Shown one piece after another: positions 1-64,000 of a stretch of 64,000 bases of DNA. The stretch lies in the NCBI GenBank assembly GCA_026399515.1, contig JAPLQT010000122.1, forward strand, positions 62,001 to 126,000, read 5' to 3'. The notes beneath the pieces are model-generated. The model was given only the letters and a program-made list of their open reading frames with translations. It made no database searches and was not told the DNA's origin. The stretch's first letter is position 1; each line of letters opens with the position of its first letter. The stretch is from Pseudomonadota bacterium. Its GTDB lineage: Bacteria; Pseudomonadota; Gammaproteobacteria; Burkholderiales; Rhodocyclaceae. A program made the position numbers and the translations under genes.

Positions 1-420
1 GGCCAGATCCATGGTGACGACGGAGTCGTTGATCTGGTCCAGGATCTGCGTCTGGCGGTGGATGCGTTCCCCGCTCTGGCTGAGCTCCGCCGCGAGACGG
101 TCGGTGTGTTCATGCAGGCGCAGCAGCCAACTTGTCATCTGGGCCAGGGCGCCGAGCTGTTGGCGCTCGGTTTCGCCATAGCCGCCGGGACGTCCGGCAA
201 GCGCGTAGTAGCCTTGAGTCTTTCCGTCCAGCGAGACTTCCTGGACGATTTCATGGGTCGTATCGTAGGTGCCCAGAAAACCGCCGCGAGGGCTTTCCAA
301 CAGGTGCCGTGCGATATTTCCCAATAGTTCGCCGCGTGCGTCCGCGTCGAGCCGTTGTGCGGTCCTGAGTTGTTCGGCATAGGCGCCGAAAAGCTCCGAG
401 CCTGCCGAAAGGACGGTCAT
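1..420 (-). CDS. PAS-type signalling protein, N-terminal part (runs off window)
   Basis: Reading the minus strand from the ATG at 418-420 gives 140 residues with no stop before the window edge. The first ~110 residues are a soluble region I do not recognise. They lead through a helical stretch (about residues 105-125) into ILDQINDSVVTMDLA, which looks like the start of a PAS domain. This layout is usual for sensor diguanylate cyclases, phosphodiesterases or histidine kinases, but the output domain lies outside the window. It sits 3 nt downstream of the stop codon of the EAL-HDOD gene on the same strand, so the two are probably co-transcribed. The signalling assignment is inference from the PAS-like start only. 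Confidence 0.6.
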   Translation of the reverse strand, partial: MTVLSAGSELFGAYAEQLRTAQRLDADARGELLGNIARHLLESPRGGFLGTYDTTHEIVQEVSLDGKTQGYYALAGRPGGYGETERQQLGALAQMTSWLLRLHEHTDRLAAELSQSGERIHRQTQILDQINDSVVTMDLA

Positions 421-423
421 GGC

Positions 424-1617
424 CTAGATTTCCCGGTTGACCTGGATGGTCCAGCGGCAAGCCTGCACCAGGCTCTGGCAATAACTTGCCGGCGTCAGCC
501 CGACGGCCGCCAGGCGTTCGGCGAAATCCGGTCCGGGTGCGTGCTCGGATTGCTCGACGAGAGCCAGCACGGCGCCGATCCGGCCGCCGCGTTTCAGCAG
601 CGCATCGACCACGTCTTCGGCAAGATTCAGCGGGGTCAGGATGTCTTCCAGGGGCATGGCGAACAGCGCTTCCAGCAGGGAAAACATGCCGACCATGAAG
701 CCGCGTTCCTGTTCCTCGCGGTCGCCGCCGCTGGCCTTGCAGAGCGCTTCGATCAGGCTGGCGCGCAGGGCGGCGCGATCCATCAGCGGGTTGTGTGCGT
801 CGCCGCGATTCTGCGCATACAGCAACAATTGCAGCCAGCGCTGCAACTGGCGGCGGCCGAGGATGGCGATGGCCTGGCGGAAATTGGAAATCTTGTTGGC
901 CAGCGAGAAACTCACCGAGTTCACCAGCTTGAGCAACTGGTAGGACAGCTCGGGCGTCTGTTTCAGCAAGACCTCGATGGCGTGCGCTTCGGCATCGCTC
1001 GCCACCAGGCCCAGCAGCTTCAGCAGCAGGGCGCGCGACGGGCCATGCTGCTGCTGATTCGGCGGCGGATGCAGGGGATATTCGCCGGCGAACAGGCTGC
1101 ATCCGGCGGCCAGGGTCTGCGCGAAACATGCGGGGGTATCCGTGCGAACCGCGAGGTGTGGGCCGGGCAGATGTCTGAGGATTTTCGGCGGAGCGTTGTT
1201 GCCGCTATCGGGGGCGTCCACGGCGATCGCCGTGACGGCCTCGTGCAGCTTATCGCCCGGCGGCGGCAGACCCTCGGCCATCACGCGGAAGCCGAGAAGC
1301 CTGAGTCGCTCCATATCCCCCGTCGCCAGCGGATCGACGCAATGCGCCAGCGGGATCAGCAGGGTGATGCGCTGGATCGGCAGTTGCTGGGCCAGTGCAT
1401 TGGAGAGAGCAGTCGGGTCGGCCAGCGGCACGATGCAAGGCATTGCGCCGAGTGCCTCGTCGAGGCCGAACTCGTCGAACAGCCGGGCCAGATGGTCCAA
1501 TCGCGTGCCGGGTGAAACGGCGAGCAGCACCGCCGTCCAAACGTTGCGGGCGTTGGTCACCGGATACAGGTAGGGCGGCGGAAAATATTCCGTATTGGAT
1601 GATTCAGGCGTGGACAT
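424..1617 (-). CDS. EAL-HDOD (YuxH-type) signalling protein with degenerate EAL domain
   Basis: Roughly 397 residues. The N-terminal ~190 residues have the outline of an EAL phosphodiesterase, ending in LFAGEYPLHPP where active EAL proteins have a QGFFFSRP-like end. The metal-binding EAL signature is not visible, so this half is probably catalytically dead. From about residue 205 an HDOD domain follows (LLKLLGLVASDAEAHAIEVL, then QLLKLVNSVSFSLANKISNF). HDOD domains lack the HD phosphohydrolase residues and act as protein scaffolds in regulation. The start at 1617 (MSTPESS) is preferred. An in-frame ATG at 1650 would add 11 unremarkable residues. It is encoded just upstream of a PAS protein on the same strand, probably as an operon. 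Confidence 0.8.
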   Translation of the reverse strand: MSTPESSNTEYFPPPYLYPVTNARNVWTAVLLAVSPGTRLDHLARLFDEFGLDEALGAMPCIVPLADPTALSNALAQQLPIQRITLLIPLAHCVDPLATGDMERLRLLGFRVMAEGLPPPGDKLHEAVTAIAVDAPDSGNNAPPKILRHLPGPHLAVRTDTPACFAQTLAAGCSLFAGEYPLHPPPNQQQHGPSRALLLKLLGLVASDAEAHAIEVLLKQTPELSYQLLKLVNSVSFSLANKISNFRQAIAILGRRQLQRWLQLLLYAQNRGDAHNPLMDRAALRASLIEALCKASGGDREEQERGFMVGMFSLLEALFAMPLEDILTPLNLAEDVVDALLKRGGRIGAVLALVEQSEHAPGPDFAERLAAVGLTPASYCQSLVQACRWTIQVNREI

Positions 1618-1674
1618 GGGTTTCAGACGAGCTTGGTTCGACGACAGCATGACAGGTTTTGTGGGATTCTTGGA

Positions 1675-2313
1675 TCATTTCCGCCCGAGCCGCGCCGGGA
1701 AGCTGTCGATTCCAAGCTCTGTCACCACCGCGTCGAGAGGCATATCATGTGGTCCCGGGTAGATGCTGTCGACCCGCGCCAGCTCGAATCCGACGCCGAT
1801 CGCCACGGGCCGCTGTGCGAGTGCCGCGAGCTCCGCCAGGGTCCGGTCGAAGTATCCACCGCCGTAGCCGAGGCGGTATCCCGCCGCATCGAAGGCATTC
1901 ACCGGCATCAGCAGCACATCGGGCGTCAGCATTTCACCGCTTGCGGGGTAGTGGATGCCGTAACGGTCGATCAGCATCTCGCTGTCCGGCCGCCAGGCGC
2001 AAAACTTAAGCGCCGCATCGGGGGTCATCACCCTGGGCAGGCAGGCCTGTACGCCCGTGGCGATGAGCCGGGTCACCAGCGGCCGGCAGTCGAACTCGGC
2101 GCGTATGGGCCAGCAGAAGCCCAGTCGGCTCGGCCGGCAACGTTGCAACAAGCCGGCCAGATGAGCTTCGATGGCAGTCGACAAGCGGCCATGCTCTTCG
2201 GCGGGGAGCGCCTCGCGCGCGGCGATCTTTTCGCGGCGCAACGCCGAACGTTCGACGGAGCAAACAGGTCTACTTTCCAAGGCTTTATCCGGCGGTGGGG
2301 TGGTGTGAGGCAT
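1675..2313 (-). CDS. ygfA: 5-formyltetrahydrofolate cyclo-ligase
   Basis: A 212-residue protein of the MTHFS/YgfA family, which converts 5-formyl-THF to 5,10-methenyl-THF using ATP and returns a stored folate to the one-carbon pool. Visible landmarks are the early basic helix containing LRREKIAAREALP, the central VTRLIATGVQACLPRV segment, and the family's glycine-rich C-terminal motif LGYGGGYFDRTL at about residue 160. Length is typical. It is divergent from the lytic transglycosylase gene with only 46 nt between the two starts. In many proteobacteria 6S RNA lies beside ygfA. That gap is too short to hold it here. Confidence 0.93.
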   Translation of the reverse strand: MPHTTPPPDKALESRPVCSVERSALRREKIAAREALPAEEHGRLSTAIEAHLAGLLQRCRPSRLGFCWPIRAEFDCRPLVTRLIATGVQACLPRVMTPDAALKFCAWRPDSEMLIDRYGIHYPASGEMLTPDVLLMPVNAFDAAGYRLGYGGGYFDRTLAELAALAQRPVAIGVGFELARVDSIYPGPHDMPLDAVVTELGIDSFPARLGRK

Positions 2314-2359
2314 GTGTTATTCTTGAACGATCGATGCTACCCACGTTAAGAGTTTATCC

Positions 2360-4318
2360 GTGAAACACTGGCTTTGGCTACTCTCCTTCATGCCACTTCT
2401 GGCGCTGTCTTCGCCCGGCGACGACAAGGTGCTGGCGGCGCGCGAGGCTTTCCGCAACGGCGAGCGGATCAAACTCGGGAGGCAAGCCGACGCAATGAGT
2501 TCCGTGGCTGCCCAGGGAAGCCAGCATGATCTCCAACCCTGGGTCGAATACTGGCGCCTGCAGCAGCGCCTGGACGACGGCGACAGCGAAGGGGTGAGGG
2601 ATTTCCTGGCGACCCAGAAAGGCTCCTATCTCGCCGAGAAACTGCGCAGTGAGTGGCTCAAATTGCTCGGCAAGCAGCGCAAATGGGATGAGTTCCTCGG
2701 CGAATACGCCGCGCTGGCACAGCCTGACCAGGAACTGGCCTGTTACGAGCTGCAAGGCCGCCTGAACAGCGGACAGGGCCCGGCGGCGCTCGACGAAGTG
2801 CGGCCGCTGTGGACCACCGTGCTGGACTTGCCGGATTCCTGCTTCCCGCTGATGGAGCAACTGATAGTTGCCGGCCGCATCGATGCAAATGACGTCTGGG
2901 AAAGGCTGCGGCGCTTGCTGGAGGCCAAGAAACTCAAGGCCGCCAAACAGACGGCGGCCTATTTGCCGGCGGCACAGTCACCTTCGGCCAAGACCCTGGA
3001 CGCGATTGCCGATAAGCCCTTGCGCGCGCTCGACAAGCCGACGAAGAATTTTGCCGCGACGCGTGTCGGCCGCGAGATGGCGCTGTATGCGGTGCAACGA
3101 TTGGCCCACGCCGATCCTATCGACGCCGCAAAGCATTGGCAGAAAATCGAGAATCAGTTTTCCGAGGCCGAGCGCGGCTATGCCTGGGGCCAACTGGCCT
3201 GGCAAGCGGCGCAGCAGCACCTGCCTGAAGCCTTGATCTGGTACGGGCTGGCCGCCAATATCCCGCTTTCCGAGGAGCAATTGGCCTGGCAGGCGCGTGC
3301 TGCCTTGCGCGCCCATGACTGGCCCATGGTCATGCGCGCGATCGATCGCATGCCGGCGAAAATGTCGGCCCAGCCCGACTGGAGCTACTGGCTGGCGCGG
3401 GCGCTGATGGTCCATAACCGTCCGGACGAAGCGCGCGCCCTGTACCAGAAGATTGCCGGCCAGCCAAATTTCTACAGCAACCTCGCCGATGAAGAGCTCA
3501 ACCGGCTGATCATCGTGCCGCCACGTGCCGCGCCTCCCACCCCAGAGGAACTTGCCGCCGCGCGCGACAATCCGGGATTGAGGCGCGCCCTGGCCTTGTT
3601 CCGTCTCGACCTGCGCCTGGAGGGCTTGCGCGAGTGGAACTGGACGCTGCGCGGCATGAACGACCGCCAGTTGCTCGCCGCCGCGGATCTGGCGTTGCGC
3701 AGCGAGGTATTCGACCGCGCCATCAGCGCGGCCGACCGCACCCAGGTCCAGCACGATTATGCCTTGCGTTACCTCGCACCCTTTCGCGACAGCGTTGAGC
3801 CGCTGGCGAAGGAAATGGCGGTGGATAGCGGCTGGGTGTATGGCTTGATGCGCCAGGAAAGCCGCTTCATGATGAATGCCCATTCCGGCGTCGGCGCCAA
3901 GGGCCTGATGCAACTTATGCCGAAGACGGCGCAATGGGTGGCGAAGAAAATCGGCCTGAAGGACTATCATCCGACGCGGGTGGCCGACCTGGGTACCAAT
4001 CTGACGCTCGGCACCAACTACCTGCGGATGGTTCTCGCGAGTCTCGACAACCACCCGGTCCTGGCCTCGGCCGCCTACAATGCCGGCCCGGGCCGGGCCC
4101 GTCGCTGGCGCGCCGAAGTGCCGCTGGAAGGCGCCATTTACGCCGAGACCATTCCCTTCAACGAAACCCGCGACTATGTCAAGCGAGTGATGAGCAACGC
4201 GGTGTACTACTCGGCCCTGTTCGAGGATAAACCGCAGTCGCTGAAAATCAGGCTCGGCACCGTCGGTCCGCGCGGGAGTGGCGCCGCCAAGACCGCGGCT
4301 TTGGAAGACCTGCCATAA
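2360..4318 (+). CDS. slt: Soluble lytic murein transglycosylase (Slt70-like)
   Basis: A 652-residue periplasmic enzyme that cleaves the MurNAc-GlcNAc bond of peptidoglycan, forming 1,6-anhydro-MurNAc. Residues 1-18 form a signal peptide (MKHWLWLLSFMPLLALSS). Residues ~25-450 are an alpha-helical superhelix with tetratricopeptide-like repeats. The catalytic SLT domain begins near residue 485. Its active-site Glu lies in LMRQESRF at about residue 499, followed by GLMQLMPKTA and AAYNAGPGRARRW near 570. These are the classic family-1 transglycosylase motifs. Length matches Slt70. It stands as a single-gene unit between divergent ygfA and downstream cca. Confidence 0.93.
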   Translation: MKHWLWLLSFMPLLALSSPGDDKVLAAREAFRNGERIKLGRQADAMSSVAAQGSQHDLQPWVEYWRLQQRLDDGDSEGVRDFLATQKGSYLAEKLRSEWLKLLGKQRKWDEFLGEYAALAQPDQELACYELQGRLNSGQGPAALDEVRPLWTTVLDLPDSCFPLMEQLIVAGRIDANDVWERLRRLLEAKKLKAAKQTAAYLPAAQSPSAKTLDAIADKPLRALDKPTKNFAATRVGREMALYAVQRLAHADPIDAAKHWQKIENQFSEAERGYAWGQLAWQAAQQHLPEALIWYGLAANIPLSEEQLAWQARAALRAHDWPMVMRAIDRMPAKMSAQPDWSYWLARALMVHNRPDEARALYQKIAGQPNFYSNLADEELNRLIIVPPRAAPPTPEELAAARDNPGLRRALALFRLDLRLEGLREWNWTLRGMNDRQLLAAADLALRSEVFDRAISAADRTQVQHDYALRYLAPFRDSVEPLAKEMAVDSGWVYGLMRQESRFMMNAHSGVGAKGLMQLMPKTAQWVAKKIGLKDYHPTRVADLGTNLTLGTNYLRMVLASLDNHPVLASAAYNAGPGRARRWRAEVPLEGAIYAETIPFNETRDYVKRVMSNAVYYSALFEDKPQSLKIRLGTVGPRGSGAAKTAALEDLP

Positions 4319-4423
4319 ATCCTAACTCGCATGTTCGTCAGACCACCCCCGTACCATGAAATTCTTTAAGACCAGGATTTACGCCCCGAAGGAAGTGGCC
4401 TTGGGCCACGCCCCCACCCCCCA

Positions 4424-4441
4424 CCCCCGCCCGGGCGGGGG
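4424..4441. repeat. GC palindrome in the slt-cca intergenic region
   Basis: An 18-nt perfect palindrome, CCCCCGCCCGGGCGGGGG, lies in the 257-nt gap between slt and cca. A short GTGGCC/GGCCAC hairpin is found 20-35 nt upstream (4395-4409). Both could fold in RNA. No T-run follows, so an intrinsic terminator for slt is possible but not shown. No gene or clear promoter was seen in the rest of the gap. Confidence 0.4.
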
Positions 4442-4575
4442 CCACAAATTGCTCGCTGCGCTCGTGGGTTACCGGTGCCCGACGTTGGGGGCAGGGTGCG
4501 GGGCGCTTCGCAACTGAGTTTCACGCCAAGGCGGATGGAACGCGTGCCGAATTCGCTCAGCGCAGGGTTCTGCCG

Positions 4576-5811
4576 ATGAGGATTTATACCGTCGGCGGAG
4601 CGGTGCGCGACGCGCTGCTGGGTCTGCCGGTGGTGGATTGCGATTATGTGGTGGTCGGAGCGACGCCGGAGCAGATGGTGGCGGATGGATTCCGGCCGGT
4701 CGGCAAGGACTTCCCGGTCTTCCTGCACCCCGAGACCCAGGCGGAATATGCCCTGGCGCGCACCGAGCGGAAGACCGCGCCGGGTTATCACGGCTTCGTG
4801 TTTCATGCCGATTCTCGGGTCACGCTGGAAGAGGATCTGGCGCGGCGCGACCTGACCATCAATGCCATCGCCCAGGCCGAGGACGGCACCCTGGTCGATC
4901 CCTACGGCGGCCGGCGCGACCTGGAGGCGCGGGTGCTGCGCCATGTTTCTCCGGCCTTCGCCGAAGACCCGGTGCGCATCCTGAGGGTGGCGCGTTTCTC
5001 CGCCCGTTTCCGGGATTTCACCCTGGCGCCTGAGACATTGACCCTGATGCGGGCCATGGTGGAGGACGGCGAGGTCGATCATCTGGTTGCCGAACGGGTC
5101 TGGCAGGAATTGGCGAAGGGCCTGATGGAGGAGCAGCCCTCGCGCCTGTTCGCCTGCCTGCGTGCCTGCGGCGCGTTGGCGCGCCTGCTGCCGGAAGTCG
5201 ATGCACTCTACGGCGTCCCTCAGCGGGCCGATTACCATCCCGAGGTCGACACCGGCGTGCATGTGATGATGGTCATCGACATGGCGGCCCGTCTGAAATT
5301 GCCGCTGCCCGCCCGCTTCGCCGCCCTGACCCACGATCTCGGCAAGGGTGTCACCCCGGCCGAAGTTCTGCCGCGCCACACCGGCCACGAGTCCAAGAGC
5401 GTGGCCCTGCTGGGGCCGCTGTTCGAACGCCTGCGCGTTCCCGGCGATTGCCGCGAGCTGGCGCGTCTGGTTGCGACCTACCATAGCGATATCCACCGCG
5501 CTGAAGTATTGCGGCCGGCCACCATGGTGAAGGTGCTGGAGCATTGCGACGCGCTGCGCCGGCCGGAACGCTTCGATGAATTGCTGGGCGCCTGCGAAGC
5601 AGATTTTCGCGGCCGTCTCGATCAGGGCGAACGAGCCTATCCGCAAGCCGGCTGGTGGCGCGCGGCGCTGGCCGCCGCGCGTGCCGTCGATGCTGGCGGC
5701 ATCGCCCGGGCCGCCGCCGCATCGAATCACCAGGCGCAGATTCCCGAGCGCATCCATGCCGCCCGCGTCGCCGCCGTGCAGGCGCTGGGCCTACAGAAAC
5801 CGCAGGATTAG
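4576..5811 (+). CDS. cca: Multifunctional CCA tRNA nucleotidyltransferase / 2'3'-cyclic phosphodiesterase
   Basis: A 411-residue class II CCA-adding enzyme that builds or repairs the 3' CCA end of tRNAs. The nucleotidyltransferase head starts at residue 1 with [10 protein letters not shown] (7-16) and the metal-binding D21-x-D23 pair in VDCDYVV. The [10 protein letters not shown] motif follows near residue 92. A C-terminal HD domain, with THDLGKG near residue 252 and HESKS further on, gives the phosphohydrolase activity found in gamma/betaproteobacterial Cca. Length is typical. The 3' end overlaps the convergent DUF2905 gene by 21 nt. Confidence 0.95.
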
Positions 5812-5988
5812 GCTCGCCAGCAAGGATAGAAGCACTGCCGTGGCGAACGGGAAAAGATACAAGCGGCCACGCCACCTGAAACTCACGTCCCCCGGCAGGC
5901 GACCGAGCCTGAGCAGCGCCGTCAGGCGCGGCAGGCAGATCCCGACGATGAATACCGTGACAAACAGGGCGATCAGCCACTTGAACAT
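5791..5988 (-). CDS. DUF2905 small membrane protein
   Basis: A 65-residue protein with two predicted transmembrane helices: residues ~3-23 ([19 protein letters not shown]) and ~45-64 ([20 protein letters not shown]). Between them is a conserved-looking loop, [20 protein letters not shown]. The LPGD-x-x-R-G motif and size match the DUF2905 family of unknown function, which is often encoded next to housekeeping genes in betaproteobacteria. It runs convergently into the end of cca with a 21-nt overlap. Confidence 0.8.
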
Positions 5989-6082
5989 GGGGAGAGCGGG
6001 TAAAATGGTTCTTTAGACACTGCAATGATAACCGCGACTCGGGAGCCTACAGGTTTTCCGCTACGCGCTACGCTACTATCCG

Positions 6083-6892
6083 ATGACGAATTCCCGCTTC
6101 GAGGGCCTGGAGGTCCTGGCGAAAGTCCCCAAAGGCAAGGCTGCGCGTCATGAAACGCCGCTGCTGTTCATTCACGGTGCATACACCGCGGCATGGTGCT
6201 GGGAAGAGCATTTCCTGCCCTGGTTCGCCGCCCAGGGATATCCAAGTTACGCGCTGAGCCTGTCCGGCCATGGCGCCAGCCGCGGACGCAAACAGCTCGA
6301 TAGCTTCGGCATCAGCGATTATGTGGATGACGTGGCCGAGGCCATCGCCGCGTTGCCGGCGCCGCCGGTGCTGATCGGCCATTCGATGGGCGGTTTCGTG
6401 GTGCAGAAATACCTGGAACGACATCAGGCGCCGGCCGCAGTCTTGATGTGCGCGGTGCCGCCGCAAGGCATCATGTCCTCGGCTTTCGGCCTGATGTTCC
6501 AGAAACCCGGATTGCTCAGCGACTTGAACAGCCTGATGGGCGGCGGCCGCATCGCCGCCGAGACGCTGCGTGAGGCGCTGTTCGCCCAGCCGGTGGCGGA
6601 AGACGATTTACAGCGCTACTTCCGCTTTTCGCAGCGGGAGTCGCACCGCGCGGTGTGGGATATGACGCTGTTCAACCTGCCGCATCCATCGCGGGTGAAG
6701 AACACGCCCTTGCTGGTCCTGGGCGCGGAGCACGATCACCTGATCCCGTCGTCCCTGGTGGAAATGACCGCCCGCACCTACGGCGTCGAAGCCGAAATCT
6801 TTCCCGGCATGGGCCATGGCCTGATGCTGGAGCGCGACTGGCGTCTTGCCGCGGATCGTATCCACGCTTGGCTGGGAGAGCAGGGACTATGA
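6083..6892 (+). CDS. Alpha/beta hydrolase
   Basis: A 269-residue alpha/beta-hydrolase-fold protein. It has the oxyanion strand motif LLFIHGAYTAAWCW near residue 30, the nucleophile elbow LIGHSMGGF with Ser at about residue 101, an acid in the LVLGAEHDHL region (~residue 215), and a late His in GMGHGLMLERDW (~residue 247). No signal peptide is seen, so it is probably cytoplasmic. The substrate cannot be told from sequence. Lipase, esterase or haloperoxidase-like annotations would all be guesses. Its stop overlaps the start of the next gene (ATGA), indicating translational coupling with the DUF1840 protein. Confidence 0.85.
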   Translation: MTNSRFEGLEVLAKVPKGKAARHETPLLFIHGAYTAAWCWEEHFLPWFAAQGYPSYALSLSGHGASRGRKQLDSFGISDYVDDVAEAIAALPAPPVLIGHSMGGFVVQKYLERHQAPAAVLMCAVPPQGIMSSAFGLMFQKPGLLSDLNSLMGGGRIAAETLREALFAQPVAEDDLQRYFRFSQRESHRAVWDMTLFNLPHPSRVKNTPLLVLGAEHDHLIPSSLVEMTARTYGVEAEIFPGMGHGLMLERDWRLAADRIHAWLGEQGL

Positions 6893-7221
6893 TCGTCATA
6901 TTTCAATCGCAGGCCGCCGGCGACGTCATCATGTTCGGCGACGTCGCATACAGGCTGATGGAAGTCATGGGCAAGGAGTCCGCCGCCAAGGGCATCGTCA
7001 CCGTCGAACAGTTGCCCGACACCATCGCGCGCCTCAAGGCCGCCATCGCACGGGACAAGGAAAGCCGGACTGGTATAACCGAGGACGACCTGCCGCAAAC
7101 CGAGGAAGCCCCCGACGGCAGCAAGCGCGCCTTTGTCAGCCTGACACAACGCGCCGTTCCGTTGATCGAACTGATGGAGTGGTCGCTGAAGAAAAACGTG
7201 CCGGTGGTCTGGGGCGTTTAG
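6889..7221 (+). CDS. DUF1840 domain protein
   Basis: A 110-residue protein starting MIVIFQSQAAGDVIMFGDVA and ending NVPVVWGV. The whole length matches the DUF1840 family, which is restricted largely to betaproteobacteria and has no known function. The conserved parts are the N-terminal FxSxAAGDVxMFxDVA and the C-terminal LMEWSLKKNVPVVWGV. The ATG at 6889 overlaps the TGA of the upstream hydrolase, so the two are almost certainly one transcript. Its last 4 nt overlap the end of the convergent diguanylate cyclase gene. Confidence 0.85.
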   Translation: MIVIFQSQAAGDVIMFGDVAYRLMEVMGKESAAKGIVTVEQLPDTIARLKAAIARDKESRTGITEDDLPQTEEAPDGSKRAFVSLTQRAVPLIELMEWSLKKNVPVVWGV

Positions 7222-9185
7222 GTCATTCCATGGAAGCGAATCGAATTCCGGCCAGCGTCCTTGGCCTGGTACATCGCCGCATCGGCCCATCTGAGAACAT
7301 CGTCCTGGCTGGCGTGGTGGTCGATAAACAAAGCCACGCCGATGCTCGCGGTGCAACGATGTTCGATGGTGTCGGCTTTCCCTGCGTCCCTAAGGCTTAG
7401 TTGGTACGGTGCGGACAGGCTGGAGCAGATTTTGTCGGCGACGATGCGCGCCTGGGTGGTCGATGCGTCCTGGCTGGCGTTCAACTCGGCGAGGATCACC
7501 ACGAACTCGTCGCCCCCGAAACGTCCCACGGTATCCATTTCGCGCACGCAATTTCTCAGTCGATCCGCGGCCTCGATCAACAGCAGATCGCCAACCTCAT
7601 GCCCGTGCGCGTCGTTGAGCGGCTTGAAATTATCCAGATCGAGGAACAGCACCGCCCCGTAGCAACCGGTGCGCTTGCTGGTAGCCATGATCTGGCTGAG
7701 GCGGTCATTGATCAGACGGCGATTCGGCAGGTTCGTGAGCGTGTCGTAGAACGCCAGTTGCCGCACCTGCTCTTCCATCTGCTTGCGTTCGGAAATGTCG
7801 GTATACGTGCCGACATAGTGGGTAACGTTGCCGTCATCCTTGACCGCCGAGATGATCAGCCAGTGCGGTCGCACTTCACCGTTCTTTAGGCGGTTCCATA
7901 TTTCGCCTTCCCATACGCCGTCGTTCAGAATCTTGTTCCACATCTCGGCGTAGAAGTCCGCGTCATGGCGATCCGACTTGAGTATGTTCATGCGCCGGCC
8001 GATGGCCTCGCCGGCGCCGTAGCCGGTGATTTCGGTGAACATCCGATTGATCCTCAGGATCACGTCGTTGGTGTCGGTCACGACTATGCCCTGATGCGAC
8101 TCGAAGGCGGCGGCGGCAACCCGCAATTGCGCGTTGCCGAGTTGCTGCGCTTCGATCATCGCATTGAATTCCACCGCCACGGCCGCGACTTCACGCGGGC
8201 CTGCGACGCCCGCCCGGACCTCGAGGTTGCCGTTGTGGACGGCGCGGGCGCTCTTTTCCATCGCGGCAATCGGTGTGGCGATCCGCCTCGCGATAATCGT
8301 GGCGAAGAAGATCAGTACGGCAATGACGGCCAGCGCGATTGCCGAGCTGATGGTGGCCCGCCGCTTGGCGGTCGCGTAAACTTCCGCCGCCGGAACGCCG
8401 ACGAAAGCGATCCAGCCGGTTTCCGGCATCGGCACCACCGAAAAGTAGCGCGTCACGCCGTCTATCGCCAGGCTTTCGAATTCTCCATCGCGCACCTCGA
8501 CTATCCGCCGCGCCGCATCCGCGTTAGGCCGGGTGCCGATCACCCCTTCCGGGTCGAGATTGCGCCAGATCATGATTCCGTCTGCGTCGAAGAAGCCGTA
8601 GCGGCTTTGTGCCGGCAGCAATTGGTCGGGAATATTCGGATCCAGGGAGTTCAAGTCGAGCGGCAGGTTCACCACGCCGATCATCTGCTGATGCTCGTCG
8701 CGGATAGGTGTGCTGAGGACAGCTACCCACTTGCCGGTGATTGGGCCGATGATGGGTTGTCCGACCGTGAAGCGCTTTTCCTTCATGAAATTCTGGAACC
8801 ATGGCGCCTTCCCCAAATTGACCGGTTTGCCTTCGGGCAACGGCGCGGCCGAGCAAATTACCAAACCCTCGACATTCGAATAGCCGATGTTGGCGTATCC
8901 GGGTTCCATGCTTTGCAGGTCCTTCAGGATGCCATCACAGTTTCTCCGGTCGAGTTGCCTGACGAGCGGACGTTCAGCCACGCTTTCGGCAATCCGGCGG
9001 GCGCTGCGAATCTTGCTGCTGGTGTTGCTGACCATGCTGTTGGCAAGCGCCCGCAGCGAACTCTTGGTGGAGGCGATGGTATGCTGCATATCGGAATAGA
9101 TGCCAAATCCGATGACCGCGACGAGCGGGACCGACATTGCCAGGACCAGCATCAGGAGATAAGTTCTTATCGACGCTGTCTTCAT
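7218..9185 (-). CDS. Membrane sensor diguanylate cyclase (Cache-HAMP-PAS-GGDEF)
   Basis: A 655-residue membrane receptor expected to make c-di-GMP. Residues ~8-28 are the first transmembrane helix. A periplasmic dCache-like sensor (~35-275) follows, with Cache hallmarks such as APWFQNFMKEKRFTVGQPI. The second transmembrane helix is ~280-300 (AIALAVIAVLIFFATIIA), then a HAMP region and a PAS domain (~360-480). The C-terminal GGDEF domain has the intact active site FGGDEFVV near residue 565. An RxxD inhibitory site (REMD) lies exactly five residues before GGDEF, so product feedback is likely. It lies 17 nt downstream of a hypothetical gene on the same strand. Confidence 0.93.
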   Translation of the reverse strand: MKTASIRTYLLMLVLAMSVPLVAVIGFGIYSDMQHTIASTKSSLRALANSMVSNTSSKIRSARRIAESVAERPLVRQLDRRNCDGILKDLQSMEPGYANIGYSNVEGLVICSAAPLPEGKPVNLGKAPWFQNFMKEKRFTVGQPIIGPITGKWVAVLSTPIRDEHQQMIGVVNLPLDLNSLDPNIPDQLLPAQSRYGFFDADGIMIWRNLDPEGVIGTRPNADAARRIVEVRDGEFESLAIDGVTRYFSVVPMPETGWIAFVGVPAAEVYATAKRRATISSAIALAVIAVLIFFATIIARRIATPIAAMEKSARAVHNGNLEVRAGVAGPREVAAVAVEFNAMIEAQQLGNAQLRVAAAAFESHQGIVVTDTNDVILRINRMFTEITGYGAGEAIGRRMNILKSDRHDADFYAEMWNKILNDGVWEGEIWNRLKNGEVRPHWLIISAVKDDGNVTHYVGTYTDISERKQMEEQVRQLAFYDTLTNLPNRRLINDRLSQIMATSKRTGCYGAVLFLDLDNFKPLNDAHGHEVGDLLLIEAADRLRNCVREMDTVGRFGGDEFVVILAELNASQDASTTQARIVADKICSSLSAPYQLSLRDAGKADTIEHRCTASIGVALFIDHHASQDDVLRWADAAMYQAKDAGRNSIRFHGMT

Positions 9186-9202
9186 GGCCCAGATAGCTAT
9201 GT

Positions 9203-9685
9203 TCAGTGGGGCGGTTTTGGGTCGCGGCCGATGAAGGCGATGGGGAAGACCGCTTCCGGGCCGGCACCCTTGGCCGGCACGTCAAGGTAGTTGGGCATCT
9301 CGGGCGTCGCCGCGCCGGCGGCATTCACCAGCTTGTTGATGAGAACCTGCACCTGCTCGGTCAACCATTCCGGTTCGCAGTACGTCGTCATGAAGCGCAG
9401 CTCGCGAATACTTTCGGGGATGTCGGCGGCCGCGATGCTTTCGTGCGCCGCATAGGCCGAGGAGAAGAACGGGCCGGCGACGAACTGCAAGCGGTAGCCG
9501 CCGGCTTCCCCGGCCTCTTCCGGCAACAGGACGAAGACCCGCGCGCCCTCGGCCCTAGTCTCTTCATCGACGCGGTCGCCGAATATTGGCGTGACGGTAT
9601 AGGCCGCCTCGCCGCTTTGCAGGACATGGGCAACGGCCTCGTCGAAACTTAGGCGGCCATCATCATTGGAAGTCGCTTGGTTCAT
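9203..9685 (-). CDS. Hypothetical protein upstream of a diguanylate cyclase
   Basis: A 160-residue protein I do not recognise. It is acidic, soluble, and rich in short beta-like segments (RVFVLLPEE, YRLQFVAGPFF), with a single Cys in MTTYCEPEWLTEQV and a Pro-rich tail. No signal peptide or membrane segment is visible. The start at 9685 (MNQATS) is chosen because an in-frame ATG at 9742 would add 19 residues of non-conserved look. It precedes the Cache-GGDEF gene by 17 nt on the same strand, so the two are likely co-expressed. A partner role is only inference. Confidence 0.6.
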   Translation of the reverse strand: MNQATSNDDGRLSFDEAVAHVLQSGEAAYTVTPIFGDRVDEETRAEGARVFVLLPEEAGEAGGYRLQFVAGPFFSSAYAAHESIAAADIPESIRELRFMTTYCEPEWLTEQVQVLINKLVNAAGAATPEMPNYLDVPAKGAGPEAVFPIAFIGRDPKPPH

Positions 9686-9780
9686 GGTAACCCTGCCATT
9701 GGGGACTGAGCGAAGGGGATTATAGTCCGCGTGGAGTTGCAAGGATTAGCACGCCGGGCCGTGTTTGTATGGCGAGCCGG

Positions 9781-12700
9781 CTAACCCGTGATCAAGCGGT
9801 CGAACTCGATCAGCGGCAGCGGCCGGCTGAACAGGAAGCCCTGATAGGACTGGCAGCCCAGCCGGGATAGAAAGTCGCGCTGCTCTTCGGTTTCCACACC
9901 TTCGGCGATCACCGACAAACCCATGGTCTGGCTCAAGGCGATGATGGCCTGGGCAATCGCACCGTCGTTGATATCCGTGAACACTTCGCGCACGAAGGAC
10001 TGGTCGATCTTCAACTGGTCCAGCGGCAGGCGCTTGAGGTAGGAGAGCGAGGAATAGCCGGTACCGAAGTCGTCCAGCGAGAACCTCACGCCGATCTCTT
10101 TCAAGGCGGTCATTTTCAAGATGATGTCTTCGATGTCGTGCACCAGCATGCTTTCGGTCAGTTCCAGCTTGAGCTTGTGCGGATTCGCCCCCGTCCGCTC
10201 AAGCACCGCCAGCACATCTTCGACGAAGTCCGGATGGTGGAACTGGCGGGCGCTGACATTCACCGCCAGGCTGAGATGGGCCGTATCCGGCCGCGCCGCC
10301 CAAGCCACCAGTTGGGCACTGGCGGTTGCCAGCACCCAATGCCCCAAGGGCAGAATGAGTCCGGTTTCCTCCGCCAGAGGTATGAACTCGACGGGTGACA
10401 CCATGCCTCGCTGCGGATGCCACCAACGCACCAGCGCCTCGGCCCCGGTCGGACGACCCGCAGCACTGACCTGGACCTGGTAGTAGAGGAGAAACTGTCC
10501 AGCCTGAAGACCGATACGCAGGTCTTCCTCGAGTGCGGCGCGCGCGGTGACGACGGCCTGCATTTCCGGATCGAAGAAGCGCAGCGTATTGCGCCCCGCC
10601 CCCTTGGCCTGGTACATGGCCAGATCGGCCCGTTTCAGCAGTTCATCCACCGTCATTGCGTGATCGTTGAACAAGGTGGCGCCGATGCTCGGGGTGCTAT
10701 GGTGTTCATGACCGGCAAGCGAGTAGGTCACGTTGAGCGTGGCAAGGATTTTCTCGCCGACGGTTTCCGTCTGGGTGGCGGCCTCGCGGGAGTTCTCGCT
10801 GAGATCTTCCAGCATCACGACGAACTCGTCGCCTCCCAGGCGGGCGACGGTGTCGCCCTCGCGGATGCAGGTGGAGAGGCGCTGGGCGACCTGTTGCAGC
10901 AGCAGATCGCCGGTGTCGTGGCCGAGGGTGTCGTTGAGATTCTTGAAATTGTCGAGATCGATGAACAGCAGCGCGCCTTCGCGTCCGCTGCGGGCGCTGG
11001 AAGCCAACGCCTGTTGCAGGCGGTCGAGCAGCAGCCGCCGGTTGGGCAGGCGGGTGAGTGGGTCGTAGAAGGCGAGGTGCTTGATCTCGTCCTCCGCCAC
11101 CTTGCGTGCGGTGATGTCGGTCAGCGTACTGACGTAATGGCTGGTTTCTCCATTGCGTCCCTTCACTGCGGTGATGGTGAGCCATTCCGGATAAACTTCG
11201 CCGTTCTTGCGCCGGTTCCAGATTTCGCCCTGCCATGCGCCGTCGCGCTGAATACTTTCCCACATCGAAGCGTAATAGGCGGCGTCATGGCGACCGGATT
11301 TGGTCAAGCTCGATTTCTGCCCGACGGCTTCCTCGGTGCTGTAACCGGTGATCTCGGTGAAGGCGCGATTGACTTTCAGGATCACTCCGGCGGCATCGGT
11401 GACGAATATGCCTTCCTGGGACTCGAAGGCCGTCGCGGCAATACGCAGTTCCACTTCGGCCTGGCGGTTGGCCGAAATATCGTGAGTCAGACCCAGCAAC
11501 GCAGTGATCAGCCCTTGCGAATTACGCAAGGGTACCGCATAGGTGTGCAGCCAGCGGCGACCGCCCTTGAGTCCTTGGACCTCGAACACCAGGTTGCCCG
11601 ATTCCCCCGCGAATACATCTTGCGTTAGCGCCATGAAGGCATTTCGGTGTTCAGGCATCACCAACTGCTGTACTTTCTGGCCGATGACCTGATCCAGGGA
11701 ATCCGCCTCGATCATCTCCAGTCCGGCCCGGTTCATATGCAACAGGGTGCCGTCTGCCGCCAGTTGTTTAACGCACTCGGGTTCGGTCTCGATGATGGTG
11801 CGCAGTTCCAGTTCGCGCTCGGCCAACTGTTGCTGGGCGCGGCAGCGTTCGGTGATATCGGTGAACATGCCGAAAGAGCCGGCATAACGGCCGTTGCCGT
11901 CGATGATCGGGGTCGCCGATACCTGGACCCTCAGTTCGCTGCCGTCCCTGTGGCGCAAACGTCTTTCATAGCTGCCGACGAGCCCTCGCTGGCGCGACGC
12001 CACCTGCCGTTGATGGTCGTCCAGGTCTTCGGGGAAAAGAAAGTCCTCGAATTGGCGGCCGGTCAACTCGCCGGGATCGTAACCCAGCGTTGCGGCCAGG
12101 CGCGCGTTGATGAAGGTAATGCGGCGATCCGCGTCCAGGGACAGGATGCCTTCATTGGCTGTTTCCATCATCCTGCGATAGCGGGCCTCGCTTTCCTTCA
12201 GCGCTTCTTCCCGTAGCGCCAGGCTTTTCAGCAGGCCGTTGAAGCCGCCGATGAGTTCGCCGATTTCGTCTTGCCTGGTGATCGGCAAAGGCTGTGGGGG
12301 CTGGTCTGAGTCCGAAAGAGCTGCCAGGGTTTTCACGGCGGCGAGCATGGGCGACAACTGGCGTCTTAACATCCACCAGGTCAGACCGCCAGCCAGCAGG
12401 GTCAGGAACAACGTGGCCAGAAACATACGCTCCTGCATCGCCCGAATCGGGGCAAAGACTTCCACGGTGGGCAATGCGACCACCACGATCCAATCCGCCG
12501 CGGGAACCCCCTTGATCGAAGTCAGCACTTCCACCCCCATGGGGTTGACGAAAATGTCGGTACCTTCGTGGCCCAGGATGGCACGGTCGATCCACGAACT
12601 GATACCGGAAGCGGGGAGTGTCTCCATGATCCGGCGCTTGTCGGAGGCGGTGACGATCAGCCGGTGCTGCCGCGCGATCAGCAGATAGCCGCCGGTCTTG

Positions 12701-13320
12701 CCATACTGGCCCTCGGTAACCTTGTCCAGAAAACTGGCCTTGCCCAGATTGACCACTCCCGCCAGGCAACCAATCACCTTGCCCTGAACATCACGAATCG
12801 GCACTGTCATGCCGAAAATCGGCGCTCCCAGCTTCTTGCCCATGACCGGCCGGCCGATCGTGGTTTTCCCCTCCTTGATCGCGGTGGCGACGGTATCGAC
12901 ATCCATGTAATTGATGCCGACACGTCCGGCGGAGGGCGGAAGCTCGGCAATCGCGGTGCCGTCGAGACGATAGGCAAGCACGCCACCGTTGAACGGGCCT
13001 TGAAGGATCAGACGTTGTTCCAGGAGAGTCTGTAGGGCGGCAGGATTGTCCAGAATGGCCGGAGTGATTCTCTCGGCAACTTTTTTCAGCACCAGCAACC
13101 GATCGTCCAGTTCGTCATTGACCTCCCTGGCGACCAAGGACACCGTCGTGAACTGCTGTTCGCCCAGCAGGCGTAGCATATCCTCGCGCAGCATCCGGCT
13201 GGCATAGAACTCCAGCGACCAGATACCGACCAGGAAAATCGCCAGCGTGAAGACGGTCACCCGGGTCTTGAGCGACCGCCGCCAAAGAGGATTAGCCAAG
13301 GCGAAGCGCCGGTCTCTCAT
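9781..13320 (-). CDS. Membrane Cache-HAMP-PAS3-GGDEF-EAL protein (c-di-GMP turnover)
   Basis: A 1179-residue receptor. A transmembrane helix at ~20-42 and a second near 300-320 flank a periplasmic dCache-like sensor. HAMP and three PAS domains follow (roughly 380-490, 505-620, 640-745). The GGDEF domain carries LGGDEFVVML near residue 835 with an RxxD inhibitory site (REGD) five residues upstream. The EAL domain begins with GAEALVRWWHP near residue 960 and keeps DDFGTGYSSLSYLKRLP and LKIDQSFV, so phosphodiesterase activity is expected. Both catalytic signatures look intact, so net activity cannot be predicted. It closely resembles the 7.2-9.2 kb receptor in PAS and GGDEF sequence, suggesting paralogy. 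Confidence 0.93.
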   Translation of the reverse strand: MRDRRFALANPLWRRSLKTRVTVFTLAIFLVGIWSLEFYASRMLREDMLRLLGEQQFTTVSLVAREVNDELDDRLLVLKKVAERITPAILDNPAALQTLLEQRLILQGPFNGGVLAYRLDGTAIAELPPSAGRVGINYMDVDTVATAIKEGKTTIGRPVMGKKLGAPIFGMTVPIRDVQGKVIGCLAGVVNLGKASFLDKVTEGQYGKTGGYLLIARQHRLIVTASDKRRIMETLPASGISSWIDRAILGHEGTDIFVNPMGVEVLTSIKGVPAADWIVVVALPTVEVFAPIRAMQERMFLATLFLTLLAGGLTWWMLRRQLSPMLAAVKTLAALSDSDQPPQPLPITRQDEIGELIGGFNGLLKSLALREEALKESEARYRRMMETANEGILSLDADRRITFINARLAATLGYDPGELTGRQFEDFLFPEDLDDHQRQVASRQRGLVGSYERRLRHRDGSELRVQVSATPIIDGNGRYAGSFGMFTDITERCRAQQQLAERELELRTIIETEPECVKQLAADGTLLHMNRAGLEMIEADSLDQVIGQKVQQLVMPEHRNAFMALTQDVFAGESGNLVFEVQGLKGGRRWLHTYAVPLRNSQGLITALLGLTHDISANRQAEVELRIAATAFESQEGIFVTDAAGVILKVNRAFTEITGYSTEEAVGQKSSLTKSGRHDAAYYASMWESIQRDGAWQGEIWNRRKNGEVYPEWLTITAVKGRNGETSHYVSTLTDITARKVAEDEIKHLAFYDPLTRLPNRRLLLDRLQQALASSARSGREGALLFIDLDNFKNLNDTLGHDTGDLLLQQVAQRLSTCIREGDTVARLGGDEFVVMLEDLSENSREAATQTETVGEKILATLNVTYSLAGHEHHSTPSIGATLFNDHAMTVDELLKRADLAMYQAKGAGRNTLRFFDPEMQAVVTARAALEEDLRIGLQAGQFLLYYQVQVSAAGRPTGAEALVRWWHPQRGMVSPVEFIPLAEETGLILPLGHWVLATASAQLVAWAARPDTAHLSLAVNVSARQFHHPDFVEDVLAVLERTGANPHKLKLELTESMLVHDIEDIILKMTALKEIGVRFSLDDFGTGYSSLSYLKRLPLDQLKIDQSFVREVFTDINDGAIAQAIIALSQTMGLSVIAEGVETEEQRDFLSRLGCQSYQGFLFSRPLPLIEFDRLITG

Positions 13321-13420
13321 GGCAAGTCCGCACGCCCCAGGATGAGTGACGCGACATCGAGCAGGAGTGCCTGCCGGCTTTGATTCCGCGGTAGGTGCCG
13401 GTCATCGTCTGCCTTCCGCC

Positions 13421-16400
13421 TCATAAGATCGGCGCCAGCCACCTTTCGGCTTCGGCGAAGCTCATGTCTTTGCGTTGCGCCCAGTCTTCGAGCTGGTCGC
13501 GGCCGATCCTGGTCACGGCGAAATAATGCGCCTCGGGGTGGGCGAAATAGAAGCCGCTCACTGCCGCGGCCGGCAGCATCGCGTAGCTCTCGGTGAGTTG
13601 GATGCCGGTGTTCCCGGTCGCATCGAGCAAGTCGAACAGCGTGGCTTTCTCGGTGTGATCGGGACAGGCCGGGTAACCCGGCGCGGGACGGATGCCGCGG
13701 TATTTTTCGGCGACCAGGTCGGCAGCAGTGAGTTCTTCATCGGCCGCATAGCCCCAGTATTCCTTGCGCACGCGCCGGTGCAGCCATTCCGCGCAGGCTT
13801 CGGCGAGGCGGTCGGCTAGCGACTTGAGCTTGCGCTCGATGCCGAGACCAGCCGTCACCGCAAAGGCGCCGAGCCAGTCGGGCGCGCCGGCGGGTGCAAC
13901 GAAGTCGGCCAGGCATTGATTCCGCTTGCCGGCCGGCCGCTGGTGTTGCTGGCGCAGGCAACGCAGTGTGGCACGCCTGGCGGTGCGCGTCTCATCGGCA
14001 TAAATCTCGATGTCGTCGCCACTGGCATTCGCCGGAAATAAGCCGAACACGGCATTCACGGTCAGCCACGGGTTTGTCAACTGCGCGGCGACGATCTTCT
14101 CCAGCATCGCCTGGCCATCGCGGAATACTTCGCGTGCGGCCTCCCCGACAATCTCGTCGTCGAGGATTTTTGGATAACTGCCGGTCAGCTCCCAGGTCTG
14201 GAAGAACGGGCTCCAGTCGATGTAGCTTATCAACTCCGCGATATCGATGTCGCGCAGAACCGTGACTCCGGTCATCTTCGGTGCGATAGGCGCGTAGGCT
14301 AGCCGGCTGCGATTGGCGCGCGCCCCCGCCAGCGACACCAGCGGCACGCCCTTCTTGCCGGCATGCTGGGCGCGCAGTTTTTCGTAGTCGGCGGCGACCT
14401 CGGCCTGGTAGCCGGCCGCCTGGTCGTCGGACAACAGCTTGGAGACGACGCCGACGGCGCGCGAGGCGTCCGGCACATATACGACAGGCCCGTCGTAGTT
14501 CGGCGCGATCTTGATGGCGGTGTGGGCGCGGCTGGTGGTGGCACCGCCGATCAAGAGCGGCACCGTGAAACCCTGGCGCTTCATCTCGGCGGCGACGTGG
14601 CTCATCTCCTCCAGCGAGGGAGTGATCAGGCCCGACAGGCCGATGATGTCGGCGTCATGCTGGCGGGCCGCCGCGAGGATCTTGTCGGAAGCCACCATCA
14701 CGCCCAGGTCGAAGACTTCGTAGCCGTTGCAGCCCAGCACCACACCGACGATGTTCTTGCCGATGTCATGGACGTCGCCCTTCACCGTGGCCATCACGAT
14801 GCGGCCCTTGGCCTTGCTGCCTACGCGCAGCTTCTCGGCCTCGATGTAGGGCAACAGGTGCGCCACCGCCTGTTTCATGACGCGCGCCGACTTGACCACC
14901 TGCGGCAGGAACATCTTGCCGGCGCCGAACAAGTCGCCGACCACGTTCATTCCGCCCATCAGCGGCCCTTCGATCACCGCCAGCGGCGGCAGTCCAGCGG
15001 CGACGCTGGCCAGCCGCGCCTCTTCGGTATCGACGACGATCCAGTCGGTGATGCCTTTGACCATCGCGTGAGCGAGGCGATCATTCACCGGCTTGTCGCG
15101 CCAGCTTAAATCTTGCACCTGTTCCCTGGCCGACCCTTTCACCGTCTGGGCAAACTCGACCAGACGCTCGCCGGCATCCGCCGACTTGTTCAGCACCACC
15201 GCTTCGACATGCTCGCGCAGCGCGGGATCGAGTTCGTCATAGACGCCTAGCTGGGCGGCGTTGACGATGCCCATGCTCATGCCGGCCTGGATCGCGTGAT
15301 AGAGGAACACCGTGTGGATCGCCTCGCGCACCGGGTCGTTGCCGCGGAAACTGAAGCTGACATTGGAGACGCCGCCGGAGACCTGGGCATGCGGCAGGTT
15401 CTTTCTGATCCAGCGTGTCGCGTTGATGAAGTCGACGGCGTAGTTGTCGTGCTCCTCGATGCCGGTGGCGATGGCGAAGATGTTCGGATCGAAGATGATG
15501 TCCTCGGCCGGGAAGCCGTCGCCGACCAGCAGTTCGTAAGCGCGTTTGCAGATCCCGGTCTTGCGTTCATAGGTGTCGGCCTGGCCCTGTTCGTCGAAGG
15601 CCATGACGATGGCGGCGGCGCCGTAGCGGCGGATCAGCCGCGCCTGTGCGAGAAACTTTTCCTCGCCTTCCTTGAGCGAGATCGAGTTGACGATGCCCTT
15701 GCCTTGGAGGCACTTCAGCCCCGCTTCGAGCACCTCCCATTTGGAGGAGTCGAGCATGATCGGCACGCGGGCGATGTCGGGTTCGGAAGCGATCAGGTTG
15801 AGGAATTTCACCATCGCCGCCTTGGAATCGAGCATCGCCTCGTCCATGTTGATATCGACGACCTGCGCGCCGGCCTCGACCTGGTTGCGCGCCACCGCCA
15901 CGGCTTCCTCGAACTGGCCGTTTAGGATCAAGCGAGCAAAGGCTTTCGAGCCCGTGACATTGGTGCGCTCACCGACATTGACGAACAGCGATTGCGCGTC
16001 GATGTTGCAGGGCTCCAGTCCGGACAGGCGCAATTTCCTTTCCGGTGCGGCCGGCCGGCGTGGCGCCAGGCCATCCAGCGCCTGGGCGATGGCGCGGATG
16101 TGCTCGGGCGTAGTGCCGCAGCAGCCGCCGGCGATGTTGACGATGCCGGCGCGTTTGCCATCACCCGCCCATTCGCGGATCTCGTCGGCCAGCATCTGCG
16201 GCATCTCGTCATAGCCGCCGAAAGCGTTGGGCAGACCGGCGTTGGGGTGGGCCGAGACGAAGCAGTCGCAGATCTGCGACAGTTCGGCCACATACTGGCG
16301 CAGCTCGGCCGCGCCGAGTGCGCAGTTGAGCCCGAAGGAGAGTGGCTGCGCATGCCGCAGCGAGTTCCAGAAGGCTTCCGTCGTTTGCCCGGAAAGGGTG

Positions 16401-17065
16401 CGGCCGGAGGCGTCGGTGATGGTGCCTGAAATCATCAGCGGCAAGCGCTGCTTTTTTTCGTCGAACAATTGCTCGATGGCGAACAACGCGGCCTTGGCGT
16501 TGAGCGTGTCGAAAATCGTTTCGACCAGCAGCATGTCGGCGCCGCCATCGGCCAGTCCGCGCGCCGCTTCCAGGTAGGTGGCAACCAGTTCGTCGACATG
16601 CACATTGCGGTAGCCGGGGTCATTCACGTCCGGCGAGAGCGAGGCGGTGCGCGAGGTGGGGCCGAGTACGCCGGCGACCCAGCGCGGCTTGGCAGTATCC
16701 TTGGCGGTGAATTCGTCGCAGGCCGCGCGCGCGATCCGCGCACCGGCGACGTTGAGTTCATAGACGACGGACTCCAGGCCGTAGTCGGCCTGGGATATGG
16801 CGGTCGCATTGAAGGTGCCGGTCTCGATGATGTCGGCGCCGGCCGCCAGGTACTTGGCATGGATGGCGCGGATCATTGCCGGCTGGGTCAACAGCAGCAG
16901 GTCGTTGTTGCCCTTGAGATCCTTGGGATGGTCTGCGAAACGCGCGCCGCGGTAATCGCCCTCGGCCAGACCCAGGCGCTGGATCATGGTGCCCATGGCG
17001 CCGTCGAGGATCAGGATGCGGCGGCTCAGAAGGGCGCGGAGTTCTTGACTGCGGTCGGCTTGCAT
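13421..17065 (-). CDS. metH: Cobalamin-dependent methionine synthase
   Basis: A 1214-residue MetH that transfers a methyl group from 5-methyl-THF to homocysteine via methylcobalamin. Domains are in the usual order. The homocysteine-binding module starts at [10 protein letters not shown] (~20) and has its zinc-ligand Cys pair in [10 protein letters not shown] near 315. The pterin-binding module begins at about 355 ([14 protein letters not shown]). The cap and B12 domain has the cobalt-ligand motif GDVHDIGKN near 765. The C-terminal SAM-binding activation domain runs from ~900, ending with [20 protein letters not shown]. No B12 or SAH riboswitch was recognised in the 165 nt upstream. Confidence 0.97.
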
Positions 17066-17159
17066 GGCGTTGAGGCGTGGACGAATCGGCGCATTTTATC
17101 ACGCGCGATGTCGCGCCCCCGCGCCCCTCCTGGTGATTCGAGGTCATGGGTGCCGGGCT

Positions 17160-17165
17160 TATAAT
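17160..17165 (+). promoter_or_regulatory. Candidate sigma70 -10 box for the MFS gene
   Basis: A perfect TATAAT lies 66 nt before the MFS transporter start. The -35 region at ~17137-17142 (TTCGAG) is a poor match, so the promoter call rests on the -10 alone. Confidence 0.3.
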
Positions 17166-17230
17166 GAATTCCCGAATTGTTTCGATGACCCCGCTCATGA
17201 AACACCTCACAGCGAAACACAAACTGGCAC

Positions 17231-18517
17231 ATGAGTGAGTCTGCGCGCGAATTTCCGCCGGCCGCGCTGGCGTGGCTGGTGTGGGGGCTGGGTGCGTTGT
17301 TGTACCTGATCGGTTTCTACCAGCGCGTGGCGCCGGCCGTGATCACCGATCAGTTGATGGCGGAATTCGCCATTGGTGCCGCGGCGCTCGGCAATCTCTC
17401 GGGTTTCTATTTCTATTCCTACGTGGCGATGCAGATTCCCACCGGCGTCATCGCCGACCGCTGGGGCCCGCGCCGCCTGCTGACGCTGGGGGCGGGCGTG
17501 GCGGCGCTCGGCACCGCGCTGTTCGCTGGCGCCACCAGCCTGTGGTGGGCCAATGCCGGTCGGCTGTTGATCGGGGCCTCGGTGGCGGTGGCCTTCGTTT
17601 CCATGCTCAAGCTGGCCAGCCACTGGTTCGCGCCGCGCCAATATGCGTTGGCGTCCGGCATGGCGTTGCTGACCGGGGTGATTGGCGCGGTGGCAGCGGG
17701 CGTGCCCTTGAGTCTGCTGGTAGACGCGTTCGGCTGGCGCGCGGTGATGGGCGTCTCGGCCGGACTGACGGCGCTGGTGAGCCTCGCCACCTGGTGGTTG
17801 GTGCGCGACGATCCCGCCGAAGCGGGCTATGTCAGCCATTTTCAGGGCACCCATCAACACCACGAGCCGACGCCTATCTTGCGCGGCCTGCTGGAAGTCG
17901 TGAGTTACCGCAATATCTGGATCCTGCTGCTGACGCCGGTCGGCGTGGTCGGCGCCGTCCTGGCTTTCGCCGGCTTGTGGGGCGTGCCCTACCTGCGCCA
18001 GGTGCATGGCCTGGATGCGAAAGCCGCTGCGACCATCACTTCGACACTGCTGGTGGCCTGGGCGCTGGGCGGACCGGTGCTCGGCGCCTGGTCGGAACGC
18101 ATGGGCCGGCGCAAGCCGCTGTATGTGTTGACTACCTTCATCGCAATGGCGGGCTGGGCGGCGATAGTCTTTCTGCCGTTGCCTCTGTGGCTGCTGGTAG
18201 CCGTGCTGGTGCCGGTGGGATTCGCCTCCGGCAACATCACCATCGGCTTCGCCTGCGCCAAGGAATCCTTGCCGCTGCGTTTGACCGGGACGGCATCCGG
18301 CGTCTGCAACATGGGACCGCTGGTGGGCGGCATGCTGTTGCAGCCCGCGGTGGGCTGGGTTCTGGACAGTCACTGGCCAGGCACCCTGGTCAACGGGGCG
18401 CGCACCTATGACGCCGCCGCTTATCAGGCCGGTTTCAGCCTGATCTTTGGTACCGTCGTCGTCTCGACGATCCTGATTTCCTTCCTGCGCGACACCAATT
18501 GCCGACAGGCAGTTTAG
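17231..18517 (+). CDS. MFS transporter
   Basis: A 428-residue major facilitator with 12 hydrophobic segments. The family signature between helices 2 and 3 is seen as GVIADRWGPRRLLTLGAG (~residues 73-90). A related loop occurs in the second half (AWSERMGRRKPLY, ~residue 290). The N-terminal FYQRVAPAVITDQLMAEF resembles organic-anion/hexuronate-type permeases. The substrate is not identifiable. It is divergent from metH (165-nt shared upstream region) and convergent with the Bcr/CflA exporter. Confidence 0.88.
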   Translation: MSESAREFPPAALAWLVWGLGALLYLIGFYQRVAPAVITDQLMAEFAIGAAALGNLSGFYFYSYVAMQIPTGVIADRWGPRRLLTLGAGVAALGTALFAGATSLWWANAGRLLIGASVAVAFVSMLKLASHWFAPRQYALASGMALLTGVIGAVAAGVPLSLLVDAFGWRAVMGVSAGLTALVSLATWWLVRDDPAEAGYVSHFQGTHQHHEPTPILRGLLEVVSYRNIWILLLTPVGVVGAVLAFAGLWGVPYLRQVHGLDAKAAATITSTLLVAWALGGPVLGAWSERMGRRKPLYVLTTFIAMAGWAAIVFLPLPLWLLVAVLVPVGFASGNITIGFACAKESLPLRLTGTASGVCNMGPLVGGMLLQPAVGWVLDSHWPGTLVNGARTYDAAAYQAGFSLIFGTVVVSTILISFLRDTNCRQAV

Positions 18518-18583
18518 CTCGGGCCCGTGCCGAGTTGGAATCAAACATGGGCGCTCCGTCAGGCCCATAAACCCGAGCGCACG

Positions 18584-18646
18584 AACAAGGGGAGACCCTC
18601 CCCTTGTTTATCCCCCGGCTCGGAACAAGGGGGCAAGCCCCCTTGT
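18584..18646. terminator. Two tandem hairpins between convergent MFS genes
   Basis: Hairpin 1 (18584-18608) pairs AACAAGGGGAG with CTCCCCTTGTT around a 3-nt loop, 11 perfect base pairs. Hairpin 2 (18625-18646) pairs ACAAGGGGG with CCCCCTTGT around CAAG. Each is followed by a similar TTTATCCCCC/AAATCCCCC tail, so the two are related copies. Position between two convergent genes suits a bidirectional terminator, but the T-runs are short. They may instead be a REP-like repeat family. Confidence 0.5.
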
Positions 18647-18682
18647 AAATCCCCCAAGAACTGGCACTCCGACGAACCCTGA

Positions 18683-19895
18683 TTAGGCTGGCGCGCGGTA
18701 ATACCACAGCGCGATGGCGAAGACGATCAGTCCCAGCGCCAGAAAACCCGCCATTCCGAAGGCCAGCGTCAGTGGTGTAGCCCACAGCAGCGGCGCCAGC
18801 ACGGCGGCGGTGAGGGCATTGGTGGCGGTCTGCACCACGCCCTGGCAGCTTGAGGCGAGGCCGCGCTTCTCGGGGAACAGGTCGAGCGCCAGCAATTGCA
18901 TGCTGGGCATCGCCATGGCCATGCCGATATTGTAGAAAGGGAAAGGCAGGATGGCCCAGGGCAAGCGCGCCGGCATTAGAAGGTTCATGGCGAGATTGGC
19001 GGCGGCGGCGAGGCTCATGACGATGCAGCCGAGCGCGATGGTGCGGCGCGGGCTGAGTCGTCCCGCCAGTTGTCCGGAGAGGAAGGAACCGATCACCATG
19101 CCGCCGACACCCGGACCGAACAGCCAGCCAAAGCCCTGCGGCGAGATGCCGAGATGCTGGATCAGGAACACCGGCGCCGACAGCACGTAAAGAAACATGG
19201 CGTTGAAATTGAGGGTCATCGATGCCGACAGGCGCATGAATTCGCCGTGGGAAAAAACGCTCACATAGGCGTGCCAGAGATGCACCGGGTGCAGGCTCTG
19301 GCGCTTGTCCGGCGACAGGGTTTCCGGCAGCCAGAGCAGCGTCGCCAGCCACAGCGCCGCGCCGAACAGCGCCATGAAGACGAAGATGCCGTGCCAGTCG
19401 AAGTAGGCGTGGATCCAGCCGCCGATGATGGGTGCGATCGCCGGCGCGATGGCGAACATGATGCTGATGCGCGCCATCAGGCGTTGCGCCGCCGGCCCGT
19501 CGAGCAGGTCGCGGACGATGGCGCGGCTCACCACCATGCCGACGCCGCAGGAAATACCTTGCAAGGCGCGGCCGATCCACAGGTATTCGATGCGCGTGGC
19601 GAAGACGCAGAACAACGAGGACAGTGCATACACAGCCAGCCCGACTAGGATCACCTTGCGCCGGCCGAGTGCGTCCGACAAGGCGCCGTGCCATAACATC
19701 ATGAAGGCGAAGGGCACCATGAAGGCCGTCAGGGTCTGCTGCACTTCGACCTGGCTGGCGCCGAGCGAGGCGCTCATCGCCGGGAAGGCCGGCAAATAAG
19801 TGTCGATCGAAAACGGTCCGATCATCGCCAGCGCCGCCAGCAATGCCGAAAAGCCGCGAGGCGGCGCTGTCAAAGGGGCTACGTGAGCTTTCACG
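18683..19895 (-). CDS. Bcr/CflA family multidrug efflux MFS transporter
   Basis: About 404 residues from the GTG at 19895, with 12 transmembrane segments. Family marks are the first helix and loop IGPFSIDTYLPAFPAM, the motif-A loop WHGALSDALGRRKVILVGL, and RALQGISCGVGMVVSRAIVRDL in helix 4-5. This family exports drugs such as bicyclomycin and chloramphenicol by proton antiport. An ATG at 19969 is also in frame but would overlap comM by 47 nt and add a non-hydrophobic leader, so the GTG is preferred. The start remains uncertain. It lies directly downstream of comM on the same strand. Confidence 0.88.
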
Positions 19896-19922
19896 ATGGA
19901 TGCGCTGAAAGGTGCGGAAAAA

Positions 19923-21428
19923 TCAGCCTGCTGACAAGCCGCGCCGGTAATGAATCGCTTCGGCGACATGCGGGCCGCGTACGGTCTCGATCCCGGCCAG
20001 GTCCGCCACCGTGCGCGCCACCTTGAGTATGCGATGGTAGGCGCGTGCCGACAGCGACAGGCGGGCGATGGCCTGTTTCAGGAGTTGTGTGCCCGCTTCG
20101 TCGGGCAGGCAGTGCTCGTCAATCTCCGCGGTGCTCAACAGCGCATTGGCTTTGCCCTGTCGCGCCAGCTGCCGGTCGCGGGCCCGGGTAACGCGTTGGC
20201 GAACGTCGGCAGTAGTCTCACCGTCAGCCTGCGTCTGCAATTCCGCATCGGACAGCGAGGGCACGTCCAGCATCAGGTCGATCCGGTCGAGCAAAGGGCC
20301 GGAGAGTTTGCCGCGATATTTCGCCACCTGGTCGGGCGTGCACCGGCACTTGCCATTGGCATGGCCGAGCCAGCCGCAAGGGCAGGGATTCATCGCCGCG
20401 ACCAACTGGAAGCGGGCTGGAAAATCCGCGCGGCGGGCGGCCCGGGAGACGCAGATGTGGCCGCTCTCTAGCGGTTCGCGCAGCGCTTCCAGCACCCGTC
20501 TTTCGAACTCGACGAGTTCGTCGAGAAACAGCACGCCGTGGTGCGCCAGGGAAATCTCCCCCGGGCGCGGCACGCTGCCGCCGCCGACCAGCGCCGCGCT
20601 GGAGGCAGAATGATGTGGCGATCGGTAAGGCCGGCGCCCCCAATTCTCGATGCGGAAGCTTCCGGCCAGGGATTGCACGGCGGCGCTTTCCAAGGCTTCC
20701 GCTTCGGTCATCGCCGGCAGGATGCCGGGAAAGCGGCTCGCCAGCATCGACTTGCCTGTTCCCGGCGGACCGGACATCAGCAGACTGTGGCTGCCGGCCG
20801 CGGCGACTTCCAGCGCACGTTTGGCGTGGGCCTGACCTTTGACTTCGGCGAGATCGGGATACCGCGGTTCAGCCAGCAGGGCCGCGCCAGCGTAAGGCTG
20901 GATGAGCTGTTGTCCGTTGAGATGGGCGCACACCTCCAGCAGGGTGCGCGCCGGGAGTATTGTGGCCGAGCGCACCAATGAGGCTTCGGGAGCGCTATCG
21001 GCAGGCAGGATGAAACTTCGATTGGCGGTGTTCGCGCCGGACATGGTGGCACACATCGCCAGCGCGCCGCGTATGGCGCGCAACTCGCCGCCCAGCGCCA
21101 GTTCGCCGGCGAATTCGTAATCGTCCAGGCCGTCGGCCTTGACCTGGCCAGAGGCGATCAGGATGCCCAAAGCGATCGGCAGATCGAAACGCCCGGACTC
21201 CTTGGGGAGATCGGCGGGCGCCAGATTCACCGTAATGCGCCGCTGCGGAAATTCGAAGCGGCAATTCTGGATCGCCGCGCGCACGCGGTCGCGAGCTTCC
21301 TTGACTTCCGTATCCGGCAAGCCGACCAGCGTGAAGGCGGGCAGGCCGGGCGCCAGATGCACCTCGACCGTAACTTCGGGAGCATCCATGCCGGACAGGG
21401 CGCGAGACTTGAGGACGGCGAGCGACAT
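19923..21428 (-). CDS. comM: YifB/ComM family Mg-chelatase-like AAA+ ATPase
   Basis: A 501-residue member of the ComM family, a hexameric helicase that promotes branch migration during integration of transformed DNA. The N-terminal Lon-protease-like domain starts MSLAVLKSRALSGMDAPEVT. The AAA+ core has Walker A GPPGTGKSMLASR near residue 220 and Walker B VLFLDELVEF near 300. The zinc-like PCPCGWLGHANGKCRC segment is at ~350, and a C-terminal Mg-chelatase domain ends the protein. It looks intact. A second, degraded copy of its first ~100 nt sits 3.3 kb upstream at 24.7-24.8 kb. Confidence 0.95.
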   Translation of the reverse strand: MSLAVLKSRALSGMDAPEVTVEVHLAPGLPAFTLVGLPDTEVKEARDRVRAAIQNCRFEFPQRRITVNLAPADLPKESGRFDLPIALGILIASGQVKADGLDDYEFAGELALGGELRAIRGALAMCATMSGANTANRSFILPADSAPEASLVRSATILPARTLLEVCAHLNGQQLIQPYAGAALLAEPRYPDLAEVKGQAHAKRALEVAAAGSHSLLMSGPPGTGKSMLASRFPGILPAMTEAEALESAAVQSLAGSFRIENWGRRPYRSPHHSASSAALVGGGSVPRPGEISLAHHGVLFLDELVEFERRVLEALREPLESGHICVSRAARRADFPARFQLVAAMNPCPCGWLGHANGKCRCTPDQVAKYRGKLSGPLLDRIDLMLDVPSLSDAELQTQADGETTADVRQRVTRARDRQLARQGKANALLSTAEIDEHCLPDEAGTQLLKQAIARLSLSARAYHRILKVARTVADLAGIETVRGPHVAEAIHYRRGLSAG

Positions 21429-21475
21429 GACAAATGAAAACGACGGCGGAAGCGGCGATTATAAGCTGACGCCGC
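21330..21475. repeat. Direct repeat, copy 1 (5' end of intact comM)
   Basis: These 146 nt cover the first ~99 nt of comM and ~47 nt upstream. They are repeated in the same orientation at 24693-24832 with about ten substitutions and one 6-nt gap by eye. The two copies bracket the protease locus and a transposase fragment. Confidence 0.85.
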
Positions 21476-21546
21476 GACCCGATCGCAAATTGGCAAACTC
21501 GTCGGAATAGCCAGCCCGAAAATAACTTGATGGGGACAAGAGTCAG

Positions 21547-21771
21547 ATGGCCGACCGCTATGACTTCGTGAAGGAACGTAAAGTCAGCTGCGGCACCCAC
21601 GGTGATCTGGGTCGTCAATTCAGCGACACGTTTGCCAGTCTGAAGAAGACGTGCCGCAAACTCAACGCCTCCTTCTGGCGGTATTTGTTGGATCGCGTAC
21701 CACTGGCCAACACCATTCCGCCATTGCCGACCATCAAGCGTAACGTAGGGCTTTCCGCTGCCGTGCCATGA
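21547..21771 (+). pseudogene. Transposase C-terminal remnant
   Basis: A 74-codon open frame between comM and the protease chaperone gene. Its core, TFASLKKTCRKLNASFWRYL followed by DRV and IPPLPTIKR, looks like the C-terminal tail of a group of bacterial transposases from memory. The family is not resolved. No catalytic DDE domain is present, no partner frame is seen, and no terminal inverted repeats were found. It is therefore most likely a decayed fragment. The rest of the 360-nt gap (21429-21788) shows only the comM upstream region. Confidence 0.45.
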
Positions 21772-21788
21772 GTTATTGAGAACACGCC

Positions 21789-22394
21789 CTAGCGAGTCAC
21801 CGTTTCTTTCCACCAGTTCGGACTGGCGGAGACCACGTCGCCGGAGTTCTGAATTGCGTTGGCTGTCTGTAGGGACACTTCTCCTGGAAGGGTATCGAGA
21901 ACGTACCAATTTCCGATAATGTTGAGTTGATGGCGAACACTGTATCCATGCGCCGCGACCCATTCACGCACTTGTCCGTCGGACCAACCCGGGTTGAAGT
22001 TAACGATCACGCCGCCCGGCAGAGCCATCAAGCGCCCGGCTGGTGAATTGCCCTCACGAAACACCGGAGATTGGTTTCCGGTCACCCCGGCTGACAGGCT
22101 GGCGGGAGCGTCTATATTGCGAATGGTGACAAATGGGGTTTCAACAGCGTTGTCGTCCGATGCTCTTGGCTTGGCACTGAGTGCTGTTGCACGAGGGGTG
22201 CTCGCGAATTCCGCCACCAACCCAGGCTGTACCGTTACTGTTCGTTCATTGCCGCCATCATAGTAGTGTGTGACCTGGGCCAGCGAACTGCCGGCCGACA
22301 GAGCCAAAACCAAACTCACCGCGGCACACTCGCTGAGGCGTCGGGGGGCGCAAACCCGGACATTGCCGGCGGCATTGCGTTGAATGTGGGTCAT
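21789..22394 (-). CDS. Secreted external chaperone/prodomain protein of the adjacent subtilase (ORF2-like)
   Basis: A 201-residue exported protein. Residues 1-39 look like a long signal peptide ending ALSAGSSLAQ. The C-terminal ~95 residues (from SPVFREGNSPAGRLMALPGG to VVSASPNWWKETVTR) have the look of subtilase pro-regions: GRLMALPGGVIVNF, then INxIGNWYVLDTLPG, then SLQTANAIQ. In Aeromonas sobria the kexin-like protease ASP lacks a propeptide and is matured by ORF2, encoded immediately downstream. This gene has the same position, size class and type of sequence. The ATG at 22394 follows AGGAGA by 6 nt, and the protease stop lies only 13 nt upstream, so translation is probably coupled. Function is inferred, not demonstrated. 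Confidence 0.7.
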   Translation of the reverse strand: MTHIQRNAAGNVRVCAPRRLSECAAVSLVLALSAGSSLAQVTHYYDGGNERTVTVQPGLVAEFASTPRATALSAKPRASDDNAVETPFVTIRNIDAPASLSAGVTGNQSPVFREGNSPAGRLMALPGGVIVNFNPGWSDGQVREWVAAHGYSVRHQLNIIGNWYVLDTLPGEVSLQTANAIQNSGDVVSASPNWWKETVTR

Positions 22395-22407
22395 CTTCGT
22401 CTCCTGA

Positions 22408-24417
22408 TCAGTAGCCATATGCTTTTATGTTCCAAGAAGCCAGTGCGCCGGTATTGCCGGCTTTACCATCACGCACTGACAACGTCCAATTGCCGTCTGC
22501 CGACTCGCCGATCAGCCTGGCGATACCAAACCGCGTCCCTCTGGCCATCGAAGCTCCGCACGCCACCGTGGCGCTGTCCTTCTTGCACTCATGAACGACG
22601 GAAAGATTGCTGACAGTGCCCGCAGGACTGGTCAAGTTGATTTCCAGGTCGCCCACTTCAGCATGGTCTGTAGTGAGGTTGACATCAATAAACTCAAGCT
22701 TGCCGATGCCGCTGCCGGCCAAGTGGATCGTGCTGGTAACGGCGGCACCGTTGTCTGGAATGGCGGTTGCAGGAGTTGCCGAGGCAGTCGCGGTCTTCTG
22801 CGCCGCGATATTCTTCCAAGTCTGGGCCGCCTTGACGGCCGCAGTCGCGTCGATGGCGCCATATCCATAATTATGGTTTACGCGAAGACCGCCACCGTTG
22901 GTCACCCAGTCGCTATTGCCCGGGTCATTCTTGCGGGCAGTGGTGGCCAGGATCTGCCGCACATCCCGCCAAGTCAGCGCCGGGTTGGTTTCCAGCAACA
23001 GGGCTACGACGCCTGATGCCTCGGGAGTCGCTGCGGACGTGCCGTTCATGCAACGCGTGTAGTTGGGTGCGCCGACATAATCATTCGCTGACGATGTGCC
23101 GTTGTTGTACCCTGGGACACCACTTACATCGGTAGTGGTTGTCGTATGCTCGGCGCATGACTCACCCCCAAAGGCCATTACCAGGATGTTCGAGCCGGGT
23201 TCCGAGTAGGATGAACGTTTTCCTTGATCGGTGAGAGAGCCGATCGCCAGTACCCCTTGATAGTTTGCCTGGCCGTCATAGTCAGAGCGATCAACTGGCG
23301 CTCCATTGCCGGCAGCCCAAGTATAGATGGCACCTTTCCCTCCCCGCCCCGTAAGAGTCCCGGTATCGATGGCCTGCGTCCACGCTGCGTCGGACGGATA
23401 CAATAAACCAGTGCCATCCGCCGCGCCATAACTATTACTGTAGATGTGATTGGAAGCCAGATCCTTGGTTACGGAGTCTGCGCCGAAGTCACCCGTTGTA
23501 GCCGACAGCAGGTTGTAGCCGACCAATTGTGCGTTGTAGGCCACGCCGGTAACACCGATGCCATTATTGCCTTTGGCCGCGGCGAGACCGCCACAGCTGG
23601 TGCCATGCGAACTGGCGGAAGAAGACGGATCGCCATAGGCGTTCACTCGGTAATCCCAACTCTTACCGGCGACAATGTTCAAATCTTCATGACTTATGTC
23701 GAGGCCATCATCTATGACGGCGATCTGGATCCCGGTGCCGGTGGCAAAATACCAGGCACGAGACACATTGAGGTCTTCCCCGGCCTTTCCTGGCACGCCA
23801 TCTGGTCCCGCTTGCCCGGTGTTCTTGAGGTGCCATTGGTCTCGAAACAAAGGATCGTTTGGGACAATATCGGCTTCCGGACCACTGCGTGCGGTAGTCG
23901 TGGTGGTGGTGGTAGTAGTCGTGGTTGGCGCGGTCGAAGTGGTGGTGGTCGGCGCCACAGTAGAGGTAGTCGTCGCCCCGGTAGTCGTGGTCGTAGTCGT
24001 GGTCGTCGTCACCGTTGGTGTCGGTACCGTATAGACCAGTCCTACGTGGCCGGGCAAGCCGAAGTCTGCTTCCGACTTGCCGTAAGCAACATAAATGACC
24101 AGCCCGAGCAATGACGAGAGATCGAAGTCAGCAACCGTCACGGTTTTCGGAGCGCCTGCGGCCAACGTTAATGTCGCCGCGACTGGGAATGCCTGACCCG
24201 AGTATACGGTCCAGTTCAGGGTGGTCGAACCGCGCACAATCGCTATGCCCTGCCACACCGCGGCGATATACACGTTGTTGGCGCCGGTCTCAGAGGCATC
24301 CGGCGTGATGGTGGCGGTCACAACACCGTTGTTGAATACCCCAGTGACGCTGGCGCCCTGCGCGGAAAACGCGACCAGCATCAGGAGTGCCGCAAAAAGC
24401 TTGAGAAGTTTTTTCAT
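22408..24417 (-). CDS. Secreted kexin-like S8 serine protease with P domain (ASP-type)
   Basis: A 669-residue exported protease. A signal peptide (MKKLLKLFAALLMLVAFSAQG) is followed by a ~100-residue beta-rich N-terminal domain and a Thr/Pro-rich linker (~residues 129-177). The S8 catalytic domain has Asp ~235 (AVIDDGLDISHEDL), His ~271 (SHGTSCGGLAA), oxyanion Asn ~371 (WAAGNGAP) and Ser ~461 (MNGTSAATPEASGVVALLL). A C-terminal proprotein-convertase P domain (~540-669) follows. No inhibitor-type propeptide precedes the catalytic domain. That function appears to be encoded by the next gene. The ATG at 24417 follows AGGAAC, preferred over an ATG at 24474. Bases look less GC-rich than the neighbours, suggesting transfer. 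Confidence 0.88.
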   Translation of the reverse strand: MKKLLKLFAALLMLVAFSAQGASVTGVFNNGVVTATITPDASETGANNVYIAAVWQGIAIVRGSTTLNWTVYSGQAFPVAATLTLAAGAPKTVTVADFDLSSLLGLVIYVAYGKSEADFGLPGHVGLVYTVPTPTVTTTTTTTTTTGATTTSTVAPTTTTSTAPTTTTTTTTTTTARSGPEADIVPNDPLFRDQWHLKNTGQAGPDGVPGKAGEDLNVSRAWYFATGTGIQIAVIDDGLDISHEDLNIVAGKSWDYRVNAYGDPSSSASSHGTSCGGLAAAKGNNGIGVTGVAYNAQLVGYNLLSATTGDFGADSVTKDLASNHIYSNSYGAADGTGLLYPSDAAWTQAIDTGTLTGRGGKGAIYTWAAGNGAPVDRSDYDGQANYQGVLAIGSLTDQGKRSSYSEPGSNILVMAFGGESCAEHTTTTTDVSGVPGYNNGTSSANDYVGAPNYTRCMNGTSAATPEASGVVALLLETNPALTWRDVRQILATTARKNDPGNSDWVTNGGGLRVNHNYGYGAIDATAAVKAAQTWKNIAAQKTATASATPATAIPDNGAAVTSTIHLAGSGIGKLEFIDVNLTTDHAEVGDLEINLTSPAGTVSNLSVVHECKKDSATVACGASMARGTRFGIARLIGESADGNWTLSVRDGKAGNTGALASWNIKAYGY
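23888..24033. repeat. Thr-codon-rich low-complexity linker region of the protease
   Basis: Runs of ACN codons (CCN mixed in) encode two Thr blocks separated by GATTTSTVAPTTTTSTAP. Such threonine linkers usually join domains of secreted enzymes and are often glycosylated in other systems. The tract is prone to length change by slippage. Confidence 0.8.
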
Positions 24418-24432
24418 TATAGTTCCTGAATA

Positions 24433-24692
24433 AATTATTGAAATGATTATTATTCTGACTGTTGTGAAAGTCAATGCATAATCTCAACGGCCCGACTGCC
24501 AGTCGGAGAGGGTAGGCGTACCCAAACCGCAGCGACGCCGGGCCAATGTCTGCTTCCTGGTGATCAGGTCAAACCAAAGGACGGTATGCAGAAAGATTCC
24601 GAGTGGCGGTTGGCCGATAGCTCGCGGTGATAAGGATTCGCTCCCAGGACGCGAAACCTCGGTGCCCAGCAGCGCAATTAAGTATCCCCCTT
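24433..24692. other. Intergenic segment with no recognisable gene
   Basis: About 260 nt upstream of the protease gene. I see no convincing coding sequence on either strand. The AT-rich stretch at 24418-24480 may hold the protease promoter, but no clear -35/-10 pair was identified. Confidence 0.4.
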
Positions 24693-24832
24693 CGTGAAGG
24701 CGGGCAGGCCGGGTGCCAGATGCACCTAGGCCGTAACTTCGGGAGTATCCATGTCGGACAGTGTGCGAGACTTGAGGACGGCGAGCGACATGACAAACGG
24801 CGGCGGAAGCGGCGACTATAAGCTGTCGCCGC
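24693..24832 (-). pseudogene. Decayed duplicate of the comM 5' end (direct repeat, copy 2)
   Basis: Matches 21330-21475 in the same orientation at roughly 93% identity by eye, with one 6-nt deletion. From the ATG at 24789-24791 the frame reads MSLAVLKSRTLSDMDTPEVT, clearly comM, and then meets a TAG about 20 codons in. Homology stops at 24693, so only the first ~33 codons are present. It lies 30 nt from the 3' end of yceI. That is probably the ancestral context of the comM upstream side before the protease island appeared. Confidence 0.85.
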
Positions 24833-24862
24833 ATTCGCCGCCGTCACCGGCTACGCAGGTGG

Positions 24863-25429
24863 TCAGTCCTTGTAGGCCTCGACCGGGGAACTGATCTTCA
24901 CTTCATCGCTGACGGCCGGCAGGAACTTGGTCATGCCGAAATCCGAACGCCTGAGGGTCGCCGTCACGTCGGCACCGCACATATCCTTCTTGGTGAAAGG
25001 ATGGGGCGCGCAACGGAAATTGTTGACTGTCAGCTTGAGCGGCTTCGTCACGCCCAGCAGGGTGAAGCTGCCTTCGGCGGCGATGACTTTGGCGCCATCG
25101 AAAATCAGCTTGTCGGACTTGAACGTCATGGTCCGGAACTTTTCGGTATTGAAGAAACCATCCGCCGATAGATGTTGGTTCCAAGTATCGAATCCCATGT
25201 CGAGCGAGGTGGTGTCGATGATCAGCTCGACGCTGCCTTTTTTCGCCGCAAGATCCAGGGTGATCTTGCCGGCGCTCTTGTTGAAGCGTCCGCGCTGGTT
25301 GGTGAAACCGAAGTGATTGACTTCGAACACCGGGAAGGTGTGGCTCGGGTCGACGGTATAGCTGTCGGCGGCAAACGCCGGGGCGGCCAGGACGGCGGAT
25401 AGGGCAAAGAGGGCGAGTGTTTTCTGCAT
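24863..25429 (-). CDS. yceI: YceI family periplasmic protein (copy 1)
   Basis: A 188-residue lipocalin-like YceI protein with signal peptide MQKTLALFALSAVLAAPAFA. The domain opens with YTVDPSHTFPVFEVNHFGF and includes the family motif NQRGRFNKSAGKITLD and TSLDMGFDTWNQHL. YceI proteins bind long isoprenoid or amphiphilic molecules in a beta-barrel, and their role is poorly defined. It is last in a marR-cybB-yceI-yceI operon on the minus strand, 56 nt after the second yceI. It differs enough from its neighbour to be an old paralog. Confidence 0.9.
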   Translation of the reverse strand: MQKTLALFALSAVLAAPAFAADSYTVDPSHTFPVFEVNHFGFTNQRGRFNKSAGKITLDLAAKKGSVELIIDTTSLDMGFDTWNQHLSADGFFNTEKFRTMTFKSDKLIFDGAKVIAAEGSFTLLGVTKPLKLTVNNFRCAPHPFTKKDMCGADVTATLRRSDFGMTKFLPAVSDEVKISSPVEAYKD

Positions 25430-25485
25430 GAGGTTCTCCTGTTGGATCGGGTGATTGCTGGTGGAAAGAGTTATTCGACGCCGCG

Positions 25486-26052
25486 CTATTTCTTGGCGGT
25501 GGCTGCGAGGGTAAAGTGGAAGCGGACCTGTACTTCGTCGGCGACGGTGCCGGTATCGGCCCAGGCACCATCGCCAATGCCATATTGCAAGCGCAGGATG
25601 GGGATGGCCCCGTCGATTACGAGGTTGCCGCCGTCAAGCCTGGCATTGAAAGGCGCCACGACATCGCGCGTCTTGCCCTTGATGGTCATCTGGCCGGCCG
25701 CTTCGTAGCGGCCATTGCCGACCGATTTGATTCCGCCGGAGACGAATTTGGCGGTGGGGAATTCGCGGATATTGAACCACGCCTTGCCTTTCGCCTCATC
25801 GTTGGCGTCGCTGTTGCCGGCATCGATGCTGGCCAGTTCGATCTCGATCTGTGCCCTGCCCTTTTCCGGTTTGTTCGTGTCGAAGGAGATCTGCGCGGCA
25901 AACTTCTTGAACTTGCCTTCGACCGGGACGCCCATCTGCTTCGACACGAAGTTCACGGCGCTCTTGTCTCCCAGGACGGCGTTGAACTCAGCAGCCGATA
26001 CCGATCCGACGGCGAGCGGCGACATTAAGAGGGCAAGGAGGAGGCGTTTCAT
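25486..26052 (-). CDS. YceI family periplasmic protein (copy 2)
   Basis: A 188-residue YceI-family protein with signal peptide MKRLLLALLMSPLAVGSVSA. The domain keeps SAVNFVSKQMGVPVEGKFKKF, GNSDANDEAKGKAWFNIREF and YEAAGQMTIKGKTRDVV. Its start overlaps the stop of cybB by 4 nt, so it is translationally coupled to the cytochrome. YceI and cytochrome b561 are frequently neighbours, which suggests (inference) a shared role in quinone or isoprenoid-linked redox at the inner membrane. Confidence 0.9.
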   Translation of the reverse strand: MKRLLLALLMSPLAVGSVSAAEFNAVLGDKSAVNFVSKQMGVPVEGKFKKFAAQISFDTNKPEKGRAQIEIELASIDAGNSDANDEAKGKAWFNIREFPTAKFVSGGIKSVGNGRYEAAGQMTIKGKTRDVVAPFNARLDGGNLVIDGAIPILRLQYGIGDGAWADTGTVADEVQVRFHFTLAATAKK

Positions 26053-26603
26053 GTTTTCGATTCCTGTTTAATAAATGGCAGCATCCGCGCCAGGGTGCCG
26101 TCGCGTTCGAACAAGTGGTGCTTGATGGCGGCGGCCGCATGCACCAGGACCAAGGCGAGCATGGTGAAATTGAGGGTGGCATGCACGTCCTTGAGCAGCT
26201 CGCCGAGTTGTTTGTCCTTTCCGATCAGGTCGGGCAGGGGAATCACGCCGAACCACACCACGCTGAATCCCAACGCCGAACTCATCAACCAGCCGGAGAG
26301 CGGGACCGCCAGCATCAGCAGGTACAGGCTATGGTGGATCGCATGGGCGGCGATCTCCTGCCAGCGCGGCATGCCGGGCAACAAGGGCGGCGGGCGGTGT
26401 CCCAGGCGCCAGCCGAGGCGTATCGCCACCAGCAACAGCGCCGAGATGCCCAGCCACTTGTGATACGAGTACAACTGGAGTTTGTTCGGACTGAGCGGCA
26501 ACTCGTGCATGTACACCCCGAGCGGGAAGGCGCACAAGATAGTCAGCGCGACCAGCCAGTGCAGGACAATGGCGCTGCGGGTATAAGCGGTCGGTGTATT
26601 CAT
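26049..26603 (-). CDS. cybB: Cytochrome b561 family di-haem membrane protein
   Basis: A 184-residue four-helix membrane cytochrome. Candidate haem-ligand histidines lie in IVLHWLVAL (helix 1), YSYHKWLGI (helix 2), HAIHHSLYLLM (helix 3) and LVHAAAAIKHHLF (helix 4). The family oxidises ubiquinol or superoxide at the inner membrane. It overlaps marR upstream and yceI downstream by 4 nt each, so one operon is clear. Confidence 0.92.
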   Translation of the reverse strand: MNTPTAYTRSAIVLHWLVALTILCAFPLGVYMHELPLSPNKLQLYSYHKWLGISALLLVAIRLGWRLGHRPPPLLPGMPRWQEIAAHAIHHSLYLLMLAVPLSGWLMSSALGFSVVWFGVIPLPDLIGKDKQLGELLKDVHATLNFTMLALVLVHAAAAIKHHLFERDGTLARMLPFIKQESKT

Positions 26604-27043
26604 GCGGATTCCTGGGTTCCTTCCAGCGCGCTACGCAACTGGCGCAAGGCGGTTTCAGCCTGTTTCAAGTCGGCGGCACTGAAATTCACGAAGACGCGGC
26701 CCATATGGCTGATGTGGGCGGGAAAAGTGTCGGCGAACAATGCCTCTCCCTTTGCCGTCAAGCTAACGATCTGGCTGCGTCCGTCGGTCGGGGATGCGCT
26801 GCGGACGACCAGTTGTTTCGCCTCCAGGCGATCCACCACCCCGGTCAGAGTGCCCTTGGTGATTAGCGTCTTTTCGCCAAGTTCCTTGAAGCTCATGCCG
26901 TCGGTATTGCCGAGCGTGGCGACAATGTCGAACTGCGCTGGCGTCAAACCCATGGATCGAATGTGCAGCGCGGAATGGGACTCGAATGCCTGATAGCAGC
27001 GAACCAGCTCGCGGACGATGGGGAGAAAGGATTTTTTTGGCAT
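26600..27043 (-). CDS. MarR family transcriptional regulator
   Basis: A 147-residue winged-helix regulator. The recognition region is FKELGEKTLITKGTLTGVVD (~60-80), followed by the wing VVRSASPTDGRSQIVSLTAKG. MarR proteins are usually repressors released by small ligands or oxidation, and they often control their own operon. It is the first gene of marR-cybB-yceI-yceI. Inverted repeats in its promoter (27059-27101) are good candidates for its own operator. The ligand is unknown. Confidence 0.9.
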   Translation of the reverse strand: MPKKSFLPIVRELVRCYQAFESHSALHIRSMGLTPAQFDIVATLGNTDGMSFKELGEKTLITKGTLTGVVDRLEAKQLVVRSASPTDGRSQIVSLTAKGEALFADTFPAHISHMGRVFVNFSAADLKQAETALRQLRSALEGTQESA

Positions 27044-27058
27044 GCTCTCGGTGTTGAT

Positions 27059-27107
27059 TTAGTACTAACCAGAACAAATATTAGTCTGAACTAGGACTAA
27101 TAGTCAA
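27059..27107 (-). promoter_or_regulatory. Promoter and candidate MarR operator of the marR-cybB-yceI operon
   Basis: On the minus strand a -35 TTGACT (27102-27107) and a -10 TAATAT (27078-27083) are 18 nt apart. The spacer and -10 edge hold an inverted repeat, ATTAGTC-8 nt-GACTAAT (27080-27101). Downstream is a second palindrome, TTAGTACTAA (27059-27068). Both share a TTAGT/ACTAA-type half-site, as expected for a dimeric repressor blocking RNA polymerase. Confidence 0.6.
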
Positions 27108-27138
27108 GCACTAAATATCGGTTTGCATCCGGGAGGCA

Positions 27139-27387
27139 TCAAGTGGCGGGTTTTTGGTCCTTGGCTTCGAGCGCGGCGACACGGGCTTCCAGGGCGCCGA
27201 GTTTTTCCCTGGTGCGCGCCAGCATTGCCACCTGGAGGTCGAACTCCTCGCGGGCGACGAGATCCAGTTTTGCGAACGCGCTGGCAAGCAAGGCGCGGGC
27301 ATTTTTTTCGATGTCCTTGGCCGGACTCGTCGCGATCAGTTCGGAAATCCGGGCCGAGATTTCGTTGAGTGAATTTGGGTTGAGCAT
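27139..27387 (-). CDS. ubiK: Ubiquinone biosynthesis accessory factor UbiK
   Basis: An 82-residue BMFP/YqiC family protein. The N-terminal half is an amphipathic helix (MLNPNSLNEISARISELI). The C-terminal half is a coiled coil with heptads (MLARTREKLGALEARVAALE). UbiK supports aerobic ubiquinone synthesis by acting with UbiJ on the soluble Ubi complex. It is divergent from torF-glnK-amtB. This adjacency is, from memory, common in Rhodocyclales. Confidence 0.9.
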   Translation of the reverse strand: MLNPNSLNEISARISELIATSPAKDIEKNARALLASAFAKLDLVAREEFDLQVAMLARTREKLGALEARVAALEAKDQKPAT

Positions 27388-27447
27388 GGTGTCGTCCTCA
27401 GATGTTGAGGCAAGTTTAGCACGACGACATGCCGCCTCGGCGCGTGC

Positions 27448-27462
27448 GCACCGACATGGTGC
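27448..27462. promoter_or_regulatory. NtrC-type binding palindrome
   Basis: GCACC-GACAT-GGTGC is a perfect match to the NtrC consensus (GCACY-N5-RGTGC). It lies ~100 nt upstream of the sigma54-type element at 27557, the usual distance for an enhancer. It supports nitrogen control of torF-glnK-amtB. Confidence 0.7.
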
Positions 27463-27556
27463 GGATCATTGGTCAAACGCCGCAAGTCGGTGCAATGCAC
27501 TCAGGACCGATCTAGCGCAAGAATATAAGTAATTGTTGTTATTAGTTAATTCCTAC

Positions 27557-27571
27557 TGGCACAGATTGTGC
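27557..27571 (+). promoter_or_regulatory. Sigma54-type -24/-12 promoter of torF-glnK-amtB
   Basis: TGGCAC-AGATT-GTGC has the invariant GG and GC dinucleotides 12 nt apart and differs from TGGCACG-N4-TTGC at two positions. Transcription would start near 27583, with the torF ribosome site AGGAG at about 27597. Confidence 0.65.
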
Positions 27572-27608
27572 ACTAGCGATATTGCCGATTACTTAAAGGA
27601 GAAACATC

Positions 27609-28295
27609 ATGCATAAATCCCTCGTTGCTTCCACCGTCGCTGCCGCTTTCCTGTTTCCGACCGTTGCTTTCGCCCAAACTGCCACACCAACCCCGGCTGC
27701 TGAGGCGGCCCCAGCGGCTGCACCGGCCGCCGCGCCCGCCAGCCCCTTTACCGGCAACTTTATGCTCGCTTCCGAGTATCTCTACCGAGGCATCGCGCAG
27801 ACGCGTGGCAAGCCTGCCGTTCAGGGCGGGTTCGACTATGCGCATCCGAGCGGATTCTATGTGGGCACCTGGGGTTCGAGCATCAGTTGGCTCGTCGACG
27901 CTGGCGCCAGCGGCGCCAGCCTTGAACTCGATCTCTATGGCGGCTACAAGGGCGCGATCACCACCAACCTCTTCGGTGCCCTGACGCCCAAGGGCGGCAA
28001 GACCACCGGCAGCGGCTACCTGGATCTCACCGGTGCTTTCGATCTGGGTGATGGCCTGGGCGTCAGCGCCCATGTGGGCCACCAGTCGGTCAAGGATTAC
28101 AGCGGGGCATCGTATACCGACTGGAAACTCGGCTTGACCAAGGACTTCGGCATCGGCGTCGCCGGGGTCGCATTGCTGGGTACCGACGCCAAGGGCAGTT
28201 GCGCCAAGGGCGAGTTCTATTGCTTCGCTTCTCCGGCCGGCGGTTATTCGGCTGGCAAGAGCCGCCTCCAACTGACTTTCGGCAAAACCTTCTAA
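27609..28295 (+). CDS. TorF family outer-membrane porin-like protein
   Basis: A 228-residue exported protein. The signal peptide MHKSLVASTVAAAFLFPTVAFAQ is followed by an Ala/Pro-rich spacer (~25-48). The beta-barrel-like domain starts with FMLASEYLYRGIAQT, the hallmark of the TorF (TIGR02001-type) family, and ends with SRLQLTFGKTF, an aromatic-terminated outer-membrane strand. Function in the family is unproven. Placement upstream of glnK-amtB, behind an NtrC/sigma54 promoter, suggests it helps nitrogen compounds cross the outer membrane (inference). A strong AGGAG precedes the ATG. Confidence 0.88.
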   Translation: MHKSLVASTVAAAFLFPTVAFAQTATPTPAAEAAPAAAPAAAPASPFTGNFMLASEYLYRGIAQTRGKPAVQGGFDYAHPSGFYVGTWGSSISWLVDAGASGASLELDLYGGYKGAITTNLFGALTPKGGKTTGSGYLDLTGAFDLGDGLGVSAHVGHQSVKDYSGASYTDWKLGLTKDFGIGVAGVALLGTDAKGSCAKGEFYCFASPAGGYSAGKSRLQLTFGKTF

Positions 28296-28352
28296 CCGAC
28301 CAGGACTGTTTGCCGACGACACGATACACGCCGGCCCATCCTGAATTCATAA

Positions 28353-28700
<348 letters not shown>

Positions 28701-28715
28701 GTGGATAAGGGGAAC

Positions 28716-30212
28716 ATGATGAAAAAACTCATTGCACTCGTTCTGATGGTTGCGGCCGTCGGCTTCGGCAGCACCAGCTACGCCGAAGACAAACCCGCCG
28801 AAGCGGCGGCACCAGCGGCGGCGGCTCCGGCTGCTGCTGCCCCCGCCGCAGCGGCTGTTGCGGCTCCGGCGGCGGCTCCAGCGGCTGCCGCAACACCCGC
28901 GCCGGTGCCCAACAAGGGTGACACCGCCTGGATGATCGTGGCCACGGCCTTCGTCATCCTGATGTCGATCCCAGGTCTGGCGCTGTTTTACGGCGGCCTG
29001 GTGCGCAGCAAGAATATGCTGTCGGTGCTGATGCAGGTGTTTGTGATCTTCTCGCTGATCAGCGTGCTGTGGGCCGTGTATGGCTACAGTATCGCCTTCA
29101 ACGAGGGCAACGCCTTCTTCGGCAATCTCGACAAGCTGTTCCTGAAAGGCATCACGCCTGACAGCGTGGCGGCCACCTTCAGCAAAGGGGTGGTGATTCC
29201 CGAGTTCATTTACGTGGCCTTTCAGGGTGCATTCGCGGCGATTACCGTGGCCCTGGTGGTCGGTTCCTTCGCGGAGCGCATCAAGTTTTCGGCGGTACTA
29301 CTGTTCTCGGTCCTGTGGTTTACCTTCAGCTATCTGCCGATCGCCCACATGGTCTGGTTCTGGGCAGGTCCGGACGGCTATGTTTCCGCCGAAGCGGCCG
29401 ACAAGCTGAATTTGACCGCCGGCTGGTTGTTCCAGAAAGGTGCGATCGACTTCGCCGGAGGCACCGTGGTGCATATCGACGCGGCCATGGCCGGCATCGT
29501 CGGCGCATTCATGGTCGGCAAGCGCGTCGGATACGGCAAGGATTCGATGGCGCCGCATAGCCTGACCATGACCATGATCGGCGCATCGCTGCTGTGGTTC
29601 GGCTGGTTCGGCTTCAACGCCGGTTCCGCCCTCGAAGCAAACGGCGGCGCGGCTCTGGCTTTCGTCAATACCTGGTTGGCAACGGCGATCGCGGCGCTCT
29701 CCTGGATGTCGGTCGAATGGATGGCGAAGGGCAAGCCTTCGATGCTGGGTGGTGCCTCCGGTGCTGTCGCAGGTCTGGTGGCGATTACCCCGGCGTGCGG
29801 CTATGTCGGTGTGGGCGGTGCCCTGGTGATCGGTCTGCTAGCCGGTGTCATCTGTCTGTGGGGCGTGAATGGCTTGAAGAGTCTGCTCGGCGCCGACGAC
29901 TCACTCGATGTGTTTGGCGTGCATGGCGTTGGCGGTATCCTAGGCTCGATACTGACCGGCGTATTCGCTGCGCCCAGCCTGGGTGGAACGGGCGTCTATG
30001 ACTACGTCGCCAACAAGGTCGGCGATTACGACATGACGGCGCAGCTCATCAGCCAGTTGTGGGCGGTCGGTACGGCGGTCGTCTGGTCGGGAGTCGTCGC
30101 TTTCATCTGCTACAAGTTGGTGGATATGTTCGTTGGCCTACGTGTCGCCGAAGACGAAGAGCGCGAGGGACTCGACATCGCCTCCCACGGCGAGTCGGCT
30201 TACCATTATTGA
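28716..30212 (+). CDS. amtB: Ammonium transporter AmtB
   Basis: About 498 residues from the ATG at 28716, which follows AAGGGGAAC. A GTG at 28701, directly after the glnK stop, is less likely. A signal peptide (MKKLIALVLMVAAVGFGSTSYA) precedes an unusual ~40-residue Ala/Pro-rich tail. The 11-helix Amt core starts at DTAWMIVATAFVILM. Key residues are the Phe-gate region, the pore His pair in LPIAHMVWFWAGPDG and DVFGVHGVGGILG, and the helix-1 motif PGLALFYGGLVRSKNML. It is co-transcribed with glnK and torF and followed by a strong terminator. Confidence 0.96.
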   Translation: MMKKLIALVLMVAAVGFGSTSYAEDKPAEAAAPAAAAPAAAAPAAAAVAAPAAAPAAAATPAPVPNKGDTAWMIVATAFVILMSIPGLALFYGGLVRSKNMLSVLMQVFVIFSLISVLWAVYGYSIAFNEGNAFFGNLDKLFLKGITPDSVAATFSKGVVIPEFIYVAFQGAFAAITVALVVGSFAERIKFSAVLLFSVLWFTFSYLPIAHMVWFWAGPDGYVSAEAADKLNLTAGWLFQKGAIDFAGGTVVHIDAAMAGIVGAFMVGKRVGYGKDSMAPHSLTMTMIGASLLWFGWFGFNAGSALEANGGAALAFVNTWLATAIAALSWMSVEWMAKGKPSMLGGASGAVAGLVAITPACGYVGVGGALVIGLLAGVICLWGVNGLKSLLGADDSLDVFGVHGVGGILGSILTGVFAAPSLGGTGVYDYVANKVGDYDMTAQLISQLWAVGTAVVWSGVVAFICYKLVDMFVGLRVAEDEEREGLDIASHGESAYHY

Positions 30213-30235
30213 TTCGTTTTCCTCTAGTGGTATTT

Positions 30236-30267
30236 CGGGCGCCACACCATGTGGCGCCCGTTTTTTT
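30236..30267 (+). terminator. Rho-independent terminator of torF-glnK-amtB
   Basis: An 11-bp stem, CGGGCGCCACA / TGTGGCGCCCG, with loop CCA is followed at once by seven T residues. It starts 24 nt after the amtB stop. Confidence 0.93.
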
Positions 30268-30369
30268 ATTCATTTACAATAAATCAACATGTTACAAGCT
30301 TGTCTGGCTGGTTAAACCATGGCCGGTGAGAAATAATTGAATTGCCAGCGATATTTTTGTCGATGAAGC

Positions 30370-30396
30370 TAAAGTTGCAGTTCAAGTTGCCGTTAT
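30370..30396 (+). promoter_or_regulatory. Sigma28 (FliA)-type promoter upstream of flaG
   Basis: TAAA (30370-30373), a 15-nt spacer, then GCCGTTAT (30389-30396). It matches TAAA-N15-GCCGATAA at 10 of 12 positions with ideal spacing. It is the only such element I saw and lies upstream of a flagellar gene. The rest of 30268-30573 holds no recognisable gene. Confidence 0.6.
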
Positions 30397-30573
30397 ATCC
30401 AATCGAGAAAGGATAAATCCCATAGATGCTTTAGCGAGCGTAGGTTGCGCCTGCTATTTGTAGTAGCCGGGGAGGCGTTTAGACAGAATACCCGGGGCGG
30501 TTGGAACGCTGTACTATGAACTGTGATCGGCGTGAAGGACTTTGGATTTCAACAGTTGCAAGAATTTGCCGAG

Positions 30574-30975
30574 ATGAAAATGGAAGTGTCATTGGTTCCG
30601 CCAACAAGAAGTGTTTCAGCTACAGCCGCACCGGCGTCGGAGCCTGTGGCGCGGGCTATGCCATTGTCCCAAGGTTCGCCTGTACTGGTTAATCAATCCG
30701 GCCCAAGCCAAGCGACCGAAGCGACCCAAGCGACGCAACAGAAGCAACCCACGCAGAAAGAACTTCAGCAAGCGATGGATGCGTTACAGCGCAAAGCCCA
30801 GTCTTTTGCGCCAGATCTGCGATTCTCGGTCGATCATGACACAGGACGCACCGTCGTCAAGGTCACCGATGCCAATACGCAGGAAGTCATCCGCCAAATT
30901 CCGGCTGAGGAGATTCTCCAGTTGGCCAAGGAAATCGATCGAATGCAGGGCTTGTTGTTTCATAAGCACGCCTGA
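30574..30975 (+). CDS. flaG: FlaG family flagellar protein
   Basis: About 133 residues from the ATG at 30574. A GTG at 30523 would add 17 residues, and neither start has a clear ribosome site. The N-terminal half is low-complexity (QATEATQATQQKQPTQKE). The C-terminal half is the conserved FlaG domain, with LRFSVDHDTGRTVVKVTDAN and EVIRQIPAEEILQLAKEID. FlaG affects filament length or cap function in polar flagellates. It usually sits with fliC/fliD, but here no other flagellar gene is nearby, so it is an orphan copy. Confidence 0.85.
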   Translation: MKMEVSLVPPTRSVSATAAPASEPVARAMPLSQGSPVLVNQSGPSQATEATQATQQKQPTQKELQQAMDALQRKAQSFAPDLRFSVDHDTGRTVVKVTDANTQEVIRQIPAEEILQLAKEIDRMQGLLFHKHA

Positions 30976-30981
30976 TCGGTT

Positions 30982-31000
30982 CTGAACCACCGCGGTTCAG
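30982..31000. terminator. Small hairpin after flaG
   Basis: CTGAACC-ACCGC-GGTTCAG, 7 bp, directly after the flaG stop codon. No T-run follows, so terminator function is weak inference. Confidence 0.3.
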
Positions 31001-31223
31001 CGCAGTGAGCTAGCACTCGCTTCAAGATGGAAACTTGAGTGCCAGCTTCAAGCACATTTTTATCCATCAACCCCAAATAGTTGAAGTTTATACGATATTT
31101 CATACCTGGAATGGAAGGTAAGTTTTCGCTCGGGGATTTTTCCTGGAAGACAACTGTTCGTCTGGTTCTCCTGTGTTTGAGTTAATTCACTGATTTATTG
31201 GAATAAACCCCTCTTCGGCGGCG

Positions 31224-31238
31224 TGGCATGGAACTTGA
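31224..31238 (+). promoter_or_regulatory. Candidate sigma54 promoter of the hyb operon
   Basis: TGGCATG-GAAC-TTGA fits TGGCACG-N4-TTGC except at two positions. One of these, GA for GC at -12, is a conserved base, so it may be weak. It lies ~80 nt before hybO in a 341-nt gap with no other gene. HoxA, an NtrC-type activator encoded in this window, is the expected partner. Confidence 0.5.
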
Positions 31239-31316
31239 TACCTAACTTTCATGAATATCCGTCCGCTGTCGGAGCAGGCGGCCCAATAGTCCAGTCTGAG
31301 AGGGGGAATCGACAAC

Positions 31317-32498
31317 ATGGAGCGGAACGAAGTTTTTTTCGACGAAAACCGGGAGTCGCTGGACAAGCTGGAAAAACGGCTAGATCTTTCCCGCCGCGAG
31401 TTCTTGCAGTTCTGCGCGACAGTGGCGGCGACGATGGGCCTGCCGGCGGGTGCCGAAGCCGCCATCGCCAAGGCGGTGGAGTCCGCCAAGCGGCCTTCCG
31501 TGATCTGGTTGCATTTCCAGGAATGCACGGGCTGCTCGGAATCGCTATTGCGCGCCGAGCACCCGACACTGGAAAAGCTGATCCTCGACGTCATCTCGCT
31601 CGACTACCACGAAACGCTGATGGCCGCCGCCGGACACCAGGCCGAGGCCGCCCGCAAGAGCGCGATGAAAGCCAACAAGGGCAAGTATGTCCTGGTGGTC
31701 GAGGGCGCGATCCCCGTCAAGGACAATGGCATCTATTGCAAGATCGGCGGGCAAAAGGCCATCGACTTGGTCAAGGAGTGCGCCGCAGACGCGGCCGCGG
31801 TGATTGCCATCGGCTCCTGCGCCTCGTGGGGTGGCATGCCTTCCACCGATCCGAATCCGACCGGCGCTTCGAGCGTGGCCGAAGTGCTCGGCAAACCGGT
31901 GGTGACGATACCCGGCTGCCCGCCCAATCCCTACAATTTCCTGGCCACCGTGGTGCATTTCCTGACCTTCGGCAAGCTCCCCGAGGTCGACAAGCTGGGC
32001 CGGCCGAAATTCGCCTACGGCCGGTTGATCCACGAGAACTGCGAGCGTCGCGCCCACTTCGACGCCGGCCGTTTCGCCATGGAGTTCGGCGACGTCGGCC
32101 ATCGCCAGGGCTACTGCCTCTACAAGCTCGGCTGTAAGGGTCCTGAGACTTATGCCAACTGCTCGACTATCGGTTTCGGCGATGCCGGCGAGAACAACTG
32201 GCCGGTCGGTTGCGGTCATCCGTGTATCGGCTGTACCGAGAAAGGCGTCGGCTTTGCCAAGCCGATCCACCAGGTCGCCAAGATGCTCAACGTCGCGCCC
32301 CCGCTGCAATATCCGCGCATCGTCGAAGAGCAGGGCAAGGCGGCTTCATTCGCCGCGGCCGCGGCGGTCGCAGCGATCGCCGGCGCGGCGGCGGGCGCCG
32401 CAATCATGCTGACGCGCAACCTGGGCCTATCCCATGCCGCCGAAGAGGCGGAGAAGGCGGGCAAATCGACTGGTGCCGCCGACCAGGCCAAGGTGTGA
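31317..32498 (+). CDS. hybO: [NiFe]-hydrogenase small subunit, Hyb type (group 1c-like)
   Basis: A 393-residue electron-transfer subunit exported with the large subunit by the Tat system. The twin-arginine motif LSRREFLQF is at ~24-32. The proximal-cluster motif is ECTGCSESLLR near residue 70, the standard four-Cys form. The second-site region is CASWGGMPSTDPNPTG. The supernumerary cysteines of oxygen-tolerant enzymes are therefore absent. Medial and distal cluster ligands lie in YCLYKLGCKGPETYANCS and CGHPCIGCTE. A C-terminal membrane anchor is at ~345-365 (AAAAVAAIAGAAAGAAIML). It is first gene of hybO-A-B-C-D-hypC-hybE-Rieske. Confidence 0.93.
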   Translation: MERNEVFFDENRESLDKLEKRLDLSRREFLQFCATVAATMGLPAGAEAAIAKAVESAKRPSVIWLHFQECTGCSESLLRAEHPTLEKLILDVISLDYHETLMAAAGHQAEAARKSAMKANKGKYVLVVEGAIPVKDNGIYCKIGGQKAIDLVKECAADAAAVIAIGSCASWGGMPSTDPNPTGASSVAEVLGKPVVTIPGCPPNPYNFLATVVHFLTFGKLPEVDKLGRPKFAYGRLIHENCERRAHFDAGRFAMEFGDVGHRQGYCLYKLGCKGPETYANCSTIGFGDAGENNWPVGCGHPCIGCTEKGVGFAKPIHQVAKMLNVAPPLQYPRIVEEQGKAASFAAAAAVAAIAGAAAGAAIMLTRNLGLSHAAEEAEKAGKSTGAADQAKV

Positions 32499-32500
32499 CC

Positions 32501-33431
32501 ATGGCCTCGCGTCGCGATTTCCTCAAGGGATGCTTCGCCGGCGGAACGGCGCTGGCCACGGGCGTGGCGAGCGAGCCGGCGTGTGCGCGGGAAACCAAGA
32601 AACTGCCGCCCGGGGCGATGGGCCTGCTCTACGACGCAACGCTCTGCGTCGGTTGCAAGGCCTGCGTTTCGGCCTGCAAACAGGCCAACAATAATCCGCC
32701 CGAATTCAGCACGGTCGATCAACTCTGGGACACGCCGCTGGATACTTCCGGCCATACCTTCAACCTGATCAAGATGTATCGCAACGGCACCATGGAGGTG
32801 AAGGATCAGGAACAGAACGGTTACGCGTTCATGAAGACTTCCTGCATGCACTGCGGCGATCCGTCCTGCGTGTCGGCCTGCCCGGAAGTGCATCGGCTGT
32901 CGCTACTGCGTTGCCGCCTGTCCCTTTGGCATACCCAAGTATCAGTACGATTCGCCGACCGGCCAGATCGGCAAGTGCGAACTCTGCCGCCATCGCTACA
33001 AGGACGGCCACTACTCAGCTTGCGCCGAAGTCTGCCCGACGGGCGCGACGCTCTACGGCAAGACCTCGGACCTGCTGATCGAGGCCAAGCGCCGACTGGC
33101 CCTCAAGCCCGGCCAGCGCGCCAAATTTCCGCGCGGCAAGCTGGGCGGCCCGGACCAGAGCTATGAAACCGCGGCGGGCAAGTATCTCCAGCATGTCTAT
33201 GGCGAAAAGGAATATGGCGGCACCCAGGTTCTGAAACTCTCTGCCGTAGATTTCCAGAAGGTAGGTCTGCCCGACCTGCCCGAAACCGCCGCCGCCGCGC
33301 TGTCCGAAACCATCCAGCACACGCTCTACGGAAATCTCATCATGCCATTCGCCGTGCTGGGCGTGATGGCCTACGCCGCCAAGCGCAACGTCAAGGATGA
33401 CGATGCGCAGGGCGAGCAAAAGGAGGATTGA
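32501..33431 (+). pseudogene. hybA: hybA, hydrogenase ferredoxin-type subunit, frameshifted by an internal deletion
   Basis: From ATG 32501 the protein starts MASRRDFLKGCFAGGTALA (Tat signal) and reads HybA normally through LCVGCKACVSACKQANN and CMHCGDPSCVSACPE. At 32885-32888 the frame is lost. The other frame then continues as KCIGCRYCVAACPFGIPKYQ, CELCRHRYKDGHYSACAEVC, and a C-terminal membrane helix NLIMPFAVLGVMAYA, ending at the TGA 33429-33431. E. coli HybA has 19 residues between the CP and the next CxGCRYC where only 4 nt remain here. About 53 nt are therefore missing. HybA normally links HybOC to HybB with four 4Fe-4S clusters. This is either a real lesion or an assembly error. Confidence 0.85.
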
Positions 33432-33435
33432 GATC

Positions 33436-34596
33436 ATGTCCAATCAATCTCAGGCCTCGCACGCTCCTGCCCCCCTCGGTGGCAGCCTGGTCACGCCGAC
33501 CACGCTGATATGCGCTGTCCTTATCGCCGTAATGGTGGCGGTACTTGGAGTGCGTTTCTTCATGGGACTGGGCGCCGTCACCAACCTCAATGATGGCTAT
33601 CCGTGGGGCGTATGGGTGGTGGTCGACGTCATCATCGGGTCCGCGTTTGCGTGCGGCGGCTTTTCGGTGGCGATGCTGGTGTATATCTTCAACCGCGGCG
33701 AATACCACCCTCTGGTGCGGCCGGCACTACTGGCCTCGCTGTTCGGCTACACCCTGGCCGGCGCGGGGGTGATTTTCGACCTCGGTCGCTGGTGGAACTT
33801 CTGGCATATCTTTTCGCCGTCCTACTGGAATCCGAACTCGGTGATGTTCGAAGTCGCGGTGTGCATCTCGCTTTACATCATCGTCATGTGGATGGAGTTC
33901 TCGCCGGCTTTTCTCGAACAATTCGGCAGGTACGACGTCAAGAAGAAGCTCAACAAAGTGCTGTTCTTCCTCGTCGCGCTGGGTACGGTCCTGCCGATGA
34001 TGCACCAGTCCTCGCTGGGAACGCTGCTGGTGGTGATGGGCATCCAAATCCATCCGCTCTGGGCGACCCCACTCGAGCCGCTTCTATATCTGCTCACGGC
34101 TGTCACCATGGGCTACGCGGTGGTTCTGTTCGAGTCCTGTGTGGCGTCCACGGTATCTCGCCGCAAGATCGAGACCCGGCTGCTGACGCCGCTGTCGAAA
34201 GTCATGTTGGGCTTCCTGGTGGCGTATCTGCTTGCCCGCATCGCCGACCTGGTGGTGCGTGGCGCGTTGCCGCTGGCTTTCGGTGCGTCGCTCGAAGCTT
34301 TGATGTTCTGGATCGAGACCGCCTGCTTCATAGCGCCGCTGGTACTGATCGGGTCCGAAGCAAATCGCCGCGATCCAGCCAAGCTGTTCCTGAGCGGCAT
34401 CCTGTTGCTGCTGGGAGGCGCCCTGCTGAGACTGAACGGATTCCTCATCGGCTACGAAACCGGCGACGGCTTCCGTTACTTCCCGGCCTTGCCGGAACTG
34501 CTGGTCACCGTCGGCATGTTCGCCATAGAAGTGCTCGGCTACATCGTCATCACCCGCCGCTTCCCGGTTCTTCCGCGGCAAGCAACCACCCACTGA
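33436..34596 (+). CDS. hybB: Hydrogenase membrane subunit HybB (NrfD family)
   Basis: A 386-residue integral membrane protein with about ten transmembrane helices, of the HybB/NrfD/PsrC quinone-interacting family. Typical segments are GLGAVTNLNDGYPWGVWVVV in the first helix pair, YHPLVRPALLASLFGYTLAG, and the later NGFLIGYETGDGFRYFPALPE. It passes electrons from HybA to the quinone pool, and in E. coli it can couple this to proton movement. AGGAGG sits 8 nt before the ATG at 33436, inside the end of hybA. It appears intact even though hybA is broken. Confidence 0.93.
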   Translation: MSNQSQASHAPAPLGGSLVTPTTLICAVLIAVMVAVLGVRFFMGLGAVTNLNDGYPWGVWVVVDVIIGSAFACGGFSVAMLVYIFNRGEYHPLVRPALLASLFGYTLAGAGVIFDLGRWWNFWHIFSPSYWNPNSVMFEVAVCISLYIIVMWMEFSPAFLEQFGRYDVKKKLNKVLFFLVALGTVLPMMHQSSLGTLLVVMGIQIHPLWATPLEPLLYLLTAVTMGYAVVLFESCVASTVSRRKIETRLLTPLSKVMLGFLVAYLLARIADLVVRGALPLAFGASLEALMFWIETACFIAPLVLIGSEANRRDPAKLFLSGILLLLGGALLRLNGFLIGYETGDGFRYFPALPELLVTVGMFAIEVLGYIVITRRFPVLPRQATTH

Positions 34597-34612
34597 AGGA
34601 TGGAGACAGAAT

Positions 34613-36229
34613 ATGACTCGCGTAACCATTGATCCGATCACCCGTATCGAAGGCCACCTGCGCATCGACGTCGATGTCGACGGCGGCCGGGTCAAGAAAG
34701 CCTGGTCCTCCGGCCAGATGTGGCGCGGTGTCGAGCTGATCCTGCTCGGCCGCGACCCGCGCGATGCCTGGGCCATCACCCAGCGCATCTGCGGCGTGTG
34801 CACCACGGTGCATGCGATCACCTCGGTGCGTGCGGTGGAGAACGCTCTGCAACTGGAGGTGCCGCTGAACGCCCAGTTCATCCGCAACCTGATCATCCTG
34901 GCGCACTCGGTGCACGACCAGATCGTGCATTTCTATCACCTCTCCGCGCTCGACTGGGTCGATGTCACCTCGGCGCTGAAAGCCGATCCGGACAAGGCCG
35001 CGGCGCTCGGCGAGAGCCTGTCGTCGTGGAGCCTGAACAACAAGCACCAGATGAGGAAGACGCACGAGCGCCTGAAAAACTTCGTCAATGGCGGCCAGCT
35101 CGGCATTTTCACCAACGGCTACTGGGGCCACCCGGCAATGAAGCTGTCGCCGGAAGTGAACCTGATGGCGGTGGCGCACTACCTTCAGGCGCTCGAAATC
35201 CAGCGCAAGGCCAACAAGATCGTTTCCATCCTTGGCTCGAAGACGCCGCACATCCAGAACGTCGACGAATTGGCCGACTTCGTCAAGAACGTCTATCTGA
35301 TAGACGTCGCGGCGGTCGGCGCGTTCTATGCAGACTGGACCAAGATCGGCGCCGGCGTCACCAACTATCTCGCCGTGCCGGATATCCCGATGGATACCAA
35401 GGGCACCAAGTTCGCCCTGCCCGGCGGTTTCATCGAGGGCGGCGATCTGGCGAAGTTCAAGCCCATCACCAAGTTCGGCGACGAATACTTCACCAAGGGC
35501 GTTGAGGAATCGGTCAAGCACTCGTGGTACGACTACTCGAAGGCCGGCGCGCTGCATCCCTACAAGGGCGAAACCAAGCCAAACTACACCGACTTCAAGG
35601 ACGACGCCAAGTATTCCTGGCTGAAATCGCCGACCTTCTATGGCAAGGTGGCGCAGGTCGGGCCACTGGCGCGCATCCTCTGCATGCTGGCCGCTGGGCA
35701 TGAGCCGACCAAGAAATACGCCACCGCCGCCCTCGACACGGTTTCCGCGCTGGCCAAGACCAAGGTCGGCCTGGATGCCATGCACTCCACCATCGGTCGC
35801 CACGCCGCCCGCGCGATTTCCTGTTGCGTGCAGGTCGACATGCTCGGCGACCAATGGACCGCGCTGGTCGGCAACATGGCCAAGGGCGACATCGCGACCT
35901 TCAACAAACCGACTTTCCCCAAGGGCGAAGTCATGGGCGTGGGCTTCCACGAGGCGCCGCGCGGCGCGCTGTCGCACTGGGTGGTCATCGACGACGGGAA
36001 AATCAAGAACTACCAGTGCGTCGTGCCGTCGACCTGGAACGCCTGTCCGCGCAACGAGAAGGACGAGCCGGGACCGTACGAGGCCTCGCTGATGAATACC
36101 CCGATCGCCGATCCGGAAAAACCGCTGGAAGTCCTGCGCACCATCCATTCCTTCGATCCCTGCATCGCCTGCGCGATCCACGTCACCGACACGGAAAGCG
36201 GTTCGGCGATCACCGTGCAGGCAAAATAG
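34613..36229 (+). CDS. hybC: [NiFe]-hydrogenase large subunit, Hyb type
   Basis: A 538-residue catalytic subunit holding the NiFe(CN)2CO centre. The N-terminal L1 motif is RICGVCTTVHAITSVRAVE near residue 60. The C-terminal L2 motif is DPCIACAIHV, followed by a ~14-residue tail removed by the HybD protease after the His. No signal peptide is present; export occurs piggyback with HybO. A long open frame on the opposite strand here is a coding shadow. A 16-nt gap after hybB and a GGATGGAGAC ribosome site fit the operon. Confidence 0.95.
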   Translation: MTRVTIDPITRIEGHLRIDVDVDGGRVKKAWSSGQMWRGVELILLGRDPRDAWAITQRICGVCTTVHAITSVRAVENALQLEVPLNAQFIRNLIILAHSVHDQIVHFYHLSALDWVDVTSALKADPDKAAALGESLSSWSLNNKHQMRKTHERLKNFVNGGQLGIFTNGYWGHPAMKLSPEVNLMAVAHYLQALEIQRKANKIVSILGSKTPHIQNVDELADFVKNVYLIDVAAVGAFYADWTKIGAGVTNYLAVPDIPMDTKGTKFALPGGFIEGGDLAKFKPITKFGDEYFTKGVEESVKHSWYDYSKAGALHPYKGETKPNYTDFKDDAKYSWLKSPTFYGKVAQVGPLARILCMLAAGHEPTKKYATAALDTVSALAKTKVGLDAMHSTIGRHAARAISCCVQVDMLGDQWTALVGNMAKGDIATFNKPTFPKGEVMGVGFHEAPRGALSHWVVIDDGKIKNYQCVVPSTWNACPRNEKDEPGPYEASLMNTPIADPEKPLEVLRTIHSFDPCIACAIHVTDTESGSAITVQAK

Positions 36230-36262
36230 GCCGGACTCGGCCGGGTTTCGGGAAGAGCCAGC

Positions 36263-36754
36263 ATGAGAGTCGTCGTCCTCGGCATCGGCAACACCATCAT
36301 GAGCGACGAAGGGGTCGGCGTGCATGCGGTCGAGGCCCTGCGCCGATCCTACACTTTGCCGGACTTCGTCGAGATCATCGATGGCGGCACCAGCAGCATG
36401 GAGTTGCTGGACGATCTGGCGGATGTCGACCTGCTGCTGGTGGTGGATGCCGTCAAGGCGGGCAAACCCGAAGGCACGCTGGTGCGCCTGGGCGATAGCG
36501 AAGTGCCGGTATTTTTCCGCAGCAAACTTTCGCCGCATCAGATCGGACTCTCGGATGTCATGGCCAGCCTCGAGTTCGTCGGCCAGTTTCCCAAGAGCAT
36601 GGTGGTGATCGGCGTACAGGCCGAGAACTTCGAACTCGGACTGGAAATGACCCCGCTGATAGCGGCCCGGGTGCCGGACCTGGTGGCGATGGTGGTTGCG
36701 GAACTGGCGGAACATGGTATCGCAGCCTTGCCCAACCAGCTTAAGGCTGCCTGA
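36263..36754 (+). CDS. hybD: Hydrogenase maturation endopeptidase HybD/HupD type
   Basis: A 163-residue nickel-dependent protease that trims the C-terminal tail of HybC once nickel is inserted. The fold motif GIGNTIMSDEGVGVHAVEAL carries the first metal-ligand Glu (~17). The Asp ligand lies in VVDAVKAGKPEG (~65) and the His ligand in LSPHQIGLSDVMA (~95). It belongs to the Hyb operon and should be specific for HybC. The hup operon has its own copy. Confidence 0.93.
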   Translation: MRVVVLGIGNTIMSDEGVGVHAVEALRRSYTLPDFVEIIDGGTSSMELLDDLADVDLLLVVDAVKAGKPEGTLVRLGDSEVPVFFRSKLSPHQIGLSDVMASLEFVGQFPKSMVVIGVQAENFELGLEMTPLIAARVPDLVAMVVAELAEHGIAALPNQLKAA

Positions 36755-36755
36755 G

Positions 36756-37001
36756 ATGTGTCTCTCGGTGCCTTCCAGGGTTCTCGCCATCGACGGTTTG
36801 ACGGCGACGGTCGAAGCCGAGGGAGAGCAACGCAATGTCAGCCTGATGCTGCTCGACGATGAAGTGGCCTTGGGTGACTACCTGCTGATCCAGGCGGGGG
36901 GATTCGCCTTCGAGCGGGTCGATGCGCAGCGCGCCGAGGAATCCCTGAGCTTGATGCGGGAGATCGCCGCCAGGGGCGAAGCCGACATCCGTGCCTGGTA
37001 G
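36756..37001 (+). CDS. hybG: HypC/HybG family maturation chaperone
   Basis: An 81-residue HypC-type chaperone beginning MCLSVPSRVLAIDG. Cys2 is the residue that, after Met removal, binds the Fe(CN)2CO unit and the large-subunit precursor. The DEVALGDYLLIQAGGFAFER core is standard. A separate hypC (50.8 kb) and a HupF (43.5 kb) exist, so each hydrogenase appears to have its own member. It overlaps the following hybE start by 11 nt. Confidence 0.9.
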   Translation: MCLSVPSRVLAIDGLTATVEAEGEQRNVSLMLLDDEVALGDYLLIQAGGFAFERVDAQRAEESLSLMREIAARGEADIRAW

Positions 37002-37500
37002 CGCGCCCCGCCATGATGCCGATCCGTCGCGCCTGGTCGAGGCGGCGTTTCAACGCATCTGCGTCGAACACATGAGCGATGTTCCCATCGTCAATCCGGC
37101 GTTGCGGGTACAGGCGCTGGATTTCGCGCTGTGGCAGGAAAACTGGCTGGGCGTCCTGATTACGCCCTGGTGCATCAACCTGATGCTGCTGCCGGGACCG
37201 AATGGGCATTGGAAGAGCGTCTCCGGGAATCATCGGCTGTTTCACAGCTTTCCGTCGGGCAACTACGCGTTTCTCGGCGGCAAGGAAGCGGAGATCGGCG
37301 AGTACCAGTCCTGTTCGCTGATCTCCGAAATGTCGCAGTTTGCCGAGCATGAGAGTGCTTGTGCGGTGGCAAGGGAAGTGATCAAGAACATGCTCAAGGC
37401 GCCCGACCCGGTACCCGAAGCATTAAAGAAAGAGCAAGATTGCAAGACTGAGCCGTCGTTGAGCAAGAGGAGATTCCTGTTGCTCGGCAGCAGGAACTGA
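36991..37500 (+). CDS. hybE: [NiFe]-hydrogenase assembly chaperone HybE
   Basis: A 169-residue HybE/HupJ family protein that checks maturation of the large/small subunit pair before Tat export. Core motifs are FALWQENWLGVLITPWCINL, NHRLFHSFPSGNYAFLGG and YQSCSLISEM. The GTG at 36991 overlaps the hypC stop region, and no other upstream start is available, so it is adopted. A paralog (HupJ) lies at 45.5 kb. An extra C-terminal tail (~125-169) ends KRRFLLLGSRN, close to the HupJ end SRRGFILGGRAG. Confidence 0.88.
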   Translation: MPGSAPRHDADPSRLVEAAFQRICVEHMSDVPIVNPALRVQALDFALWQENWLGVLITPWCINLMLLPGPNGHWKSVSGNHRLFHSFPSGNYAFLGGKEAEIGEYQSCSLISEMSQFAEHESACAVAREVIKNMLKAPDPVPEALKKEQDCKTEPSLSKRRFLLLGSRN

Positions 37501-37547
37501 GCGCAGAAGTCATCGTTCAGCGGGTCGCCGAGCTGACAGATCCTCCG

Positions 37548-38102
37548 ATGAGCATCAAGGCCAACGACTTTCCCAATATCCCGCAGCGCCACCGCCGGCA
37601 ACTGCTGGCCGCGTTTTGTGCCGCAGGCGTGGCGGTGCCGGTGGTGTGGTACTACGCCAACCGGCCACAAGCCCCGGAAGGAAATCCGATCCCGGTGACT
37701 ATCGGCGACCTGCCGCCCGGCAAGCTGCGCGTCATCGACTGGCAGGCCCGCACGGTATGGGTGCTGCGCCGAACAGCCGAGGAACTGGCGATGCTGGCGG
37801 AGCACGAGAGCGAGCTTATCGACCCGAATTCGGCGCATTCGCTGCAACCCGAAGGCTGCCGCAACCGCCACCGCTCCTTGCGGCCGGAAATTTTTGTCGC
37901 CATCGGGCAATGCACCCACCAGGGATGTCCGCCCAACCTGCGCCTGGGCAGCGGCGGCCGTGGCGAGTTCCTGTGTCCCTGCCATACCTCGCGCTACGAC
38001 CTCGCTGGCCGCGTCTTCCGTCAGGGGCCGGCGCCGGCCAATCTGGTGATCCCGGCCTATCGCCTGGACGGCGATGACCGGGTGGTCATTGGCGCTAGCT
38101 GA
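37548..38102 (+). CDS. PetA-like Rieske 2Fe-2S protein in the hyb operon
   Basis: A 184-residue membrane-anchored Rieske protein. An N-terminal RHRRQLLAAF (Tat-like) leads into a single transmembrane helix (~20-37). The soluble domain keeps bc1-type Rieske features: VWVLRRTAEELAMLAEHESE, DPNSAHSLQPE, NRHRSLRPEIFVAIG, then the cluster motifs CTHQGC and CPCHTSRYD, with LAGRVFRQGPAPANL after them. Both Cys-His cluster pairs and the disulfide cysteines are present. In bc1 enzymes the motifs read CTHLGC and CPCHGS. No cytochrome b or c1 gene is adjacent. It lies 47 nt after hybE on the same strand, so an electron-transfer role with the Hyb hydrogenase is plausible but unproven. Confidence 0.85.
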   Translation: MSIKANDFPNIPQRHRRQLLAAFCAAGVAVPVVWYYANRPQAPEGNPIPVTIGDLPPGKLRVIDWQARTVWVLRRTAEELAMLAEHESELIDPNSAHSLQPEGCRNRHRSLRPEIFVAIGQCTHQGCPPNLRLGSGGRGEFLCPCHTSRYDLAGRVFRQGPAPANLVIPAYRLDGDDRVVIGAS

Positions 38103-38185
38103 GATCGGAAGCGACGGCTCAATACGCTGCAGAAAGAAAAATCGACCCCCGGACGTTTAATAGCTTTCCCTCGGACGGTGGAGCG

Positions 38186-38257
38186 CACGGCGGGATGGGG
38201 GCCGCGGGCTCCTCATGGTTATCACAAATCGTCACCCCCGCCCCCCATCCCGCCGTG
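38186..38257. repeat. Hairpin repeat, copy 1
   Basis: A perfect 16-bp inverted repeat, CACGGCGGGATGGGGG ... CCCCCATCCCGCCGTG, with a 40-nt spacer holding TTATCACAAATCGT (38219-38232). A related copy with the identical 14-nt core lies at 38955-39025, on the other side of two small genes. The surrounding 38103-38325 shows no gene. Confidence 0.8.
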
Positions 38258-38325
38258 TGACGTGGCGTCGGGTATTCTGGGAACACCCAGAGCATGGAAC
38301 CTTTGATTATTGTCCGTCCTTTCCG

Positions 38326-38535
38326 TTAGCCCCTATGTTCAATGCGACGGGGCGGCTTTTCACCGCCGCTTCGCGCAAGACCAATTTCGAGGGCGGTTTC
38401 AAGGCGAATTACGCGCTCAGTCAAACTCTCGATTTTCTGTTGTTGTGCGACGGATGTTGCCGCCATGCGCTCCACCTTGTCGTTCATCTTAATGACGGTG
38501 GTAATCGCATCCCACATTTTGTCGGCGACGCTCAT
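38326..38535 (-). CDS. Small coiled-coil protein, partner of the RHH-like gene
   Basis: A 69-residue protein with a central predicted coiled coil (KMNDKVERMAATSVAQQQKI, then ESLTERVIRLETAL). No membrane segment or enzyme motif is seen. Its ATG overlaps the stop of the upstream ribbon-helix-helix-like gene by 4 nt, so the pair is translationally coupled. I do not recognise the family. Toxin-antitoxin, plasmid-stability or mobilisation accessory proteins have this kind of layout, but none is supported by a motif. Confidence 0.6.
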   Translation of the reverse strand: MSVADKMWDAITTVIKMNDKVERMAATSVAQQQKIESLTERVIRLETALEIGLARSGGEKPPRRIEHRG

Positions 38536-38825
38536 CGAGCGGCCTTTCTCTCGACAGCCTTGCGTTCCATTGCCGCAATTCTCTTGTTCGAGGCTTCAAT
38601 GAGAGCAAAAGCATTATCCATGGCGGCGCTGGCCTGTGCGGTAGTCTTGTTCATCTGGTCGATCATTCCCGCCAGAATCTTTTCATCCTCGGAAGGCCGA
38701 AACGACGCAGCAGCACGACGAAGAAACTCACCCATCGAGAGGCCAGCAGCTTTTGCCATCTTGGCTATTTGTCCCTTCTCTGTAGCCGTTACCAGGACAG
38801 GGATTCTTTCGGTTGCAGTCGCCAT
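38532..38825 (-). CDS. Ribbon-helix-helix-like DNA-binding protein
   Basis: A 97-residue protein. The N-terminal ~45 residues, RIPVLVTATEKGQIAKMAKA then GLSMGEFLRRAAASF, look like a ribbon-helix-helix domain: a short beta strand, a helix, a turn, then a second helix ending LRRAA. This is typical of MobC-like mobilisation proteins and of antitoxins. The C-terminal half is helical (MIDQMNKTTAQASAAMDNAF) and may pair with the coiled-coil partner encoded next. The gene lies inside a segment bounded by hairpin repeats between the two hydrogenase operons, suggesting acquired DNA. Confidence 0.65.
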   Translation of the reverse strand: MATATERIPVLVTATEKGQIAKMAKAAGLSMGEFLRRAAASFRPSEDEKILAGMIDQMNKTTAQASAAMDNAFALIEASNKRIAAMERKAVERKAAR

Positions 38826-38954
38826 CCATTTTCTCCTTTATGAACATGTTCAGCACATGTGCTTATTATGGCAAATACATGGGTACTGTCAAGGTTTTTC
38901 CGGCTGCGTTGACCCGATTCGACCCGAATATCTTTGCACTCAGCCTAAGGGGCG

Positions 38955-39025
38955 CGTGGCGGGATGGTGGTCAGGCGTTCTTCATAGTTATCACAAATCG
39001 TTGCTCCCGCCCCATCTTGCCGTGC
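38955..39025. repeat. Hairpin repeat, copy 2 (degenerate)
   Basis: Same organisation as 38186-38257: CGTGGCGGGATGGTGG, then the identical 14-nt core TTATCACAAATCGT at 38988-39001, then CCCGCCCCATCTTGCCGTG. The inverted repeat is imperfect here. The copies are in direct orientation. The remaining 464 nt upstream of hupS contain only this repeat and the hup promoter region. Confidence 0.7.
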
Positions 39026-39198
39026 GCTCAATGGTCCCTGGGGCACGCTGGTCTGCCGCTCCCGACAAGTAGCTTTCCACCGACACGACCCATCTGGATC
39101 AGGACTTACACCACACTGCAAGCGCGGTTGAAACAAACCAATTGCTTTATTGCTTTAATATCACCGACTTGAATAATCAAACCTGAATCATGGCGCGG

Positions 39199-39213
39199 TG
39201 GCACCGTTTTTGC
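39199..39213 (+). promoter_or_regulatory. Sigma54 promoter of the hup/hyp/hox operon
   Basis: TGGCAC-CGTTT-TTGC is a near-perfect -24/-12 element, ~76 nt before hupS. A possible IHF site (TATCACCGACTTG, 39159-39171, one mismatch) lies just upstream, as at other enhancer-dependent hydrogenase promoters. HoxA is the likely activator. Confidence 0.8.
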
Positions 39214-39289
39214 GAAACACACGTTACTTCGCTGGAAGGTTCGGGAGTCGTTCCTTACCAGAAGACGAAGACACTTCAGGAGAGCAGGA

Positions 39290-40378
39290 ATGACCGAAAC
39301 CTTTTACGACGTGCTGCGCCGGCAGGGGATTTCCCGTCGCAGTTTCCTCAAGTTTTGCAGCCTCACGGCGACTTCCCTGGGCCTCGGCGCGGCTGCCGCG
39401 CCGCGGATCGCCCACGCCATGGAAACCAAGCCGCGCACGCCGGTGATCTGGCTCGAAGGCCTGGAATGCACCTGCTGTTCCGAGTCCTTCATCCGTTCCG
39501 CCCATCCGCTGACCAAGGACGTGGTGCTGTCGATGCTGTCGCTCGACTATCACGTCACCCTGATGGCCGCCGCTGGCCACCAGGCCGAGAAGCAGCTCGA
39601 CGAGATCAAAAAGAAATACAAGGGCAACTACATCCTGGCGGTGGAAGGTAATCCGCCGCTCAATGAAGATGGCATGTACTGCATCGAGGCCGGCCGTCCC
39701 TTCATCGAAATCCTCAAGGAGACCGCGGCCGATGCCAAGGCGGTGATCGCCTGGGGCGCCTGTGCTTCCTGGGGCTGCGTCCAGGCCGCCAAGCCCAATC
39801 CGACCCGCGCCACGCCGATCGACAAAGTCATCAGCGGCAAGCCCATCATCAAGGTGCCGGGCTGCCCTCCGATTGCCGAGGTGATGACGGCGGTGGTCAC
39901 CTATATGCTGACTTTCGACCGCCTGCCGGAGCTGGACCGCCAGGGCCGGCCGAAGATGTTCTACGGCCAGCGCATCCACGACAAGTGCTACCGCCGCCCG
40001 CATTTCGATGCCGGCCAGTTCGTCGAAGCCTGGGACGACGATGCGGCGCGCAAGGGCCACTGTCTCTACAAAATGGGCTGCAAGGGGCCGACCACCTACA
40101 ACGCCTGCTCGACGGTGCGCTGGAACGACGGCGTGTCGTTTCCGATCCAGTCCGGTCACGGCTGCATCGGCTGTTCGGAAGACGGCTTCTGGGACAAGGG
40201 CAGCTTCTATGATCGTGTCACCGACATCAAACAGTTCGGCATCGAGGCGAATGCCGACAAGGTCGGTGGCACGGCGGCGGCGGCGGCGGGTGCCGTGGTG
40301 GTGGCGCACGCCGCGCTGACCGCGCTGAAGAAGGCCAAGAAATCGGACAGTGCTGAAACAGTGACGGGAGATAAATAG
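39290..40378 (+). CDS. hupS: [NiFe]-hydrogenase small subunit, oxygen-tolerant type (group 1d-like)
   Basis: A 362-residue HupS/HoxK/HyaA subunit. The Tat motif ISRRSFLKF is at 14-22, with likely cleavage after AHA (~43). The proximal cluster motif is [16 protein letters not shown] near residue 60, with the extra Cys (CTCC rather than CTGC). The second supernumerary Cys is in [14 protein letters not shown] near residue 163. These two give the six-Cys 4Fe-3S cluster that protects against oxygen. Medial/distal ligands are in [17 protein letters not shown] and [16 protein letters not shown]-terminal membrane anchor is at ~325-345. Confidence 0.95.
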
Positions 40379-40379
40379 T

Positions 40380-42179
40380 ATGGGCGCTTACGAAACCCAA
40401 GGCTTCAAGATGGACAACTCCGGCAAGCGGGTCGTCGTCGATCCGATCTGCCGCATCGAGGGCCATCTGCGCGTCGAGGTGAATCTCGACAAGGACAACG
40501 TGATTCGCAACGCCGTGTCCACCGGGACCATGTGGCGCGGACTCGAAGTGATCCTCAAGGGCCGCGATCCGCGCGATGCCTGGGCCTTCACCGAGCGCAT
40601 CTGCGGCGTGTGCACCGGAACCCATGCGCTGACCTCGGTGCGCGCGGTGGAAGATGCGCTCTCCATCAAGATCCCCGAGAACGCCAACACCATCCGTAAC
40701 CTGATGCAGTTGAACCTCCATGTTCACGACCATCTGGTGCATTTCTACCACCTACATGCGCTGGACTGGGTGGATATCGTTTCGGCGCTCAAGGCCGACC
40801 CGAAGCGGACTTCCGAGCTGGCCCAGTCGATCTCGAACTGGCCGCTGTCCTCGCCCGGCTATTTTCGCGACCTACAGAACCGCCTGAAGAAGTTCGTCGA
40901 CTCTGGCCAGCTCGGTCCCTTCGCCAATGCCTACTGGGGCAATCCGGCCTACAAGCTGCCGCCGGAAGCCAACCTGATGGCGACGGCGCACTACCTCGAA
41001 GCGCTGGATTTCCAGAAGGAGATCGTCAAGGTCCACACCATCTTCGGCGGCAAGAACCCGCACCCGAACTGGCTGGTCGGTGGCGTGCCCTGCGCCATCA
41101 ACGTCCATGACACGGGCGCGGTGGGCGCCATCAACATGGAGCGCCTGAATCTGGTCAAGAGCATCGTCGACCGCAGCAAGGAATTTGTCGAACAGGTGTA
41201 CATCCCCGATCTGCTGGCCATCGCCTCGTTCTACAAGGGCTGGCTCTACGGCGGCGGCTTGTCCTCGCAGGCGCTGCTGAGCTACGGCGACCTGCCGGAA
41301 CGGGCCAACGATTATTCGCCGGGCAATCTGATGCTGCCGCGTGGCGCCATCATCGGCGGCAAGCTCGACAAGATCCACGAAGTCGATATCAAGGACCCGG
41401 AGCAGATCCAGGAGTTCGTCAACCATTCCTGGTACAAGTACGCCGACGAGTCCAAGGGCCTGCATCCCTTCGACGGCGTCACGGAACCCAACTACAAGCC
41501 CGAAGGCCCGAACTTCAAGGGCACGCGGACCAAGATCGACAACCTCGACGAGTCTGCCAAGTATTCCTGGATCAAGGCGCCGCGCTGGCGCGGCAATGCG
41601 ATGGAAGTCGGCTGCCTGTCGCGCATGGTGCTGGGCTATTTGCAACCGAAGCAATTCCCCTTCATCAAGGAGACCATCGACGGCGTCCTGAAACATCTCG
41701 ACGTTCCGGTCACCGCGCTGTTCTCAACGCTCGGACGCACTGCCGCGCGCGGCATCGAGGCGCTGTACTGCGCCGACCTGCAGGTCAAGCAGCTCGACAA
41801 GCTGATCGCCAATATCAAGGCCGGAGATTCCTCGACCGCCAACGTCGAGAAATGGGATCCCAGCACCTGGCCGAAGGAAGCCAAGGGAGCCGGCTTCACC
41901 GAGGCGCCGCGTGGCGCGCTGGGCCACTGGATCAAGATCAAGGACGGCAAGATCGACAACTACCAGTGTGTGGTGCCGACGACCTGGAACGGCAGTCCGC
42001 GCGATGCCAAGGGTCAGATCGGCGCCTTCGAAGCCGCGCTGATGAACACGCCGCTGGCCAAAGCCGACGAGCCGCTGGAGATCCTGCGCACCCTGCACAG
42101 CTTCGACCCGTGCCTCGCCTGCTCGACCCACGTGATGAGTGCCGACGGTCAGGAACTGACGTCGGTCAAGGTGCGCTAA
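40380..42179 (+). CDS. hupL: [NiFe]-hydrogenase large subunit (oxygen-tolerant uptake enzyme)
   Basis: A 599-residue catalytic subunit oxidising periplasmic H2. L1 is [19 protein letters not shown] near residue 75. L2 is [10 protein letters not shown] near the C-terminus, followed by [14 protein letters not shown], the tail removed by HupD. The start is 1 nt after the hupS stop, so translation is coupled. Length and motifs match HupL/HoxG/HyaB. Confidence 0.96.
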
Positions 42180-42207
42180 CCGCAATGCAACCCGCGAGGA
42201 GATTGCC

Positions 42208-42918
42208 ATGAACCTGAACGCGGCCGCCGCCGAACTTGAAAACAATCCGCAAACCGCCGCCGGCCGAACGGTGTATGTGTATGAAGCCCCGGTGCGTCTG
42301 TGGCACTGGCTCAACGCCCTGTGCATCCTGGTGCTGGCGTGTAGCGGCTACCTGATCGCCAGCCCGCTGTCGAGCACGCCGGGTGAGGCTTCCGATCACT
42401 TCCTGATGGGCTATATCCGTTTCGCCCACTTCGCCGCCGCCTACCTGTTCGCCGTCGCCTTCCTGGTCCGCATCTACTGGGCCGTGGTCGGCAACCACAA
42501 CGCGCGGGAGCTCTTCTACCTGCCCGTCACCGATGCCAAATGGTGGGCCGGCCTGGTGCGCGAACTCCGCTGGTATTTGTTCCTGGAGAAGCAGCCCTAC
42601 AAGTATGTGGGCCACAATCCGATGGGGCACTTGTTCATGTTCCTGTTCGTCACCGTGGCCGCCGTGCTGATGATCTGCACCGGTTTCGCGCTCTACGGCG
42701 AGGGCGCCGGGCTCGGCAGTTGGCAGGACCGTCTGTTCGGCTGGGTGATTCCCCTCCTCGGCGGCAGCCAGGCCACGCATAGCTGGCATCACCTCGGCAT
42801 GTGGGGCATCGTCAGCTTCGTCATCCTGCACGTCTATGCCGCCGTGCGCGAGGACATCATGAGCCGCCAGACCATGATCAACACCATGATCAGCGGTCAC
42901 CGAACCTTTCGCGACTGA
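42208..42918 (+). CDS. hupC: Hydrogenase cytochrome b subunit
   Basis: A 236-residue di-haem cytochrome b (HupC/HoxZ/HyaC) with four transmembrane helices. Likely haem-ligand histidines lie in VRLWHWLNALCI (helix 1), RFAHFAAAYLF (helix 2) and ATHSWHHLGMWGIVSFVILH (helices 3-4). It anchors HupSL to the periplasmic face and passes electrons to quinone. A good AGGAG ribosome site precedes the ATG. Confidence 0.95.
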   Translation: MNLNAAAAELENNPQTAAGRTVYVYEAPVRLWHWLNALCILVLACSGYLIASPLSSTPGEASDHFLMGYIRFAHFAAAYLFAVAFLVRIYWAVVGNHNARELFYLPVTDAKWWAGLVRELRWYLFLEKQPYKYVGHNPMGHLFMFLFVTVAAVLMICTGFALYGEGAGLGSWQDRLFGWVIPLLGGSQATHSWHHLGMWGIVSFVILHVYAAVREDIMSRQTMINTMISGHRTFRD

Positions 42919-42923
42919 ATGCC

Positions 42924-43535
42924 ATGGATGAAGCGCGCTGTGAAGTGCTGGTACTCGGCATCGGCAACCTGCTCTGGGCCGACGAGGGTTTCGGCGTGCG
43001 TTGCGTCGAGAAGCTCGCGGCCGAGTGGGTGCTGCCGGAAACGGTCACCGCGATGGACGGCGGTACCCAGGGTCTTTACCTGTTGCCTTACGTGCAAGCG
43101 GCGCGCCGCCTAGTGGTGTTCGACGCCATCGACTACGGCCTGCCACCCGGAACGATGAAGCGGGTGGAGGGGGACGAAGTGCCGCGTTTCATGGGTGTCA
43201 AGAAAATGAGCCTGCACCAGACCGGCTTTCAGGAAGTGATTTCCGCGGCGGCGCTGACCGGGAAACTGCCGGAGGAGTTGCTGCTGATCGGGGTCCAGCC
43301 CGAAGAGCTCGACGACTATGGCGGCAGCCTGCGGCCGGTGGTGAAGGCCCGGCTTGGCGACGCCATCGACATGGCCCTTGAGCAGTTGCGGCAGTGGGGC
43401 TACGCAGCGCAGCCGCGCCATGTCCCGGAAATGCAGTGCGACTCGGCGCTGGCACTGGCTGCTTATGAGTCCGGCCGTCCTTCGGTCGAGGCGGCGTGCC
43501 GCTATGGCGACGACCGCTACCTGCACGCCGCCTGA
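42924..43535 (+). CDS. hupD: Hydrogenase maturation endopeptidase HupD
   Basis: A 203-residue nickel-dependent endopeptidase for HupL. GIGNLLWADEGFGVRCVE contains the Glu ligand, VVFDAIDYGLPPGT the Asp, and KMSLHQTGFQEVISAA the His. It is distinct from the hybD copy (W-x-DEGFG rather than S-DEGVG), as expected for substrate specificity. It follows hupC by 5 nt. Confidence 0.93.
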   Translation: MDEARCEVLVLGIGNLLWADEGFGVRCVEKLAAEWVLPETVTAMDGGTQGLYLLPYVQAARRLVVFDAIDYGLPPGTMKRVEGDEVPRFMGVKKMSLHQTGFQEVISAAALTGKLPEELLLIGVQPEELDDYGGSLRPVVKARLGDAIDMALEQLRQWGYAAQPRHVPEMQCDSALALAAYESGRPSVEAACRYGDDRYLHAA

Positions 43536-43536
43536 C

Positions 43537-43908
43537 ATGTGCATGGCCTTGCCAATGCAAGTAGTGTGCATGGAGGGAAGCTTCGCGCTGTGCGAAGGCC
43601 GCAACGGCCGCGAGCGCGTAGACACCCTGCTCTCCGGGCCGCTTGAGCCTGGGCAGTGGGTGCTGTGTTTCCTCGGCGCCGTGCGTGAAGTCGTTGACGC
43701 CGAGCGTGCCGCCCGGGTCGGCGCCGCGCTGGCGGGACTCGAAGCGATTCTGGCCGGGACCAGTGCCGGTGCCGACGAGGCCAGCATAGACGCATTGATC
43801 GATCGTCATTTCTCCGATCTCGTCGATCGCGAGCCGCAGTTGCCCGATTTTCTGCGTCCCGCGCCTGTATCCACGCTTTCATCCGCCTCCGAGGGCCTCG
43901 CCTCATGA
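43537..43908 (+). CDS. hupF: HupF/HoxL, HypC-like chaperone for the uptake hydrogenase
   Basis: A 123-residue HypC-family protein starting MCMALPMQVVCMEG. Its C-terminal extension (~80-123) is typical of HupF and absent from HypC. HupF is known to stabilise HupL during maturation under oxygen. The start is 1 nt after the hupD stop, and the 3' end overlaps hupG by 4 nt. Confidence 0.9.
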   Translation: MCMALPMQVVCMEGSFALCEGRNGRERVDTLLSGPLEPGQWVLCFLGAVREVVDAERAARVGAALAGLEAILAGTSAGADEASIDALIDRHFSDLVDREPQLPDFLRPAPVSTLSSASEGLAS

Positions 43909-44372
43909 GTGAATTGTTACCGACTCCCGATCGCAGCGAGCGGCTGACCGAGCGTTTCGCTGTCATGCGCGAGCGCCATGGCTACACGCTGGTGGACCGC
44001 GACGGGTTTGACGCCTTTGTTGCCGCTCCTGGCGCAAGCCTGATCCTGTTTGCCGAAGAGCTACAGAAAATTCCGGAGACCTGGGACCTCATGGTCATCT
44101 TGCCGGAGGTGGTGGCCACGCTCGAACTGCCGGTGCGTGTCGGGATCCTGGCGCCGGAGACTGCCCGCTTGTTCGCCCCGCGCTATGGGATTCGCGTCTG
44201 GCCGGCGCTGTTGGCCGTGCGCGACGGCGGCTATCTGGGTGTCTTGGAAGGGCTGAAGGACTGGAGTGCCTACAGCCGCCTGATTCCCGAACTGCTGGCC
44301 GCGGAGCCGTCACGCATCCCGGGCATGGTTATTCCGGTGCACAACGCAAACGCCAGCACCGCCTGTCACTGA
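43905..44372 (+). CDS. hupG: HupG/HoxO/HyaE family thioredoxin-like chaperone
   Basis: A 155-residue thioredoxin-fold protein without the CxxC pair. The conserved parts are LILFAEELQKIPETWDLMVI and RYGIRVWPALLAVRDGGYLG. The HyaE/HoxO group binds the Tat signal of the small-subunit precursor and holds it back until cofactor assembly is complete. Overlaps with neighbours show it belongs to the hup operon. Confidence 0.9.
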   Translation: MSELLPTPDRSERLTERFAVMRERHGYTLVDRDGFDAFVAAPGASLILFAEELQKIPETWDLMVILPEVVATLELPVRVGILAPETARLFAPRYGIRVWPALLAVRDGGYLGVLEGLKDWSAYSRLIPELLAAEPSRIPGMVIPVHNANASTACH

Positions 44373-44393
44373 CCCCACTGAAAGAACGCAGCC

Positions 44394-45239
44394 ATGATGA
44401 GCTTTCCCATCCCCGTTGTAACCTACCGACCGGATATCGGACCGGGGTCGCAACCGCTCGACGACGAAATCCTGAATACGCTCGACGTGCAGGGCGACGT
44501 ACATACTTTTCGTCCGCCAATAACCGAACTCGATGCTGGGCCGGAGGTGGTGGCCGCGGCGATGGATTTTCTGCGTCAGTTGCTGGCCGCGTTGCAGGCG
44601 ACGCCGTTTGCTTCGCCGCAGTCGGTACGCTACTCGCTGTTGCAGTTCGATCCGGCAGTGCGCGACCAGATCAATGAGTTGCTGGGCGAGGGCGAAGTCA
44701 GTATTCAGACCGGCAGCGACCTGCATGCGCAGGAAACGGCTTTCACCGGCATCTGGCGAATCCGTGGCGCCAGCGTCGATGATGTCGAGGCCGGCGCGTT
44801 TCCCGCCGCCTTGCGTGATTTGGCGCTGGCGCGTGCGTTTCCAAGCGCTGCTGCGGCCGCGCCGCCGCCGGATCTGATGAACGCTCCGGCGCTGTATCAC
44901 GAGATTCGCAGTCTTTCAGCGCAATGGGATGCCGGACGGGCGGCGCAGGTCATTAATCTGTCCTTGTTGCCGGCGACGCCGGAGGATCTGGCGTGGCTCG
45001 ACGAGCAACTGGGCCGGATTTCCTTTTCCATCCTGTCGCGCGGCTTCGGCAACTGCCGCATCACCGCCACCGCCCTGCCTCACGTGTGGTGGGTGCAATA
45101 CTTCAACGGCATGGAGAAGCTGATCCTCAACTCCATCGAGTTGGTGGATATCCCCGCCGTGGCTCTCGCCGCCGCCGAGGACTACGCCGACAGCAGCGTG
45201 CGCCTGGCCGAGTGGATCGCCTCGCTGGAGCAGGCCTGA
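44394..45239 (+). CDS. hupH: HupH/HoxQ/HyaF maturation protein
   Basis: A 281-residue HyaF/HupH family protein, working with HupG on small-subunit maturation in oxygen-tolerant hydrogenases. Recognisable segments are GEGEVSIQTGSDLHAQETAF, ISFSILSRGFGNCRITATAL and VWWVQYFNGMEKLILNSIEL. Its TGA overlaps the ATG of the rubredoxin gene. Confidence 0.9.
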   Translation: MMSFPIPVVTYRPDIGPGSQPLDDEILNTLDVQGDVHTFRPPITELDAGPEVVAAAMDFLRQLLAALQATPFASPQSVRYSLLQFDPAVRDQINELLGEGEVSIQTGSDLHAQETAFTGIWRIRGASVDDVEAGAFPAALRDLALARAFPSAAAAAPPPDLMNAPALYHEIRSLSAQWDAGRAAQVINLSLLPATPEDLAWLDEQLGRISFSILSRGFGNCRITATALPHVWWVQYFNGMEKLILNSIELVDIPAVALAAAEDYADSSVRLAEWIASLEQA

Positions 45240-45469
45240 TGCAGTTCCCCGCGGGTTCCTTCGAGCGCACCGGCACCGCAGCCGGGACCACGCCGGAAAT
45301 GTGCTTCGAGTGCGGCGTCTGCTGGCAGGTCTACGATCCGACGGAAGGCGACGCGGTGGCGCAGATTCCGCCCGGCACTCCGTTCGATGTCCTACCCGAG
45401 GGCTGGACCTGTCCCGGCTGCGAGGCTAGCCGGCACAGGTTCATGCCCCTGCCCGACGGGCATGGTTGA
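45239..45469 (+). CDS. hupI: Rubredoxin HupI/HoxR
   Basis: A 76-residue rubredoxin with iron-ligand pairs CFECGVC (~22-28) and CPGC (~60-63). The HupI-specific spacing differs slightly from free rubredoxins. HoxR supports formation of the special proximal cluster at high oxygen in C. necator, which fits the oxygen-tolerant HupS here. It is coupled at both ends (TGATG at the start, 8-nt overlap with hupJ). Confidence 0.92.
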   Translation: MQFPAGSFERTGTAAGTTPEMCFECGVCWQVYDPTEGDAVAQIPPGTPFDVLPEGWTCPGCEASRHRFMPLPDGHG

Positions 45470-45968
45470 TCCGGCCAACGTGCTGGCCGCCGCCTTCCGC
45501 CGCATCGCCGCCACGCGCATGGCCGGCTTGCCGATGAACCGTCCGGACCTGGCCATCGAGACCGTCGGCTTCCGTCCCTGGCAAGGCAAGCAGGTGGGGG
45601 TATTGATTCTGCCCTGGGCGATCAACCTGGTGGTGCTGCCGGACACGGATGAAAAGTTTCGTCCGCTGCGCGCCGACCAGCGCCAGTGCTGGCGCTTTCC
45701 CTCCGGCGACTACGACTTCATGGGCGGTAGCGAAGTCGAGTGCGGCTCCTACCATTTCTGTTCCCTGCTTTCCCCTGTTCCGTCCGATGAAATTTCGGGA
45801 CCGATAGCGGCGCTGGAATTCGCCACACAGGCGATGGTCGAACTGTTTCAACCCGCCGGAAACGAAGTTGCGCAAGATGCAAGGGAACAGGCCCGCCTAC
45901 AGGGCCTGTCGGTTTTGGCGTCTCCGCTCTCCCGGCGCGGGTTCATACTGGGCGGCAGGGCAGGCTAA
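45462..45968 (+). CDS. hupJ: HupJ/HoxT, HybE-type assembly chaperone
   Basis: A 168-residue HybE-family protein: GVLILPWAINLVVLPDTDEK, CWRFPSGDYDFMGGSEVECG and YHFCSLLSPV. It is a paralog of the HybE at 37.0 kb and presumably serves HupSL. The 119 nt that follow (45969-46087) contain no gene except a possible 21-codon upstream frame. Confidence 0.9.
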   Translation: MVDPANVLAAAFRRIAATRMAGLPMNRPDLAIETVGFRPWQGKQVGVLILPWAINLVVLPDTDEKFRPLRADQRQCWRFPSGDYDFMGGSEVECGSYHFCSLLSPVPSDEISGPIAALEFATQAMVELFQPAGNEVAQDAREQARLQGLSVLASPLSRRGFILGGRAG

Positions 45969-46087
45969 ACTATCGCATCTGCGCACTTCGCGGATTTTTC
46001 CGCCGCGCGAAATATTCGCACAAACATGATGTGTCCTGCTCTTGAAGTCAAACCCTCGCGTGGCGGAAATCCGCCCTATCTCTGTTC

Positions 46088-47176
46088 ATGAGCATAGCCG
46101 GCAGTCTGAAACTCAAACTCGTCGTCGACGCCGAGCGCGTGGCAGCGGTCGAGATCGTGTCCACCCGGCCGCGCGCGGCGCGGCTGCTGGCGGGGAAATC
46201 GGTATCCGCTGCCCTGTCGTTGCTGCCTCTGCTATTTACCGTCTGCGGCGGCGCCCAACGGTTGGCCGGAGCCGCCGCCGTGGCGGCGGCGCAAGGACGG
46301 GCGCAGCCGGCAACAGAGGCGGAGCGCCTGACCCTGTTGTGTGAGGCCACCCAGGAGCACCTCTGGCGGCTGTTGCTGGACTGGCCGCAACTCCTCGGCC
46401 AGGCGCAGTTGCAAACCGAATTTTCTGCCTGGTTTAGACGCCTGGCCTTGGCCGGCAAGTCCGGTTGCTGGCCGGATTGGGGCGATACTTTTGCCGACTT
46501 CGTCGCCACCGAAGTGCTGGGCATGCCGCTTGAGTCCTGGGAACAATTAGCCAGCTACGCGCCGGCCGGCGATGGCGAGAGCCTCGCGGAACGCCTGTGG
46601 AGAGCCTTGCCGGACGCGCCGCTGGAAGACCGGGGCGCCTGGCTGCCGCAGGCGTCAGCCGCGACGTTTGCGCAAGCCCTGGACGGCAGATGGGACGAAG
46701 CCTTTGAGCGTCATCCGGAATGGCAGGGCGCACCCGCAGAGACTGGTGCGCTGGCCCGCTGGCGCCTCCATCCGGCGCTGGCTTCTGCGTTGCTGCATTA
46801 TGGCCGCGGTGCCCGGCCACGCCTGCTGGCGCGGCTGATGGACTTGGCACGGTGCGCGCGTTACATTGCTGATGGGGCCGACGCCGCTGCGGCCACGACT
46901 ATCGATGCCTGTAGCGTTGCGCCGGGCATCGGCGTGGCAAGTGTCGAAACGGCCCGCGGCACCCTGTTGCACCGGGTGCGTCTGGAGGATGAGCGAGTGG
47001 CCGAATACACCTTGGTGGCGCCGACCGAGTGGAATTTTCACCCGCGCGGTGCCTTTGCTTCCCTGTTGTTCGGAGCGCCGGGCACCGACGGCGAGTCTTT
47101 GCGCCGCCATGCTTCTGCGCTGGCCCTGGCGCTCGACCCTTGTGTCCCCTATCAAATCGAGATCGAGCATGCATGA
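46088..47176 (+). CDS. hupK: HupK/HoxV scaffold protein (large-subunit-like)
   Basis: A 362-residue protein distantly related to the NiFe large subunit but lacking the active-site motifs. The C-terminal end VAPTEWNFHPRGAFASLLF followed by DPCVPYQIEIE mirrors the large-subunit ending, yet the second L2 Cys is replaced (DPCVPY versus DPCxxC). HoxV is thought to carry the Fe(CN)2CO unit before transfer to the large subunit. The 3' end overlaps hypA by 8 nt. Confidence 0.88.
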   Translation: MSIAGSLKLKLVVDAERVAAVEIVSTRPRAARLLAGKSVSAALSLLPLLFTVCGGAQRLAGAAAVAAAQGRAQPATEAERLTLLCEATQEHLWRLLLDWPQLLGQAQLQTEFSAWFRRLALAGKSGCWPDWGDTFADFVATEVLGMPLESWEQLASYAPAGDGESLAERLWRALPDAPLEDRGAWLPQASAATFAQALDGRWDEAFERHPEWQGAPAETGALARWRLHPALASALLHYGRGARPRLLARLMDLARCARYIADGADAAAATTIDACSVAPGIGVASVETARGTLLHRVRLEDERVAEYTLVAPTEWNFHPRGAFASLLFGAPGTDGESLRRHASALALALDPCVPYQIEIEHA

Positions 47177-47510
47177 GATGGCGCTGGCCGAAGGCATTTT
47201 GCAACTGATCGAGGATGCCGCGCGCAACCAGGGGTTCACGTCGGTGCGCACGGTGTGCCTGGAGATCGGGCAGATGTCCAGCGTGGAACCGGATGCGTTG
47301 CGGTTTTGCTTCGATGCCGTGACGCGCGACAGCATCGCCGCCGGGGCGACCCTGGAGATCGTGGACACCCCCGGCCAGGGTTGGTGCATGCAGTGTTCGG
47401 CGACGGTGGCTATGCAGGCGTTGTATGATCCTTGTCCGCATTGCGGTTCCTACCAGGTGCAGGCCACCGGCGGCACCGAAATGCGCGTCAAGGAACTGGA
47501 AGTCGACTAG
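47169..47510 (+). CDS. hypA: Hydrogenase nickel insertion protein HypA
   Basis: A 113-residue HypA. The N-terminal MHEMALAEG provides the nickel-binding His2. The zinc site is CMQC ... CPHC (two CxxC pairs ~13 residues apart, ~74-92). It hands nickel to the large-subunit precursor together with HypB. Its ATG lies within the end of hupK, so it is coupled to the hup part of the operon. Confidence 0.95.
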   Translation: MHEMALAEGILQLIEDAARNQGFTSVRTVCLEIGQMSSVEPDALRFCFDAVTRDSIAAGATLEIVDTPGQGWCMQCSATVAMQALYDPCPHCGSYQVQATGGTEMRVKELEVD

Positions 47511-47566
47511 GAGGAGGGAAAGACCCTCCCCCCATCCCCCTCCCCGAGGAAGGGGGTGACTTTGGA

Positions 47567-47586
47567 ATAGCCGCTGGCGCGGCTAT
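47567..47586. other. Hairpin in the hypA-hypB gap
   Basis: ATAGCCGC-TGGC-GCGGCTAT forms an 8-bp stem, preceded by a C-rich tract (47524-47545) that could pair with GGAAGGGGG. No T-run follows. It may attenuate or stabilise the long hup/hyp mRNA. Function is unknown. Confidence 0.35.
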
Positions 47587-47634
47587 ATAAAATGGCTTGC
47601 TGCCTCCTTGGGGCGGCCCTACGGAGGCATCACG

Positions 47635-48534
47635 ATGTGCACCACTTGCGGCTGCGGCAAAGGCGAAACCATGATCGACGGCGAGGCCCATGAGCATGAG
47701 CACGGCCACGAACATGTCCATGCCGATGGCACGCGCCATGTTCATCCCCATACCCACGACGGCGAACATGCCCACGAGCATGCATTCAGGCCGGTGCAAG
47801 GCCACCAGCACCTGCACTACGGGCACGGCCCGGCCCACACCCATGCGCCGGGCATGGCGCAAGGCCGCATGGTGCAGATCGAACAGGACAGCCTGGCGAA
47901 GAATAACGCCTACGCCGCGGCCAACCGCCGACGCTTCGCGGAGCGCGGCATCTTCGCCCTGAACCTCGTTTCCAGTCCCGGCTCGGGCAAGACCACGCTG
48001 CTGGTAAAAACCATCGCGGCGCTCAAGGGCCGGCTGCCGCTGGCCGTGATCGAAGGCGACCAGCAGACCAGCCAGGATGCCGAACGCATTCGCGCCACCG
48101 GTGCGCAAGCCATCCAGATCAATACCGGCAAGGGCTGCCATCTCGACGCCCACATGGTCGGCCACGCCCTCGAAAAACTCGATCTGCCCGATGCCGGCGT
48201 GCTGATGATAGAGAACGTCGGCAACCTGGTCTGTCCGGCCGCTTTCGATCTCGGCGAGGCGCACAAGGTGGCGATCCTGTCGGTCACCGAGGGCGAGGAC
48301 AAGCCGATCAAGTACCCGGACATGTTCGCCGCCGCCGACCTGATGCTGCTCAACAAATGCGACCTGCTGCCCTATCTGAGCTTCGACGTCGACCAGGCGA
48401 TCGCCTACGCCCGCCGCGTCAATCCGAAACTTGAAGTGATCCGAACCTCGGCCACCAGCGGCGAGGGCATGGAGGAGTGGCTGGCGTGGATCACGCGCGG
48501 CGCCGCGGCGGCGCAGGAGGCCGGAAAGCGCTGA
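47635..48534 (+). CDS. hypB: Nickel-binding GTPase HypB
   Basis: A 299-residue HypB. The N-terminal [11 protein letters not shown] is the high-affinity nickel site. It is followed by a histidine-rich storage stretch (~18-75: [32 protein letters not shown]). The GTPase domain has P-loop [11 protein letters not shown] near residue 113, [13 protein letters not shown] and NKCDLL. The ATG at 47635 is chosen because the CTTCGCG motif must be N-terminal. It lies 124 nt after hypA, the largest gap in the hyp group. Confidence 0.95.
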
Positions 48535-48536
48535 AA

Positions 48537-50801
48537 GTGATCGCGCAGCGCATCCGTGTGACCGGGGTGGTCCAGGGCGTTGGTTTCCGGCCCTTCGTCT
48601 GGCGCCTGGCACATGAGCTGGCGCTGAGCGGCTGGGTGAGAAATGACGCCGAGGGTGTCGACATACTCGTAGAAGGTTCCGCGGAAAATCTCGATTTGGT
48701 GCTACGCCGGCTACGTCACGAAGCTCCGCCTCTGGCGCGTGTCGATTCGGTTGAGTCACGGATGAGCGCCCTAGTCGGATGCGATGGCTTCGCCATCCTG
48801 GATAGCCTGCCCGGCAAGGTCAGCACCGCCATCGGTCATGACAGCGCCACCTGCGCGGCATGCCTGGACGAGTTATGCGATCCGGCCGGCCGGCGCTGGC
48901 GGTATGCCTTCATCACTTGCACCCACTGCGGGCCGCGCTATACCGTCACGCATCATCTGCCCTATGATCGGCCGCAGACGACGCTGGCGCCGTTTCCCCT
49001 GTGCGCCGCTTGCGCGCGCGAGTATGCCGATCCGGGCGATCGGCGCTTTCACGCCGAAACGACTTGTTGCCCGAAGTGCGGTCCGCGCCTCGCTTTGCTC
49101 GATGCACTGGGCCGCACTAGCGAGATGGCCGACCCCATTGCGGCAACGCTCGAACGCCTGCGGCGCGGCGAGATTGTCGCCATCAAGGGACTCGGCGGCT
49201 TTCATCTCGTCTGCGATGCGCGCAATGCGGCTGCCGTCGCCCGCCTGCGCGAGCGCAAGGCGCGCGAGGAAAAACCTTTCGCGGTGCTGCTGGCAAACGC
49301 CGCATCGGCGGTCGAGTTTGTCGACCTGGCCGATGAAGATACGGCCTTGCTCGAATCATCCGAACGGCCGATCGTGCTGGCAAGAAAGCGCGCCGGAACG
49401 GATGCCGCGCTGCCCGGTTGCGCGCCCGGCCTGGCCTGGCTGGGCGTGATGCTGCCGGCCACGCCGATCCAGTTCCTGCTGTTCCATGAGGCGGCGGCAA
49501 GTCCGCCGGGTGTCGCCTGGCTGGCACTCGCCCAGCCCCTGGCCCTGGTGTGCACCTCCGCCAATCCGGGCGGGGAGCCGCTGGTGACGGGGAATGCCGA
49601 AGCCGTCGAGCGGCTGGCCGGCATTGCCGATGCCTTCCTGCTGCATGATCGCGACATCGCAGTGCCGAGCGGTAGCCAGTTCATCCGCCGCGCCCGCGGC
49701 TATACACCGCGCGCCATCCGCCTGGCCCGTTCCGGCCCCAGTGTGTTCGCCGCCGGCGGCTGGTTCAAGAACACCATCTGCGTCACGCGCGGCGACGAGG
49801 CTTTCGTCTCGCAACATATCGGTGATCTCGACAATGCCGCGACCTGTGGTTTCCTCGACGAAACGCTGGCGCACCTGCTCGACATTCTCGACGTGGCGCC
49901 GCAAGTCGTCGCGCACGACCTGCATCCGGATTTCTACAGCAGCCGCTACGCCATCGAATTCGCCGCGCGCCACGACCTTCCCGTCATAGCCGTGCAGCAC
50001 CACCATGCCCACATCGCGGCGCTGCTGGCCGAACATCGCTACGCCGAACCGGTGATCGGGCTGGCGCTGGATGGAGTGGGCCTGGGTGGCGATGGCGCGG
50101 CCTGGGGCGGCGAACTGCTGCGCGTCGACGGTGCGCGCTTCACACGGCTCGGCCACCTGCGGCCGCTGTCGATGCCCGGCGGCGACCGCGCGGCGCGCGA
50201 ACCGTGGCGCATGGCCGCGGCGGTATTGCATGCGCTCGGCCGCGATGCGGAAATCCTGACGCGTTTTGCTGCCCAGCCGGCCGCGACCACGCTGGCGCAG
50301 ATGCTGGCGCGCGGCGTAAATTCACCGCCGACTTCAAGCATGGGACGCGCTTTCGATGCCGCCGCGGGGCTGCTCGGGGTGCGGGCGGTGGCCTCGTTCG
50401 AGGGGCAGGCGGCGATGCTGCTGGAGGGATTGGCGGCAACTTACCGCGATGTCATGCCGCCGAGCGACGCTTACCGCATCGGCAGTGACGGCACGCTGGA
50501 CCTGCTGCCGCTCTATCGCATGCTGGCGGAATGTTCCGATGCCGCTTACGGCGCCGCCGTATTTCATGCCACCTTGGCGGCGGCCCTGGCCGACTGGGTG
50601 GAGCAGTCGGCCAGCCGCGAAGGGCTCAAGACGGTCGCTTGCGGCGGCGGCTGTTTCCTGAACCACATCCTGAGCGGCAAACTGGCTACACTATTGGCTC
50701 GACGCGGCCTGCGCGTCCTCATGGCGCGAGCTTTGCCGCCCAACGACGGCGGTCTCAGCCTGGGACAGGCATGGATCGCCCTACAGACTTACGGAGAATA
50801 G
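48537..50801 (+). CDS. hypF: Carbamoyltransferase HypF
   Basis: About 754 residues from the GTG at 48537, just after the hypB stop. An ATG at 48477 would overlap hypB by 58 nt and is less likely. Domains: acylphosphatase (VTGVVQGVGFRPFVWRLA, ~9-26), two zinc-finger blocks (CAACLDELCDP and CTHCGPR; CAACAREYADP and CPKCGPR), a YrdC-like domain (IVAIKGLGGFHLVCDARNA), and a Kae1-like carbamoyl-transfer domain (VQHHHAHIAALLAEH). HypF makes the carbamoyl group that HypE turns into the cyanide ligands. Confidence 0.95.
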   Translation: MIAQRIRVTGVVQGVGFRPFVWRLAHELALSGWVRNDAEGVDILVEGSAENLDLVLRRLRHEAPPLARVDSVESRMSALVGCDGFAILDSLPGKVSTAIGHDSATCAACLDELCDPAGRRWRYAFITCTHCGPRYTVTHHLPYDRPQTTLAPFPLCAACAREYADPGDRRFHAETTCCPKCGPRLALLDALGRTSEMADPIAATLERLRRGEIVAIKGLGGFHLVCDARNAAAVARLRERKAREEKPFAVLLANAASAVEFVDLADEDTALLESSERPIVLARKRAGTDAALPGCAPGLAWLGVMLPATPIQFLLFHEAAASPPGVAWLALAQPLALVCTSANPGGEPLVTGNAEAVERLAGIADAFLLHDRDIAVPSGSQFIRRARGYTPRAIRLARSGPSVFAAGGWFKNTICVTRGDEAFVSQHIGDLDNAATCGFLDETLAHLLDILDVAPQVVAHDLHPDFYSSRYAIEFAARHDLPVIAVQHHHAHIAALLAEHRYAEPVIGLALDGVGLGGDGAAWGGELLRVDGARFTRLGHLRPLSMPGGDRAAREPWRMAAAVLHALGRDAEILTRFAAQPAATTLAQMLARGVNSPPTSSMGRAFDAAAGLLGVRAVASFEGQAAMLLEGLAATYRDVMPPSDAYRIGSDGTLDLLPLYRMLAECSDAAYGAAVFHATLAAALADWVEQSASREGLKTVACGGGCFLNHILSGKLATLLARRGLRVLMARALPPNDGGLSLGQAWIALQTYGE

Positions 50802-50804
50802 AAC

Positions 50805-51038
50805 ATGTGTCTGGCATTGCCGGCCCAAGTGGTCGAAATCAGAGGGAACGACCTGGGTGTGGTCGATCTTGGCGGCGTCCGGAAAGAAGTTTCCCTCGCC
50901 CTCATCGATGATGTCGCCGTCGGCGATTACGTGATCATCCATGTCGGCTACGCACTGACCAAGCTCGACCCGGAAGAGGCGGCGAAGACGCTAGCCTTGT
51001 TCGAGGAAATGGGTACGGTGGAGACGCAACTCCAATGA
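50805..51038 (+). CDS. hypC: Hydrogenase maturation chaperone HypC
   Basis: A 77-residue HypC beginning MCLALPAQVVEIRGND with the essential Cys2. The core VSLALIDDVAVGDYVIIHVG is standard. With HypD it forms the scaffold on which Fe(CN)2CO is built. It overlaps hypD by 4 nt. Confidence 0.95.
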   Translation: MCLALPAQVVEIRGNDLGVVDLGGVRKEVSLALIDDVAVGDYVIIHVGYALTKLDPEEAAKTLALFEEMGTVETQLQ

Positions 51039-52177
51039 AATACGTCGACGAGTTTCGCGATGGCGAAGTGGCGAAAGGCCTGGCTGTCGCCATCGCGGCC
51101 GAGGCGAAACCTTCGCGCAATTACAGTTTCATGGAGTTCTGCGGCGGCCATACCCATGCCATCTCGCGTTATGGCGTAGCCGATCTGCTGCCGGCCAATG
51201 TGCGGATGATCCACGGCCCCGGCTGCCCGGTGTGCGTATTGCCGATCGGCCGCATCGATCTGGCGATCCGCCTTGCCCTGGACCGCGGCGTGATCCTGGC
51301 CACCTACGGCGACACGCTGCGGGTGCCGGCTTCCGGCGGGCTGTCGCTATTGAAGGCGAAAGCACGCGGCGGCGATATCCGCATGGTGTATTCGACGGCG
51401 GACGCGCTGAAGATCGCCCGCGAAAATCCGCAGCGCGAGGTGGTGTTTCTCGCCATCGGCTTCGAGACCACCACGCCGCCCACCGCGCTGGCGATACGCG
51501 AGGCGCGGAGGCAAGGGCTGAAGAATTTCAGCGTGCTCTGCAACCACGTGTTGACGCCCTCGGCCATCACCCACATTCTCGAATCGCCGGAAGTGCGTCA
51601 GTACGGCACCGTGCCATTGGACGGCTTCATCGGTCCGGCGCACGTCAGCACGGTGATCGGCAGCCGGCCCTACGAGCATTTCGCCGAGGAGTACAGGAAG
51701 CCGGTGGTGATCGCCGGTTTCGAGCCGCTCGACGTGATGCAGGCGATCCGCATGCTGGTGCGCCAGGTCAACGAAGGGCGCGCCGAAGTCGAGAACGAAT
51801 TCAGCCGCGCGGTGACTCGCGACGGCAATCTCAAGGCGCAGGCGCTGGTCTCGGAAGTCTTCGAGTTGCGCCGCAGCTTCGAATGGCGCGGTCTCGGCGA
51901 GGTTCCTTACTCGGCCTTGCAGATCCGCGCCGGTTTCGCGGAATTCGACGCCGAGCGCCGCTACCAGTTGACCTATGTGCCGGTGCCGGACAACAAGGCC
52001 TGCGAATGCGGCGCCATCCTGCGCGGCGTCAAGAAGCCGCAGGACTGCAAGATTTTCGGCACGGTGTGCACACCGGAGAACCCGATGGGCTCATGCATGG
52101 TCAGCTCGGAAGGCGCCTGCGCGGCGCATTACACCTACGGCCGGTATAAGGATTTCCCGTCAGAGGCGACGGCATGA
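51035..52177 (+). CDS. hypD: Hydrogenase maturation protein HypD
   Basis: A 380-residue 4Fe-4S protein holding the iron while CN and CO are attached. It has the conserved motifs FCGGHTHAISRYG (~39), GPGCPVCVLP (~67), and CNHVLTPSAI. The C-terminal cluster ligands lie in CECGAILRG, CKIFGTVCTP and GSCMVSSEGACAAHY. Overlaps hypC and hypE by 4 nt each. Confidence 0.95.
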   Translation: MKYVDEFRDGEVAKGLAVAIAAEAKPSRNYSFMEFCGGHTHAISRYGVADLLPANVRMIHGPGCPVCVLPIGRIDLAIRLALDRGVILATYGDTLRVPASGGLSLLKAKARGGDIRMVYSTADALKIARENPQREVVFLAIGFETTTPPTALAIREARRQGLKNFSVLCNHVLTPSAITHILESPEVRQYGTVPLDGFIGPAHVSTVIGSRPYEHFAEEYRKPVVIAGFEPLDVMQAIRMLVRQVNEGRAEVENEFSRAVTRDGNLKAQALVSEVFELRRSFEWRGLGEVPYSALQIRAGFAEFDAERRYQLTYVPVPDNKACECGAILRGVKKPQDCKIFGTVCTPENPMGSCMVSSEGACAAHYTYGRYKDFPSEATA

Positions 52178-53223
52178 GCACGGTGCGCAAAAACTACGTG
52201 CGTCCTCTCGATTTCAAGCAGGGCCGGGTGGACATGTCGCATGGCTCGGGCGGGCGTGCCATGGCGCAATTGATCGAGGAATTGTTCGCATCGGCCTTCG
52301 CCAACGAATACCTGGCCCAGGGCAACGACGGCGCCTTGCTGCCACCGCCCGCTGGTCGTCTGGTGATGGCCACCGATGCCCATGTCGTTTCACCGCTGTT
52401 CTTCCCCGGCGGCGACATCGGTTGCCTGTCCATCCACGGCACTATCAACGATGTCGCCGTGATGGGGGCGCAGCCGCTGTGGATAGCAGCAAGCTTCATC
52501 CTCGAGGAAGGCTTTCCGCTGGGAGATCTGAAGCGCATCGTCGACTCCATGGCCGCCGCGGCGCGCGAGGCCGGCGTGTCCGTCGTCACGGGCGACACGA
52601 AGGTGGTGGAGCAGGGCAATGCGGACGGCGTCTTCATCACCACCACCGGCGTCGGCGTGGTGCCTGAGGGAGTGCTGCTTTCGGGCGACCGGGCGCGTCC
52701 TGGCGACGCGATCCTGGTCTCGGGCACGCTGGGCGATCATGGCATGGCGATCATGAGCAAGCGCGAGAATCTTTCCTTCGATGCGCCCATCGTCTCCGAT
52801 ACCGCGGCGCTACACGGCCTGATCGCAAGCTTGCTGGAAACAGGCGTCGATCTTCGCGTGTTGCGCGATCCGACGCGCGGCGGGCTGGCCACCACGCTCA
52901 ACGAGATCGCTCGCCAGTCGGGCGTCGGCATGCTGCTGTCGGAGGCCGCCATTCCGGTGAAGCCTGTCGTGGCGGCGGCCTGCGAATTTCTCGGCCTCGA
53001 CCCGCTGTATGTGGCGAACGAAGGCAAGCTGGTGGTGATCTGCGCGGCGGCCGATGCCGAGCGCCTGCTCGCCGCCATGCGCGCCCATCCGCTGGGGCAC
53101 GATGCCGCTTTGATCGGCACGGTGCATGAGGATGCCCATCACTTCGTGCAGATGAAAACCAGCTTCGGCGGCCGGCGCATCGTCGATTGGCTCACCGGCG
53201 AGCAGTTGCCGAGAATTTGCTAG
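52174..53223 (+). CDS. hypE: Hydrogenase maturation protein HypE
   Basis: A 349-residue PurM-like ATPase that dehydrates the carbamoyl group to thiocyanate on its C-terminal Cys. The C-terminus LPRIC is intact. Conserved parts are MSHGSGGRAMAQLIEELF, GDIGCLSIHGTINDVAVMGA and DPTRGGLATTLNEIA. The start overlaps the hypD stop. Confidence 0.95.
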   Translation: MSTVRKNYVRPLDFKQGRVDMSHGSGGRAMAQLIEELFASAFANEYLAQGNDGALLPPPAGRLVMATDAHVVSPLFFPGGDIGCLSIHGTINDVAVMGAQPLWIAASFILEEGFPLGDLKRIVDSMAAAAREAGVSVVTGDTKVVEQGNADGVFITTTGVGVVPEGVLLSGDRARPGDAILVSGTLGDHGMAIMSKRENLSFDAPIVSDTAALHGLIASLLETGVDLRVLRDPTRGGLATTLNEIARQSGVGMLLSEAAIPVKPVVAAACEFLGLDPLYVANEGKLVVICAAADAERLLAAMRAHPLGHDAALIGTVHEDAHHFVQMKTSFGGRRIVDWLTGEQLPRIC

Positions 53224-53234
53224 GCCGCCGAATC

Positions 53235-54899
53235 GTGCGCGTCCTGTTCCTCACCCACAGCTTCAACAGCCTGACCCAGCGCCTGTATGCGGAGCTGGGC
53301 GAGCGCGGCCACGAGGTCTCGATCGAATTCGACATCGCCGATACCGTGGCGGAGGAAGCGGTGGCGCAGTTCCAGCCCGATCTCATCGTCGCGCCTTTTC
53401 TCAAGCGCGCGATTCCGGCATCGATCTGGTCGCAACACCTGTGTCTCATCGTCCATCCCGGCATCGTTGGCGACCGCGGACCATCGGCGCTCGATTGGGC
53501 GATACAGGAGGGCGAGGAATCCTGGGGCGTCACGGTGCTACAGGCCGAAGCGGAAATGGATGCAGGACCGATCTGGGCCACAACGGAGTTTCCCCTGCGA
53601 CGCGGCAAGAAGGCCAGCGTGTATCGCAACGAAGTGACTGAGGCAGCCTGTGGCGCGGTGCTACAGGCGGTGCTGCGGATAAGCGAGTTCAATGCCGGGC
53701 GCTGGGCGCCTTGGCGCATCGCCGAGGCGCGCTCTCCAGTGCGCGGCCGCTTGCGGCCGTTGATGAAGCAGGCCGAGCGCGCCATCGACTGGCGGCAGGA
53801 CGACAGCGCCAGCGTGTTGCGCAAGATCGATGCCGGTGATGGTGTCCCCGGCGTCGCCGACCTCTGGTTCGGTGTTCCGTGCCACGTCTTCGATGCCTGG
53901 CCGGAAGCGCGTCTGCGCGGAACCCCCGGCGAGGTCATCGCACGCCGCGAAACCGCCTTGCTGCGGGCGACCCGGGACGGTGCAGTCTGGGTCGGCCACG
54001 CCAGGCGCGCGGACGGCATCAAGCTGCCTGCCACGCTCGCCTTCGCGACCGAGGCCGCCGCCGTGCCCGAAGCGCCTCTGGAAGGATGGTGGGCGCCTGA
54101 CCATGCCACCTGGCAGGACATCCGCTACGAAGAGGCGAATGACGTCGGCTTCCTGCATTTCGAGTTCTACAACGGCGCCATGGGCACGCGGCAATGCCAG
54201 CGCTTGCAAGCGGCTTTCGAATGGGCGCAGACCCGGCCGACGCGCGTGATCGTGCTGGCCGGCGGCAAGGACTTCTGGTCCAATGGTATACATCTCAACC
54301 TGATCGAAAACGCCGAGAGCGCAGCCGATGAATCCTGGGCCAACATCAATGCCATCGACGATCTCGCCGAAGCCATCCTGCGTTGCGGCTCGCAGCTCAC
54401 GGTGGCGGCGCTCGCCGGCAACACCGGCGCCGGCGGCTGCTTCCTGGCGCGCGCCGCGGATCAGGTGTGGGTGCGCGCAGGCGTCATGCTGAATCCGCAT
54501 TACAAGAACATGGGCAATCTCTATGGCTCGGAGTTCTGGACTTACCTGCTGCCGCCGCGCGTCGGCGCGGACGGCGCGCGGAACATCATGCAGCGCCGCC
54601 TGCCGATGACGGCCCGGCAGGCGGTCGACAGCGGTTTCTACGACCTGTGCATCGAGGCGGAACAGGGCAAGTCGGATAGGCAGCTTGCCGCCAAGCGCGC
54701 GCGGCGTGCCGCTGACGAGGCGGCGAAACCCCTCGCTGAATATCGCGCGGAAGAACTGACGCAGATGCGGCGCAATTTCTACGGCTTCGACCCGAGCTAC
54801 CACTACGCCCGCCACCATTTCGTCCATAAGGTGCCGCATGCGTGGACGCCGCGCCACCTGGCGCGCCATAGAGACAAGCCCGGCGAACGAGCGGCCTGA
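53235..54899 (+). CDS. hypX: HypX/HoxX, CO-ligand-forming maturation enzyme
   Basis: About 554 residues from the GTG at 53235. The N-terminal half is formyltransferase-like: VRVLFLTHSFNSLTQRL, the LIVHPGIVGDRGPSALDWAI motif, and VTVLQAEAEMDAGPIW. The C-terminal half is enoyl-CoA-hydratase-like: RVIVLAGGKDFWSNGIHLNL, AALAGNTGAGGCFLARAADQ, YGSEFWTYLLPPRVG. HypX makes CO for the active site from formyl-THF via formyl-CoA under aerobic conditions. Its presence fits an organism assembling hydrogenases in oxygen. It lies 11 nt after hypE. Confidence 0.94.
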   Translation: MRVLFLTHSFNSLTQRLYAELGERGHEVSIEFDIADTVAEEAVAQFQPDLIVAPFLKRAIPASIWSQHLCLIVHPGIVGDRGPSALDWAIQEGEESWGVTVLQAEAEMDAGPIWATTEFPLRRGKKASVYRNEVTEAACGAVLQAVLRISEFNAGRWAPWRIAEARSPVRGRLRPLMKQAERAIDWRQDDSASVLRKIDAGDGVPGVADLWFGVPCHVFDAWPEARLRGTPGEVIARRETALLRATRDGAVWVGHARRADGIKLPATLAFATEAAAVPEAPLEGWWAPDHATWQDIRYEEANDVGFLHFEFYNGAMGTRQCQRLQAAFEWAQTRPTRVIVLAGGKDFWSNGIHLNLIENAESAADESWANINAIDDLAEAILRCGSQLTVAALAGNTGAGGCFLARAADQVWVRAGVMLNPHYKNMGNLYGSEFWTYLLPPRVGADGARNIMQRRLPMTARQAVDSGFYDLCIEAEQGKSDRQLAAKRARRAADEAAKPLAEYRAEELTQMRRNFYGFDPSYHYARHHFVHKVPHAWTPRHLARHRDKPGERAA

Positions 54900-54901
54900 A
54901 C

Positions 54902-56346
<1,445 letters not shown>

Positions 56347-56350
<4 letters not shown>

Positions 56351-57339
56351 ACCTGCTGTGGCTCCAATCCGGCGGGTGCGGCGGCTGTACCCTGTCATGG
56401 CTGGGCGTGGAAGGGATGCCCTTGTTTGCCACGCTGGCCGATGAAGGCATCGAGATCCTGTGGCACCCGAGCCTGTCGGAAGCCAGCGCGGCCGAAGCCC
56501 TGGCGCTGATCGGCGCCTGCGCGGACGGGAGCCGGCCGCTGGACATGCTCTGCGTCGAGGGATCGCTGTTGCGCGGTCCGAATGGCAGCGGCCGATTCCA
56601 TATGTTGTCCGGCACCGGGGAATCCATGATCAGCTGGGTTCGGGCGCTGGCGTCGCGGGCGCGCCACGTGGTGGCGGTGGGCAGTTGTGCGGCCTACGGC
56701 GGCGTGACGGCGGCCGGCGTCAATCCGGCCGATGCCTGCGGGCTGCAATACGACGGCGACACGCTCGGCGGCTTGCTCGGCGCGGAGTTTCGCGCCGGCG
56801 GCGGATTGCCTGTCATCAACATCGCCGGCTGCCCGACGCACCCGGACTGGGTCAACGAAACCCTGATCGCGTTGTCGCGCGGCAGCATGACTCGCGAGGA
56901 CCTGGATGATTTCGGCCGGCCGCGTTTCTATGCCGGCCAGTTGGTGCACCATGGCTGTCCGCGCAACGAGTTCTACGAATTCAAGGCCAGCGCCGACAAG
57001 CCTTCCGACCAGGGCTGCCTGATGGAGCATCTCGGTTGCAAGGGCACCCAGGCGCATGCCGACTGCAATCTCCGCCTGTGGAACGGCAGCGGCTCCTGCC
57101 TGCGCGGCGGCTACGCCTGCATCCGCTGTACCGATCCGGGTTTCGAGGAACCCGGTCATCCCTTCGCCGTAACCCCGAAGATCGCCGGCATCCCGATCGG
57201 CTTGCCGACCGACATGCCCAAGGCATGGTTCATCGCGCTCGCCGCGCTGTCCAAGTCGGCGACGCCGTCGCGGGTCCGCGAGAACGCCACGGCCGACCAC
57301 ATCCTGCGTGCGCCGAGCGTCAAGAAGCCGGGGCGCTGA
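56347..57339 (+). CDS. hoxB: Regulatory (H2-sensing) hydrogenase small subunit
   Basis: A 330-residue HoxB/HupU. There is no Tat signal; the protein begins MNLLWLQSGGCGGCTLSWLG, so it stays in the cytoplasm. Cluster ligands include VGSCAAYGGVTAAGVNP, HHGCPRNEFYEF, CLMEHLGCKGTQAHADCN and GGYACIRCTDPGFE. The group 2b enzyme binds H2 and signals to HoxJ. It has slow catalysis and high oxygen resistance. Confidence 0.94.
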
Positions 57340-57341
57340 GC

Positions 57342-58796
57342 ATGACACGACTTGTCGTCGGACCTTTCAACCGCGTCGAGGGCGACCTCGAAGTGACGCT
57401 CGATATCGACGCGGGCGCGGTGCGCAGCGCCCAGGTCAATTCGCCGATGTATCGGGGTTTCGAGCAGATACTGCAAGGCAAGGCGCCGGCCGATGCCCTG
57501 GTGTTCGTCCCGCGCATTTGCGGCATCTGCTCGGTGGCGCAGTCGGCGGCGGCGGCGCAGGCGCTGGCCACTGCAATGGGTCTGGTCCCGCCGCGCAACG
57601 GCCGGCTGGCGGCCAACCTGACGCTGGCGACGGAAAACCTGGCCGACCACCTGACGCATTTCTACCTGTTCTTCATGCCCGATTTTGCCCGCACTGCATA
57701 TCGGAACCGTCCCTGGTTCGCCGATGCCGAGCCGCGTTTTCGGGCACTGACGGGCACCGCCGGCAACGAGATCCTGCCGCCGCGCACCGCCTTCATGCAC
57801 CTGATGGGGCTGCTTGCCGGCAAGTGGCCGCATACCCTGGCGTTGCAGCCGGGCGGCTCATCGCGCCCGTTGCAGGCCTCGGAAAAAATCCGCCTCTATC
57901 GCCAGTTGCGCGAATTCCGCGGCTTCCTCGAACGCACGCTGTTCGGCGATACGCTGGAGGCGATCGTATCCCTGGACAGTTGCGCCGCGCTGGAAAACTG
58001 GAGCGACGCCCGGCCGCCCCAGGCGAGCGATTTTCGGCGCTTTCTCGGGATTGCGGGCGACCTCGGCCTGGCGAGGCTCGGGCGCGCCAGGGATAGCTTC
58101 ATCAGCTATGGCAGCTATCCGCAAGCGGATGGCGAGAGCCGGCTTTTCCCCTCCGGTGTCTGGGACGGCGGCAGGCACGCGATGAACAGCGCCGATATCC
58201 GCGAGGACGTCAGCCATGCCTGGTATGCCCAGGCCGAGGCGCCGCAGCATCCCGCGCAGGGCTCTACGGTGCCGCTGGTCGACAAGCCCGGTGCCTATAG
58301 CTGGTGCAAGGCGCCACGCTGGCAGGGGCGCGTGGTCGAGACCGGCGCGCTGGCGCGGCAGGTGGTGGCGGGCCAGCCCTTGTTGCGGGCTCTCGTGGAA
58401 GCTGACGGCGGCAACGTCATGAGCCGGGTGGTGGCGCGCTTGATCGAGATTGCCCGCGTCCTGCCCGAAATGGAAGCCTGGGCCAGAGAGCTGGAACCCG
58501 GCGAGCCCTACTGCGTCGTCGGCGAGATGCCGCAGGAAGCCTCTGGCGAAGGCCTGGTCGAAGCCGCGCGCGGCGCGCTGGGTCACTGGCTGTCGGTGCG
58601 GCGCGGCCGCATCCACAGCTACCAGATCGTGGCCCCCACAACTTGGAACTTTTCACCGCGCGATGCCCAAGGCATTCCCGGCGCCCTCGAACAGGCGCTG
58701 GTCGGCGCGCCGGTGGAAGACGGCGAAGATGCCCCGCTGGCGGTGCAGCACATCGTGCGCTCGTTCGATCCGTGCATGGTATGCACGGTGCATTGA
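57342..58796 (+). CDS. hoxC: Regulatory hydrogenase large subunit
   Basis: A 484-residue HoxC/HupV. L1 is RICGICSVAQSAAAAQALA near residue 63. L2 is the very C-terminus, DPCMVCTVH, with no tail, so no endopeptidase is required. This is a hallmark of sensory hydrogenases. Middle segments (TGTAGNEILPPRTAFMHLMG) match the family. It is 2 nt after hoxB. Confidence 0.95.
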   Translation: MTRLVVGPFNRVEGDLEVTLDIDAGAVRSAQVNSPMYRGFEQILQGKAPADALVFVPRICGICSVAQSAAAAQALATAMGLVPPRNGRLAANLTLATENLADHLTHFYLFFMPDFARTAYRNRPWFADAEPRFRALTGTAGNEILPPRTAFMHLMGLLAGKWPHTLALQPGGSSRPLQASEKIRLYRQLREFRGFLERTLFGDTLEAIVSLDSCAALENWSDARPPQASDFRRFLGIAGDLGLARLGRARDSFISYGSYPQADGESRLFPSGVWDGGRHAMNSADIREDVSHAWYAQAEAPQHPAQGSTVPLVDKPGAYSWCKAPRWQGRVVETGALARQVVAGQPLLRALVEADGGNVMSRVVARLIEIARVLPEMEAWARELEPGEPYCVVGEMPQEASGEGLVEAARGALGHWLSVRRGRIHSYQIVAPTTWNFSPRDAQGIPGALEQALVGAPVEDGEDAPLAVQHIVRSFDPCMVCTVH

Positions 58797-58808
58797 TAGG
58801 AAAACGCC

Positions 58809-59291
58809 ATGGAACGCTTCACCATTTCGCTTGACGAAGACCTGGCCATCGAGTTCGATCGTCTGATTGCCCAACGCGGTTACCGCAACCGTTCCGAGGC
58901 GGTTCGCGACCTGTTGCGCGGCCAACTGGAGTCGTCGCGCTTGGCGCGCGGCGAGGCCCGGTACTGCGTGGCCAATCTGTCGTATGTGTATAACCATCAC
59001 GAACGCGAACTGGCTGAGCGTCTGACGGAGATCCAGCACCAGCATCACGACCTCACCGTATCCACCTTGCATGCCCACCTCGACCATGAAAATTGCATCG
59101 AGAGCGTCATCCTCAAAGGGCCGACGCAGGCCGTGCGCGCTTTCGCCGATGCCTTGATGGCCGAGCGCGGTGTACGCCACGGTAGCCTCAACCTGGTTTC
59201 GGTGGCGGCCGAGCAAGGCAACCATACGCATGGGTACACTCCAAAGGGTAAACGGAGCGGCGCCCATCTGCACCTCAAGCCGAGATCCTGA
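58809..59291 (+). CDS. nikR: Nickel-responsive regulator NikR
   Basis: A 160-residue NikR. The N-terminal ribbon-helix-helix is MERFTISLDEDLAIEFDRLI, with RNRSEAVRDLLR. The C-terminal ACT-type domain carries the nickel ligands: His in QHQHHDLTV, His-x-His in TLHAHLDHENC, and the Cys there. With nickel it represses nickel-uptake genes. No nickel transporter lies in this window, so its targets may be elsewhere or the hydrogenase genes themselves. The C-terminal tail (SGAHLHLKPRS) is longer than in E. coli. Confidence 0.94.
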   Translation: MERFTISLDEDLAIEFDRLIAQRGYRNRSEAVRDLLRGQLESSRLARGEARYCVANLSYVYNHHERELAERLTEIQHQHHDLTVSTLHAHLDHENCIESVILKGPTQAVRAFADALMAERGVRHGSLNLVSVAAEQGNHTHGYTPKGKRSGAHLHLKPRS

Positions 59292-59292
59292 C

Positions 59293-60663
59293 ATGGGCAC
59301 AGCCGCAAAACCGCCGCGCGAGCCGGACAGTGGCGCGATGCAGATGCTGGAAACGCTGGCGGCCTCGGCCGGCGCCGCCGCCGGCGAGCATGTCTGGATC
59401 GACGTGATCCAGAAGATGGACGAGGTCTATCACGACCTGCTCGAATACGAGGTCGCGCTCGAAGACAAGAATGCAGCGCTCGAGGAATCGCAGCAATTCA
59501 TCACCAGCGTGTTGATGTCGATGTCCGATATCCTGGTCGTTTGCAACCGCGCCGGCATCATCGAAGACGTCAACCAGTCGCTGCTGGCGCTGACGGGCAA
59601 GACCGAGAACGAAATGAAGGGCCGGGCGATCTTCGACCTGCTGGCCGATGAAGCCTCGCGCCAGCAAATGCAGCATTACTTCGCCGGCCACGGCGGCGAG
59701 ACCTTGCACGATTTCGAGCTGCAATTGTCCACCGCATCCGGCGGCAGCGTGCCGGTTTCGGTGAATTGCACGCCGCGCTACAGCGGCGTCGGCAAGCTGC
59801 TCGGCATGGTCGTCACCGGCCGGCCGGTGGGTGAACTGCGCCGCGCGTACAAAGCTCTGCGCCGGACCCATGAAGAGCTGAAGCGCACCCAGCAGCAGTT
59901 GCTGCACTCGGAGAAGATGGCCTCCCTCGGCCGCCTGGTCGCGGGTGTCGCCCACGAACTCAACAACCCGATCAGTTTCGTCCTCGGCAACGTGATTGCG
60001 TTAAAACGCTATGCCGAACGACTGCACAGCTATCTCGATGCCGTGCATCGCTCCCTGCCGGATGCGGAGATAATGAAACTGCGCCGGGACTTGCGCATCG
60101 ACCGCATCGTCGAGGATCTGCCGCCGCTGATCGAAGGCACCGTCGAGGGCGCCCAGCGCACCCGCGACATCGTCGACAGCCTCAAGCGTTTTTCGGCCAT
60201 CGACCGCGACGAGCAGGTTCGCTTCGACCTGGTGGGGGTCATCGAGCGCGCCGTGCATTGGGTGACGAAGATAGGCAGCGACAAGTTCCGTGTCGACTTG
60301 AAACTGCCCGAGCAACTACCGATGACAGGCTCGCCGGGACAGATGCAGCAGGTGGTGATGAACCTGGTGCAAAACGCCTGCGACGCCACCGCCGAAGTCG
60401 CCGATGCACGCCTGACGGTGACCGGACGTATCGAGGGCGACAGTCTGTTGCTGGGTTTCTATGACAACGGACCGGGTATCGGCCTGGCGAATCTGCCGCA
60501 TATCTTCGATCCCTTCTTCACCACCAAGCCGGTCGGCAAGGGGACCGGTCTGGGTTTGGCGATCAGCTACGGCATCGTCGAACGCCATGGCGGCCATCTG
60601 GCCGCCGACAACCACGCCGAGGGAGGCGCGGTGTTCCTGTTGACGCTGCCGCTGGCCGAATAA
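59293..60663 (+). CDS. hoxJ: Histidine kinase HoxJ of the H2-sensing system
   Basis: A 456-residue soluble kinase. A coiled segment (~40-70) precedes a PAS domain (~70-180, [20 protein letters not shown]), which in this family docks the regulatory hydrogenase. The phospho-acceptor His ~221 is in [16 protein letters not shown]. The ATPase domain has the N box [12 protein letters not shown] and G boxes FYDNGPGIG and [15 protein letters not shown], all intact. It should phosphorylate and switch off HoxA without H2. It is last gene of the long hup-hyp-hox operon, convergent with purU (15-nt gap). Confidence 0.93.
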
Positions 60664-60678
60664 ACGCCGGGATCGGCG

Positions 60679-61501
60679 TCAGCGAAACACCACTGTTTTT
60701 GTGCCATGCACCAGCACGCGGTCTTCCAGGTGGTAGCGCAGGCCGCGGGCGAGCACGGCTTTCTCGATGTCTTTGCCGTAGCGCACCATGTCTTCGACCG
60801 AGTCGGAGTGATCGATGCGGATGACATCCTGCTCGATGATCGGACCCTGGTCGAGATCGGCGGTGACGTAATGGCAGGTGGCGCCGATCAGCTTGACCCC
60901 GCGTTGATAGGCCTGGTGATAGGGCTTGGCGCCGACGAAGCTGGGCAGGAAACTGTGATGGATGTTGATGATCCGGCCCGGATAGGCGGTGCATAGCCGA
61001 GGCGGGAGGATCTGCATGTAACGCGCCAGCACCATGGTGTCGGCTTGCGCGGCGATCGACAGGCACATGGTGGAAGGGAATGCCGTGCCATTCGACGAAG
61101 CCCTTGAGCGTGTCGTGATTCGAGATGACGCAGGGGATCTCGATGTCGAGTTCCTTCGACTGCCAGCGCGCGAGCAGGTCATACAGGCAATGTTCCTGCT
61201 TCGACACTAGGATCACCACCCGCTTCTTGCGGGCGCTGTCGCTGAGCGTCCAGTCCATCGCCAATTCGGACGCGATGGGCTGGAATTTCCGGGCGAACTC
61301 GGCGATGTCGAAAGGCAGCGAGGCGGCCTTGACTTCGATGCGCATGAAATACCGGCTCGGTCCGCCTTCCGGCGTATCGGCGTGGTAGCTCGACTCGAGG
61401 ATCCAGCCCCGGTGTTCGGCGATGAAGCCGGCGACCCGGGCGATGATGCCGACGCGGTCCGGGCAGGACGCGGCCAGGGTGTAGAAACGCTCGTGATGCA
61501 T
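60679..61501 (-). pseudogene. purU: Formyltetrahydrofolate deformylase, frameshifted
   Basis: PurU hydrolyses 10-formyl-THF to formate and THF. From the ATG at 61501 the protein reads normally: ACT domain (LAASCPDRVGIIARVAGFIA, ESSYHADTPEGG), then [12 protein letters not shown] and GIPFHHVPV. Near 61055-61065 the frame changes. The next frame continues [34 protein letters not shown] and [16 protein letters not shown] to the stop at 60679. Compared with PurU relatives about 15 residues are missing at the junction. The frame offset implies a loss of 3n+2 nt. It is either true decay or an assembly error. Confidence 0.85.
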
Positions 61502-62109
61502 CAGATACGCTCGCTGGCGCTCCGGATCTGCGCGTCGAGTTCGGCGTAGTTCATGGTGACCGGATACTGCGGGAATTCCCGGATGACGTTTTCCGGGGGA
61601 CGGAACAGGATGCCGGCATGTGCTTCGCCCAGCATGGCCGTGTCGTTGTAGGAATCGCCGGCGGCGATGACCTTGAATTTGAGTTCCCTGAAGCGCTTGA
61701 CCGCCTCGCGTTTCTGCTCCGGCATGCGCAGGTGATAGTTGACCACGAAGCCGCTCTTGTCGGTTTCCAACTGGTGGCAGAACAAGGTCGGCATGCCCAG
61801 TTGCTGCATCAGCGGCATGGCGAATTGGTAAAAGGTGTCGGAAAGGATGATGACCTGAAAGCGTTGGCGCAAATCGTCGAGAAAGTCCTTGGCGCCAGCC
61901 ATCGGTCCCATCGCCGCGATCACCTTCTGGATGTCCGGCAGGCCCAGCTTGTGCTGCGCCAGCAGGGCCAGCCGGCCCTTCATCAGTTTGTCGTAGTCCG
62001 GTTCATCGCGGGTGGTGCGGCGCAGTTCCGGGATGCCGGTGCGTTGGGAAAACTCGATCCAGATCTCCGGAACCAGCACACCCTCAAGGTCTAGGCAGAC
62101 AAGTTGCAC
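61501..62109 (-). CDS. thrH: ThrH-type phosphoserine phosphatase / homoserine phosphotransferase
   Basis: About 202 residues from the GTG at 62109, which has GGGGAG 6 nt upstream and gives the usual start [17 protein letters not shown]. An ATG at 62127 is also in frame. HAD motifs: DLEGVLVP (nucleophile Asp), [14 protein letters not shown], and [10 protein letters not shown]. In Pseudomonas ThrH can move phosphate from phosphoserine to homoserine. Its final base overlaps the purU start. Confidence 0.9.
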
Positions 62110-62241
62110 GTAAAACTCCCCAATCACGAAAAGGGGAATTGTACCTGCTTCGCCGCATCCGGCGCCGTCGGCAATGTGTCGTTGCGAGGGAAAATGCCGG
62201 TGGACTGTGACAGGGGCGGGTACAACGACTACAATGGCATT

Positions 62242-62826
62242 GTGATCGACGATTCCATCTCCGTCTGCCTAACCCATCACTTCCTGATCGCCATGCCCGC
62301 CATGGTCGATCCCAGTTTTTCCCGTTCCCTGACTTACATCTGCGAGCACAACGAGCAGGGCGCCCTGGGCATCATCGTCAACCGCCCCATCGACATGGAT
62401 ATCGCCACCCTGTTCGAGCGCGTCAATATTCCCTTCGAGGCGGACGCGGGGCCGTCCTCCATCGGCGCCATGCCGGTGTATTTCGGCGGCCCGGTGCAGA
62501 CCGACCGGGGTTTCGTGCTGCATCGCCCGGCCGGCCATTGGCAATCGACGCTGATCGTCAAGGATGACATCGGCCTGACCAGCACCCGCGATATCCTGCT
62601 CGAAATGGCGGCCACCGGCGGGCCTTCCGAAATCCTGGTGACCCTGGGCTACGCCGGCTGGTCGGCCGGGCAGATCGAATGGGAGCTGTCGCAGAACGCC
62701 TGGCTGACCGTCGCCGCCGATCCTCAGATACTCTTCGAACTGCCGCCTGAAGAGCGTCTGGTGGCGGCGATGCAACTCCTCGGCGTGGATTTCGCCAACC
62801 TCTCCGAAGTGGCGGGACATGCCTGA
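62242..62826 (+). CDS. yqgE: YqgE/AlgH family protein
   Basis: A 194-residue UPF0301 protein. Family motifs are [53 protein letters not shown] and [20 protein letters not shown]. Function is unsettled. The GTG at 62242 gives the typical start. In-frame ATGs further upstream (for example 62194) would add residues not seen in the family. It overlaps ruvX by 8 nt, first of yqgE-ruvX-pyrR-pyrB. Confidence 0.9.
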
Positions 62827-63259
62827 AGGCCTGGTCCTGGCTTTCGATTTCGGCCTCAAGCGGATCGGCGTGGCTATCGGTGAAACCTTGCTGGGCCAGG
62901 CCCGGGCGCTGACCGCCATCGTTGCCGAAGCCAGCGATGCGCGTTTCGCCGCGATCGGCGAGCTGATCGCCGAATGGCAGCCGGCGCGCCTGGTGGTCGG
63001 CCTGCCGAGCGCCATGGACGGAAGCGAACACGCCATGAGCGCGCGCTGCCGCCGTTTTGCCCACCAGCTCGAAGGCCGGTTCGGCCTGCCGGTCAGCCTG
63101 GTCGACGAACGCCTCAGTTCCATCGAGGCCGAGCGCCGCCTGACTGATGCCGGCCTGGACTGGCGGGCACGCAAGCAGCAGGTAGACGCCGCCGCCGCAC
63201 AAATCATTTTGCAGGATTATTTCGATGCCCAAAAAACCAAGCTTGCCGAAGTTACCTGA
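62819..63259 (+). CDS. ruvX: Holliday junction resolvase-like / pre-16S rRNA nuclease YqgF
   Basis: A 146-residue RNase-H-fold protein. [15 protein letters not shown] carries the first catalytic Asp, [13 protein letters not shown] the middle motif, and [14 protein letters not shown] the later Asp/Glu. It is known for 16S rRNA 5' end maturation. It overlaps pyrR by 35 nt. Confidence 0.93.
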
Positions 63260-63764
63260 GGCCGAAGCCTTGCTCCGCACCCTGGTGGCGGCGATGAAGC
63301 CGCATGCCGGGCCTGCCATGGCGCTGGTCGGCATCCACACCGGCGGCGTCTGGCTGGCGGAACGGCTGCATGCGGCGCTCGGCTTGAGTGTGCCGCTGGG
63401 CAGCATCGATGTCTCGTTTCACCGCGACGACTACGCCAGCAAGGGATTGCGCCGCGGCGCCAAGGGCTCCTCGATTCCCTTCGATGTCGCCGCCGCCGAA
63501 ATCGTCATCGTCGATGATGTGCTCAACACCGGCCGCACCATCCGCGCCGCGATGAACGAGCTGTATGACTACGGCCGCCCAGCCCGCATCGACCTGGCCG
63601 TGCTGGTCGACCGCGGCGGCCGCGAACTGCCGATCTGCGCCCGCTATTGCGCCCACACTCTGGCGCAAGCTTTGCCTGCGGCCCAGGAGCTGGTGCTGGC
63701 GCGTGCCGGCGACGACGTTTCTTCTCCCCTCAGTCTCATGCTCAAGGACCGGCACGATGCGTGA
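63225..63764 (+). CDS. pyrR: Bifunctional pyr operon regulator / uracil phosphoribosyltransferase PyrR
   Basis: A 179-residue phosphoribosyltransferase-fold protein. The PRPP-binding motif is [20 protein letters not shown] (~105), with [13 protein letters not shown] and DVSFHRDDY before it. In Gram-negative bacteria of this kind it lies upstream of pyrB as here. RNA-binding attenuation was not checked because no leader fold was recognised. Its 3' end overlaps pyrB by 8 nt. Confidence 0.93.
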
Positions 63765-64000
63765 CAAGCCGCAAAATCTCCAGCTCAACGCCCACGGCGA
63801 ACTCCAGCACCTGCTGACCATCGAAGGCTTGCCGCGCGAAATTCTCACCCGGATTCTCGATACCGCCGCGCCCTTCACCGAGGTTGCCGAGCGCGAGGTA
63901 AAGAAACTTCCCTTGCTGCGTGGCAAAAGCGTCTTCAACCTGTTCTTCGAGAATTCGACGCGCACCCGGACCACGTTCGAGATCGCCGCCAAGCGTCTTT
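63757..64000 (+). CDS. pyrB: Aspartate carbamoyltransferase catalytic subunit, N-terminal part
   Basis: The first 81 residues are present and the gene runs off the window. After a ~15-residue leader the sequence reads [20 protein letters not shown], then [20 protein letters not shown], the carbamoyl-phosphate-binding STRTRT motif. It catalyses the first committed step of pyrimidine synthesis. It is coupled to pyrR. Confidence 0.94.

Follow-up and report, generated by a model that had tools for sequence, protein, structure and literature searches.

A kexin-like protease without a pro-domain of its own and a downstream gene for a candidate external pro-region

The window, a 64,000-nucleotide stretch of bacterial DNA, carries on its minus strand a gene for a kexin-like protease and, directly downstream, a gene for a small protein (P0002) that we propose to be an external pro-region. 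The pair and its immediate surroundings comprise the following features.

21330..21475, no strand assigned: copy of the yifB/comM 5′ end on the side of the intact gene, one arm of the direct repeat flanking the pair
21789..22394, minus strand: 201-aa protein with a signal-like start (P0002), the proposed secreted external pro-region/chaperone
21792..21794, minus strand: codon of the C-terminal Arg201, proposed occupant of the S1 pocket by analogy with ORF2 (PMC5638518)
21798..22067, minus strand: pro-domain-like strand-helix-strand-strand-helix-strand domain, aa 110-199 (predicted model)
22206..22277, minus strand: beta element near the N terminus of the small protein, aa 40-63 (model), covered by the structural alignment with ORF2 (3wqb_B)
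22401..22405, minus strand: AGGAG ribosome-binding site of the downstream gene (sequence)
22408..24417, minus strand: kexin-like S8 protease with P domain, 669 aa, without a cis pro-domain (Pfam, PDB matches, HMM)
22423..22695, minus strand: P domain of the protease, aa 575-665 (Pfam)
22858..23739, minus strand: Peptidase_S8 catalytic domain, aa 227-520 (Pfam)
23887..24012, minus strand: Thr-rich linker of the protease, about aa 136-177 (sequence)
24013..24354, minus strand: N-terminal all-beta module of the protease (Ig-like sandwich in the model), about aa 22-135
24352..24417, minus strand: protease signal peptide as judged by eye from the sequence, about aa 1-22
24693..24832, no strand assigned: second, partial copy of the 5′ end of yifB (identity with the first copy in 130 of 146 aligned columns, with 6 gaps)

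Both open reading frames lie where the initial annotation had placed them. The protease stop codon (22408-22410) and the ATG of the small-protein gene (22394-22392) are separated by the 13 nt that it had given, and the ribosome site is the AGGAG at 22405-22401, 6 nt ahead of that ATG. The protease, predicted to be secreted from its signal peptide, matches Peptidase_S8 (E = 3e-43) and P_proprotein (E = 2.1e-15) in Pfam, and the nearest PDB sequences are kexin (7.7e-60), furin (6.7e-53) and ASP (1e-41); like an ASP-type protease, it combines an S8 catalytic domain of kexin/furin affinity with a P domain. From the standard subtilase motifs, we take D236, H271, N371 and S461 to be the catalytic residues.

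Pro-domain models were absent from the Pfam matches of the window protease at E up to 1. The other matches within that threshold, Peptidase_S8_N (18.1 bits against a cut-off of 30.5) and New_glue (18.4 against 31), fall below their cut-offs and lie over the Thr-rich linker. As a positive control, the same kind of scan detected the cis S8_pro-domain (PF16470, 1.8e-8) of L012, a kexin-like protease from a genome of the same family that is 46% identical to the window protease over aa 185-668. Searched at E up to 10 with an HMM of the chaperone family, the window protease and 25 related proteases showed no chaperone-like domain. The protease had initially been described as lacking a propeptide, and the searches, which covered its N-terminal part, agree; in having no cis pro-domain it again resembles ASP.

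The N-terminal domain was considered as a hidden pro-domain and rejected, being an all-beta module that also occurs on non-protease proteins. Three more copies are encoded in the same genome, on Ice_binding, Serpin and DUF1800 proteins, and a search over 130 genomes of the family matched the window's own genome alone at E up to 1e-4. The model is an Ig-like sandwich that matches generic sandwiches in structure searches (best Z 7.8), and we take the module for a secreted-protein module of the source organism, not a pro-domain. The extra beta domain pointed out earlier is thus real but not special to the protease, since ice-binding-like, serpin and DUF1800 proteins carry it too; the Thr-rich linker was found as described.

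The small protein opens with a signal-like stretch, read by eye, and contains the motifs first quoted for it. Like ORF2 of ASP, it would be secreted and is encoded directly downstream of the protease. Its own sequence matches nothing in Pfam, NCBIfam or the PDB; PDB searches with phmmer and with a nine-row profile gave nothing useful, nor did an NCBIfam scan of 21 family members. In the AF2 model (mean pLDDT 79; ten-residue means of 88-98 over residues 111-200), the C-terminal half runs strand-helix-strand-strand-helix-strand and is predicted to have the subtilase pro-domain fold. Rows 1-5 of the Foldseek search are PC1/3 pro-domain structures, four of them bound to furin, with a best E of 0.022 and no E-value below 0.001. 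The top VIA-align row is ORF2 of ASP (3wqb_B; Z 7.7, rmsd 2.5, 92 of 99 residues), and the match extends over residues 40-201 of the model, taking in the N-terminal element as well as the core; the remaining pro-domain rows span about 121-201. Because Z 7.7 lies under the caution line of 8, below which a match may reflect a common arrangement, and because unrelated folds (RRM-like, ribosomal and others) come next at Z 5-6, the fold match would not suffice by itself to identify the small protein as a pro-domain.

Sequence comparison reaches further through relatives. The Fervidolysin_NPro-like model (PF22148) matches six of 21 family members at E up to 1; with members scanned singly, five of nine match and L035 alone passes (22.8 bits against a cut-off of 21). 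Weak matches to ORF_2_N (PF18492) occur in two of the 21 (L031, 15.7 bits; L034, 12.4 bits; cut-off 29.2). The window small protein itself matches neither model and reaches neither curated cut-off, so one of the tests that the initial annotation had set, a match of this protein to ORF2 or pro-domain families, goes against it; matches to Fervidolysin_NPro-like came from relatives. A homologous domain stands in cis, N-terminal to the S8 domain, in an S8 protease from a Tolypothrix plasmid (WP_045873625.1), with a tblastn value of 7e-4 and, in a single hhalign comparison, E = 7.5e-9 and probability 96 against the small-protein family; the plasmid search returned three records, all cyanobacterial S8 proteases. 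On these comparisons, the small-protein family is homologous to a cyanobacterial cis pro-region. The likeness of the C-terminal half to a subtilase pro-region, first noticed by inspection, is borne out by this homology and by the predicted fold.

In its own genome the small protein is single-copy (other matches have E about 0.2). Four of 199 genomes of the family matched at E up to 0.01, namely its own and three at 0.002-0.006 (L008-L010) that were set aside, having no S8 protease among the ORFs listed; three further genomes of the window genus, included in this search, gave no match. At the order level, eight of 300 genomes, the window's own included, matched at E up to 0.001, and at the phylum level the window's own was the sole match among 398. 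A scan of genome_contigs returned 16 loci, among them Lautropia, Zeimonas, Sideroxydans and other betaproteobacteria, two MAGs labelled Nitrospinales and one labelled Planctomycetota. The scan pattern contained the SPNWW motif, which is therefore not independent evidence for the scanned loci; a terminal K/R was outside the pattern. Relatives were sought in viral sequences as well: 28 stretches of viral_contigs fit the pattern and none was confirmed, and a phage search found none.

After duplicates between the two sources were merged (L019=L028, L020=L030, L021=L037, L024/L026=L040, L025=L042), the alignment (A4) comprised the window protein, 19 full-length relatives and one fragment, L043, 21 rows in all. 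A homologous protease lies directly upstream of all 19 full-length relatives, or of 19 of 20 when L043 is counted, and is truncated by contig ends in two of these pairs (L031 and L036). L043 was aligned but not counted as a pair; it is half length, lacks a start, lies on a 3.5-kb contig without a protease and is overlapped by an antisense ORF. The distance from protease stop to chaperone start, with starts chosen by hand, is -13 to 229 nt in 16 measured pairs. Across 18 pairs, chaperone distances co-vary with those of the upstream proteases (Mantel r 0.87; none of 5000 permutations as high), and the nearest relative in both genes is L038, with 57% identity over the last 110 residues of the chaperone and 69% over the protease region. 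The pairing exceeds chance.

In three 20-kb regions, two from Lautropia and one from the same genus group, proteases outnumber chaperones (four to two in L054, four to one in both L055 and L056). By a loose pattern, each of the 12 cluster proteases starts with a lipobox-like sequence that leads into a linker; a chaperone domain in cis is seen in none of them. Whole-genome searches with P0002 gave two, one and one matches in the genomes of L054, L055 and L056, so either several proteases share one chaperone or further chaperones lie elsewhere unrecognised. One idea, which we hold at somewhat under even chances, is that in Lautropia-type genomes one trans chaperone, shared by several lipid-anchored, propeptide-free kexin-like proteases, switches a battery of surface proteases. 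Chaperone numbers that are not 1:1 in three clusters, together with the absence of a match to a pro-domain or ORF2 model in the sequence of the window small protein, count against an external pro-region.

The window pair sits between yceI and yifB. In a congener (G124, L058), yifB follows yceI after 73 nt with nothing between; two other congeners have no yceI within 1.5 kb of yifB. Because copies of the yifB 5′ end flank the pair, and because G124 has the two genes without it, the pair was probably inserted between them in the window lineage. Base composition (G+C 56-59% in the pair, 63-67% in yifB and 54-61% in the other flank) adds little to this argument, as the other flank resembles the pair. 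A promoter scan gave four sites against 1.8 expected and was not used as evidence; the same scan found no terminator.

The relation to ORF2 was approached through three ORF2-type proteins (L044, L045 and L047) and by fold, because phmmer and profile searches of PDB sequences with ORF2-type proteins did not recover 3wqb_B. These three and the frame-disrupted L048 all lie downstream of kexin-like proteases; L049, from the same search as L048, has no protease. Against the three proteins, the P0002 profile aligned over the same domain with E = 0.0064 and probability 5.9, and the score was reached by none of 200 column shuffles and not by the reversed alignment. PF18492 matched none of 369 class-level genomes, a result of low informativeness since the controls were silent too; it matched two of 300 order-level genomes, one above the cut-off, and four of 98 genomes of the G338 family at E up to 0.01, one above the cut-off, with two control genomes positive below it.

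In our reading, P0002 represents a second family of pro-regions encoded in trans, divergent in sequence but in the same arrangement as ASP/ORF2, and we call it a different sequence family because it falls below the Pfam ORF_2_N cut-off. P0002 pairs very probably share the ASP/ORF2 mechanism. The proposal that the window holds an ASP/ORF2-type pair in a betaproteobacterium is sustained by fold, recurrent pairing, basic C terminus and the cis homologue, but the partner belongs to a divergent second family and is not simply another ORF2. PMC5638518 reports ASP/ORF2-type operons in Vibrio, Shewanella, Chromobacterium and Pseudoalteromonas; with Chromobacterium among them, the mere occurrence of such a pair in this bacterial group is no novelty.

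A tree of 37 proteases groups the three ORF2-paired enzymes in a clade (100/100); this clade and three P0002-paired branches leave one unresolved fork, apart from L012 (82/94), and a branch with the P0002-paired proteases alone on one side is recovered in 44% of bootstrap trees. A single origin of the cis-to-trans split for both kinds of pair is possible on this tree, which has one close cis outgroup and a long ORF2 branch. An independent split, in which the pair works as proposed and the likeness of its arrangement to ASP/ORF2 is convergent, would be compatible with the same mechanism; we consider it rather unlikely, though far from negligible. The P0002 family matches the cis pro-region strongly and ORF2-type proteins weakly, and the low bootstrap proportion also fits such a history. 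The fork shared by both kinds of protease to the exclusion of L012 and the ORF2 fold match over both halves speak for common origin, and the single close outgroup and long branch reduce what the tree can say for two.

All 21 aligned small proteins end in a basic residue (Lys in 16, Arg in five). We attach no P-value to this, because the background is high (77 of 215 long ORFs in the window DNA end in K or R, many of them spurious) and the 21 rows are related. The three full-length ORF2-type proteins end in K, R and, in L045, F; a basic C terminus is not universal among them. On the protease side, the S1-loop acid is Asp in 26 and Glu in one of 27 P0002-lineage proteases, and a second Asp is present in all 27. 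Among seven other S8 proteins of the same family, L012 has both acids; the first is absent from the other six and the second from five. The three ORF2-type proteases keep the second Asp and have Pro or a gap at the first position. In the window protease, the two acids are D334 and D381. We take these aligned acids to be equivalent to those that line the S1 pocket of kexin, in which case they should bind a basic P1 residue. In ASP, the C-terminal Lys of ORF2 lies at the catalytic serine (PMC5638518).

The explanation that we favour, and as a whole regard as highly probable, is that the small protein is the external pro-region of the kexin-like protease, acting first in folding and then as a plug of the active site. 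Encoded separately and exported on its own, it would assist, in trans, the folding of a catalytic domain that has no pro-domain. Its C terminus would then mimic the product of pro-domain cleavage, with the basic residue plugging the S1 pocket, and the small protein, seated on the active site, would keep the protease inactive until degraded or released. We infer the folding in trans, the inhibition, the seat of the C terminus and the timing of release.

A pro-domain fold could also belong to a stand-alone inhibitor that protects the cell from a protease able to fold unaided, a reading that we find improbable. POIA1 (1v5i_B, Z 6.0) is among the structural matches, and the single chaperone genes beside four proteases in L055 and L056 would suit an inhibitor. 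Subtilisin, the target of POIA1, has a propeptide of its own. A further precedent, Plasmodium SUB1-ProM, is described in PMC6993865 as a stand-alone propeptide-like inhibitor encoded beside subtilase genes. SUB1, on the same account, has its own propeptide, whereas none was found in the window protease or the tested relatives, and the top fold match is to ORF2, over a range that includes the N-terminal element. A reading of the small protein as an unrelated partner or substrate, secreted and carried in the same operon and resembling a pro-domain through a common alpha-beta arrangement such as also gave RRM-like and ribosomal matches, is highly implausible in view of its family's homology to the cis pro-region of a cyanobacterial subtilase, the above-cut-off Fervidolysin_NPro-like match in at least one member (L035), the recurrent pairing and the chaperone/protease co-variation.

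Returning to the external pro-region, a subtilase survey describes the N-terminal propeptide as an intramolecular chaperone and ASP as the exception (PMC9549277). None of the titles listed for open-licence papers on external chaperones or propeptides and on Lautropia kexin-like proteases or subtilisins describes a P0002-type family. What is new is a second family, as we read it, of trans pro-regions that the searched Pfam and NCBIfam models do not cover; it comes with 19 additional full-length pairs and a homologous cis version. A folding helper seems to have become detached and to occupy a separate gene, and the family opens two questions to experiment: how a pro-domain needed for folding comes to be encoded in trans, and whether several proteases can share one such pro-domain. 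Natural, separable chaperone/protease pairs are also an option for making kexin-like enzymes in bacteria.

Among known systems, POIA1 and Plasmodium SUB1-ProM likewise have a separately encoded pro-domain fold, but act on proteases with propeptides of their own (for SUB1, PMC6993865), unlike the window protease. The S8_pro-domain (PF16470) of furin, PC1 and kexin resembles the small protein in fold by structure comparison and belongs to a catalytic domain of the same kind; it stands in cis, as in L012 of the same bacterial family, and the P0002 family has no PF16470 match. To the fervidolysin-type pro-domain (PF22148) and that of Tolypothrix WP_045873625.1, the likeness is one of homology, by profile to the Tolypothrix domain and through weak Pfam matches in several members; those domains are fused in cis ahead of S8, whereas the window version is a separate downstream gene. 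Closest in arrangement is ASP/ORF2 (PDB 3hjr and 3wqb; PF18492), which shares the kexin-like S8 protease with P domain, the chaperone gene directly downstream, a predicted chaperone fold that is similar in both parts and a basic C-terminal residue. P0002 differs from ORF2 in having no match at the Pfam cut-off and a C-terminal motif of its own, SPNWW...K/R, and the window protease differs from ASP in its added N-terminal beta module and Thr linker. Beyond the window, most proteases of P0002 relatives have lipobox-like starts, and some clusters hold more proteases than chaperones.

Part of the yifB/comM 5′ end is present twice, once on either side of the kexin-like protease and its proposed chaperone:
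window 21330–21475, yifB/comM 5′ end, copy on the side of the intact gene
window 24693–24832, yifB/comM 5′ end, partial copy
In the congener genome G124 (locus L058), yceI adjoins yifB and the pair is absent between them. The flanking copies resemble the trace that an insertion into the beginning of comM would leave.

In three related proteases (L033, L034 and L035), the N-terminus resembles a fibronectin-III domain and takes the place of the all-beta module of the window protease; in L033 the Pfam fn3 model scores 22.3 bits, which falls short of its cut-off (25). This replacement suggests that the N-terminal domain of these proteases has been swapped. The L034 and L035 N-termini were judged fibronectin-III-like by eye. 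The window's module also occurs on a serpin of the same genome:
L052 292–1992, (−) strand, serpin with the N-terminal module
Two more proteins of this genome bear it, one with an Ice_binding domain (L051) and one of the DUF1800 kind (L053).

Clusters in Lautropia-type genomes (L054, L055 and L056) each contain four tandem kexin-like proteases, which have lipobox-like starts and no detected pro-domain, together with one or two chaperone genes. Two other proteases carry a pro-domain in cis:
L046 2572–4707, Tolypothrix plasmid, S8 protease with homologous pro-domain
L012 1063–3468, kexin-like protease from the same family as the window's bacterium, with S8_pro-domain, P domain and SLH domains
The Tolypothrix protease gave no Pfam match to the P domain; two CHAT-domain genes lie close to its gene.
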